NCBI GenBank assembly: GCA_024103195.1
Contig: JAGFIW010000140.1
Location: 1 to 35,681 of the forward strand
Source of the DNA: Saprospiraceae bacterium
GTDB taxonomy: Bacteria > Bacteroidota > Bacteroidia > Chitinophagales > Saprospiraceae
Length of the DNA: 35,681 nt
Direction of reading: 5' to 3'
Every line of letters begins with the position of its first letter. Positions within the stretch are counted from its first letter, which is position 1. The translations under genes were made by a program, and so were the position numbers. Below, piece by piece: positions 1 through 35,681 of this stretch. The notes below the pieces were generated by a model. The model was not told the DNA's origin, ran no database searches, and saw only the letters and a list, made by a program, of their open reading frames with translations.

Positions 1-1034
1 CCGGCAAAGCTTTGATGAACGCCATCGCTGTCCTGGTCATCTCCTGTCCCTGCGCCATGGGTCTCGCTACCCCGACGGCCATTTCGGTAGGCATGGGCCG
101 GATGGCCCGGAAGGGTTTGCTGGTCAAGGGCGCTGGTACCATTGAAGAACTGGCCCGTATCCGGCAAATCATTTTCGACAAAACAGGCACCCTCACAACT
201 GGTGTCCTCAAGGTCAGACAGATAAAAGCCAAAACCGGAATGGAAGCCCTGGTCCGTCAGTATGTGTACCAGATGGAACAACGTTCCAACCATCCTGTGG
301 CCAAAGCCATCACTGCCTACCTGGGGAATACGGTCATTGTTCCCGAGGCCCGGCTGGAAGCGATTGTCGAAGAACCCGGGATCGGCATGCAAGCCAGGGA
401 TGGCAAGGGGCATTTGCTGACTTTGCAGCGGGATGATTATGACGGGGGTGAAGGCTATCATCTGGCCCTGACCAAAGAAGGTGAGAAAATCGGTCACCTG
501 GTCCTCGAAGACGAACTCCGGGAAGACGCTCCCGAAATCGTCAGGCAGTTCCGCCACGCCGGCTTTTCCTTACAATTGCTTTCGGGTGATCATGATGACA
601 ATGTCAGGCGCGTCGCAGAACGATCCGGCATCGAGGATTTCCAGGGGCGTCTGTTGCCCCAGGACAAATACCGACGCATAGAAGAAGCCATGAATGCGGG
701 TCCTGTAGCCATGGTGGGTGATGGCATCAACGACGCCCCGGCCCTTGAAAAAGCCACGGTTGGCATTGCCATGGCAGGCGCCAGCCACACTGCCCTGCGC
801 TCCGCAAAAGTGGCGTTGCTCAATCCCCGCCTCAGTGACCTGATTTCGCTTTTTAGACTCAGTCGTCTTACAGTAAGGACCATCCGTGAAAATCTGTTCT
901 GGGCATTCAGCTACAACATAGTCGCCATTCCGCTCGCTGTAGCCGGATTGTTGAATCCGATGTGGGGGGCATTGTTTATGGCCTTTTCCGATCTCGTCGT
1001 CATCGGCAATTCCATCCGTCTCAAGTACCGCTAA
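1..1034 (+). CDS. P1B-type heavy-metal-translocating ATPase, C-terminal part (5' end outside window)
   Basis: Membrane pump that uses ATP to move a soft metal ion, probably Cu(I) or a related ion, across the inner membrane. The reading frame is already open at base 3, so the gene begins outside the window and the metal-binding and actuator domains are missing. Visible in order: the metal-binding CPC motif of the sixth membrane segment (bases 45-53), the phosphorylation motif DKTGT (177-191), the nucleotide-binding HP motif within SNHPVAKAI, the hinge GDGINDAP (717-740), and two final membrane segments. The penultimate segment has the YN pair typical of copper pumps ([10 protein letters not shown]). 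In the last one, the usual M-x-x-S-S is replaced by MAFSD, so the second serine is Asp. CopA-like is the best guess, but the metal is uncertain. An ECF sigma gene starts 16 bp downstream on the same strand. Confidence 0.93.
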
Positions 1035-1050
1035 GACAGGATCAATCACC

Positions 1051-1593
1051 ATGAAAGCCTTTGCACGTGAAAAAGAGTGGGCCGAGAGATGGTCTGCAGA
1101 CCGGGAAGGCGTCATGAGCGAAATTTATAAAGCCGGATTTCCCTGGCTTTGGGCGGTAGCCTTTCGTATCCTTCAGGACAAGGAACTCGCTGAAGACATG
1201 GTACAGGAAGTCATGCTCAGGATCTGGCAATTGGACCGTCTGGATCACATAGCCCATTCCCTTCCGGCCTATCTCCACCGCTCCGTCCTCAACAAAAGCC
1301 TCAACAAACTGAGGGAATACCGCCGGCTGGAATCAGAGGATGCCCTGGTCCATGCATCCGTTGCCCAGGACGACGACCGGCTTGCCACCGAAATCCAGGA
1401 TGAAAACCGGATCCTTCCGCTCCTGCAATCACTGCCCGAGCGATGCCGGCTCGTTTTTGTCCTGAGCAGGTTTGAAGACCGCACCAATCAGGAAATTGCC
1501 GAATTGATGCATATCAGTGTCAAAACCGTAGAAAACCAAATGACCAAGGCTTTGCGATTGCTGCGGGAACGTTGGAAGCCGGACGATGGTTGA
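1051..1593 (+). CDS. ECF RNA polymerase sigma-70 factor (Bacteroidota expansion type)
   Basis: Alternative sigma factor of about 180 residues, the usual ECF length. Region 2 lies at about residues 24-90 and includes the core-binding and -10 recognition stretch LAEDMVQEVMLRIWQ. Region 4 lies at about 125-175 and includes the helix-turn-helix TNQEIAELMHISVKTVENQM. No region 3 or 1.1 is present. It is followed by a FecR anti-sigma gene and an STN-type TonB receptor, which is the standard arrangement for a sigma factor released when the receptor binds its substrate. The start ATG follows the ATPase stop by 16 bp, so read-through from the metal pump is possible. Which genes it controls is not visible; the downstream receptor and lipoprotein are the likely targets by analogy. 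Confidence 0.93.
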   Translation: MKAFAREKEWAERWSADREGVMSEIYKAGFPWLWAVAFRILQDKELAEDMVQEVMLRIWQLDRLDHIAHSLPAYLHRSVLNKSLNKLREYRRLESEDALVHASVAQDDDRLATEIQDENRILPLLQSLPERCRLVFVLSRFEDRTNQEIAELMHISVKTVENQMTKALRLLRERWKPDDG

Positions 1594-1686
1594 AGGATAA
1601 TTGGCGTCAAAACAGATCTTTTTTTCCCGAGGATATGGGGGGATTGGGATCTTTGTGTGTCGATTGGGTGATTTTATACCTATACC

Positions 1687-2682
1687 GTGGAGGAAGCATT
1701 GCTGGAATTGATCATTAAAGACCTTCAGGGACGCCTTGAAGAGAAGGAACGCCTTGTCCTGCAACAGTGGAGGCAGGCTGACCCCATGCACGAGCGGCAG
1801 TACGGGGAAGTCAGGGAGGTTTGGGCGGCTACCGGTCGCGAAATGGACCTTGTCGAACCACCGGATCCCGTGGCCTCCTGGAACCGCTTCCGGACGAAGC
1901 TTGACAGCCGTTCGACACCTAAATCCGCGGGAAAGACATACCTGGTGTGGTCTCCAAACACCTGGCGCATCGCTGCCGCGCTGGCTGCCATGGTAGCCAT
2001 CGCCTGGTTTTTTTGGCCATCCGGTCAGCGACAACCGATTCTGCTGACCGCTGCTGAAAACAAAACCACGCATCTCCTTCCGGATGGCACCTCCATCACC
2101 CTGAAGGGCGGTTCCACGCTCGAACTGGATGTGGATTTCGGCCAAGGATCCTCCAGGAATGTCCGTTTGCAGGGTCATGCCTTCTTTGACGTCGCCAGCG
2201 ATCCCGATCGGCCGTTCCGGATCCAGGCAGGCCGCATGGATATTACGGTCCTGGGCACCCAATTTTACGTCCTTCATCGAAAAGAGAAGGGCAGCATTTC
2301 GGTGACAGAAGGCCGTGTCAAGGCCGAGGACCGGATATCCGGACGATCCTGGGAGATGACCGTCAACCAACAACTGGAATGGGCCCCGGGGCCACAAACC
2401 GAACCGGTGATGACATCGGTTGGAGAAAACGATTTTGCCTGGCATACAGGCTTTCTGCGTTTTCGGGATCAGCCCTTGGGGGAGGTCCTGGATCTACTTG
2501 AGGATCAATTCGGTGTTGCCATCCACCTCACCCGGAAGGAGTTGGCCTATTGCCGGTATACCGGCCAATTTCGTCAGGAAAAACTCCCCGATATCCTTCG
2601 CACCTTATCCGGTACCTTTGGGATGACACTCAAAACCTCCCCGGAAGGATCCTATTACCTGACTGGGGGCGATTGCCGTTAA
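1687..2682 (+). CDS. FecR-family anti-sigma factor with C-terminal DUF4974
   Basis: Single-pass inner-membrane regulator predicted to hold the ECF sigma factor on the cytoplasmic side and read the receptor's signal on the periplasmic side. Residues 1-92 form the cytoplasmic part. The membrane helix is at about 93-110 (from WRIAAAL to WFFW). The periplasmic FecR domain spans about 120-210 and contains LLPDGTSITLKGGSTLEL. A DUF4974 domain follows at about 255-330 and has a secretin/TonB short-domain-like fold. The start is GTG at 1687. An in-frame TGA at 1669-1671 excludes a longer protein, and no ATG is available near the N-terminus. No clear Shine-Dalgarno precedes it, which is usual in Bacteroidota. 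It sits 93 bp after the sigma gene and 50 bp before the receptor gene. Confidence 0.92.
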   Translation: MEEALLELIIKDLQGRLEEKERLVLQQWRQADPMHERQYGEVREVWAATGREMDLVEPPDPVASWNRFRTKLDSRSTPKSAGKTYLVWSPNTWRIAAALAAMVAIAWFFWPSGQRQPILLTAAENKTTHLLPDGTSITLKGGSTLELDVDFGQGSSRNVRLQGHAFFDVASDPDRPFRIQAGRMDITVLGTQFYVLHRKEKGSISVTEGRVKAEDRISGRSWEMTVNQQLEWAPGPQTEPVMTSVGENDFAWHTGFLRFRDQPLGEVLDLLEDQFGVAIHLTRKELAYCRYTGQFRQEKLPDILRTLSGTFGMTLKTSPEGSYYLTGGDCR

Positions 2683-2732
2683 TTCCGGCTTGAGCCCGTG
2701 AGGCGCCGCCGGACACAAAATACAGGGAAACC

Positions 2733-5405
2733 ATGTGGAGCCGGTGGTGCACAGGCGTGGTGTTCGTTTTTCTTGCCGTCATCGCGATGGCCCAGTCCCC
2801 GCTTGTCCAGCCTATTCATTTGTCCTTCCGGGAGATCACCCTTGACTCCGCCCTGGTATTGCTGATGCAGGAAGAAGGCGTCCTGCTCAGTTACAGTTCG
2901 GATGTGTTGCCGGAAAAGGGGACCTATTCCCGTCAATATCTCGGAACGCCTCTGATCGAAGTCCTCGATGATCTCCTCGAAGGGACGGCGTTGGCCTACA
3001 CCTTTATCGGCCGGCAGGTGGTCATCTTCAGAGCGGTAACCCAACCAAAATTCTTTCAGGTCAGCGGGATAGTAACAGATGCGACCTCGGGAGAAAGAAT
3101 GATCGGAGCCAATATCTATGATCCCGTTTCGCTCCAGGGAACCACAACCAATGCTTATGGCTTTTACAGCCTGAGGCTGCCCGAGGGAAGCAGGCAGATT
3201 GTCTATTCCTATCTCGGCTACAGGGCATTCGTTCAACACATCCATCTGGTGGCTGATTCCCGCCATGATGTGGGCCTGCAACCGGACGGACAACTGGAGC
3301 CTGTCATCGTCAGCGAAGAGCAGGACCTCTCCCAGGCGGATCGCCGGGATCGCATGCAGGAACTCGATTTGAGAGCCATGCAGGAATTGCCGGCATTGGC
3401 CGGCGAACCCGATCTCGTCCGTTTTTCCTCCCTGCAGCCCGGCATTGTCACGGGAACCGACGGATTTGGCGGCGTCCACGTAAGGGGCGGGAACGCCGAC
3501 CAGAATCTGTTCCTGCTGGATGGCGTTCCGGTGTACAGTCCTACCCACGCCGCCGGTATGTTCTCCATATTCAACAGCCAGGCGATAAGAAGTGCCCGCC
3601 TGTACAAAGGGGGCTTTCCGGCCAGGTATGGCGGGCGGTTGTCTTCCGTGTACGACATCCGGCTCAAGGAGGGCAACAATCAAAAGCTGCAGGGCGAGGC
3701 GGGTATCAGCATGATCGCCGCCAAACTGGCCATTGAAGGGCCTATCGAGCAAGAAGCCAGTTCATTCTTTGTCAGTGCCCGGCGCACCACCGTGGATCCC
3801 TGGTTGCGCAGCGCAACCCGCTATGTACAGCAGGAAAGGGGAAATAACGGGTTTTCAGACTTCCATTTCTACGATGTGCATGCCAAGGTGAATTTCAGAA
3901 GCGGACTCGATCACCGTTTCTATGTGAGTTTCTATCATGGCTCCGACCATTTTCACGATGAACGGGGCAGATCCGTGTTGTTCCAGACGGAGTCGAGAAA
4001 TGATCATTCCCAGGCAGATCTGGACTGGGGCAATACCATCGCTTCTTTTCGGTGGAACTGGATTCTGCATCCAAGGTGGTTTCTCAATACAACCATATTC
4101 ACTACCCGTTTCCGGTTCTCTTTACTCGACTTTTATGAATTCGTCCGTGAAGACGAACTGCAACGACAACGGGAATTTGACTTGCTTTCCTTTTCATCCA
4201 TGATCCATGATACCGGGGTCAAAATGGAGGGGGAGTATCATCCGGGCGATTTCCACCGGATAAGGTTTGGTGGCGGATTGATTCAGCACCGTTTCCAACC
4301 CGGTGTCATGGCATTGGATGAAAACAGCGTGGATGCCGAAGTTTTTGTCTCCAACGGACGCGTAAGGAACCTCGATTCCCTGCCTGTCTACGGCATCATT
4401 CGCTCCCTGGAAAGCGAAGCCTTCCTGGAAGACGAATGGACACCCCATCCGCATTGGACCATCCTTCCGGGGCTGTACGCCAACCTGTTCGACAGCCAGG
4501 GCAAATCATACCTGTCTCTGCAACCCCGGATCCAGATCATGTGGCAACCGACCCCGTCCGTTTCTCTTCGGGCAGCGGGGTCGAGGATGGCCCAGAATCT
4601 GCACTTGCTGACCAATTCCGGTCTGGGGCTGCCCAGTGATCTGTGGGTGCCGGCCTCGGCCAACATCCGCCCTCTTGTCGCCTGGCAAGGGGAGGCCGGG
4701 ATGATCTGGCAGCATCCATCCGGATGGCAAATAGAAGGTGCGGCATATATCAAACAAATGGAGCACCTGTTGACGTGGCGTCAGGATGCCGGCTTCCTGG
4801 TCAACGGCAATATTCTGCAAGGAGGGCTTTCGGAAGAGTATTGGGAAAACCTCGTCACGGACGGTCGTGGAGAAGCCCGGGGATTGGAGATATCTGTGAA
4901 GAAAATCTCGCCGCGATATTCCGGCTACATCGCCTATTCCCTCGCCAATACCCGTCACCGCTTTCCCCTGGTGAACGGTGGTCGCCCTTTCCCTTTTCGC
5001 TACGACCGCAGACATGTCGTCCATATCACCCAGGAATTCCAGTTGGCACCTCCCCTGAAACTCGGTATGGTGTGGAGCTGGGCTTCCGGCAATCCCATTA
5101 CCATTCCCCAGGGCCAGTTCGACGTACATTCTCTCTATTTCATTTCTCCGGGCATCGACTTTTCGGAGCGCAATGCCTACCGGATGAAGGATTATCATCG
5201 CCTGGACCTCACATTGCGTTACACCGTCCAACAGGCGGGATTTACCCACACGCTGGATCTGGGCGTTTACAACGTGTACAACCGGCTCAATCCCCAGTTC
5301 ATCCGTGTAAGGGAAAACATTTACAACCGGGAGCAAAGGGATTTGGTCGAAGTCTCCCTGCTGCCGGTACTTCCGGTCATCAGTTACCAAATTCGCCTGC
5401 TATGA
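2733..5405 (+). CDS. TonB-dependent outer-membrane receptor with N-terminal STN signalling domain
   Basis: Outer-membrane transporter of 890 residues with a signalling extension. Order of parts: signal peptide (about 1-21, ending AMAQ), STN domain (about 27-102) that would contact the FecR protein, carboxypeptidase-regulatory-like beta domain (about 105-180, VSGIVTDATSGERMIGANI), TonB plug (about 205-310, with VRGGNADQNLFLLDGVPVY), then a 22-strand type barrel to the C-terminus. The gene is 50 bp after fecR and shares an ATGA overlap with the DUF4249 gene, so the two are probably translationally coupled. The partner is a DUF4249 lipoprotein rather than SusD, which argues against a standard glycan-uptake SusCD pair. 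The substrate is unknown. The nearby metal pump makes a metal chelate one possibility, but this is inference. Confidence 0.93.
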   Translation: MWSRWCTGVVFVFLAVIAMAQSPLVQPIHLSFREITLDSALVLLMQEEGVLLSYSSDVLPEKGTYSRQYLGTPLIEVLDDLLEGTALAYTFIGRQVVIFRAVTQPKFFQVSGIVTDATSGERMIGANIYDPVSLQGTTTNAYGFYSLRLPEGSRQIVYSYLGYRAFVQHIHLVADSRHDVGLQPDGQLEPVIVSEEQDLSQADRRDRMQELDLRAMQELPALAGEPDLVRFSSLQPGIVTGTDGFGGVHVRGGNADQNLFLLDGVPVYSPTHAAGMFSIFNSQAIRSARLYKGGFPARYGGRLSSVYDIRLKEGNNQKLQGEAGISMIAAKLAIEGPIEQEASSFFVSARRTTVDPWLRSATRYVQQERGNNGFSDFHFYDVHAKVNFRSGLDHRFYVSFYHGSDHFHDERGRSVLFQTESRNDHSQADLDWGNTIASFRWNWILHPRWFLNTTIFTTRFRFSLLDFYEFVREDELQRQREFDLLSFSSMIHDTGVKMEGEYHPGDFHRIRFGGGLIQHRFQPGVMALDENSVDAEVFVSNGRVRNLDSLPVYGIIRSLESEAFLEDEWTPHPHWTILPGLYANLFDSQGKSYLSLQPRIQIMWQPTPSVSLRAAGSRMAQNLHLLTNSGLGLPSDLWVPASANIRPLVAWQGEAGMIWQHPSGWQIEGAAYIKQMEHLLTWRQDAGFLVNGNILQGGLSEEYWENLVTDGRGEARGLEISVKKISPRYSGYIAYSLANTRHRFPLVNGGRPFPFRYDRRHVVHITQEFQLAPPLKLGMVWSWASGNPITIPQGQFDVHSLYFISPGIDFSERNAYRMKDYHRLDLTLRYTVQQAGFTHTLDLGVYNVYNRLNPQFIRVRENIYNREQRDLVEVSLLPVLPVISYQIRLL

Positions 5406-6316
5406 AAGCCCTGACACCCTTGATTTGCCGGACGTGGTTCCTTGTGGTTTTGGCCGGACTCGGAGGATGCGAAACCCCCTTTCTGCCTGATGATCTGGAG
5501 GAGAAGAAGCTTGCGGTTTCGGCCACCATGTCCACTGATCCCCGGCTCCCCGGGTTCCTGGTGTTTGTCTCTCCCGTTTCACCATTTGGCGGCGCTGGAG
5601 GAGGTGATCTGATCCCGGATGCCGAGGTCCTTCTGTACCGGCAAAACCAATATATCGGACAACTTGCTCCAGGTCTATTGGGTGATCGCGATGTCTATTA
5701 CCTCGACCTGCCTCCGGACGAAAATGTGGCCTATACCCTGAGGATTCACGCAGAAGGTTTCCCTTCCGTGGCCGCAACGGACCAAATGCCCGAACGTCCA
5801 TTCGGCAGGATCATTTCCATGGAAGATCTGGTCAAAACTACTCTTCCCAGTCAGGCGGTAAGACACGCCTTTCGCCTGAAAACGGATATCCGGGATGTAC
5901 CCGGCATGACCAATTATTTCCATGTGTTCATTGAGGCCTGGCTTCTGGACAGCCTGGACAACAGTTTTTTCAGCTATTGCACGCTGAAAAATGCCCGCAA
6001 TCACGATCCCTCTCTGAAGCCCTATCTGCTCAATCAGTCTCTGTTGGTCGATGGCAGTCTGTTCGACGGCGAGGACAAGGAATTCGAATGGCTTTGTGAA
6101 GTGGATGTGCCAGAGGGGCTTAGGTTGACGGAGGTGCAGATGGATCTCCGTCATGTCAGCGCTCCATATTATTTCTTTCATGCCTCACATGCCTCCCAGC
6201 TGTCCGCAGGAGCCAATGGCGTGACAGAGCCGGTTGTCCTGTATTCCAATGTGCAGCAAGGCACGGGATTTCTGGGAGCTTATCAGAGTACCCGGGATGT
6301 AATCCCGGTGGAATAA
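5402..6316 (+). CDS. DUF4249 family lipoprotein, partner of the TonB receptor
   Basis: Predicted lipoprotein of 304 residues. The N-terminus MKALTPLIC is followed by a hydrophobic stretch and a lipobox LGGC with the lipidated Cys at residue 23. The body is beta-rich, with an early segment in the style of a fibronectin/transthyretin fold (PDAEVLLYRQNQYIGQL). It matches my knowledge of DUF4249, a Bacteroidota family found next to TonB receptors. The start ATG at 5402 overlaps the receptor stop TGA as ATGA. The same frame is open far upstream inside the receptor gene, but the signal peptide and lipobox fix the start at 5402. It probably sits on the outer membrane as an accessory to the receptor. 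It converges with pyrF, only 16 bp away, with no clear terminator between them. Confidence 0.88.
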   Translation: MKALTPLICRTWFLVVLAGLGGCETPFLPDDLEEKKLAVSATMSTDPRLPGFLVFVSPVSPFGGAGGGDLIPDAEVLLYRQNQYIGQLAPGLLGDRDVYYLDLPPDENVAYTLRIHAEGFPSVAATDQMPERPFGRIISMEDLVKTTLPSQAVRHAFRLKTDIRDVPGMTNYFHVFIEAWLLDSLDNSFFSYCTLKNARNHDPSLKPYLLNQSLLVDGSLFDGEDKEFEWLCEVDVPEGLRLTEVQMDLRHVSAPYYFFHASHASQLSAGANGVTEPVVLYSNVQQGTGFLGAYQSTRDVIPVE

Positions 6317-6332
6317 ATAAAGGGCAGGGATT

Positions 6333-7181
6333 TCAGATTATGGGACCGGCAATGCCGTATTCGGCCATCAAACGGGCCATGTCCTGCTGATACCGGCGGG
6401 CCACCTGTGCAGCCGCCTCGGCGTAATCTTTACCCGAAGAAGCGTAAAGTATGCCTCTGGAAACATTGGCCAGGAGTCCGCATTGGTCATTGAATCCATA
6501 GTGGACCACTTCATCGAGACTGCCCTGTTGTGCCCCAAATCCGGGTACGAGTAGGAAATGGTGGGGGACAAGTTGCCGGACCCTTTTGAAATCCTGGGGA
6601 TGCGTAGCCCCGACCACAAACATCAACTGGTCCGGATGGCCGGCAAGGGCACAGGTGGCCAGCACTTTCTCCCATAAAGGTCCTCCGTCATCCAGGGTGG
6701 CGCGTTGAAAATCACTGCTGCCCGGGTTGGAGGTCAGGGCCAGGGCTATGGTCCAACGCCCCTCGATAGCGAGGAAGGGTGCCAGGGTGTCCAGACCCAT
6801 GTAAGGAGAAACCGTAATGGCATGACAGCCATATGTTTGAAAAACGGCATGCGCATAGCGTTCCGCCGTGTGGCCGATATCACCCCGTTTGGCATCGCCG
6901 ATCACCAGCCATCCGGGCGGGATCGCCTTAACCACCCTTTGGAGAACCGCCATTCCTTCGGGGCCCCATGCTTCAAAAAAGGCGAAATTCGGTTTGAAGG
7001 CCACGGCATAGGGGGCGGTGGCCTCAATGATATCGAGGAGGAATTGCTCCATACCTTGTGGGGTAGGAGGAATCCCCGAAGGCAGCTGTTCCGGGTCGGG
7101 GTCAAGCCCGATACACAAAAAGGATTGCCGCGCCCGGATCAATGCGAAAAGTGCCGCGCGACCGGCCGGAAATGCATTCAT
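6333..7181 (-). CDS. pyrF: Orotidine-5'-phosphate decarboxylase
   Basis: Catalyses the last step of UMP synthesis, decarboxylation of OMP, in the cytoplasm. At 282 residues it belongs to the longer subtype also seen in mycobacteria. The substrate-binding start FLCIGLDPDP is at residues 21-30, the phosphate/strand motif FKPNFAFFEAWG at 62-73, and the catalytic DAKRGDI at 96-102 with Lys98. The start ATG overlaps the stop of the upstream NifU-like gene as ATGA (7178-7181), so it is the third gene of an mrp-nifU-pyrF transcription unit. No orotate phosphoribosyltransferase gene is visible nearby. The 3' end faces the DUF4249 gene. Confidence 0.96.
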   Translation of the reverse strand: MNAFPAGRAALFALIRARQSFLCIGLDPDPEQLPSGIPPTPQGMEQFLLDIIEATAPYAVAFKPNFAFFEAWGPEGMAVLQRVVKAIPPGWLVIGDAKRGDIGHTAERYAHAVFQTYGCHAITVSPYMGLDTLAPFLAIEGRWTIALALTSNPGSSDFQRATLDDGGPLWEKVLATCALAGHPDQLMFVVGATHPQDFKRVRQLVPHHFLLVPGFGAQQGSLDEVVHYGFNDQCGLLANVSRGILYASSGKDYAEAAAQVARRYQQDMARLMAEYGIAGPII

Positions 7182-7456
7182 TCGGGGGATATTCCGTTTA
7201 CAGCGACAACCCCTTTGATACCGGGAACCTTATTCCGGATTGCCTGCTCTACCCCCGCCCGCATGGTCATCGCCGACATGTTGCAGCTTTCACAATTGCC
7301 GATCCACCTTACTTCCACGACGTAGTCAGGGGTAATGGCTACCACTTCAATATCGCCGCCATCGGTGCGCAAGTGAGGCCGGATTTCCTCCAGCGCTTCA
7401 TCCACCTTTCGCCATAAATCGCTTTGGCGGGGGCGTTCTGTTTCAGTAAGGGTCAT
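7178..7456 (-). CDS. NifU C-terminal domain (Nfu-type) iron-sulfur carrier
   Basis: Small cytoplasmic iron-sulfur scaffold or carrier of 92 residues. It consists almost wholly of the NifU C-terminal domain: the helix IRPHLRTDGGDIEVV, then a CxxC pair at Cys55 and Cys58 in GNCESCNMSAMT, the cluster ligand of a homodimer. It lies 30 bp downstream of mrp and overlaps pyrF by 4 bp, all on the minus strand. Next to Mrp, which also handles Fe-S clusters, a role in cluster transfer is well supported. The pyrimidine gene is probably only a co-transcribed neighbour, since OMP decarboxylase contains no cluster. Length and motif are typical. Confidence 0.92.
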   Translation of the reverse strand: MTLTETERPRQSDLWRKVDEALEEIRPHLRTDGGDIEVVAITPDYVVEVRWIGNCESCNMSAMTMRAGVEQAIRNKVPGIKGVVAVNGISPE

Positions 7457-7486
7457 GATGTCACAACAAAGCTACGGATAAATGGA

Positions 7487-8593
7487 TCACTCCTTCAGCT
7501 TCACAATCGGGGTTTCTTGCCCGGAGGCAATGCGGACCGCTACCTGGCGGGCCACGGCTTCAGCTATGGCCAGAAAAAACGGCCGCGAGGGGTGGTCCTG
7601 ACGAAGGACGGCCGGCATACCCGAATCTCCCCCCTCGCGAATGCCCTGGATCAGCGGTATCTGACCCAGCAAAACCGTATGCCCTTTTTCCGAAAGGGCA
7701 GCCCCCCCGCCCTCGCCAAACAGCAGGTAGCGATGATCCGGTAATTCTTCGGGGGTAAACCAGGACATGTTTTCCACAACACCCAATACCGGCACCGCGA
7801 CGTTGGGCAGCAAGAACATGTTCATGGCCTTGATGGCATCGGCCACGGCTACAGGTTGCGGGGTGGTGACCATAATGGCGCCGGTTACGGAAACGGTTTG
7901 CACCAACGTCAATTGTACATCTCCCGTTCCGGGGGGCAGGTCCACAACCAGGTAATCGAGCTCGGGCCAGAGGCACTCCAGGAAGAATTGACGGATGATG
8001 CCCGCCAACCGGGGCCCTCGTAAAACAACGGCCTGATCCGGCTCCACCACATTCCCGATGGACAATACCGGCATGCCATAGGCTTCAAGGGGAATAATGA
8101 CCGGTTTGCCGCCTTTCTCCTCCACACGGGGCCGCTGGCCCGTCAGCCCCAACATGGTGGGGATGGAAGGACCGTACACATCGGCGTCGAGGATACCGAC
8201 TCTGGCCCCGAGGGCCTTGAGGCCCAGGGCAAGGTTGACGGAAACGGTTGACTTGCCGACTCCCCCCTTCCCGGAGGCTACGGCGATGATGTGTTTGACC
8301 TGAGGCAGGGGTTTGCTATCCTCTGCCTGAGGCATCTCGGGCCCGGCCCCCACCGTGACAAAATGTATGTGGGCTTCGGCGCCTGGAAAATGATCGGCCA
8401 GATGGCTCTGGCAGAGCAACATCAGATCGGATTTGTACGATTGGTGCCTGGGCGTGATGTGAAACTGAAACCGGATGTCTTTTCCTTCAATGTGCAAGTC
8501 CCTGATCATCTTCATTTCGGTGACGGGCTTGCCGGTCACCGGGTCCTGGATCCGGGCCAGAACGGCGAGTATGTCTTCCTGCTTCCAATCCAT
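7487..8593 (-). CDS. mrp: Mrp/NBP35-type P-loop ATPase, iron-sulfur cluster carrier
   Basis: Cytoplasmic ATPase of the Mrp/ApbC family that binds and transfers Fe-S clusters. From the start ATG at 8593 it is 368 residues long. The frame is open for 32 more codons upstream, but MDWKQEDILAVL is the natural start of the N-terminal domain. Residues 1-80 are a MIP18/DUF59-like domain. The deviant Walker A GKGGVGKS is at 108-115, followed by DADVYGPSIP. The CxxC cluster ligands present in the E. coli protein are absent from the corresponding C-terminal stretch (ENMSWFTPEELPDHRY), as I recall for other Bacteroidota Mrp proteins. How it binds a cluster is therefore open. It is the first gene of mrp-nifU-pyrF and is divergent from the SprB-repeat gene across 199 bp. 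Confidence 0.93.
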   Translation of the reverse strand: MDWKQEDILAVLARIQDPVTGKPVTEMKMIRDLHIEGKDIRFQFHITPRHQSYKSDLMLLCQSHLADHFPGAEAHIHFVTVGAGPEMPQAEDSKPLPQVKHIIAVASGKGGVGKSTVSVNLALGLKALGARVGILDADVYGPSIPTMLGLTGQRPRVEEKGGKPVIIPLEAYGMPVLSIGNVVEPDQAVVLRGPRLAGIIRQFFLECLWPELDYLVVDLPPGTGDVQLTLVQTVSVTGAIMVTTPQPVAVADAIKAMNMFLLPNVAVPVLGVVENMSWFTPEELPDHRYLLFGEGGGAALSEKGHTVLLGQIPLIQGIREGGDSGMPAVLRQDHPSRPFFLAIAEAVARQVAVRIASGQETPIVKLKE

Positions 8594-8758
8594 GATTTGT
8601 TGATATTTGGTCCAACCGCCACTGCCAGAGGGCAGGATATTGCAAAGCAACAATTTTTCCAGGGAACCCGGTTGTCCAAGCAAGATCATTTCCTTCCAGA
8701 CGACACATCATCATGGACGCGTGCAGGCATCGAAAGGTGAAAACCGGGTATCTTTATA

Positions 8759-8766
8759 CAGGATTT
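8759..8766 (+). promoter_or_regulatory. Possible -7 box for the SprB-repeat gene
   Basis: TATCTTTA matches the Bacteroidota -7 box TAnnTTTG at all fixed positions except the last, and ends 26 bp before the ATG at 8793. I see no TTTG at the -33 distance, so the call is weak. Confidence 0.35.
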
Positions 8767-8792
8767 ACCTTCCGTTCCTTCAATCCTGACCT

Positions 8793-10961
8793 ATGAAAAA
8801 GCTTTTCCTCCTGATGGTAGCCCTTTGTACGGGTTATACCCTGATGGCCTATACGGTCACCGTTTTCGGCTATGTCAAGCGGCCGGATGCAACACCGGTC
8901 AAACAGCATCCCGTGCAGGTGAGCCTTGTGAAAGACAATGCCGTACTTCAATCCATGACGGCTCTTACTCAGGATAATGGCAAGTATATCGCTGTCTTTC
9001 AGGTAGATGACAACCTGACCGAATTGGTGGCCTACATTTCATTGAAAGATTGCCAGGACGAAACACTGGAAAAGGAGGTGTCCGTTTCGAAGCTGCATCC
9101 TGTGGCTGATGCCCACTTCACCTGGTGTGCCACTGCATGTGCTTTTGATGTGGTCATCGAACAAACACAAACCAACTCCGGTGAGGTCATACTCGTGGCG
9201 GTACCCCTGGGTGGCCTTCCGCCTTATCAGTTTCACTGGAGCAATGGTCAGACCGGACAGACCCTGCTCGCCCAGCCAGGCGATAAATATTGTGTCGTGG
9301 TGACTGACCAGGATGGTTGCCAGGGAGAATCATGTCTCACCCCGGGTGGACAAGAGGATTGCTTCGTGGAAATTGAAGCTCTACCCACCAATAATCCGGC
9401 CTCGGGTACCAAACTGATCGCCAAACCGAAAGGAGAGGGTCCGTTCACCTACTTGTGGAGCAACGGCTCACACGAACCATATATCTACGCCCTGCAAGCC
9501 GGGAAATATTGTGTGACCATTATGGACAACCTGGGCTGTCAGGCCACATCATGTATGGAGGTTGGTGCCAATGATCCATGTGCGGTGGAAATCCATGCCA
9601 CCCTGCTTTCCTCCGGGGCGCGCCAATTGGAAGCCCATGCCAAAGGAACCCCCCCGTTTGCATATCATTGGAGCAATGGCTCTGGTGACAAAACCATCAT
9701 CATCGAAAAGCCGGGCATCTATTGTGTGGAGGTCGTGGATGCCAATGGTTGTCAAGCCAAAGCCTGCTATGAATGGAAACAGGACGGAAAGGATTGTGCC
9801 GTAGAGATCAGCGTCGTTTATGACGGCAACAAAGCCAAGCTCATTGCCCATCCCAAAGGCAAGGCCCCTTATACCTTCCACTGGAGCAACGGCGCCAATG
9901 GCCCGTTCATTCACGTTGAAAAGCCGGGCGAGTATTGTGTCGTTATCGTGGACGCCAACGGATGTGAGGCCAAAGCCTGTGTCGTCGTTAAAGAACCGAA
10001 TACGAATGATTGCCAGGTACACATTCAGGTGGTCCCCACCCAGGACCCGGCAATATTCAAACTGATCGCCCAGCCGAAAGGACCTGGCCCGTTCCATTTC
10101 CTGTGGAACAATGGGGCGACCGTTCCGGTCATTTATGTCGAGAGCCCGGGCGAGTATTGCGTTATCGTCCAGAATGACCAGGGGTGTGAAGCCAAAGCGT
10201 GTATCAAGTTGCACAACGGTCCCCCAGCGCCATGTGCGGTGGAAATCGTCAAATCGCCTTCCAATTCGGGATTGTTGATCCTGAAAGCATTGGCCAACGG
10301 CAAAGCGCCCTTCTCCTACATGTGGAATACCGGCGAAACGACAGCGAGCATCGCGGTGGAAAAGCCGGGCGAATATTGTGTCAAGGTTACCGATGCGGAC
10401 GGATGTGTGGCGGAAGCCTGTATCCATGTTGGCGGAGGGTCTGATCCCAATGGACCGCCCTGCGCTGTGCATATCAAGGTGAAATACAAATCCAAAGAAG
10501 AGGCCCTGTATTTGTTCGCAGTTGGCAAAGGCAAGCCGCCGTTTGCTTATGCCTGGTCCAATGGCCACACGGGTCCAGACTTATTGGTCAAGGAACCGGG
10601 GGTCTATTGCGTGACCATAACGGATGCACAGGGGTGTCAGGCTACTGCTTGCATCGAAATCGAAAAGGATGAATTTACCGGGGGATCCGAAGAGGAAGGA
10701 GCCCTGGAAATTCGCCAAACCTATCCGGTGCCGGCCGGTGAGGAGGTATTTCTCCGGATCTTTAATCCCAGTGATGCCCGTATCACATTTCAGATATTCG
10801 ATCTGCACGGCATGGTCATCGATGCCCCTTTCCTGCAAAACCTGCCAGCAGGCGAACATCTCATCCATCTTCCGTTGAACGGGGTGGCTCCGGGGACCTA
10901 TTGGGTCAGGATTTCCTCGGACAAAGAGACGGTGACAACACCATTGATCAGGTCGCGCTGA
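8793..10961 (+). CDS. Secreted protein with seven SprB-like repeats and a T9SS C-terminal sorting domain
   Basis: Predicted cell-surface or secreted protein of 722 residues with no catalytic motif. The signal peptide is MKKLFLLMVALCTGYTLMA. Residues about 20-110 form a transthyretin/CNA-B-like beta domain (VFGYVKRPDATPVKQHPVQV). Seven tandem repeats of about 72 residues follow (residue 116 to about 626). Each has the SprB core PF-x-Y-x-WSNG, then PGEYCV, then D-x-x-GC-x-A-x-C, with four conserved Cys per unit. The last 85 residues (from LEIRQTYPVPAGEEV) are a type A T9SS C-terminal domain. Known family members act as surface filaments or adhesins in gliding species; a structural or adhesive role is inferred here. 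No gld or spr secretion genes are nearby. A -7-like TATCTTTA at 8759-8766 lies 26 bp before the start. Confidence 0.93.
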   Translation: MKKLFLLMVALCTGYTLMAYTVTVFGYVKRPDATPVKQHPVQVSLVKDNAVLQSMTALTQDNGKYIAVFQVDDNLTELVAYISLKDCQDETLEKEVSVSKLHPVADAHFTWCATACAFDVVIEQTQTNSGEVILVAVPLGGLPPYQFHWSNGQTGQTLLAQPGDKYCVVVTDQDGCQGESCLTPGGQEDCFVEIEALPTNNPASGTKLIAKPKGEGPFTYLWSNGSHEPYIYALQAGKYCVTIMDNLGCQATSCMEVGANDPCAVEIHATLLSSGARQLEAHAKGTPPFAYHWSNGSGDKTIIIEKPGIYCVEVVDANGCQAKACYEWKQDGKDCAVEISVVYDGNKAKLIAHPKGKAPYTFHWSNGANGPFIHVEKPGEYCVVIVDANGCEAKACVVVKEPNTNDCQVHIQVVPTQDPAIFKLIAQPKGPGPFHFLWNNGATVPVIYVESPGEYCVIVQNDQGCEAKACIKLHNGPPAPCAVEIVKSPSNSGLLILKALANGKAPFSYMWNTGETTASIAVEKPGEYCVKVTDADGCVAEACIHVGGGSDPNGPPCAVHIKVKYKSKEEALYLFAVGKGKPPFAYAWSNGHTGPDLLVKEPGVYCVTITDAQGCQATACIEIEKDEFTGGSEEEGALEIRQTYPVPAGEEVFLRIFNPSDARITFQIFDLHGMVIDAPFLQNLPAGEHLIHLPLNGVAPGTYWVRISSDKETVTTPLIRSR
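9138..10670 (+). repeat. Seven tandem ~72-codon four-cysteine SprB-like repeat units
   Basis: Internal coding repeats of the 8793-10961 gene. Units start at the codons for CAFDV, DCFVEI, PCAVEI, DCAVEI, DCQVHI, PCAVEI and PCAVHI. All seven share a WSNG/WNNG/WNTG tetrapeptide, the YCV segment and the GC-x-x-x-C ending. Units 3, 4 and 5 are closest to each other (DANGCQAKAC, DANGCEAKAC, DQGCEAKAC), which suggests recent duplication in the middle of the array. DNA-level identity is high only in short stretches, so the array as a whole is old. Confidence 0.9.
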
Positions 10962-11007
10962 CACCCAGTTCCGGGAGTAGGATCCCGATAAATCGGGCAT
11001 TCACCTA

Positions 11008-11045
11008 AAAAAGAAAGGCGCACCCCAGGGTGCGCCTTTCTTTTT
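11008..11045. terminator. Strong bidirectional intrinsic terminator
   Basis: An 18-bp perfect inverted repeat (11008-11025 against 11028-11045) with a GGCGCACC/GGTGCGCC core flanked by A-rich and T-rich ends. Read on either strand it gives a GC stem followed by a U-tract. It separates the SprB-repeat gene (+) from the convergent membrane TPR gene (-). A second, smaller hairpin, CCCGAT-aa-ATCGGG, lies just upstream at 10984-10997. Confidence 0.93.
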
Positions 11046-11067
11046 GGCCAGTGTGACAAGGGAATCT

Positions 11068-11772
11068 TTATCCCTGGCTGGAAGGGGATTCCAGACGAGC
11101 CAGGTACTTCTCGATTTCCTGCCCCTCTTCGGAATCGGGATATTCAGCCAGAATCCTGGCATAGGCGGAACGTGCCTCCTCGCGGTTGCCCTGTTTTTCA
11201 TGGAGCTGACCGGTTTTAAGGAGGAAATAGGGCGTGGTCAGATTATTGTCGGCAGCACCGGCCGCCTTGACGTATTGAGCCAGCGCTTTGTCGAGTTGAT
11301 TGAGCTCCGAGTAAGCATCGCCAATGGCTCCCAGCTTCATGGCTTCCGTGATATCGTCCTTGGGGCTGAATGTCTCGAGGTGGGAGATGGCATCCTCAAA
11401 ACCGCCCAGATGGAGATAGCAGATGCCGGCATAGTAATGCGCCGTATTGCCGGCTGGCGTGGATCCGTACTTGTCGATGATCTCCAGGAAGCCGGCATAA
11501 CCACCGCCCGGGTTATTGAGGGCCAGATCAAAGGAATCGCGCTCGAACTGAAGCTGGGCCTGAAACATCTGTTCAACGGCCTCCTTCTGTTTGGGCTCCA
11601 CAATCACGAACCGGTAAAAAAAGTAACCTCCGACGACAAGGAACAGACCTCCCAGTATGATCAGCAGGATCTTCTGATTCTTTTCCCAAAATCGTTCAGC
11701 ACTGACCTTTGCCTGTGAGAGGTCGATCAATGTTTCGTCCTGAACTTGTTTCTTGCGGCGAATCGTTGCCAT
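11068..11772 (-). CDS. Membrane-anchored tetratricopeptide-repeat protein (YfgM/Tol-Pal-like)
   Basis: Protein of 234 residues with a short basic cytoplasmic N-terminus, one membrane helix at about 34-54 (ILLIILGGLFLVVGGYFFY), and an extracytoplasmic domain of TPR helices. Recognisable TPR-like pairs include AHYYAGICYLHLGGFEDAI, AMKLGAIGDAYSELNQLDKAL and LLKTGQLHEKQGNREEARSAY. The layout resembles YfgM, an inner-membrane protein linked to the Sec translocon and chaperones, but the assignment rests on architecture only. A -7 box (TACCTTTG) lies 33 bp upstream of the start. It is 131 bp downstream of pdhA, with its own promoter candidate in between. Confidence 0.85.
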   Translation of the reverse strand: MATIRRKKQVQDETLIDLSQAKVSAERFWEKNQKILLIILGGLFLVVGGYFFYRFVIVEPKQKEAVEQMFQAQLQFERDSFDLALNNPGGGYAGFLEIIDKYGSTPAGNTAHYYAGICYLHLGGFEDAISHLETFSPKDDITEAMKLGAIGDAYSELNQLDKALAQYVKAAGAADNNLTTPYFLLKTGQLHEKQGNREEARSAYARILAEYPDSEEGQEIEKYLARLESPSSQG

Positions 11773-11804
11773 GTGCAGCTGAGTGGGTTAAAAAATTGCA
11801 GGCG

Positions 11805-11812
11805 CAAAGGTA
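11805..11812 (-). promoter_or_regulatory. -7 promoter box of the membrane TPR gene
   Basis: On the minus strand this reads TACCTTTG, an exact match to the Bacteroidota -7 consensus TAnnTTTG. It would give a leader of about 25 nt before the ATG at 11772. No TTTG or TTG was found at the -33 distance. Confidence 0.5.
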
Positions 11813-11903
11813 AGGGCTTTTTTCCTTACGTATCGTGCTTTTTTACAGGGCCTTCCTGCGGGTATACGAAAAGAGGACAACAGAGTTGCGTGTCGACAAA
11901 GTG

Positions 11904-12935
11904 TCAGTCACGGATGAACGGGTAATCCGGCTGGACATAGTTGTCTTCCCATAAGGCGGAAGGATCGGGCAGGGGCGATACCTCGGCAAAGTTGGTCGCA
12001 TCCTCAATCTCCTCTTTGACCCGGTCGCGGATATCCTGTATTTCCTCCTCGCTGGCGATTCCTTCCGCCAGCAACCGCTGCTCAAGGTCCTTGAGCGGAT
12101 CCAGGTCCATATAGGATTTGAGCTCTTCTTTGGTGCGATAATTCCCCGGGTCGGAAACGGAATGTCCTTTGTACCGGTATGTTTTTATTTCGAGAAAGTA
12201 TGGGCCATGACCTGCCCGGATATGCGCAGCTGCACGGGCGAGCGCTTCATGGACCGATTCGGGCCGCATGCCGTCCACCGCTTCACTGGGCATGTCGAAT
12301 GCGGCACCTATTTGGTAAAGGTCGTGCACGTTGCTTGTCCGGTGCACCGAAGTGCCCATGGCGTACTGATTGTTTTCACAGATGTACAGGACAGGCAACT
12401 TCCATGTCATGGCCATGTTGAAAGATTCATACAGGGCACCCTGGCGTGCGGCGCCATCCCCGAACATGGTGACACAAAGATTGTCCGTTCCCTTGTACTT
12501 CTCTGCCAGACCTATGCCTGTGCCGATAGGGATCTGGGCGCCGACGATGCCGTTGCCACCAAAATAGTGGTGCTCCCGCGAGAAAAAGTGCATGGATCCC
12601 CCCTTGCCTTTGACGCATCCCGTGGCCTTGCCGAAAAGTTCGGCCATGCAGGAACGGGCCGACAAGCCTTTGGCCAGCGCAATGCCGTGTTGCCGGTAGC
12701 CGGTGACAACGGGATCCTCGGGACGCAAAGCGGTCACCAGGCCGGCGGCAATCGCTTCCTGTCCGATATATACGTGACAGAACCCCCGCACCTTCTGCTG
12801 ACCATAAGCCATCAGGGTCCGTTCCTCAAACCGTCTGATGCGCAGCATCAGCGTGTACCACTGGAGATAGGTGGCCTTTGAAAAAGGGCTGTTATTCGTT
12901 TTTTTCCGGGAGGGCTTTGTCACAACCTGCGCCAT
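11904..12935 (-). CDS. pdhA: Pyruvate dehydrogenase (or 2-oxoacid dehydrogenase) E1 component, alpha subunit
   Basis: Thiamine-diphosphate-dependent subunit that decarboxylates pyruvate and feeds acetyl-CoA synthesis as half of an alpha2beta2 E1. At 343 residues it is of normal length. The TPP-binding motif runs from GDG at 159-161 to NN at 188-189. The segment YRYKGHSVSDPGNYRTKEE (about 268-286) matches the conserved loop that carries phosphorylation-site serines in mitochondrial E1 alpha. The pyruvate-type sequence GKGGSMHFFSREHHYFGGNG supports pdhA over branched-chain E1. The beta subunit gene is not adjacent; the next gene is a TPR protein, so E1 beta must be elsewhere. It is divergent from recF across 84 bp. 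Confidence 0.93.
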   Translation of the reverse strand: MAQVVTKPSRKKTNNSPFSKATYLQWYTLMLRIRRFEERTLMAYGQQKVRGFCHVYIGQEAIAAGLVTALRPEDPVVTGYRQHGIALAKGLSARSCMAELFGKATGCVKGKGGSMHFFSREHHYFGGNGIVGAQIPIGTGIGLAEKYKGTDNLCVTMFGDGAARQGALYESFNMAMTWKLPVLYICENNQYAMGTSVHRTSNVHDLYQIGAAFDMPSEAVDGMRPESVHEALARAAAHIRAGHGPYFLEIKTYRYKGHSVSDPGNYRTKEELKSYMDLDPLKDLEQRLLAEGIASEEEIQDIRDRVKEEIEDATNFAEVSPLPDPSALWEDNYVQPDYPFIRD

Positions 12936-12948
12936 CGTCTTACATTTG
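12916..12948 (+). promoter_or_regulatory. Candidate recF promoter (TTTG-N21-TACATTTG)
   Basis: TTTG at 12916-12919 and TACATTTG at 12941-12948 match both boxes of the Bacteroidota housekeeping promoter, with a 21-nt spacer. The -33 box lies inside the 5' end of divergent pdhA. It would give recF a leader of about 65 nt. A weaker minus-strand box, TATCTTTA (12954-12961), may serve pdhA. Confidence 0.55.
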
Positions 12949-13019
12949 GGCGATAAAGATAAGCGGTTCCGGCTTTACCCGCCGGGATGACACCCTGGAG
13001 GAATCCTCTGCTGCCCTGC

Positions 13020-14141
13020 ATGGACGAGGTGCATATTGACCAGTTATCCCTGACTTCCTTCAAAAGCTATGAAGAAGCGCAATTCCAATTCGGGAATGGA
13101 TGCCAGGTGATTACCGGAAGCAATGGAGCCGGAAAGACGAATGTCTTGGATGCCTTGTACTACCTGGGCATGTGTCGCAGCTATTTCTCCCTGAAGGATC
13201 GTGAACTGGTGCGACATGGCGGAGATTTTTTTCGGTTGCAGGCTACCTGCCGGGTTGGTACCTCCCCTCATCGCCTTGTCGTCAAAGTCCGACCCGGCGA
13301 TAGCAAGGTGTTTGAATGGGACCATAAACCCTCCGTGACCCTCGCTGCCCATGTAGGCCGGTTGCCGGTCGTATTGATCACTCCCAACGATACGGATCTC
13401 CTCTCCGGATTCAGCGAGGAACGCCGGCGATTCATGGATCAAACCCTCTGCCAGGCAGACCCCGACTACCTGTCCTGTCTGTCGGCCTATGGCAAGCTCC
13501 TTCAGCAGCGCAATGCCTGGCTGAAAGCCGGAATGTTGCGTCCTTCAACCGATACGGCCCTTCTCGACGTGCTGGATCGCCAAATGGAAGAGCCGGCTCA
13601 TTATATCGTTACATCGAGGCAGGCATTTGTCAGTGAGGTCGATGCGTTGACGGCAGTTTATTATCGCCGGCTTTCCCATGACAAAGAACATCCGGGACTG
13701 GCCTATCAAAGCGCGCTCACCCAACGCGACTGGACCTGGCAAATGCGGCAGAGCCGGTCACGGGATCTGAGATCAGGCCGCACCACTGTTGGGGTACACC
13801 GTGATGAAATAGATTTGCTTCTGGACGGTCATGCCGCCCGGCGTTTTGGTTCACAAGGCCAGCTCAAGTCTTACGTGATGGCGCTCAAACTGGCGCAATA
13901 CGTGTATCTGGCCGGAAAAAAACAGGTCTCCCCCCTGCTGCTGATGGATGACATCTTTGACAAACTGGACCAGGATCGGGTGGCGGCGCTCATGGAAATT
14001 CTTTCCGGCACGGAATTCGGCCAGGTTTTCATTACGGACACGGATGCGAACAGGGTTCCTGGTCTCCTGCGATCCGTTGGACGCCCGTTCACTACCTTTA
14101 GGATGGAATCCAGTCGCATCCTGGATCGAAGTGACGATTAG
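13020..14141 (+). CDS. recF: DNA replication and repair protein RecF
   Basis: SMC-like ATPase that loads RecA at single-strand gaps as part of RecFOR. From ATG 13020 it is 373 residues. An ATG 33 bp further upstream is possible, but MDEVHIDQLSLTSFKSY begins as RecF proteins usually do. The Walker A GSNGAGKTN is at 33-41. The C-terminal Walker B LLLMDDIFDKLD is followed by QVFITDTD. A DciA-like gene starts 6 bp downstream, an arrangement that links it to replication. In many bacteria recF sits beside dnaA and dnaN; here it lies about 15 kb from dnaA in the same window. Confidence 0.95.
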   Translation: MDEVHIDQLSLTSFKSYEEAQFQFGNGCQVITGSNGAGKTNVLDALYYLGMCRSYFSLKDRELVRHGGDFFRLQATCRVGTSPHRLVVKVRPGDSKVFEWDHKPSVTLAAHVGRLPVVLITPNDTDLLSGFSEERRRFMDQTLCQADPDYLSCLSAYGKLLQQRNAWLKAGMLRPSTDTALLDVLDRQMEEPAHYIVTSRQAFVSEVDALTAVYYRRLSHDKEHPGLAYQSALTQRDWTWQMRQSRSRDLRSGRTTVGVHRDEIDLLLDGHAARRFGSQGQLKSYVMALKLAQYVYLAGKKQVSPLLLMDDIFDKLDQDRVAALMEILSGTEFGQVFITDTDANRVPGLLRSVGRPFTTFRMESSRILDRSDD

Positions 14142-14147
14142 TGTCCG

Positions 14148-14441
14148 ATGAGAAAGACCAATGAAGAAAGCCTGGGAGACATACTGGCGCGCATCGTCCG
14201 CCGGGAAGGGTTCCGCCAACCCTTGTGGGAAGCGGAAATCAGGGAAATCTGGATGAGGGACATGGGCGACTACATCGCCCGGAATACGCAATTCCTCCGG
14301 TTGCGCGGACACGTCCTCGAAATCGGCATCCTCTCTTCCGGCCTGCGGCACGAATTGCACTTCTCCCGAAAAAAAATCACCTCCTTCCTCAACGAAAAGC
14401 TGGGACAGGAGGTGATCCAGGATGTCATCCTGAGAGGATGA
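14148..14441 (+). CDS. DUF721 / DciA-like replicative-helicase loader candidate
   Basis: Small protein of 97 residues that fits the DUF721 (DciA) family: an N-terminal helix (LGDILARIVRREGFRQPLWE), a tryptophan-containing stretch where members usually have VWxxxVG (here IWMRDMGDYIARNTQ), then LRLRGHVLEIGILSSGLRHEL and a final helix. DciA loads or activates the replicative helicase DnaB in bacteria without DnaC. The recF-dciA order (6-bp gap) is recurrent in bacteria and supports the call. The stop is 3 bp from the convergent S8 protease stop, with no room for a terminator. Confidence 0.85.
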   Translation: MRKTNEESLGDILARIVRREGFRQPLWEAEIREIWMRDMGDYIARNTQFLRLRGHVLEIGILSSGLRHELHFSRKKITSFLNEKLGQEVIQDVILRG

Positions 14442-14444
14442 TCC

Positions 14445-16154
14445 TCAGGCTCTGGGCTTCCGGCCTCCGGAGGCCTTGCCGGGGACATAATCCCTCGTGT
14501 GGGTGTCCGGCTTTGACGGCTTTTTCGCCGGTTTGGTTTTGGCGGCCAGTTCCACGGCTTTGTAGGCATTCACGACACCTCCGCTGGCACAGAGGGAGGA
14601 GAATGGCACTTTCTCGTCTTTGGTGCCCGGCTTGATGACCTCGCGATCCACCTTGCTGACTGATTTGAGCAGGATCTCCCTGACCTGTGCAGCAGTCAGG
14701 TCCGGATAATAGGAACGGATCAGGGCAGCGACACCGGCTACCACAGGGGCGGCCATACTCGTACCTTGGGCATCGCCGTACCCGTTGTCGGGTGTCGTGC
14801 TGTAAATGGCCATGCCGGGAGCGAAGAGGTCAACATTCTTTTTGCCATAATTGGAAAAAGGGGCGGCCAGACGGTCACCGTCCTGCCAGTTGAGAGCGCC
14901 CACTTCGATCCAGTTGCGGGCAGCCTTGCGACCAAACAAACCGCGCTTTTCAAAGTATTTGTTGGGGAAGTTGTCACTGGTATCGTTGTTCTTTCCATCG
15001 TTGCCGGCGGCGTGGACCAACAGCACATCATGGGCCTCCGCATAACGAACGGCTTCGTCCACAATCTGCTTGTCCCAGGAATAGCTTTTGCCGAAACTCA
15101 TGTTGATGACTTTGGCTCCGTTGTCCACGGCATAGCGAATACCGTTGGCCACATCCTTGTCGCGCTCGTCTCCGTCGGGGACTACCCTGACACCCATGAT
15201 GATGACATTGTCTGCAACGCCTTTGATGCCCGTATCGTTGGACCGGTCGGCGGCGATGATGCCGGCAACATGGGTGCCGTGAAAGGCATCGGGTCCGGCT
15301 ATGTCCGCATTGCCGTACTGCCATTCGTTGGGGTCAGCGTAGTTGTCGCCAACCGTCGGGCGCGGGTCGAAGGTGGTGTCATAATAGATGGTCCGGCCCT
15401 TGAAGTACTCGATCGCTCCGTCAAAGTATGAGCCATCCAGGCCGTTGGTCAACAATTTGGACACCAGCTGGACATCATTCTGCAGGGTCTCATCTTCGGT
15501 GTTCAATTTTTCAAGGGCTTCCAGCGTCAGCTCTTCGGTTCCCAGGTGGGCCTTGAGACGCTTTTCCGCTTCCATGTAGTTGGTTTTGAGCGTCTCGTAA
15601 TAGCCAAGGGTGGACAAAGCCTTTTCACGCTCCTCTTGAACAGTCGTCTTCAATGCCTGGTATTTGGCATATTCCTTTTTGGCTTTGCCCTTGAGGCTCG
15701 CCGGATCTGCTGTCTTGTATTTTTTGTCGTAATGGACAAACAGCCGCGTCATCTCCAGGAGGTCGTGATGGACGTTCTCACCATTGGCATTCCCGATGAA
15801 ATTCCAGCCGTACATGTCATCCGCATAGCCATTCTTGTCGTCATCCTTGCTGTTGCCGGCTTTCTCACCGGGATTGCGCCACATGATACGGTTGAGGTCC
15901 TCATGCATAGGGTCCACACCGCCATCCAAAACGGCAACGACCACCGGAACACTTTTTTTGCCTTTCAGTAATTGTTGATAGGTCTTTTCGGTGCTGACAC
16001 CGGGTACCGCGTCTGCGGTCCAATCCAGGTTGAACCAGTTTTCCGGCGCCTTGGACTGGCCGGATTGGGCCAAAACGGAAATCGGCAGGACGAATCCCGC
16101 CAAAAGCGCCAACAGGGCAAATGAACGGTTGAAGGAAGCAACCAGAGAAGTCAT
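14445..16154 (-). CDS. Secreted subtilisin-family (S8) serine protease with a long insertion
   Basis: Exported protease of 569 residues. The signal peptide runs from MTSLVASFN to about SVLAQS (residues 1-31); the frame is open 74 codons further upstream, but the signal sequence fixes ATG 16154. The catalytic triad is Asp77 (AVLDGGVD), His292 (FHGTHVAG) and Ser466 (GTSMAAPVVAG), with oxyanion-type Asn385 in HAAGND. Asp and His are 215 residues apart, against about 32 in subtilisin. The insert contains an acidic DDDKNGYADD loop, likely calcium-binding, and a helical section (about 150-235) rich in Lys and Glu. It has no prodomain of usual size and no T9SS sorting domain; the C-terminus is a basic KP-rich tail. 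Secretion via Sec to the periplasm or beyond is inferred. Confidence 0.92.
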   Translation of the reverse strand: MTSLVASFNRSFALLALLAGFVLPISVLAQSGQSKAPENWFNLDWTADAVPGVSTEKTYQQLLKGKKSVPVVVAVLDGGVDPMHEDLNRIMWRNPGEKAGNSKDDDKNGYADDMYGWNFIGNANGENVHHDLLEMTRLFVHYDKKYKTADPASLKGKAKKEYAKYQALKTTVQEEREKALSTLGYYETLKTNYMEAEKRLKAHLGTEELTLEALEKLNTEDETLQNDVQLVSKLLTNGLDGSYFDGAIEYFKGRTIYYDTTFDPRPTVGDNYADPNEWQYGNADIAGPDAFHGTHVAGIIAADRSNDTGIKGVADNVIIMGVRVVPDGDERDKDVANGIRYAVDNGAKVINMSFGKSYSWDKQIVDEAVRYAEAHDVLLVHAAGNDGKNNDTSDNFPNKYFEKRGLFGRKAARNWIEVGALNWQDGDRLAAPFSNYGKKNVDLFAPGMAIYSTTPDNGYGDAQGTSMAAPVVAGVAALIRSYYPDLTAAQVREILLKSVSKVDREVIKPGTKDEKVPFSSLCASGGVVNAYKAVELAAKTKPAKKPSKPDTHTRDYVPGKASGGRKPRA

Positions 16155-16212
16155 AAAATTGGGTTTGATGGTTGGTAGGTGCAAAGTCGAAGAGGAGGAC
16201 CCGCCGGGGCCC

Positions 16213-16584
16213 TCAATAGTCATGGTCTGAAACGCCGTCGCCGTCATCCAGATTGTGCCGGTCTTCTTCACCAGGCTCATCGTAATCGTCCGATTCCTCC
16301 GTCCCGGCAAATTCTTCGGTATCGCCAAAATCTTCGCGGAGGTTGCCATCAGCATCGTAATCATCATCGTCGGCAATGATCTGACGGGCTTCCTGTACGG
16401 TCATTCGGACGAGATAATAGACATCTTCGGTCTCGAAAGGAAGCGCGGATACCTTCTTGCCTTCCTTGTTGACGTAGGAAATGAGATGCTGCGCAAATCC
16501 GTGCGGGTACTGGAGCTTGATCCGTGTGAGGATGTCATCCGGCAGATTTTCGTAATCCTTTACAATCCTTTTCTTAGGGTTCAT
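16213..16584 (-). CDS. Small acidic protein of a Bacteroidota-conserved unknown family
   Basis: Protein of 123 residues from ATG 16584. An upstream in-frame Met gives an unlikely 46-residue extension. The first half is a compact region (MNPKKRIVKDYENLPDDIL, then IKLQYPHGFAQHLI and VSALPFETEDVYYLVRMT). The second half, from about residue 77, is extremely Asp/Glu-rich and ends in DHDY. Similar short proteins beginning PKKRIVxDYxNL are familiar to me from Bacteroidota, but I know no function. The tail recalls RNA-polymerase delta-type or histone-chaperone-type acidic tails only in composition. It is 58 bp upstream of the S8 protease gene on the same strand. Confidence 0.75.
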   Translation of the reverse strand: MNPKKRIVKDYENLPDDILTRIKLQYPHGFAQHLISYVNKEGKKVSALPFETEDVYYLVRMTVQEARQIIADDDDYDADGNLREDFGDTEEFAGTEESDDYDEPGEEDRHNLDDGDGVSDHDY

Positions 16585-16691
16585 AGGTGCTTTCCTGTGC
16601 TGCAGTGTGAAGGAAATGGCTTCTTCTGATCGGGGTAAAAGTCTGTAATTTTGTTGAATCCGCCCCGGAAACATTCCTCCGGAACTCCGGC

Positions 16692-16699
16692 CAAAAGTA
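16692..16699 (-). promoter_or_regulatory. -7 box upstream of the acidic-protein gene
   Basis: TACTTTTG on the minus strand fits TAnnTTTG. It lies 108 bp upstream of the ATG at 16584, so the leader would be about 100 nt. No -33 box was found. Confidence 0.35.
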
Positions 16700-16811
16700 A
16701 AGGTTTTGCAGATTCCTGTCACGATGGGTACATCAGCACCACCACCACCTCATAACTTTCCGGCGAAGCAGGCGTTTTCTCTGGGCAGCCACTTCGTCTC
16801 CGCAACTTGCC

Positions 16812-19448
16812 ATGGATATACAATCCACCATACCGGACACTTCAGGAGGTAGCGAACGCTACAAATTCCTGGCCATCCGCACCTATGCCGACACGGAATG
16901 GCTGGCCGACAACCGCAAGCGGTACCGGCAAGTCTATGACCAGTATGAACTCACCTACATCTATGTCGAGCTGAGTTTCATCAACAAAGCTTTCGATCGG
17001 GAAGACTGGTCGGCCAAAGTGGAATTGAAATGCTTCAAAGCCCACCAGAAAAACCGCCCCGTTTGTCATCTGACCCTCGAACGAGACATCCCCAAGACGG
17101 AATCCACCGTTTATCTGCGGGAGGGATGGGGCAACAAAAAGGAAGGCGCTTTCTGGAAACCGGGGACCTACTTCTGGGAAGCCTGGATCGATGGACACAA
17201 GGCCGGCACCCGCTATTTCTATGTCCAGACCACGGGCCAGAAATCGCCCGCCATCCCCGACGACTACATCCAGTTGGCGGGTGTCCGCATGTATGAGGGG
17301 CCCATGGACGACGTTCCCGAACACGAAAGACAATATCTGGAGGAATTCGATAGCAGGGACTCCCGGTTTGTTTACCTCGAGCTGCAACTGGAAAATCAAC
17401 TGCCCGGCACCAATTGGTTTCTCGAGTTGACGGTAAAGTTTTTCAATGAGGGCCGCGAATTGAAGGGAAGAGTGGTCAAGTTTGTCTCTGTGCGGGAAGA
17501 AGACCAATGGCTGACCCTCAGCGTAGGGTGGGGTAGTGACACCCGGGGCACCTGGCGGGAAGGGACCTATACCGCCGAGATCGTCTTTCTCGATCGACTG
17601 ATGGCTACCGTTTATCTGAGATTTGGGCAAGAGTATCTGCCCGGAGCTCCCATGGTACTCTTGCCGGGTCAGGACAGGGCATTCCCCCTCCTGGAGAACA
17701 AGCCCGACACCCGGTCGCTCCAGGAGGTGCTCGATGAGTTGGACCGCATGATTGGTCTGACCTCCGTCAAAAAACAGGTGCGCGATCGAACCGCTTATAT
17801 GGAGTTCCTTCGTCTGCGGCAGCGCCGCGGATTCCTGGAAGATGGTCAAATGCAACTCCATGCCGTCTTCAAAGGCAATCCCGGCACCGGAAAAACAACC
17901 GTTGCCCAGATGATGGGCGCCATCTATTTTCAGCTCGGTCTGTTGTCCAAAGGCCATGTCCATTCCGTGGACCGGGCTGACCTGGTCGGCGAATACATCG
18001 GACAGACAGCGCCCAAGGTGAAGGAGGCGTTGGACAAGGCCCGGGGGGGAGTTCTCTTTATTGATGAAGCTTATGCCCTGGCCCGTGCCAATGACGACAT
18101 CAAGGATTTTGGCAAGGAAGTCCTCGAAATCCTGGTCAAAGAGATGTCCGATGGTCCCGGAGATATTGCCATCATTGCGGCCGGCTACCCCGCTGAAATG
18201 AATCACTTCATCAAGAGCAATCCCGGCTTGAAATCCCGGTTCAAGATGGAAATCATGTTTCCGGATTACACGCCGTCCGAGTTGTCTGCCATCGCTGATG
18301 TGGTATCGGAAAAGCTGGAAATTCGCCTCGATCCCGAAGCCAAAAAGCTGCTTGACCAGATCATCCTGCGTGAATATCGCGACCGCGACCGGACTTTTGG
18401 TAATGCCCGCTTTGTGCACGATCTGGTCGAGCAGGCCAAAGTCCAACTGGGTCTTCGCACCATGCAGACGGAAAATCCGGAATCCCTTTCACCAGAAGAG
18501 ATATCCCTGGTTCGCGTGACGGACATCATCCATTCCGCAGAAAGCGAAGCAGAGATACTGGCCCATTTGCCAGTCGATGAAGAGCTGCTGGCAGAAGCCT
18601 TGCGTGAGCTGGATGCCCTCAACGGCTTGGCCGCCATCAAGGCTGAGATCAGGGAAACCGTATTGCTGGTCCGGTATTATCTCGCCTGTGGCGACCGGCA
18701 ATTGAGGTCCTTCTCCATGCATACGCTGTTTGTGGGCAATCCCGGAACGGGCAAAACCACCGTCGCCCGCATCCTCGCCCGGATATACAAGGCCCTTGGC
18801 CTTCTGGAACGGGGTCATGTCGTGGAAACGGACCGCCAGGGACTGGTAGCTGGGTATGTCGGCCAGACAGCCATAAAAACTGCCGAACGCGTCCAGGAAG
18901 CCATGGGGGGTGTCCTCTTTATTGATGAAGCCTATTCCCTTTCTCAATCGGGCGCCGGAAGCGCCGGGGATTTTGGCGACGAGGCCATCCAGACTTTGCT
19001 CAAACGTATGGAGGACCACAGAGGAAAATTCTTCGTGTTTGCGGCCGGATATCCCGATAACATGGAGAAGTTCCTCAAAGCCAACCCCGGTCTTCGTTCC
19101 CGGTTTGACAAGACCCTGGTGTTTGATGACTACCCACCGGAACAACTCACCGAGATCCTGCTGCAACAGATTCAGGCCGCAGGTATGGATCTGTCGGCCG
19201 ACGCCGCCAGCGAAGCAGCCGACTGGGTCCGGGAACTGCACCAGCAACGCGACCGTTACTTCGGGAACGCCAGGGTCATCCGCCAAATCGGAGAAGCCAT
19301 TCTCCATCATCATCGCACCTTGTTGGCGCGCCGTCATGCCGAAGGCCAAACAACACCGGTAGCTATGATTGAAAAGGATACGATCGCTGCCGTTCGTCAT
19401 GGCTTCCGGTCTGGCGAATGGGTACGTAAGGGAATTGGATTCCGCTAA
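16812..19448 (+). CDS. Tandem CbxX/CfqX-type AAA+ ATPase with duplicated beta-rich N-terminal domain
   Basis: Protein of 878 residues with no signal peptide. Two related beta-rich domains come first (about 15-140 and 155-285). Each has an aromatic-rich centre and ends in a W-x(2)-GTY motif followed by a strand (FWKPGTYFWEAWIDG; TWREGTYTAEIVFLD). Two AAA+ modules of the CbxX/SpoVK/EccA type follow. AAA1 has Walker A GNPGTGKTT at residue 355, GVLFIDEAYAL and NPGLKSRF; AAA2 has Walker A at 642, GVLFIDEAYSL and NPGLRSRF. Both keep the Walker lysine, the DE pair and the arginine finger, so both look active. The family remodels protein complexes, but there are no Rubisco or ESX genes here. The substrate is unknown; the N-terminal pair probably recognises it. 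Confidence 0.92.
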   Translation: MDIQSTIPDTSGGSERYKFLAIRTYADTEWLADNRKRYRQVYDQYELTYIYVELSFINKAFDREDWSAKVELKCFKAHQKNRPVCHLTLERDIPKTESTVYLREGWGNKKEGAFWKPGTYFWEAWIDGHKAGTRYFYVQTTGQKSPAIPDDYIQLAGVRMYEGPMDDVPEHERQYLEEFDSRDSRFVYLELQLENQLPGTNWFLELTVKFFNEGRELKGRVVKFVSVREEDQWLTLSVGWGSDTRGTWREGTYTAEIVFLDRLMATVYLRFGQEYLPGAPMVLLPGQDRAFPLLENKPDTRSLQEVLDELDRMIGLTSVKKQVRDRTAYMEFLRLRQRRGFLEDGQMQLHAVFKGNPGTGKTTVAQMMGAIYFQLGLLSKGHVHSVDRADLVGEYIGQTAPKVKEALDKARGGVLFIDEAYALARANDDIKDFGKEVLEILVKEMSDGPGDIAIIAAGYPAEMNHFIKSNPGLKSRFKMEIMFPDYTPSELSAIADVVSEKLEIRLDPEAKKLLDQIILREYRDRDRTFGNARFVHDLVEQAKVQLGLRTMQTENPESLSPEEISLVRVTDIIHSAESEAEILAHLPVDEELLAEALRELDALNGLAAIKAEIRETVLLVRYYLACGDRQLRSFSMHTLFVGNPGTGKTTVARILARIYKALGLLERGHVVETDRQGLVAGYVGQTAIKTAERVQEAMGGVLFIDEAYSLSQSGAGSAGDFGDEAIQTLLKRMEDHRGKFFVFAAGYPDNMEKFLKANPGLRSRFDKTLVFDDYPPEQLTEILLQQIQAAGMDLSADAASEAADWVRELHQQRDRYFGNARVIRQIGEAILHHHRTLLARRHAEGQTTPVAMIEKDTIAAVRHGFRSGEWVRKGIGFR

Positions 19449-19480
19449 GCCGAACAATGAGGCTCCGGCAAGGCATGGAT

Positions 19481-19509
19481 TTTGCCCTACCGCGGCGTCT
19501 CTATCTTTG
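19481..19509 (+). promoter_or_regulatory. Consensus promoter (TTTG-N17-TATCTTTG) immediately before an ATG
   Basis: TTTG at 19481-19484 and TATCTTTG at 19502-19509 match both boxes of the Bacteroidota housekeeping promoter. The ATG at 19515 is only 6 nt after the -7 box, so transcription should begin at or within a few bases of the start codon, giving a leaderless or near-leaderless mRNA. It also separates this gene from the AAA+ gene 66 bp upstream. Confidence 0.7.
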
Positions 19510-19514
19510 CATCC

Positions 19515-20732
19515 ATGACCCCAAAGACCCGTATTGCCCTTATTAGAGAAGGGAAAATCCCCCCCGACAGGCGTGTGGCCTTCGATCCCTTCCAATGCCG
19601 GGAGATGATGAGCCACTACCCGGTGGACATCGTGGTCGAACCTTCCCCTATCCGGTGCTACACCGACCAGGAGTATATTGACGCCGGCATTCGGGTGGAC
19701 TTGGGCATCCAGGATTGCGGGATTTACTTCGGGATCAAGGAAGTTCCTCTGGATGCCCTGATCCCTGACAAGACCTATTTTTTCTTTTCCCATACCATCA
19801 AAAAGCAACCCTATAACCGGCAGTTGCTTCAGACCATCCTGGACCGCGGCATCCGGTTGGTGGATTACGAAGTGCTGACAGACGATCGCGACCAGCGAGT
19901 GGCCGCCTTCGGTTATTATGCCGGCGTCGTGGGCGCTCATAATTCCCTTTACGCCTACGGCAAGCGAACAGGGCTGTTCCGGTTGCCGCGAATGAAGTAT
20001 CTGCGGGATTATGCAGAGGCGATAGATACCTACCACAGTATGGACCTGCCACCGTGCCGTATCGTGGTGGCCGGTGGCGGAAGAGTGAGCAAGGGAGTGG
20101 TCAGAGTATTGGAGGATATGGGTTGTGTCCGCATGGCACCCGACCAATTCCTGGCCAACAAAGAGTTTTCCTACCCGGTGTTTACGGTCCTGTTACCATC
20201 GGAATACGTTCGTCGAAAAGACGGAAGGCCTTATCGCAAGGAAGAATTCTATACACGACCGGAGGACTTCGAATCCGCCTTTGCCCCCTATGCCGCCCGC
20301 GCCGATATATTCTTGAATGCCATCCTGTGGAAGAAGGGGGCACCGGCGTTCTTCACAACCGCGGAAATGGCAGGTCCGGATTTTCGCATCCAAGTCATCG
20401 GTGACATCACCTGTGACATTGCCCCGGATACGAGCGTCCCTTCGACCATCAGGGCCAGCACCATCGATGATCCTGTATTCGGTTATGATCCCGTCAGACA
20501 GAGGGAAGTAGCCCCATATCTTCAGGATGCCGTGGATATGATGACCATTGACAACCTGCCCTCCGAACTTCCGAGAGATGCCGCTTCTGCCTTCGGCGCC
20601 CAATTGCTGGAATCCGTCATACCCGAACTTTTTCTACCGGAAAGCCGGATGTTGGAGCGGGCGACCATCACGCTGGATGGACAATTGACACCCCGTTTTG
20701 CCTACCTCCGGGATTATGTGGATGGGTATTAA
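19515..20732 (+). CDS. Saccharopine dehydrogenase-like / alanine dehydrogenase-fold NAD(P) oxidoreductase
   Basis: Cytoplasmic protein of 405 residues. The N-terminal domain (MTPKTRIALIREGKIPPDRR) has the RExK-PPDRR pattern of the alanine dehydrogenase/PNT and lysine-forming saccharopine dehydrogenase group, and FGIKEVP fits the same family. The nucleotide-binding domain begins near residue 177 with IVVAGGGRVSKGVVRVLEDMG, a GxGxxxxG-like turn. IGDITCDIAPDTSVPSTIRAS matches the substrate-side loop of LYS1-type enzymes. Lysine pathway use is uncertain, because Bacteroidota normally make lysine from diaminopimelate. An ATG-less upstream extension to TTG 19482 would run through the promoter and is rejected. 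Its stop TAA overlaps the purC stop within the palindrome TTAA (20729-20732). Confidence 0.82.
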   Translation: MTPKTRIALIREGKIPPDRRVAFDPFQCREMMSHYPVDIVVEPSPIRCYTDQEYIDAGIRVDLGIQDCGIYFGIKEVPLDALIPDKTYFFFSHTIKKQPYNRQLLQTILDRGIRLVDYEVLTDDRDQRVAAFGYYAGVVGAHNSLYAYGKRTGLFRLPRMKYLRDYAEAIDTYHSMDLPPCRIVVAGGGRVSKGVVRVLEDMGCVRMAPDQFLANKEFSYPVFTVLLPSEYVRRKDGRPYRKEEFYTRPEDFESAFAPYAARADIFLNAILWKKGAPAFFTTAEMAGPDFRIQVIGDITCDIAPDTSVPSTIRASTIDDPVFGYDPVRQREVAPYLQDAVDMMTIDNLPSELPRDAASAFGAQLLESVIPELFLPESRMLERATITLDGQLTPRFAYLRDYVDGY

Positions 20733-21685
20733 ACGTGCAGCAGCCATTGCCGGACGGCTCCTTCCATTCTGGATACCGGATCCGGATCCGGATCCGGCTC
20801 AAATGAAGTCCCGGTGACCTGTTCGTACAGTTGAATATAGCGTTCACTGATGGCGCGCACAACATCGTCTCCCATGACCGGCATGGTTTGATTTTCCAGT
20901 CCCTGGAAACCATGAGCCATCAGCCATTCCCGCACGAATTCCTTGGATAACTGAACCTGAGGCTCCCCTCGGGAGCGCCGTTCTTCAAATCCCTCCAGCA
21001 GAAAATATCGCGAGCTGTCCGGGGTATGGATTTCATCCATGACCAGTAAATCCCCGTGCCAACGTCCGAATTCGTATTTCGTATCCACCAGGATGAGTCC
21101 CCGTGCCCTGGCCATCCGGGTTCCCAGATCAAACAGGGCACGCGTGCGTTGTTCGAGAAGGGCCCACTCGTCCGGGGTGACTATGCCTTGTGACAGAATT
21201 TGCTCGACGCTGATGTCCTCGTCATGCCCGGACGTCGCCTTGGTGGCCGGGGTAATGATCGGTTCCGGAAAGGGATCGTTCTCTTTCATCCCATCCGGCA
21301 AAGAAACACCACATAGCGTCCGATGGCCCTCCCGATAAGTGCGCCAGGCATGCCCGGTCAGGTATTTCCGGATGACCATCTCCAGGGGTATGGGATCACA
21401 GTACTTACCGATCGATACATTCGGATCGGGAGTGGCCTCCAACCAGTTGGGAGCCACTTCGGAACTGGCCCTGAGGAAATAAGCTGACAACTGATTGAGA
21501 ACCTGTCCTTTATAGGGTATGGCCCGCGGCAATATGTGGTCAAAGGCGGAGATGCGATCTGTGGCGACCAGAATGATGCGATCGCCGATCCGGTAAAGAT
21601 CGCGCACCTTGCCGCTGTAAAAGTGTGTTTGCCCCGGAAACGAAAACCGGGTTTCCTGCACAGGCCGGGGGGTGGAGGACATCAT
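20729..21685 (-). CDS. purC: Phosphoribosylaminoimidazole-succinocarboxamide synthase (SAICAR synthetase)
   Basis: Joins CAIR and aspartate in purine synthesis, using ATP. At 318 residues it is the long form (the E. coli form is about 237). Motifs: FYSGKVRDLYRIGDRIILVATDR, split as SGKVRDLY at residues 24-31 and VATDRISAFDHILP; VIRKYLTGHAWRTY; and the Asp-rich LILVDTKYEFG. The C-terminus contains a DPDPDPDP run made by a short hexamer DNA repeat. The start MMSSTP is 12 bp after the upstream unknown gene, and a second ATG one codon later is equally possible. It is the last gene of a minus-strand unit and overlaps the facing dehydrogenase stop by 4 bp. Confidence 0.96.
   Translation of the reverse strand: MMSSTPRPVQETRFSFPGQTHFYSGKVRDLYRIGDRIILVATDRISAFDHILPRAIPYKGQVLNQLSAYFLRASSEVAPNWLEATPDPNVSIGKYCDPIPLEMVIRKYLTGHAWRTYREGHRTLCGVSLPDGMKENDPFPEPIITPATKATSGHDEDISVEQILSQGIVTPDEWALLEQRTRALFDLGTRMARARGLILVDTKYEFGRWHGDLLVMDEIHTPDSSRYFLLEGFEERRSRGEPQVQLSKEFVREWLMAHGFQGLENQTMPVMGDDVVRAISERYIQLYEQVTGTSFEPDPDPDPVSRMEGAVRQWLLHV
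20776..20797. repeat. (CCGGAT)3 hexamer tract inside the 3' end of purC
   Basis: Three perfect CCGGAT units plus CCGG. Read as purC codons it encodes alternating Pro and Asp (DPDPDP) about 20 residues before the stop. As whole codons it could expand or contract without breaking the frame. Confidence 0.85.
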
Positions 21686-21697
21686 GCCGGCATGGGA

Positions 21698-22117
21698 TCA
21701 CAGGTTTCGCAGGCTGTTCCGGTCGCGAAGTATTTCCTTGAGTTCCCGGATAAAGCCATCCGCATCGGGGGAAAGTTTCCGGAGCGTCTCACTCAGATCA
21801 AAGAACGAACCGTTCTCCATGCCCGGAGCCAGTCGCTGGATCTGGTCCTTGAGTTGATGGACGTCTTCTTTCAGCATTTTCTTCAGGGAAGGGATATCAT
21901 GCCAGTCTCCTTCAATGGCGAGGGCTTTTTGACGGGTACCCTCGGCAGGGTCTTCGAGCGGGTCCAATTCAATGATCCCCCGGTCCTTGTCCTCCGAAAA
22001 CGGTCCGGATTGCATTTCAGGCAATTGCCATTGGTCTCCGGCATTGACCAGAAAGATCTCCAACCCCTTCTCCTTCATCCTGTAAATGATGAGGCGAATG
22101 TGTTCCAGCATACTCAT
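21698..22117 (-). CDS. Unknown protein with Nudix-like N-terminal strand pattern
   Basis: Protein of 139 residues, not recognised with confidence. The first 35 residues (IRLIIYRMKEKGLEIFLVN, then GDQWQLPE) look like the opening beta-strands of a Nudix hydrolase. The Nudix box (G-x5-E-x7-REUxEE) is absent, so it is not a normal Nudix enzyme. The middle is acidic (EDKDRGIIELDPLEDPAEG) and the C-terminal half is predicted helical (IPSLKKMLKEDVHQLKDQIQ), possibly a coiled coil. A start at 22111 (MLEH) is equally plausible. It lies 12 bp upstream of purC and 67 bp downstream of the membrane protein gene at 22185-22868, so the three are probably co-transcribed. Confidence 0.75.
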   Translation of the reverse strand: MSMLEHIRLIIYRMKEKGLEIFLVNAGDQWQLPEMQSGPFSEDKDRGIIELDPLEDPAEGTRQKALAIEGDWHDIPSLKKMLKEDVHQLKDQIQRLAPGMENGSFFDLSETLRKLSPDADGFIRELKEILRDRNSLRNL

Positions 22118-22184
22118 GGATAGGCAACAAAATTTCCGGCCCGCAGTTCGCAGGACCAGACAAAGAAACGGAATTCACCGGAAT

Positions 22185-22868
22185 TCATTTTGTAGGACGG
22201 GGCACAGGAAGGTTTTCCTTTAGGGCTATTGTCCAGAAAACACCCAGGCATCGCATCCAAAAACCGTCTTCAGGACCGGATTCTTCCAACCACAAAAAGG
22301 CTTTGGGTTTGAGTCGGCCACTGGCCTCAGGACCGGCCAGCAAGGCCATTCGTCGGGAACCATGCACCAATTCGGCACTACCGTCCTCCAGGAGAATGTA
22401 TGACCAGGTGCCGCTGCCTGCCGGGACCAGGGTCCAGGTCCCTGTTTCGTCGAGGGAGGCAATGTGCCGCTCATCTCCGAACAGATGGATACCTGATTCC
22501 CGGATATGGAAGGTCAAAAGCACGGGGATTCCGGAGATCCTGACGACAAGCAGGTACTGAGGAACCTGTGATTTGTAGTGATAACTGGCCCATGCGACCA
22601 CCGGCTCCTCATATATGGTAAAGAGTGTGCCCATCTTGCGGTCTTTCCATCCCCGGTACTTCTTTGTCCCTAGGGCCAGTTGGCAGAGCAGACCCGATTC
22701 ATCAGAAGCCCATGGCTGGAGGGGGCGGGCATCCACCATCACCTGCAAGGCTCTCCGGTCCGTTTCGATCTGGTTTTTCGATGGATGGCTGTACCTGAAA
22801 TAGAAATGGGTGAAAAGGAAGGCTGATCCCGCCAGGGATGCCATCATGATCATACTGAAAAAAATCAT
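22185..22868 (-). CDS. Unknown membrane-anchored protein
   Basis: Protein of 227 residues, not recognised. One N-terminal membrane helix (about 2-24, MIFFSMIMMASLAGSAFLFTHFY, quoted here only by its ends MIFF and THFY) is followed by a soluble domain with many beta-strand-like segments (QYLLVVRISGIPVLLTFHI; TWSYILLEDGSAELV). There is no Cys at a lipobox position. It is the first gene of the minus-strand group leading to purC. A -7 box (TAACTTTG) lies 69 bp upstream, consistent with it starting a transcript. Coding potential is supported by length and by the amino-acid composition of the frame. Confidence 0.72.
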   Translation of the reverse strand: MIFFSMIMMASLAGSAFLFTHFYFRYSHPSKNQIETDRRALQVMVDARPLQPWASDESGLLCQLALGTKKYRGWKDRKMGTLFTIYEEPVVAWASYHYKSQVPQYLLVVRISGIPVLLTFHIRESGIHLFGDERHIASLDETGTWTLVPAGSGTWSYILLEDGSAELVHGSRRMALLAGPEASGRLKPKAFLWLEESGPEDGFWMRCLGVFWTIALKENLPVPRPTK

Positions 22869-23188
22869 GGGTGATCATCAGGATTCGTGAGCCTTCATGG
22901 ATTTACGCCGAATGACGTGCCCGCCAAGCGGCCCGTCAAAGTTACAAGCTTGAGGTCACCAACTGGAATTCATTCTCCATATCCCACCCGGGGAAGTCAT
23001 TCATGGCGTCTTTCGGGCTGGAGGGAGATTGTCTCTTATTCGGGCCGGCGGCTTGAACCAGGACACGCCAATCCCGACCGGTAATGCCTGGACTTCTTGA
23101 TAGCCGGGCAACCGGGGTGCAATGGAAATGCGGGGGAGATGAGCGTGGGAAAATCCGGGTTTTGGCCCTTTGCCGGTTCTGTGTTTCC
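22869..23188. other. 320-bp intergenic stretch without a convincing gene
   Basis: Lies between the sigma-factor 3' end and the unknown membrane protein start, both on the minus strand. I see no tRNA and no strong terminator hairpin. The only open frame (65 codons, plus strand, from 22887) has no supporting features. The one signal is the minus-strand -7 box at 22937-22944. Confidence 0.6.
22937..22944 (-). promoter_or_regulatory. -7 promoter box for the membrane-protein/purC unit
   Basis: TAACTTTG on the minus strand is an exact TAnnTTTG match. A TTG (22960-22962 on the complement) lies 15 nt upstream, slightly closer than the usual -33 spacing. The leader to the ATG at 22868 would be about 60 nt. 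Confidence 0.5.
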
Positions 23189-24055
23189 TCAGCCCAGGTA
23201 AGACCGCAGTGCGTTCTTGTTGTAGGATTTCCGCAGACGACGGATGGCCCGCTCCTTGATCTGTCGGACTCGTTCCCGGGTTAGGCCGTACTGTTCACCG
23301 ATCTCTTCGAGGGTGAGGGATTTGAATCCGTTCAGTCCGTAATAAGCGGAGATGACTTCTACTTCCCGGGGAGAAAGCAGGGCCAGACCATATTGCACCT
23401 CATCCTTGAGGGATTCCTCCATCAGGAAGTTGTCAGGGCTGGATTCGCCGTCATTGACGAGCACGTCCAGCATGGTGGCATCGCTGTCCTCCCCATTGAT
23501 GGGAGCATCCACAGAAAGATGCCGGTTGGTGCCGCGCAACATGTTGCTGACTTCACGGGGTGTCATGTCGAGGAGTTCGGCCAGTTCCTCATGGGTGGGC
23601 TCCCGTTCGAATTCCTGGACAAAAGAAAGGAACGCTTCGTTGACCTTGTTGTAGGACCCTACCTTGTTGAGGGGCAAGCGGACGATCCGGGCGTATTCGA
23701 CGATGGCCTGGAGGATGGATTGGCGGATCCACCAAACGGCATAGGAGATGAATTTGAAGCCTTTGGTTTCGTCAAAACGCTTGGCGGCTTTCATCAGCCC
23801 GACGTTGCCCTCGTTGATCAGATCACTGAGGGAAAGCCCCTGGTTTTGATATTGCTTGGCTACGGATACGACAAAACGGAGGTTGGCTCTCGTAAGCCGT
23901 TCCAGGGCAGCCTGGTCTCCCATGCGGATTCTGCGGGCTAATTCCGTTTCATCATCCGCGCTCAGCATGGGAATTTTGCCGATGTCGTTGAGGTATTTGT
24001 CCAGCGAAAGGCTTTCCCTGCTGGTGATTTTATTGGTAATCTTCAGCTGCCGCAT
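23189..24055 (-). CDS. rpoD: Primary RNA polymerase sigma factor (RpoD/SigA, Bacteroidota type)
   Basis: Housekeeping sigma factor of 288 residues, the short form normal in Bacteroidota and without region 1.1. Region 1.2 begins [16 protein letters not shown]; region 2 includes [33 protein letters not shown] (quoted by its parts [10 protein letters not shown] and [10 protein letters not shown]) and [17 protein letters not shown]; region 3 follows ([20 protein letters not shown]); region 4 ends with [20 protein letters not shown]. This sigma is known to use the -33 TTTG and -7 TAnnTTTG boxes, several copies of which occur in this window. It has its own transcription unit, with 164 bp to the upstream methyltransferase. 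The upstream region holds no exact -7 match. Confidence 0.96.
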
Positions 24056-24219
24056 AGGGTCATCTCAGTTTAGGGAATGTTTGTTGATACGTTCCGTACA
24101 GCAAAAAAGTTGCCACAAATGCAGCAACCCCCTTGACTTTAAGACAACTATGCCTTAATGCTCATGGGCTAACCGGGATACAACCAGATCGGCGGGAAAG
24201 TTCCCAGACGCTGAAAAAA

Positions 24220-25029
24220 TCAGCCTTTCCGGCGACAACGGAGACCCAACAGATGAGGAAGAGGATGGGGCCCTGCTTCAAACCGGTATCGGTCTGTTCC
24301 GACAAGGGTCATGTTGGGAAAACAACCGTAGGGCGAATAGTCCCATTCCTCGATTTTTTCCAGGTCCAAACCGGCATCCAGAAGATTTTGGATGATCTCA
24401 CTCACCGGGTGACTCCAAAAGTGGTCTCTCACGGCAATACCGGCATCCGGATCCGCATAAGTGCCGGTGGATTCTTCGGTGATGGGCTTGCTGTGGGGAA
24501 AATAGGGGTAGCCCAATTGGCGGGTCTCGAAGTCGAACAGATAAAGCGTGGGGTGGAATTCCACAAAAACGAACCAACCACCCGGCCGGAGGGCATGGGC
24601 AATGACCTCGGCCCACCCATTCAGATCGGGCAGCCAGCCAATGGTGCCGTAACTGGTGAAAACGCCATCGAAAGTGGCCGGTTGTACCTCATTACGTCCA
24701 TCGTAAATATCACTGCAGATGAACCGGGCCGGGATCCCGGCCTGTTCGGCCAATGACCTGGCCTGACGGATGGCCTCGTCGGAAAGGTCCATTCCGGTCA
24801 CTCTGGCCCCGTGTCGGGCCAGCGACAATGTGTCCTGACCGAAATGGCATTGCAGGTGTAATACATCCTGGCCTTCCAGCGAAGGCAAAAGGGACATTTC
24901 CGGTGCCATCAACGTGTCTTTACCGGCGAGGAAACCCGGAACATCGTAAAAGGAAGAAGTAATATGTACGGCAGTCCGGGCGTTCCACGAACGCCGGTTG
25001 TCTTCCCTGTAAGTACCCCAATCTTCCAT
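24220..25029 (-). CDS. Class I SAM-dependent methyltransferase
   Basis: Cytoplasmic protein of 269 residues from ATG 25029. A start 13 codons upstream (25068) would overlap the divergent gene's start and its promoter box, so it is less likely. SAM-binding motif I is VLHLQCHFGQDTLSLA (56-71), with the acidic ribose ligand at Asp81 in VTGMDLS. Motif post-I and IV-like stretches follow (FDGVFTSYGTIGWL; LRPGGWFVFVEFHPTL). The substrate cannot be told from sequence. It lies upstream of rpoD on the same strand and diverges from the DUF3467 gene with only 37 bp between them. Confidence 0.88.
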   Translation of the reverse strand: MEDWGTYREDNRRSWNARTAVHITSSFYDVPGFLAGKDTLMAPEMSLLPSLEGQDVLHLQCHFGQDTLSLARHGARVTGMDLSDEAIRQARSLAEQAGIPARFICSDIYDGRNEVQPATFDGVFTSYGTIGWLPDLNGWAEVIAHALRPGGWFVFVEFHPTLYLFDFETRQLGYPYFPHSKPITEESTGTYADPDAGIAVRDHFWSHPVSEIIQNLLDAGLDLEKIEEWDYSPYGCFPNMTLVGTDRYRFEAGPHPLPHLLGLRCRRKG

Positions 25030-25037
25030 CAGTCGGC

Positions 25038-25045
25038 TATCTTTG
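25038..25045 (+). promoter_or_regulatory. -7 promoter box of the DUF3467 gene
   Basis: TATCTTTG is an exact TAnnTTTG match, 21 bp before ATG 25067, predicting a leader of about 15 nt. No -33 TTTG was found at 17-23 nt upstream. It lies in the short divergent gap after the methyltransferase start. Confidence 0.55.
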
Positions 25046-25066
25046 ACATCAAAATTACGCATACAC

Positions 25067-25390
25067 ATGGCAGACAGCGCAAAACCGCAAGGTCAACAAT
25101 TGAATATCGAGCTGCCGGAAGAGGTGGCAGAGGGGATTTATTCCAATCTGGCCATCATCTCGCATTCTCATTCGGAGTTTGTCCTCGATTACATCCGCAT
25201 GATGCCCAATCTGCCCAAGGCAAAGGTCAAGGCACGCATCATTCTTACCCCCCAACATGCCAAACGGCTTTTGCGCGCCCTGGCGGACAACGTCAAGAAA
25301 TTTGAAGCACAGTTCGGAAAGATTGAAGACGTCGCTGAACCGGGTGGGTTTCCCCCCATGAATTTCAACACCCCTACTGCTCAGGCCTGA
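25067..25390 (+). CDS. DUF3467 domain protein
   Basis: Small soluble protein of 107 residues that is nearly all DUF3467: LNIELPEEVAEGIYSNLAII, HSHSEFVLDYIRMMPNLPKAKVKARI, then TPQHAKRLLRALADNVKKFE. The family is widespread in bacteria and has no established function. The start is ATG 25067. A TTG at 25043 in the same frame lies within the -7 box and is rejected. The next gene, for a barrel protein, starts 12 bp after the stop, so the two are probably co-transcribed. Confidence 0.9.
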   Translation: MADSAKPQGQQLNIELPEEVAEGIYSNLAIISHSHSEFVLDYIRMMPNLPKAKVKARIILTPQHAKRLLRALADNVKKFEAQFGKIEDVAEPGGFPPMNFNTPTAQA

Positions 25391-25402
25391 TCCATCCGCC
25401 CC

Positions 25403-26026
25403 ATGAAAACATCTACCCTTGCTCCCCTGGTGAGGTACACCCTTCTGGGCCTCTTGCTGTGGATGTCCACCTGTGCGCAGGTGGCTGCCCAGCAACGCGA
25501 ACGTCCCACGCCCAAGCGCTTTAGCGACCAAATATGGTATGGGGGCAGTTTCGGCCTTGGATTCGTAGGGGGAAACCAATTTTCCCAATTCAACTTCGGG
25601 ATATTTCCCATGGCAGGTTACAAACTGACGCCGTGGTTTTCGGTCGGACCCCGGCTCGGCGTGGATTACAACTATTACAAGGCCCCGAGTGCTTCCAGTC
25701 TTAAACTGAGAGCCGTCAATGTATTCGGATATTATGCCGGCTTGTTTGCGCGAGCCCGTATTTACCGGTCCTTTTTTGCACAAACCGAATACGGTGTCGA
25801 TATGGGGTCTTTCCCGCGCTTTACCTATTCCGGCCTGATGGAAGTGGATGACAATGACCGACCGGTCAAACATCAAGTCACCCAGGAACATGGTTTTATC
25901 GGCCTTGGATACAATTCGGGAGGCACATTTGCCTCGGAAATCCTCGTTCTCTATGATCTTCTGGTGGCCGAGAATTCACCGCTTAGCCCCTGGAATTACC
26001 GTATCGGTTTTACCTACCGATTCTGA
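25403..26026 (+). CDS. Predicted outer-membrane beta-barrel protein
   Basis: Exported protein of 207 residues. The signal peptide covers about residues 1-30 (MKTSTLAPL to AQVAAQ). The mature part has repeated amphipathic strands ending in aromatic residues (WYGGSFGLGFVGG; FNFGIFPMAGYKLTPWFSVG; HGFIGLGYNSGG) and terminates in Phe (IGFTYRF), the usual outer-membrane assembly signal. The size suits an 8-stranded barrel. No specific family was recognised. It is coupled to the DUF3467 gene upstream and converges with a TPR gene 7 bp downstream. Confidence 0.82.
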   Translation: MKTSTLAPLVRYTLLGLLLWMSTCAQVAAQQRERPTPKRFSDQIWYGGSFGLGFVGGNQFSQFNFGIFPMAGYKLTPWFSVGPRLGVDYNYYKAPSASSLKLRAVNVFGYYAGLFARARIYRSFFAQTEYGVDMGSFPRFTYSGLMEVDDNDRPVKHQVTQEHGFIGLGYNSGGTFASEILVLYDLLVAENSPLSPWNYRIGFTYRF

Positions 26027-26033
26027 GAAGGGC

Positions 26034-27437
26034 TCAGGCAAAATAGCGCAAAATCGCTTTGACATCTTTGTCCTGCTTCATGTCAGGCAGATAGGTGAAG
26101 AAGACGTCATGGCTTTCGTATCCCTCTCCCAACGCTTCCTCAAGACTGCGGAATGCTTCTTTTCGCTGGCCTTTTTTGATTTGTGCGGCGGCCATCAGGT
26201 AGTATATGCCGGCATCCCAGGTGTGTTCGAGGGCGTCCTCCAGGATGTGTAGGGTGCCATCCCAATCCTCCCTCTGCCAGTGGACTAGCGCATACCGGAT
26301 CCAGGGTTCGGGGATTTCCGGAGCTATTTCCGTGGCGCGCACCATACATGCTTCCGCCTCTCCGGTACGCCCTTCCTGATACCAGGCCTCTGCCAGGGCC
26401 AGCATGTATTCCTCATTGCGGTCGTCCAGGTTGACAGCCCGCTCGAAATAGCGCGCGGCAATGGAGGGTTTGCCTTCGTGCATGTAGATCTTCCCGAGTT
26501 GGTAATAGGTGTCGTCATCCAATGGGTCCAGATTGCGGGCCTGGAGAAAGTACTGGCGGGCCTTGCCGGGGATTTGAAGGGCTTGGTAGCTCTGCGCCAT
26601 CAGCTTGAGAATGCCCGGATCGTGGGATCGCTGGAGGATGTCGTACAGGTTTTTCAATGCCCGTTTGGGTTGGCCAATGGCCAAAGCCACCTCGGCCGCA
26701 TAACAGAAGGCCAGTGAAAATTGGGGTTCCAGCATACCGGCATATTCAAAGGCCTCCAGGGCCTCTTCATAACGTAGGAGGTAATAGTATGCCTGACCAC
26801 AATTGAACCATGCCATCCCGTTGTACGGATCCCGGTCGATGATGACCAGGTGAAAAGCCAGGGAGTCCTTCTGGTTGCGGGAGGATTCCGAAGCCAGCCA
26901 GATTTTCTCAAGGGCAGTCCGGTTTCTCGGTTCCAGGGTGAGAATCTCCTTGTATCGCTGGTAGGCTTCTTCTTTTTCGCCCGTTCGCTGAAGAAGACTG
27001 GCTTCCAACAAGAGGATTTCAGCCATCCGGGAGGTAGGCGCCCAGGATTTGGCACCAGCCAGTAGCGCTCGGGCCAGTTCATTTTCGTCCAATTGAAACA
27101 TGGCTCTGGCCCGCAGGCAGAGGATCGAGATTTCGTCCGGACAGACCTTCTCGAGCAGACTCATCATGGCCAAGGCTTCCTGTGGCCTCTTGTTTTCCAG
27201 CAGAAGGTCGGTCTTCAGCATGAGCAACTCGGCATCCAGGAGATGGATAGTCAGCGCAAAATCACTGACCGTCAAGGCCTCGGCATATTCCATTTGGCCC
27301 TTGTGATGTTCAATCAAATCCAGGAAGTCCCTTTTGGCAAACAAATGCAACTGCTCCTGATCCCTCAGGTGGGCAAATCGGTCAACCAAAGGGAAAGAAA
27401 GGTGATGGGCATCAAAATCGGACGGCTGGGTCTGCAT
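26034..27437 (-). CDS. Large tetratricopeptide-repeat protein
   Basis: Protein of 467 residues with no clear signal peptide or membrane helix. Nearly the whole length is TPR-like helix pairs, for example NGMAWFNCGQAYYYLLRYEEALEAF (quoted here by its ends), then YYQLGKIYMHEGKPSIAARYF and EYMLALAEAWYQEGRTGEAE. TPR proteins are scaffolds for protein contacts; no partner can be named. It starts a minus-strand unit of its own with a long gene-poor region upstream. The -1 codon context shows no strong ribosome-binding site, as is usual in this phylum. Confidence 0.9.
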   Translation of the reverse strand: MQTQPSDFDAHHLSFPLVDRFAHLRDQEQLHLFAKRDFLDLIEHHKGQMEYAEALTVSDFALTIHLLDAELLMLKTDLLLENKRPQEALAMMSLLEKVCPDEISILCLRARAMFQLDENELARALLAGAKSWAPTSRMAEILLLEASLLQRTGEKEEAYQRYKEILTLEPRNRTALEKIWLASESSRNQKDSLAFHLVIIDRDPYNGMAWFNCGQAYYYLLRYEEALEAFEYAGMLEPQFSLAFCYAAEVALAIGQPKRALKNLYDILQRSHDPGILKLMAQSYQALQIPGKARQYFLQARNLDPLDDDTYYQLGKIYMHEGKPSIAARYFERAVNLDDRNEEYMLALAEAWYQEGRTGEAEACMVRATEIAPEIPEPWIRYALVHWQREDWDGTLHILEDALEHTWDAGIYYLMAAAQIKKGQRKEAFRSLEEALGEGYESHDVFFTYLPDMKQDKDVKAILRYFA

Positions 27438-27598
27438 AAATCTCGGTGATATGCCCTGTTTTACGGCTTTCAGCGAGTAGGGATTCCTCCCGGAGGATCA
27501 AGATGCACCGGAATGGGGCCCCGATTCAGATATGCATGATGTCGTTCATGTGTAAGGTGGACATGATCAATGAAATAGACCACCGGTAGGACCGCAAG

Positions 27599-27628
27599 AA
27601 AAAAGCTATGCCCTCTGCAGGGCATAGC
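27599..27628 (-). terminator. Minus-strand intrinsic terminator with no assigned gene upstream
   Basis: A 9-bp stem (GCTATGCCC/GGGCATAGC, 27605-27628) with a 6-nt loop, followed on the minus strand by six T (27599-27604). It cannot end the tRNA transcript, which has its own terminator about 460 bp earlier. It suggests a minus-strand transcript from within 27630-28085. Confidence 0.65.
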
Positions 27629-27664
27629 CAAATTTACCCAAAACAGGGATGCGGTAATTGGGAT
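27599..27664 (-). repeat. Duplicated hairpin element, copy 1
   Basis: Read on the minus strand: the 13-mer ATCCCAATTACCG (27652-27664), 23 nt, a hairpin stem containing ATGCC/GGCAT, then a T-tract. Copy 2 has the same order and nearly the same spacing 137 bp away. Confidence 0.55.
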
Positions 27665-27732
27665 ACGGTTGAAGTTCCTCAAAGGCCAAGATAAGGCAAG
27701 TTGCCTGGAAAAAAGCTCTATTGGCCGGAGGT

Positions 27733-27801
27733 AGAAAAGCGGTCATGCCGGAAAACCGGCATGACCTGAAAAACCTGTACAAACACAACGGTAATTGGGA
27801 T
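27733..27801 (-). repeat. Duplicated hairpin element, copy 2
   Basis: The same 13-mer ATCCCAATTACCG (27789-27801) is followed by 22 nt, a perfect 11-bp stem with an A4/T4 loop (27741-27766), then GCTTTTC on the minus strand. Stem sequences differ between the copies, but both keep ATGCC/GGCAT. Confidence 0.55.
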
Positions 27802-27809
27802 GCTTTTCA

Positions 27810-27826
27810 ATCCCTCCTTTGAGGGG
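27810..27826 (-). repeat. CCCCTC-AAAGGAGGG palindrome, copy A
   Basis: On the minus strand this reads CCCCTCAAAGGAGGG. A close match in the opposite orientation occurs at 29860-29876. It resembles short G/C palindromes that I recall as scattered between genes in Bacteroidota. Confidence 0.4.
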
Positions 27827-28085
27827 TGGACCATTTACGGTCCATGAATGACACGACAAAACGTATGCCAAAAATGAATATATATAAAAGATTTTCATTT
27901 GAAAGACATGTGGGTTCTTCAGGATGGACCATCCCAAGGAGGCGTCCGGGCATCTGAAAAGGGGCAAAATGGAGGTACAAACGACCGGTCGATCCGACCG
28001 GGGGATCGGGATGGGGAACCAGAGTGGGCAAGGACGACCAGTGGCCCCCCCACCGTTCAGGTTGGAAAAAGTGTCAGGGAGGCTT

Positions 28086-28121
28086 AAAAAAGGAACAGGC
28101 CAGATGGGCATCTGGCCTGTT
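28086..28121 (-). terminator. Terminator of the tRNA-Ser/tRNA-Pro transcript
   Basis: A perfect 13-bp stem (28094-28106 with 28109-28121, AACAGGCCAGATG/CATCTGGCCTGTT) is followed on the minus strand by CC and six T (28086-28091). It starts 7 bp after the 3' end of tRNA-Pro. Confidence 0.92.
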
Positions 28122-28127
28122 GATGTG

Positions 28128-28201
28128 TCGGGGTACCAGGATTTGAACCTGGGACCCCCTGCTCCCAAAGCAGGTGCGCTACCGGACTGCGCTACACCCC
28201 G
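28128..28201 (-). tRNA. tRNA-Pro (anticodon TGG)
   Basis: A 74-nt cloverleaf on the minus strand. The acceptor is CGGGGTG paired with TACCCCG, discriminator A. The anticodon arm CCTGC-TTTGGGA-GCAGG gives anticodon TGG. The T arm is CCAGG-TTCAAAT-CCTGG. The CCA end is not encoded. Confidence 0.97.
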
Positions 28202-28209
28202 AATGAAAA

Positions 28210-28233
28210 GACCGGGCGGTATTCGTCCCGGTC
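28210..28233 (-). terminator. Hairpin between the two tRNA genes
   Basis: The inverted repeat GACCGGG/CCCGGTC with a 10-nt loop is followed on the minus strand by CTTTTC. It may attenuate read-through or serve as a processing site between tRNA-Ser and tRNA-Pro. The T-tract is short. Confidence 0.45.
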
Positions 28234-28240
28234 CGAAGTG

Positions 28241-28327
28241 CGGTGAGAGCGGGATTCGAACCCGCGGTACCCTTACGAGTACGACAGTTTAGCAAACTGT
28301 TGGTTTCAGCCACTCACCCATCTCACC
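28241..28327 (-). tRNA. tRNA-Ser (anticodon GCT)
   Basis: An 87-nt class II tRNA on the minus strand. The acceptor is GGTGAGA/TCTCACC, discriminator G. The anticodon arm ACAGT-TTGCTAA-ACTGT gives GCT, reading AGC/AGU. The variable arm is long and paired (GTAC...GTAC), as expected for serine. The CCA end is not encoded. Confidence 0.97.
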
Positions 28328-28362
28328 AAGGACCAAAAAATCAAGGGCTGTAAACAGGCCTG

Positions 28363-28395
28363 CAAAGGTAAGTAATCTCCATGGATACATCCAAA
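28363..28395 (-). promoter_or_regulatory. tRNA promoter (TTTG-N21-TACCTTTG)
   Basis: On the minus strand the -7 box TACCTTTG (28363-28370) and -33 box TTTG (28392-28395) are both exact, with a 21-nt spacer. The promoter lies between the dnaA stop and tRNA-Ser, starting transcription about 30 nt before the mature tRNA. Confidence 0.7.
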
Positions 28396-28398
28396 TGA

Positions 28399-29814
28399 TC
28401 AGCGAACGGACAGGGCGAGCTGGCGTTCAAGGTTTTCCACCGTCTGCCGGAATTCCTTGTCGGTATCCATCTGGTCCTGAATGGCACGGCAGGAGTAGAG
28501 AACTGTCGTGTGGTCTCTGCCGCCGAACATTTCACCGATGACCTTCAGTGATTTGTTGGTGAGGTTTTTGGCGAGATACATGGATAGCTGGCGGGCAACA
28601 ACGATGGGTCGTTTCCTGGTTTTCGCCCGGAGCTTGTCGACAGGGATCTGGAAATGCTCTGCGACCCTGTTTTGGATGTGGTGGAGGGAGAGCTCCTCTT
28701 CGCTGCTCTTGATGAAGTCCCTCACCACCTCCCGGGCCATTTCGAGATCGGCCGGCCTTTGGTGCAGGGAAGCGTAAAACGTGATTTTGTTGAGGACCCC
28801 CTCCAGTTCGCGTATGTTGTCCTTGATATGATGGCATAGGTACTCGACCACCGGTTTGGGCAGTTCAATGCCGATCTTTTGCATTTTGTCTTCCAGGATG
28901 GCCATCCGGGTCTCCAGATCGGGGCTGAGCAAGTCGGTCGTCAGGCCCCATTTGAAGCGGGATATCAGACGCTCTTCCATGCCCTCGAGGTCTTTGGGGG
29001 CGCGGTCGGAGGTGAGAATGATCTGATGCCCGTTCTGGTGGAGGTGATTGAAGATGTGGAAGAAGATCTCCTGGGTCTTCTGTTTGTTGGCCAGAAACTG
29101 GATGTCATCCAGGATCAGGAGATCAATATTCTGGTAATAGGCCACAAACTCGTTGATGGCATTGTTCTTAATGGCCTGGATGATCTGGTTGGTAAAGGAC
29201 TCGGTCGTGCTGTACAGGACGGTTTTGTTCTTGTGGTGCTGGATGACTTCGTTGCCAATGGCATGGGCGAGGTGGGTTTTCCCCAAACCCACATGTCCGT
29301 AGATGACCAAAGGATTGAACGCTGTACCACCCGGTTTGCGGGCTACGGCAAGCCCGGCTGATCGGGCAAGCTTGTTGCAGTCTCCTTCAATGAAGTTGTC
29401 GAAGGTGTATTGTTTGTTGAGATGAGGATCCACCCGCACATGGCGGATGCCCGGGATGACAAACGGATTGATGAACGAATTGGGCAGATATCCGGGATGG
29501 CTCTCCCCGTTGGCCGGGTTGCCGGTGGCCATGCGATCGGCTTTGGGGGATGAGGACGACGGATTCATGAGAATCTGGTACTCCAGTTTTCCCTGGTCGC
29601 CGAGTTCCTTCTTGATGGTCGCCTTCAGAAGGCCGACATAATGCTCCTCCAGCCACTCATAGAAAAATTTGTTGGGCACCTGGATGGTCAGAACGGACCC
29701 CTCCAGATGAACAGGTTTGATGGGCTCAAACCAGGTTTTGAAACTCTGTGCGCCTATACTGTTTTTGATGGTCTTGATACAACGATCCCAAACGGTATGG
29801 CTGTCGGCAGTCAT
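28399..29814 (-). CDS. dnaA: Chromosomal replication initiator DnaA
   Basis: AAA+ protein that opens the replication origin. From ATG 29814 it is 471 residues; ATG 29823, three codons earlier, is equally possible, and the frame continues upstream to 29883 without family resemblance. Domain I is the first 90 residues (VWDRCIKTIKNSIGAQSFKTW). A variable linker with Ser and Asn follows. Domain III has Walker A GHVGLGKTH and Walker B LLILDDIQ. Domain IV carries the DnaA-box-binding signature GGRDHTTVLYS. The gene lacks the usual dnaN/recF neighbours; recF is about 15 kb away. No origin-like cluster of DnaA boxes was seen on either side. Confidence 0.97.
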   Translation of the reverse strand: MTADSHTVWDRCIKTIKNSIGAQSFKTWFEPIKPVHLEGSVLTIQVPNKFFYEWLEEHYVGLLKATIKKELGDQGKLEYQILMNPSSSSPKADRMATGNPANGESHPGYLPNSFINPFVIPGIRHVRVDPHLNKQYTFDNFIEGDCNKLARSAGLAVARKPGGTAFNPLVIYGHVGLGKTHLAHAIGNEVIQHHKNKTVLYSTTESFTNQIIQAIKNNAINEFVAYYQNIDLLILDDIQFLANKQKTQEIFFHIFNHLHQNGHQIILTSDRAPKDLEGMEERLISRFKWGLTTDLLSPDLETRMAILEDKMQKIGIELPKPVVEYLCHHIKDNIRELEGVLNKITFYASLHQRPADLEMAREVVRDFIKSSEEELSLHHIQNRVAEHFQIPVDKLRAKTRKRPIVVARQLSMYLAKNLTNKSLKVIGEMFGGRDHTTVLYSCRAIQDQMDTDKEFRQTVENLERQLALSVR

Positions 29815-30127
29815 ACGGAGCATAATTAGTCGGTTCGGTATGGCACATAGCCCTTTAGCCCCTCGAAAGGAGGGTGGGGGCATATGTTCATTTCGGCTTA
29901 TAAAGTGACCTCTGTTTTCCTCTGCCGAGAACTCGGCCTATGGTGAGGAGGGACTGCAAATTTGGAAAAAAATGTCTGTACCAAGTGCCCCTTTCCGGGA
30001 AAAAAATGGAAAAAAAAAGCGGTGCGATTCTATCTGGTTATTAGGCCGTTGAAGGTCACCTTCTTACCCGAATTCAGGCCAAGGGATACTTCCTTACGGC
30101 CGGATTATCCGGCTGACCGGCAAAGGT
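29815..30127. other. Intergenic region upstream of dnaA, A-tract-rich
   Basis: About 310 bp between the 5'-nucleotidase stop and the dnaA start. It contains A-tracts at 29966-29972, 30000-30006 and 30010-30018, the palindrome GCCGGAT-T-ATCCGGC (30099-30113), and copy B of the CCCCTC palindrome (29860-29876). There are no repeated TTATnCACA-type DnaA boxes and no exact -7 box for dnaA. Confidence 0.6.
29860..29876 (+). repeat. CCCCTC-GAAAGGAGGG palindrome, copy B
   Basis: A stem CCCTC/GAGGG with a 5-nt loop, set inside an outer GCCCC/GGGGC pairing. It is the plus-strand counterpart of the element at 27810-27826. Confidence 0.4.
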
Positions 30128-31054
30128 TTAGGGGGACACCTTGGCGGCGCGGCAGGTGATGCAACGCCCTTTGAAATTCCGTTCGAACCAGACATCCATA
30201 CGGCCCAACCAGGCACCACCCCATCCGACCTGTCCGATATGGACCTCTCCTCCAGCTGCATTACGGACTACCACCCCTTCCCGAAGCAGGGTATGGGTGT
30301 GTCCGCCCAGGATGATGTCGATATCCGTGGAGTGAGCGGCAAGCGTGCGGTCGGATACCCGGTCATCCGGATACTCCAGTCCCAAGTGACTGAGACAAAC
30401 GACCAAATGACATCGTTCCTCCTTTTTCAGGTGGTGGGCCACCCGGTCGGAAATGGCCAATGGATCCATATAGGTAATGCCTCCGTACAGTTTGTCGGGC
30501 ACCAGGCCGGCCAATTCCACCCCGAGGCCGAATATCCCGACGCGCACAGGGCCCTTTTCAAAGATCCTGTAAGGTGCCACCATGCCGGCCAACGGGGTCT
30601 CCGTGAAATCGTAATTGGCATTCAGCATCGGGAAAGACAATCCCGGCAACCTGCGCTCCAGCAGGGGAAGCCCGCCGTCAAAATCATGGTTGCCCAACGT
30701 GGCGGCGTCATACCCCATTGCCTCCATGGCCCGGAACTCCACTTCGCCGTCGAAGAGGTTGAAATATGGCGTCCCTTGAAGAATGTCGCCGGCATCCAGC
30801 AGCAATACCTCGGATTCCACTTCCCTGATCCGGCGCACAAGGGATGTTCGGCGCGAAGCACCGCCAAGCCCCGCCAGATCACCGGCCTGCGCCGGAAAAG
30901 GTTCCATCCGGGAATGGACATCGTTGGTATGCAGCAGGGTGACCTTGTACCGCTCCGGACCCCGGCGGGCAGAGAGCAAATAGGGGGCGGTAACCATGCC
31001 GGCTACAGCCAGACCCGATTGTCGGAGGAATGTGCGACGGCGCATGGGCTTCAT
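30128..31054 (-). CDS. Tat-exported metallophosphatase, catalytic half of a split 5'-nucleotidase
   Basis: Predicted periplasmic phosphoesterase of 308 residues. The N-terminus RRRTFLRQSGLAVAGMVTA is a twin-arginine signal, so it is exported folded with its metals. Calcineurin-like motifs are all present: TNDVHS (metal-binding D-x-H), LDAGDILQG, LGNHDFDGG, CLSHLG and GGHTH. The substrate-binding C-terminal domain of full-length 5'-nucleotidases is missing. It is encoded by the preceding gene, which overlaps by 4 bp as ATGA (31051-31054). The pair probably forms a two-protein nucleotidase; the actual substrate is unknown. Confidence 0.9.
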   Translation of the reverse strand: MKPMRRRTFLRQSGLAVAGMVTAPYLLSARRGPERYKVTLLHTNDVHSRMEPFPAQAGDLAGLGGASRRTSLVRRIREVESEVLLLDAGDILQGTPYFNLFDGEVEFRAMEAMGYDAATLGNHDFDGGLPLLERRLPGLSFPMLNANYDFTETPLAGMVAPYRIFEKGPVRVGIFGLGVELAGLVPDKLYGGITYMDPLAISDRVAHHLKKEERCHLVVCLSHLGLEYPDDRVSDRTLAAHSTDIDIILGGHTHTLLREGVVVRNAAGGEVHIGQVGWGGAWLGRMDVWFERNFKGRCITCRAAKVSP

Positions 31055-31857
31055 GGGTTTCGGGTGATTCTGCCATCCACCTTGCTTTCGAGCATTCGGC
31101 CATCCATGAACAACCGGTAGGCATGGTCCATGAAGACATCCCTGAGCAAAAGGGGGAATATCGAATGAGGGTAACCTTTCATGAAGGACAACCGGTCTCC
31201 CCCCTGGGCGATATAATCAGGCATGGCGACCCGATATTGTCGGCCAGCCTGCAGAGGCAATCCGCCGATGGTCAAGTCCGTCACGCCCTCCAACCCAATG
31301 ACCATCCGGACCTCGGAAGAAACCGGCCATCCGTCCAGACGGGTAATGGATGCCATCAGTTGTCGAACGCCTTCGGCATCCATTTCGGCGATGGCCAGGA
31401 AATTGTCAAAGGGCAACAATTCAAAACACATCCCTCTGGTGAGAGGTCCTTCCGCCAAAGCCGGCAGACGGATGCCGTGGTAATTCATCAGGGCAAAGTC
31501 CACCGGCAAGGTGTCCATCCTGCGGGCCGTTTCGAGCCAGAGGTCAGCCAGCAGGTTGCCCAGAGAGGATTCCGGCTGGGCTTTTTCAAGACCGGGGCCC
31601 ACCAATCCCACCTGTTCCTGCATTTCGCGGACAAGCCGATCCCGGTAGGGTTTCAGTAACACCGTCATCATACTGTCCTCGGCGATGGAGGCGTCAAGGG
31701 TCATCGGTGAAATATCCACCGTTGCCCGGTGGAGAATCCGGGTACAACCGGATCCGGACAAAAGAAGCAGGATCAAGGTCCAGATCCGCCATCCGGTCAG
31801 GTACGGTGCCGTCATTCCCGGAGGGGAAGGCTTGGGCGGATGTTCATCCCGGTTCAT
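31051..31857 (-). CDS. 5'-nucleotidase C-terminal domain lipoprotein
   Basis: Protein of 268 residues carrying the substrate-binding domain of 5'-nucleotidase/UshA proteins: ESSLGNLLADLWLETAR, DFALMNYHGIRLPALAEGPLT, LPFDNFLAIAEMDAEGVRQLM and YRVAMPDYIAQGGDRLSF. The N-terminus has a hydrophobic stretch and a lipobox-like LSGSGC, so it is probably a lipoprotein. ATG 31857 overlaps the upstream gene as ATGA. ATG 31815 would give a more compact signal peptide and may be the true start. Partner of the metallophosphatase gene just downstream. Confidence 0.88.
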   Translation of the reverse strand: MNRDEHPPKPSPPGMTAPYLTGWRIWTLILLLLSGSGCTRILHRATVDISPMTLDASIAEDSMMTVLLKPYRDRLVREMQEQVGLVGPGLEKAQPESSLGNLLADLWLETARRMDTLPVDFALMNYHGIRLPALAEGPLTRGMCFELLPFDNFLAIAEMDAEGVRQLMASITRLDGWPVSSEVRMVIGLEGVTDLTIGGLPLQAGRQYRVAMPDYIAQGGDRLSFMKGYPHSIFPLLLRDVFMDHAYRLFMDGRMLESKVDGRITRNP

Positions 31858-32384
31858 TGCAGGAGGGCTGCTTCCTTCTTGATGGCCAGCAAAGCGGTTT
31901 TCAAGGGGTCCTTTTCCTGCTCTCCGAGAAAACCGAACAGCTCCCGGACATAATCCTCCGAAGTCGCTTCCTGAGGCAGACGGGCAGCTACCTGGTCAAT
32001 GACTTCCATGGTCGTGTCCCGGGCCAGTTTGAGCACTTGCCAGAGCGCATCCGATACATAGATCTGTTGGGTGATGTTGTGTTCGAATTCCTGTTGAATG
32101 GCCTGCATCATCCCCCATTTGAGTGAAGAGACGGTCATGTGTTCCGTGCGCAACCGGAGCAACAGATTGGGGATGCTGATGCGTTCACAATACAAGGACA
32201 ACCTCTCGTAGGCCTGCAGTCTGAGATGGATGGTGATCTTTCTGGATTCAGCTTGTTGTTCAGACCTTCGCGTCATCAGGAGCTGCTGCGTTTGTTGTTT
32301 CATCAGTACATAAACGGTGGCAAACACCACCAGGCCAGGCAGCGTCAGCTTCACAATGTCCAGAAGGATTTCGAGCGGGGTCAT
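31854..32384 (-). CDS. Unknown membrane-anchored helical protein
   Basis: Protein of 176 residues with one N-terminal membrane helix (about 5-28, LLDIVKLTLPGLVVFATVYV) and then a basic, Gln-rich helical region (MKQQTQQLLMTRRSEQQAES) likely to form a coiled coil. The remainder is helical, and MTVSSLKWGMMQAIQQEFEHN stands out. Similar proteins are familiar from Bacteroidota, but I know of no function. It is the first gene of a three-gene unit with ATGA overlaps. It is divergent from the IscA-type gene across 115 bp. Confidence 0.8.
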   Translation of the reverse strand: MTPLEILLDIVKLTLPGLVVFATVYVLMKQQTQQLLMTRRSEQQAESRKITIHLRLQAYERLSLYCERISIPNLLLRLRTEHMTVSSLKWGMMQAIQQEFEHNITQQIYVSDALWQVLKLARDTTMEVIDQVAARLPQEATSEDYVRELFGFLGEQEKDPLKTALLAIKKEAALLQ

Positions 32385-32473
32385 GGCAGGTCATTGAACA
32401 ATGGGCGAAATTAGGGCATTCCACGCGTATGTCCCCGGCAACCGGCGAACCAATCCCTGCCCGGGGATGTTTT

Positions 32474-32481
32474 TACCTTTG
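32474..32481 (+). promoter_or_regulatory. -7 promoter box of the IscA-type carrier gene
   Basis: TACCTTTG is an exact TAnnTTTG match, 18 bp before ATG 32500, predicting a leader of about 12 nt. No TTTG at the -33 distance. Confidence 0.55.
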
Positions 32482-32499
32482 CTTTCAAATAAACCGGCC

Positions 32500-32853
32500 A
32501 TGACCACATCCACGCAAGAAACCCTGCTTCCGGTCTCGCTCACGGAAAGTGCCGTACGGGCCCTGAACCGGATACGGGAAGAAGAAAAAATTCCCGACGG
32601 CCATTTCCTCCGCATCGGTGTGAAGGGAGGAGGATGCAGCGGATTCAGTTATCAGCTCGGATTTGACACCCGAAAGGAGGGCGACCAGGAATTCGTCATC
32701 GGGGGCATACCGGTAGTGATGCAAAAAGCCCATCAACTGTATCTCATGGGCATAGAGATCGATTGGATGGACGGCCTGGAAAACCGGGGGTTTGCGTTCA
32801 ACAATCCCAATGCCAAGGAAACATGCGGTTGCGGGACTTCCTTTTCGGCATGA
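32500..32853 (+). CDS. A-type iron-sulfur cluster carrier (HesB/IscA/ErpA family)
   Basis: Cytoplasmic Fe-S carrier of 117 residues that receives clusters from a scaffold and passes them to target enzymes. The three ligand cysteines are present: Cys46 in GGGCSGFSY, and Cys109 and Cys111 in ETCGCGTSF. The core RIGVKGGGCSGFSYQLGF and the DPxxxxxLxG-like segment (IDWMDGLENRGFAFNNPNA) are typical. The frame extends 33 codons upstream, but ATG 32500 fits the family and the promoter box. It overlaps the next lipoprotein gene as ATGA. IscA and ErpA cannot be told apart here. Confidence 0.93.
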   Translation: MTTSTQETLLPVSLTESAVRALNRIREEEKIPDGHFLRIGVKGGGCSGFSYQLGFDTRKEGDQEFVIGGIPVVMQKAHQLYLMGIEIDWMDGLENRGFAFNNPNAKETCGCGTSFSA

Positions 32854-33518
32854 ACCGCCATCAAACAGAGACGGATGCCCTGTCTTTGGTTCCTTTTTCG
32901 CTGATACCCATAGCGCTTGCCGGCCTGGCCACAGTGGCGGGACTTTCCGCCTGTTCAAAAAAGTCCGCAGAAGTCCTACAGACCAATGGCATCCAGGTGG
33001 AGGTGTTGGATCATCGCGCCACCAGCGGGTGTGAGATGGTGTTCCGCACCAGGGATGGAAAGGTGTTGGTGCCTGTTGGCTGGGCAGGGACGCCACCCGA
33101 GCTTCATCCCGGCGACATGTATCGTCTGCAAATCAGACCGGACTCACAGGCTGTATATGCGTGTACGTTGCCTGGGGAACCGGTAACCGTGCTTGCACAT
33201 GTCCGGGAAAAAAGCGGTGTACTACCCGGGACCGGGGGGATCAAACCCGAAAAAGGTCTTTGTGCCTGGACCCTTGATCCTTATCGCGTTCCCTGGATGG
33301 TACAGATCATAAAGCAAACAGATCCGGACCGTATTACCCGGTACAAATACAGGGAAGGGGCTGCCTATTTGTTTGCCTCATCCGCCGGATTTTGGCTGTT
33401 TGACGGGTATGGACGTTTCATCTGTCAGGCGGAGCGAACACCGGAAAAATGCCTGACCGATCCCCATTTGGTTGATCCGGAGGTGATCCTGGTCCGCCAG
33501 TTCGGCACGGCCCGGTAA
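32850..33518 (+). CDS. Unknown lipoprotein
   Basis: Protein of 222 residues, not recognised. The N-terminus has a short charged stretch, a hydrophobic segment (LSLVPFSLIPIALAGLATVAG) and a lipobox LSAC followed by SKKS, so it is probably lipidated and, with Ser-Lys after the Cys, exported to the periplasmic face. The body contains a beta-rich VEVLDHRATSGCEMVFRTRD segment and several Cys. ATG 32850 overlaps the IscA-type stop as ATGA. The gene shares a transcript with the Fe-S carrier, but nothing in its sequence suggests a Fe-S role. ruvB follows 51 bp downstream with its own -7 box. Confidence 0.8.
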   Translation: MNRHQTETDALSLVPFSLIPIALAGLATVAGLSACSKKSAEVLQTNGIQVEVLDHRATSGCEMVFRTRDGKVLVPVGWAGTPPELHPGDMYRLQIRPDSQAVYACTLPGEPVTVLAHVREKSGVLPGTGGIKPEKGLCAWTLDPYRVPWMVQIIKQTDPDRITRYKYREGAAYLFASSAGFWLFDGYGRFICQAERTPEKCLTDPHLVDPEVILVRQFGTAR

Positions 33519-33538
33519 AGCGGATAGGATTGACCAGT

Positions 33539-33546
33539 TAACTTTG
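33539..33546 (+). promoter_or_regulatory. -7 promoter box of ruvB
   Basis: TAACTTTG is an exact TAnnTTTG match, 23 bp before ATG 33570. No convincing -33 box. It would allow ruvB to be expressed separately from the upstream lipoprotein gene. Confidence 0.55.
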
Positions 33547-33569
33547 ATGCGGCAACCCCGACACCCTTC

Positions 33570-34598
33570 ATGTCATTGAACCCTCATTTACAACCTGACG
33601 ACCGGCAGGCCAATCCGGAAGAAAGGCTGCTGGACAAAACCCTTCGGCCCCAATACCTGGACGAGTTTTCGGGCCAATCCAAACTGGTGGAAAACCTGAG
33701 GGTTTTTATCGAGGCAGCCCGCATGCGTCGGGAGAGTCTGGATCATGTCCTCCTGCACGGACCACCGGGATTGGGGAAAACCACTCTGTCCTGCATTATT
33801 GCCCATGAATTGGGAGCCTCCCTCAAGATGAGTTCTGGTCCGGTCCTGGAAAAGCCGGGCGACCTGGCAGGACTTCTCACCAACCTCCAGGAAGGAGATG
33901 TTTTGTTTATCGACGAAATCCACCGGCTCAATACCGTTGTGGAAGAATACCTCTATTCGGCCATGGAGGATTACCGGATCGACATTCTGATCGATACAGG
34001 GCCGAATGCCCGGAGTATCCAGATTGCCCTGGCTCCGTTTACGCTGGTCGGAGCCACGACCCGGATGGGATTGCTGAGCGCTCCGTTGCGGGCGCGTTTC
34101 GGAATCAGCTGTCATTTGGACTACTATGACCTGGAAACCCTGATCCGGATTGTTTACCGCTCCTCGGCCCTGCTGGGGATTCCCGTCGAGCAGGGTGGGG
34201 TGGAAGAGATCGCCCGTCGCAGTCGGGGCACTCCCAGGATCGCCAATGCCTTGCTGAGACGGGTGCGGGATTTTGCCATGGTCAAAGGGAAGGGCATCAT
34301 CAATAAAGAGATTGCCCGTTTTGCCCTCAATGCCCTTCAGGTGGACGATTGTGGGTTGGACGAAATGGACAATCGCATCCTGCAGACCATCATCGTCAAG
34401 TTCAAAGGTGGACCGGTGGGTCTGAATACCATTGCTACCGCTGTGGGTGAGGAGCCGGGCAATATCGAGGAGGTGCACGAACCTTTCCTGATCATGGAAG
34501 GATTCCTGCATCGTACGCCACGGGGTAGGGAGGCCACGCCCAAGGCGTTCCGGCACCTGGGCCTTACCCCTCCGGGTCGCCAGGATACCCTCTTTTGA
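33570..34598 (+). CDS. ruvB: Holliday junction branch-migration helicase RuvB
   Basis: Hexameric AAA+ motor that, with RuvA, drives branch migration of recombination junctions. At 342 residues it has the standard length. The N-terminal [18 protein letters not shown] is typical. Walker A is GPPGLGKTT, Walker B FIDEIHRL, sensor [20 protein letters not shown] (with the arginine finger), followed by the lid domain and a C-terminal winged helix ([19 protein letters not shown], then RTPRGREAT). Neither ruvA nor ruvC is adjacent. Confidence 0.98.
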
Positions 34599-34661
34599 GG
34601 TGATTTTCATCAACATTGGCCATCACCAAGGGAAATTTACCAGCTAGAAGCTCTTCAACTG

Positions 34662-34692
34662 TTGTCAAATGCCCCGAAAACCCGTAATTTCG
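34662..34692 (+). promoter_or_regulatory. Possible promoter of the final gene
   Basis: TTG at 34662-34664 and TAATTTCG at 34685-34692, spacer 20 nt. The -7 box differs from TAnnTTTG by one base (C for T). The leader to ATG 34729 would be about 30 nt. Confidence 0.4.
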
Positions 34693-34728
34693 TCCCCTGA
34701 TTCCACCCAAAATTTCCAAACCCCTGCT

Positions 34729-35681
34729 ATGCGCATGAACATCACCTTCAAGGCCGGGCATGTCCTGTCAGCCTTCCTGGTCGTATTTCTCTCTGCCGGC
34801 CTTGTCCCGGCATGGGGCCAGACTTTCTTCGAAGGACAATCCCCGGAGGGCTATTCCCTTCCGCCATTGGAAGGCATCGAGCATTATGACGCCTTTCGGT
34901 TTGATCTTGATTCCGTCTACCGGTTTGTGCATTCCACCGGTCAGGATATCCATATCGGGCTGCGGTTTGGCGAAATTGCCGTTTCCGCTGTCCTGGACCC
35001 CAAACCTGTCCGCCGGGCCGATGCCGTATCCTGGGCGATGGAAGAAACCGGTTTGAAACAAAGGCCTCCCCGTCCCAACATCATATTTATGGGATGGCTG
35101 GACAGCGATCCGGCAGCCAGTATAATGCTGGGTGTCAACAAAGGATTCCTGGCGGGTTCCTTTCAACATGGGGGCATCCTCTATTCGGTGGAACCGCTTT
35201 GGCACCATGTCAAAAGCGCCCCGAGAGATATCGTGGTGATCTATGATGTCGCCAAAGCCAAAGTCCCCGGCAACCCGCTATGCGGCACCGATGAAAACAT
35301 CCACCGCTGCACCGACCCCGGACATCAGCATGATGCCGGAGATCAGCATGAACAGGAGGAAGACGGGGACCCAAGGTCCTCCAGTTGCAAACTCGTGGAG
35401 TATGGAGCCGCCCTCGACTGGTTGTTTGTCAATGATTATGGTGGCGAAGCCGAAGCCTGGGACCGTGTGGATTACATTATGGGCACACTGGTTCAGGGAC
35501 AATACACTGGTCATTTCAACAATGACTACGAGTTTGTCCGGACCCATGAATTCGCCTCGACCTGCAGTACCTGTGATCCGGACGAATGGACCAATACGAC
35601 CAACTCTTCCACGCTGTTGAGCAACTTCCGCAGTTGGGGACAGGGTGGAGGATTCGGCAATACGGCCTATGATGTCGCCGG
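34729..35681 (+). CDS. Secreted protein, probably reprolysin-like metallopeptidase; N-terminal part (runs off window)
   Basis: The frame is open from ATG 34729 (or ATG 34735) to the last base, with no stop, so at least 317 residues are encoded here. It begins with a signal peptide (MRMNITFKAG to PAWGQT). Residues about 35-170 resemble a propeptide. A His/Asp/Glu-rich stretch (HQHDAGDQHEQEEDGD) between cysteines follows. Then comes a domain starting CKLVEYGAALDWLFVNDYGG, like the opening strand of M12B/reprolysin-type catalytic domains, and the SNFRSWGQGGGFGNTAYDVA segment that precedes the zinc site in such proteins. The HExxHxxGxxH motif itself would lie beyond the window, so the peptidase call is provisional. 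Confidence 0.7.
   Translation, partial: MRMNITFKAGHVLSAFLVVFLSAGLVPAWGQTFFEGQSPEGYSLPPLEGIEHYDAFRFDLDSVYRFVHSTGQDIHIGLRFGEIAVSAVLDPKPVRRADAVSWAMEETGLKQRPPRPNIIFMGWLDSDPAASIMLGVNKGFLAGSFQHGGILYSVEPLWHHVKSAPRDIVVIYDVAKAKVPGNPLCGTDENIHRCTDPGHQHDAGDQHEQEEDGDPRSSSCKLVEYGAALDWLFVNDYGGEAEAWDRVDYIMGTLVQGQYTGHFNNDYEFVRTHEFASTCSTCDPDEWTNTTNSSTLLSNFRSWGQGGGFGNTAYDVA

Follow-up and report, generated by a model that had tools for sequence, protein, structure and literature searches.

The window analysed here, a stretch of 35,681 nucleotides from a member of the Saprospiraceae, contains a gene for an 878-residue protein that joins two AAA+ modules of the SpoVK/CbbX/EccA clade to an N-terminal pair of predicted Ig-like domains and a docking-like C-terminal tail, an arrangement for which we found no earlier description. 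The gene is a core gene of the Saprospiraceae and a common gene of the Bacteroidia, and it stands alone, as a single gene outside any cluster. We propose, with moderate confidence, that the protein is a threading remodeller which binds its substrate through the Ig pair and docks a partner, here left unspecified, through its tail. Considerably more tentative is the narrower reading that this Bacteroidia clade protein is an unrecognised partner of ClpP, an Ig-guided two-ring unfoldase that docks through a C-terminal [ILVM]-G-F tail.

Table 1. Features of the gene and its product; positions are those of the window, residue numbers those of the protein.
Feature	Position	Strand	Basis
Whole gene, 878-residue beta-beta-CbxX-CbxX protein	16812..19448	+	ORF and translation; full-length orthologs
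Beta domain 1 (residues about 16-143), predicted Ig/FnIII-like sandwich, W115-x2-GTY	16857..17240	+	AF2 model, VIA-align
Beta domain 2 (residues about 150-281), second copy, W248-x2-GTY	17259..17654	+	Profile-profile comparison; fold comparison
CbxX-type AAA+ module 1 with AAA_lid_6 (residues about 303-582)	17718..18557	+	Pfam; best matches CbbX 3zuh/3syk, E 2e-57
Module 1 Walker A GNPGTGKTT (355-363)	17874..17900	+	Invariant, 23 orthologs
Module 1 aromatic-hydrophobic pore loop Y-I-G (395-397)	17994..18002	+	Alignment with the YIG loop of CbbX
Module 1 Walker B VLFIDE (414-419)	18051..18068	+	D418, E419 invariant
Module 1 arginine finger R476	18237..18239	+	Invariant; aligned to the NPGFRSR arginine of CbbX
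CbxX-type AAA+ module 2 (residues about 590-866)	18579..19409	+	Pfam; best match EccA1 9lur, E 1.8e-50
Module 2 Walker A GNPGTGKTT (642-650)	18735..18761	+	Invariant, 23 orthologs
Module 2 pore loop Y-V-G (682-684)	18855..18863	+	Alignments with orthologs and EccA1
Module 2 Walker B (701-706)	18912..18929	+	D705, E706 invariant
Module 2 arginine finger R764	19101..19103	+	Invariant
C-terminal tail (867-878), predicted disordered, flanks poorly conserved	19410..19445	+	pLDDT under 50; column conservation
Tail tripeptide I-G-F (875-877), candidate docking motif	19434..19442	+	Conserved in orthologs

The reading frame opens with an ATG, a start with which the N termini of the orthologs agree, and no signal peptide is evident in the 878-residue product. 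Two copies of the beta domain (residues 1-285) are followed by two complete CbxX-type AAA+ modules; Pfam AAA matches two stretches of the protein (E 1.5e-35), together with AAA_lid_6. The initial annotation had described a tandem CbxX-type ATPase with a beta-rich N-terminal pair, and the reading frame, the Pfam matches and both copies of the W-x2-GTY motif bear out this description. Its view that both modules are catalytically complete also stands, as the Walker A motif, the Walker B Asp-Glu pair, the arginine finger and the sensor-2 arginine (R533 in module 1, R821 in module 2) are invariant in 23 orthologs. Across the same orthologs I396 and G397 of the first pore loop do not vary and residue 395 is always aromatic, while in the second module variation begins at position 651, directly after Walker A.

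Several features place the modules in the SpoVK/CbbX/EccA clade. The GY signature of the sensor-1 region is present twice (G458-Y459 and G746-Y747), as is the clade asparagine upstream of the arginine finger (N470 before R476, N758 before R764), and all of these residues are invariant in the 23 orthologs, although the asparagine lies six positions from the arginine here as against the four residues counted in the published analysis of the clade (PMC10659427). Both modules retain the sensor-2 arginine of the clade, and the helices predicted before Walker A (303-312 and 317-338 in module 1, 590-602 and 607-626 in module 2) correspond to its helical hairpin. SpoVK is the top-scoring NCBIfam model for both modules, which nevertheless score far below its cut-off (TIGR02881, 272.1 and 234.2 bits against 422.95); the whole protein exceeds that value (498.6 bits) because the scores of the two modules add up. 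The models of CbbX (TIGR02880, 246.5 and 182.6 bits per module and 421.3 summed, against 459.25) and EccA (TIGR03922, 210.3 and 205.1 bits, 406.3 summed, against 466.65) are not satisfied even by the sums. As the signatures of the clade are present while each module falls short of every named family, the protein, judged by its sequence, belongs to the SpoVK/CbbX/EccA clade and, on the tests run, to none of its three named families.

CbbX, the red-type RuBisCO activase (PDB 3zuh, 3syk), is the nearest solved structure to module 1, with which its Walker motifs, arginine finger, sensor-2 residue and YIG pore loop all align; it is, however, a single module without beta domains. EccA, of type VII secretion (EccA1, PDB 9lur), is the nearest solved structure to module 2 and carries TPR repeats in front, as do remote relatives of the window protein, which itself has two modules and an Ig pair where EccA has TPR. 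SpoVK, a chaperone of MurG in sporulation (PMC10659427), differs in its short unique N-terminal domain and has been reported in sporulating Firmicutes only. RuBisCO_large was not found in the window's genome and occurs in two of 60 relatives, and WXG100 scored above its cut-off in none of 60 genomes, that of the window being among those without it. Thus, although the affinity of module 1 to the CbbX structures could suggest a CbbX-type activase of RuBisCO, this reading, with both modules well below the CbbX cut-off and the enzyme missing from nearly all carriers of the gene, is almost certainly wrong. A role in type VII secretion was rejected on the WXG100 result.

The two halves of the N-terminal region each contain the W-x2-GTY motif (W115-K-P-G-T-Y120 and W248-R-E-G-T-Y253), and a profile-profile comparison of one half with the other gave a probability of 99.2% and a score of 110, against scores of 9-19 and probabilities under 2.5% in 20 column-shuffled controls; the halves are thus two copies of one domain. 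The initial annotation could not assign the pair to a known family, and the curated collections agree with this: residues 1-285 had no curated Pfam match in the window protein and 23 homologs and no NCBIfam match above cut-off in the window protein. A search of the pair profile against PDB sequences returned chance matches only (best E 0.43). Structure prediction and a fold search, which the initial annotation had advised for this region, gave it a fold, an ordinary one, without bringing it into a curated family. The AF2 model of the pair (mean pLDDT 78, from a six-sequence alignment) comprises two sandwiches of seven main strands each, and the beta domains are accordingly predicted to be seven-strand Ig/FnIII-like sandwiches. 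With VIA-align the first domain reached Z 10.8, with 101 residues superposed at an rmsd of 2.6 A, the Ig domains found in GH2 enzymes matched with Z of about 10 across about 100 residues, and the second domain (150-275) matched the Wzt chain 8dne_C with Z 9.8; the top Foldseek match was RbmA, a tandem FnIII protein (PDB 4kkp, E 3.6e-7). It should be emphasized that RbmA and the GH2 Ig domains resemble the pair in fold only, at a sequence identity of about 10%, and that shared function is not implied. Indeed the Ig/FnIII-like fold is so common and generic that neither ligand nor function can be read from it. The suggestion that the pair recognises a substrate is nonetheless reasonable, and agrees with the published analysis, which reads the variable N termini of the clade, a group of dedicated chaperones, as substrate recruiters (PMC10659427). 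We found nothing in support of the accompanying idea that the substrate is a surface or secreted protein, and, as noted, no signal peptide is evident in the ATPase.

The beta domain also occurs in other settings. It is present in a single-module beta2-AAA protein (L108), and in ORFs of 1281-1360 residues, where a single copy is placed between N-terminal TPR repeats and three CbxX modules (L112, L114-L116, L118-L125). The hosts of the latter are distant Bacteroidota whose gene content suggests Ignavibacteria; their coupling of TPR to CbxX recalls EccA, and in L116 the P-loops of modules 2 and 3 are degenerate. At least two copies of the domain, without an AAA module and with a likely signal peptide as judged by eye, are found in three further ORFs (L110:9525-10361, L113:8612-10546 and L126:1845-4148), and one secreted relative gave weak, below-cut-off matches to DUF3859 and DUF6941. 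The beta domain is thus apparently a portable interaction module used on both sides of the membrane, common to cytosolic machines and secreted proteins and yet part of no curated family.

Orthologs of the whole protein were found in most of 60 relatives searched. The N-terminal domain pair occurs in 186 of 198 Saprospiraceae genomes and in 97 of 100 genera, nearly always in ORFs of about 870-920 codons; two genera represented by three genomes each, g57 and g206, lack it. Searching the class with the SpoVK profile recovered the full architecture in many other families of Bacteroidia. Most genomes hold one free-standing copy. Many SpoVK-type modules were seen in one genome (G684:C2 and G684:C6), in ORFs of 1,120-1,150 residues that are apparently arrays of at least three modules.

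The surroundings of the gene are not conserved. Neither in the loci of 40 relatives nor in 40 loci from other Bacteroidia families was any neighbour kept beyond the genus or a few genomes, and the attempt to derive a function from neighbours was abandoned on these grounds. The gene had been called an orphan, linked neither to RuBisCO nor to type VII secretion, and this label is apt given its unconserved neighbours and the absence of RuBisCO and WXG100 from the genome; the profile search and the neighbour survey likewise showed a widespread domain and no CbbX or ESX linkage in relatives. The proposal that it represents an undescribed system, by contrast, does not hold, as what was found is one core gene without conserved partners, inside a described AAA+ clade.

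Two candidate partners were considered and set aside. A protein of 1,100 residues whose Clp-type AAA modules are flanked by unassigned regions (L048:5811-9113) is encoded in 13 of 36 Saprospiraceae relatives. Its gene adjoins the CbxX gene, in divergent orientation, in six or seven of these 13 genomes; the window's genome lacks it, however, and it is thus not an obligate partner. Further relatives, of about 1,060-1,107 and about 760 residues, were observed in the genomes that carry the 1,100-residue gene. The second candidate, the S8 protease beside the gene in the window, lies near it in five loci only, mostly within the genus. This protease (14445-16376, minus strand) is mycosin-like, with 149 bits where the cut-off is 278.75; its listed TTG start is probably too early, a likely signal peptide beginning at an internal Met (MTSLVASFNRSF...). 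Elsewhere the window encodes a large protein that has SprB repeats and a sorting domain for type IX secretion (8793-10961, plus strand), and three minus-strand ORFs of 139, 227 and 278 residues (21698-22117, 22185-22868 and 25055-25891) have no Pfam match.

It could be argued that the ATPase and the S8 protease together form an anti-phage pair resembling IetA and IetS, to which they show weak matches (62 bits for the ATPase to IetA, 37 bits for its neighbour to IetS). Set against the cut-offs, however, the scores are what any AAA+ or subtilase relative would give (53 bits against 510 for IetA, 36 against 900 for IetS), and the protease stays close to the gene in no more than a few genomes, most of them from the genus. 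Moreover, a near-universal core distribution is unlike that of a defence gene. We regard the pairing as highly improbable, and a defence role was rejected on the scores, the rarity of the pairing and the presence of the gene in 186 of 198 genomes.

The remaining conserved element lies at the C terminus. The tail tripeptide I875-G876-F877, which is absent from the initial annotation, has a counterpart of the form [ILVM]-G-[FY], no more than about 20 residues from the C terminus, in 119 of 120 orthologs (80/81 plus 39/39), the remaining one having ISY. Among unrelated ORFs, 47 of 422 have such a tripeptide in their last 25 residues. Because the orthologs share descent, the counts cannot be treated as independent trials, yet the tripeptide clearly stands out from its flanks. 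All 39 of the further Saprospiraceae tails drawn after the motif had been noticed in the first set were positive. In other Bacteroidia families [ILVM]-G-F was present in 39 of 39 tails, with different flanks around a constant tripeptide. The motif is absent from six CbxX proteins without a beta domain and from twelve of the TPR-beta-AAAx3 relatives. Between 0 and 15 residues follow it across the orthologs, indicating that a free carboxylate is not needed. The tail is predicted to be disordered; the full-length model is weak (pLDDT 63, six-sequence alignment).

Clp ATPases dock ClpP through flexible loops that carry the tripeptide (L/I/V)-G-(F/L) (PMC8745299, PMC9035409), a pattern matched by I875-G-F on its predicted flexible tail past the last helix of module 2. 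In the same genomes the loops of ClpX read IGY, IGF, VGY, VGF or LGF and those of ClpC VGF, while the tripeptide was not found at the corresponding place in ClpB. Since the tripeptide is that of the Clp ATPases themselves, and the tail motif does not depend on a free carboxylate, ClpP is the best single candidate for a partner, and we give it the largest share of any one partner, although docking of the tail to ClpP is a possibility that we place below an even chance. On this reading the protein would be an additional ClpP unfoldase, its tripeptide inserted into the hydrophobic pockets of ClpP and its captured proteins degraded, a role that we put forward tentatively. The YIG and YVG pore loops, one in each module, are consistent with such a role and recall the aromatic pore loops of ClpX and ClpC, and ClpP was present in all 10 genomes tested; the ClpP of the window's genome is encoded at G000:C196:1711-2235. 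ClpX and ClpC, however, belong to another AAA+ clade and bear their tripeptide on an internal loop, in contrast to the C-terminal tail described here. A linear IGF peptide by itself has very little activity on ClpP (PMC8745299), and the tripeptide is thus not sufficient evidence for docking. Association with peptidases was not found in the SpoVK/CbbX/EccA clade (PMC10659427), a literature search for docking of ClpP through a C-terminal tail returned none, and the gene lies apart from clpP and clpX. Furthermore, no covariation was seen within genomes between the tail and the ClpX loop (34 of 40 loops recovered): the third position of the ClpX tripeptide is Tyr in 23 of the 34 genomes, that of the tail almost always Phe.

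A self-latch, or a partner other than ClpP, would be the alternative for the tail. In particular, the protein may be a dedicated chaperone or activase of one cytosolic enzyme, like CbbX or SpoVK, whose tail holds on to the ring it belongs to, or to an adjacent subunit, and which works without a protease. This possibility, which we too place below an even chance, accords with the narrowness of the characterised members of the clade, each of which serves one target (PMC10659427, PMC5437159), and with the single free-standing copy in most genomes. A latch is less easily reconciled with a tail predicted to be disordered, not packed, and with flanks that vary among families around a constant tripeptide.

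The model that we prefer, a threading remodeller that binds its substrate through the Ig pair and docks through the tail, leaves the identity of the partner aside. The protein would be a cytosolic, ATP-driven threading machine of classical AAA+ type from the SpoVK/CbbX/EccA branch, with its subunits probably assembled into a stacked two-ring hexamer. The Ig pair would recruit a specific protein, as has been argued for the variable N termini of the clade (PMC10659427), and the pore loops would pull a segment of this target through the channel, by analogy with CbbX, which threads by means of its pore-loop tyrosine (PMC5437159). Beyond the final helix of module 2, the tail may then dock the partner below.

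Functions are established for few members of the SpoVK/CbbX/EccA clade, and each of these acts on a narrow target. As the two-module protein belongs to the core gene set of an entire bacterial family, it probably does something basic. The published analysis found no evidence of protease feeding by the clade, a function that the conserved tail now makes testable through ClpP binding. Should the protein indeed be a partner of ClpP, it would provide the first protease link for the SpoVK/CbbX/EccA clade.
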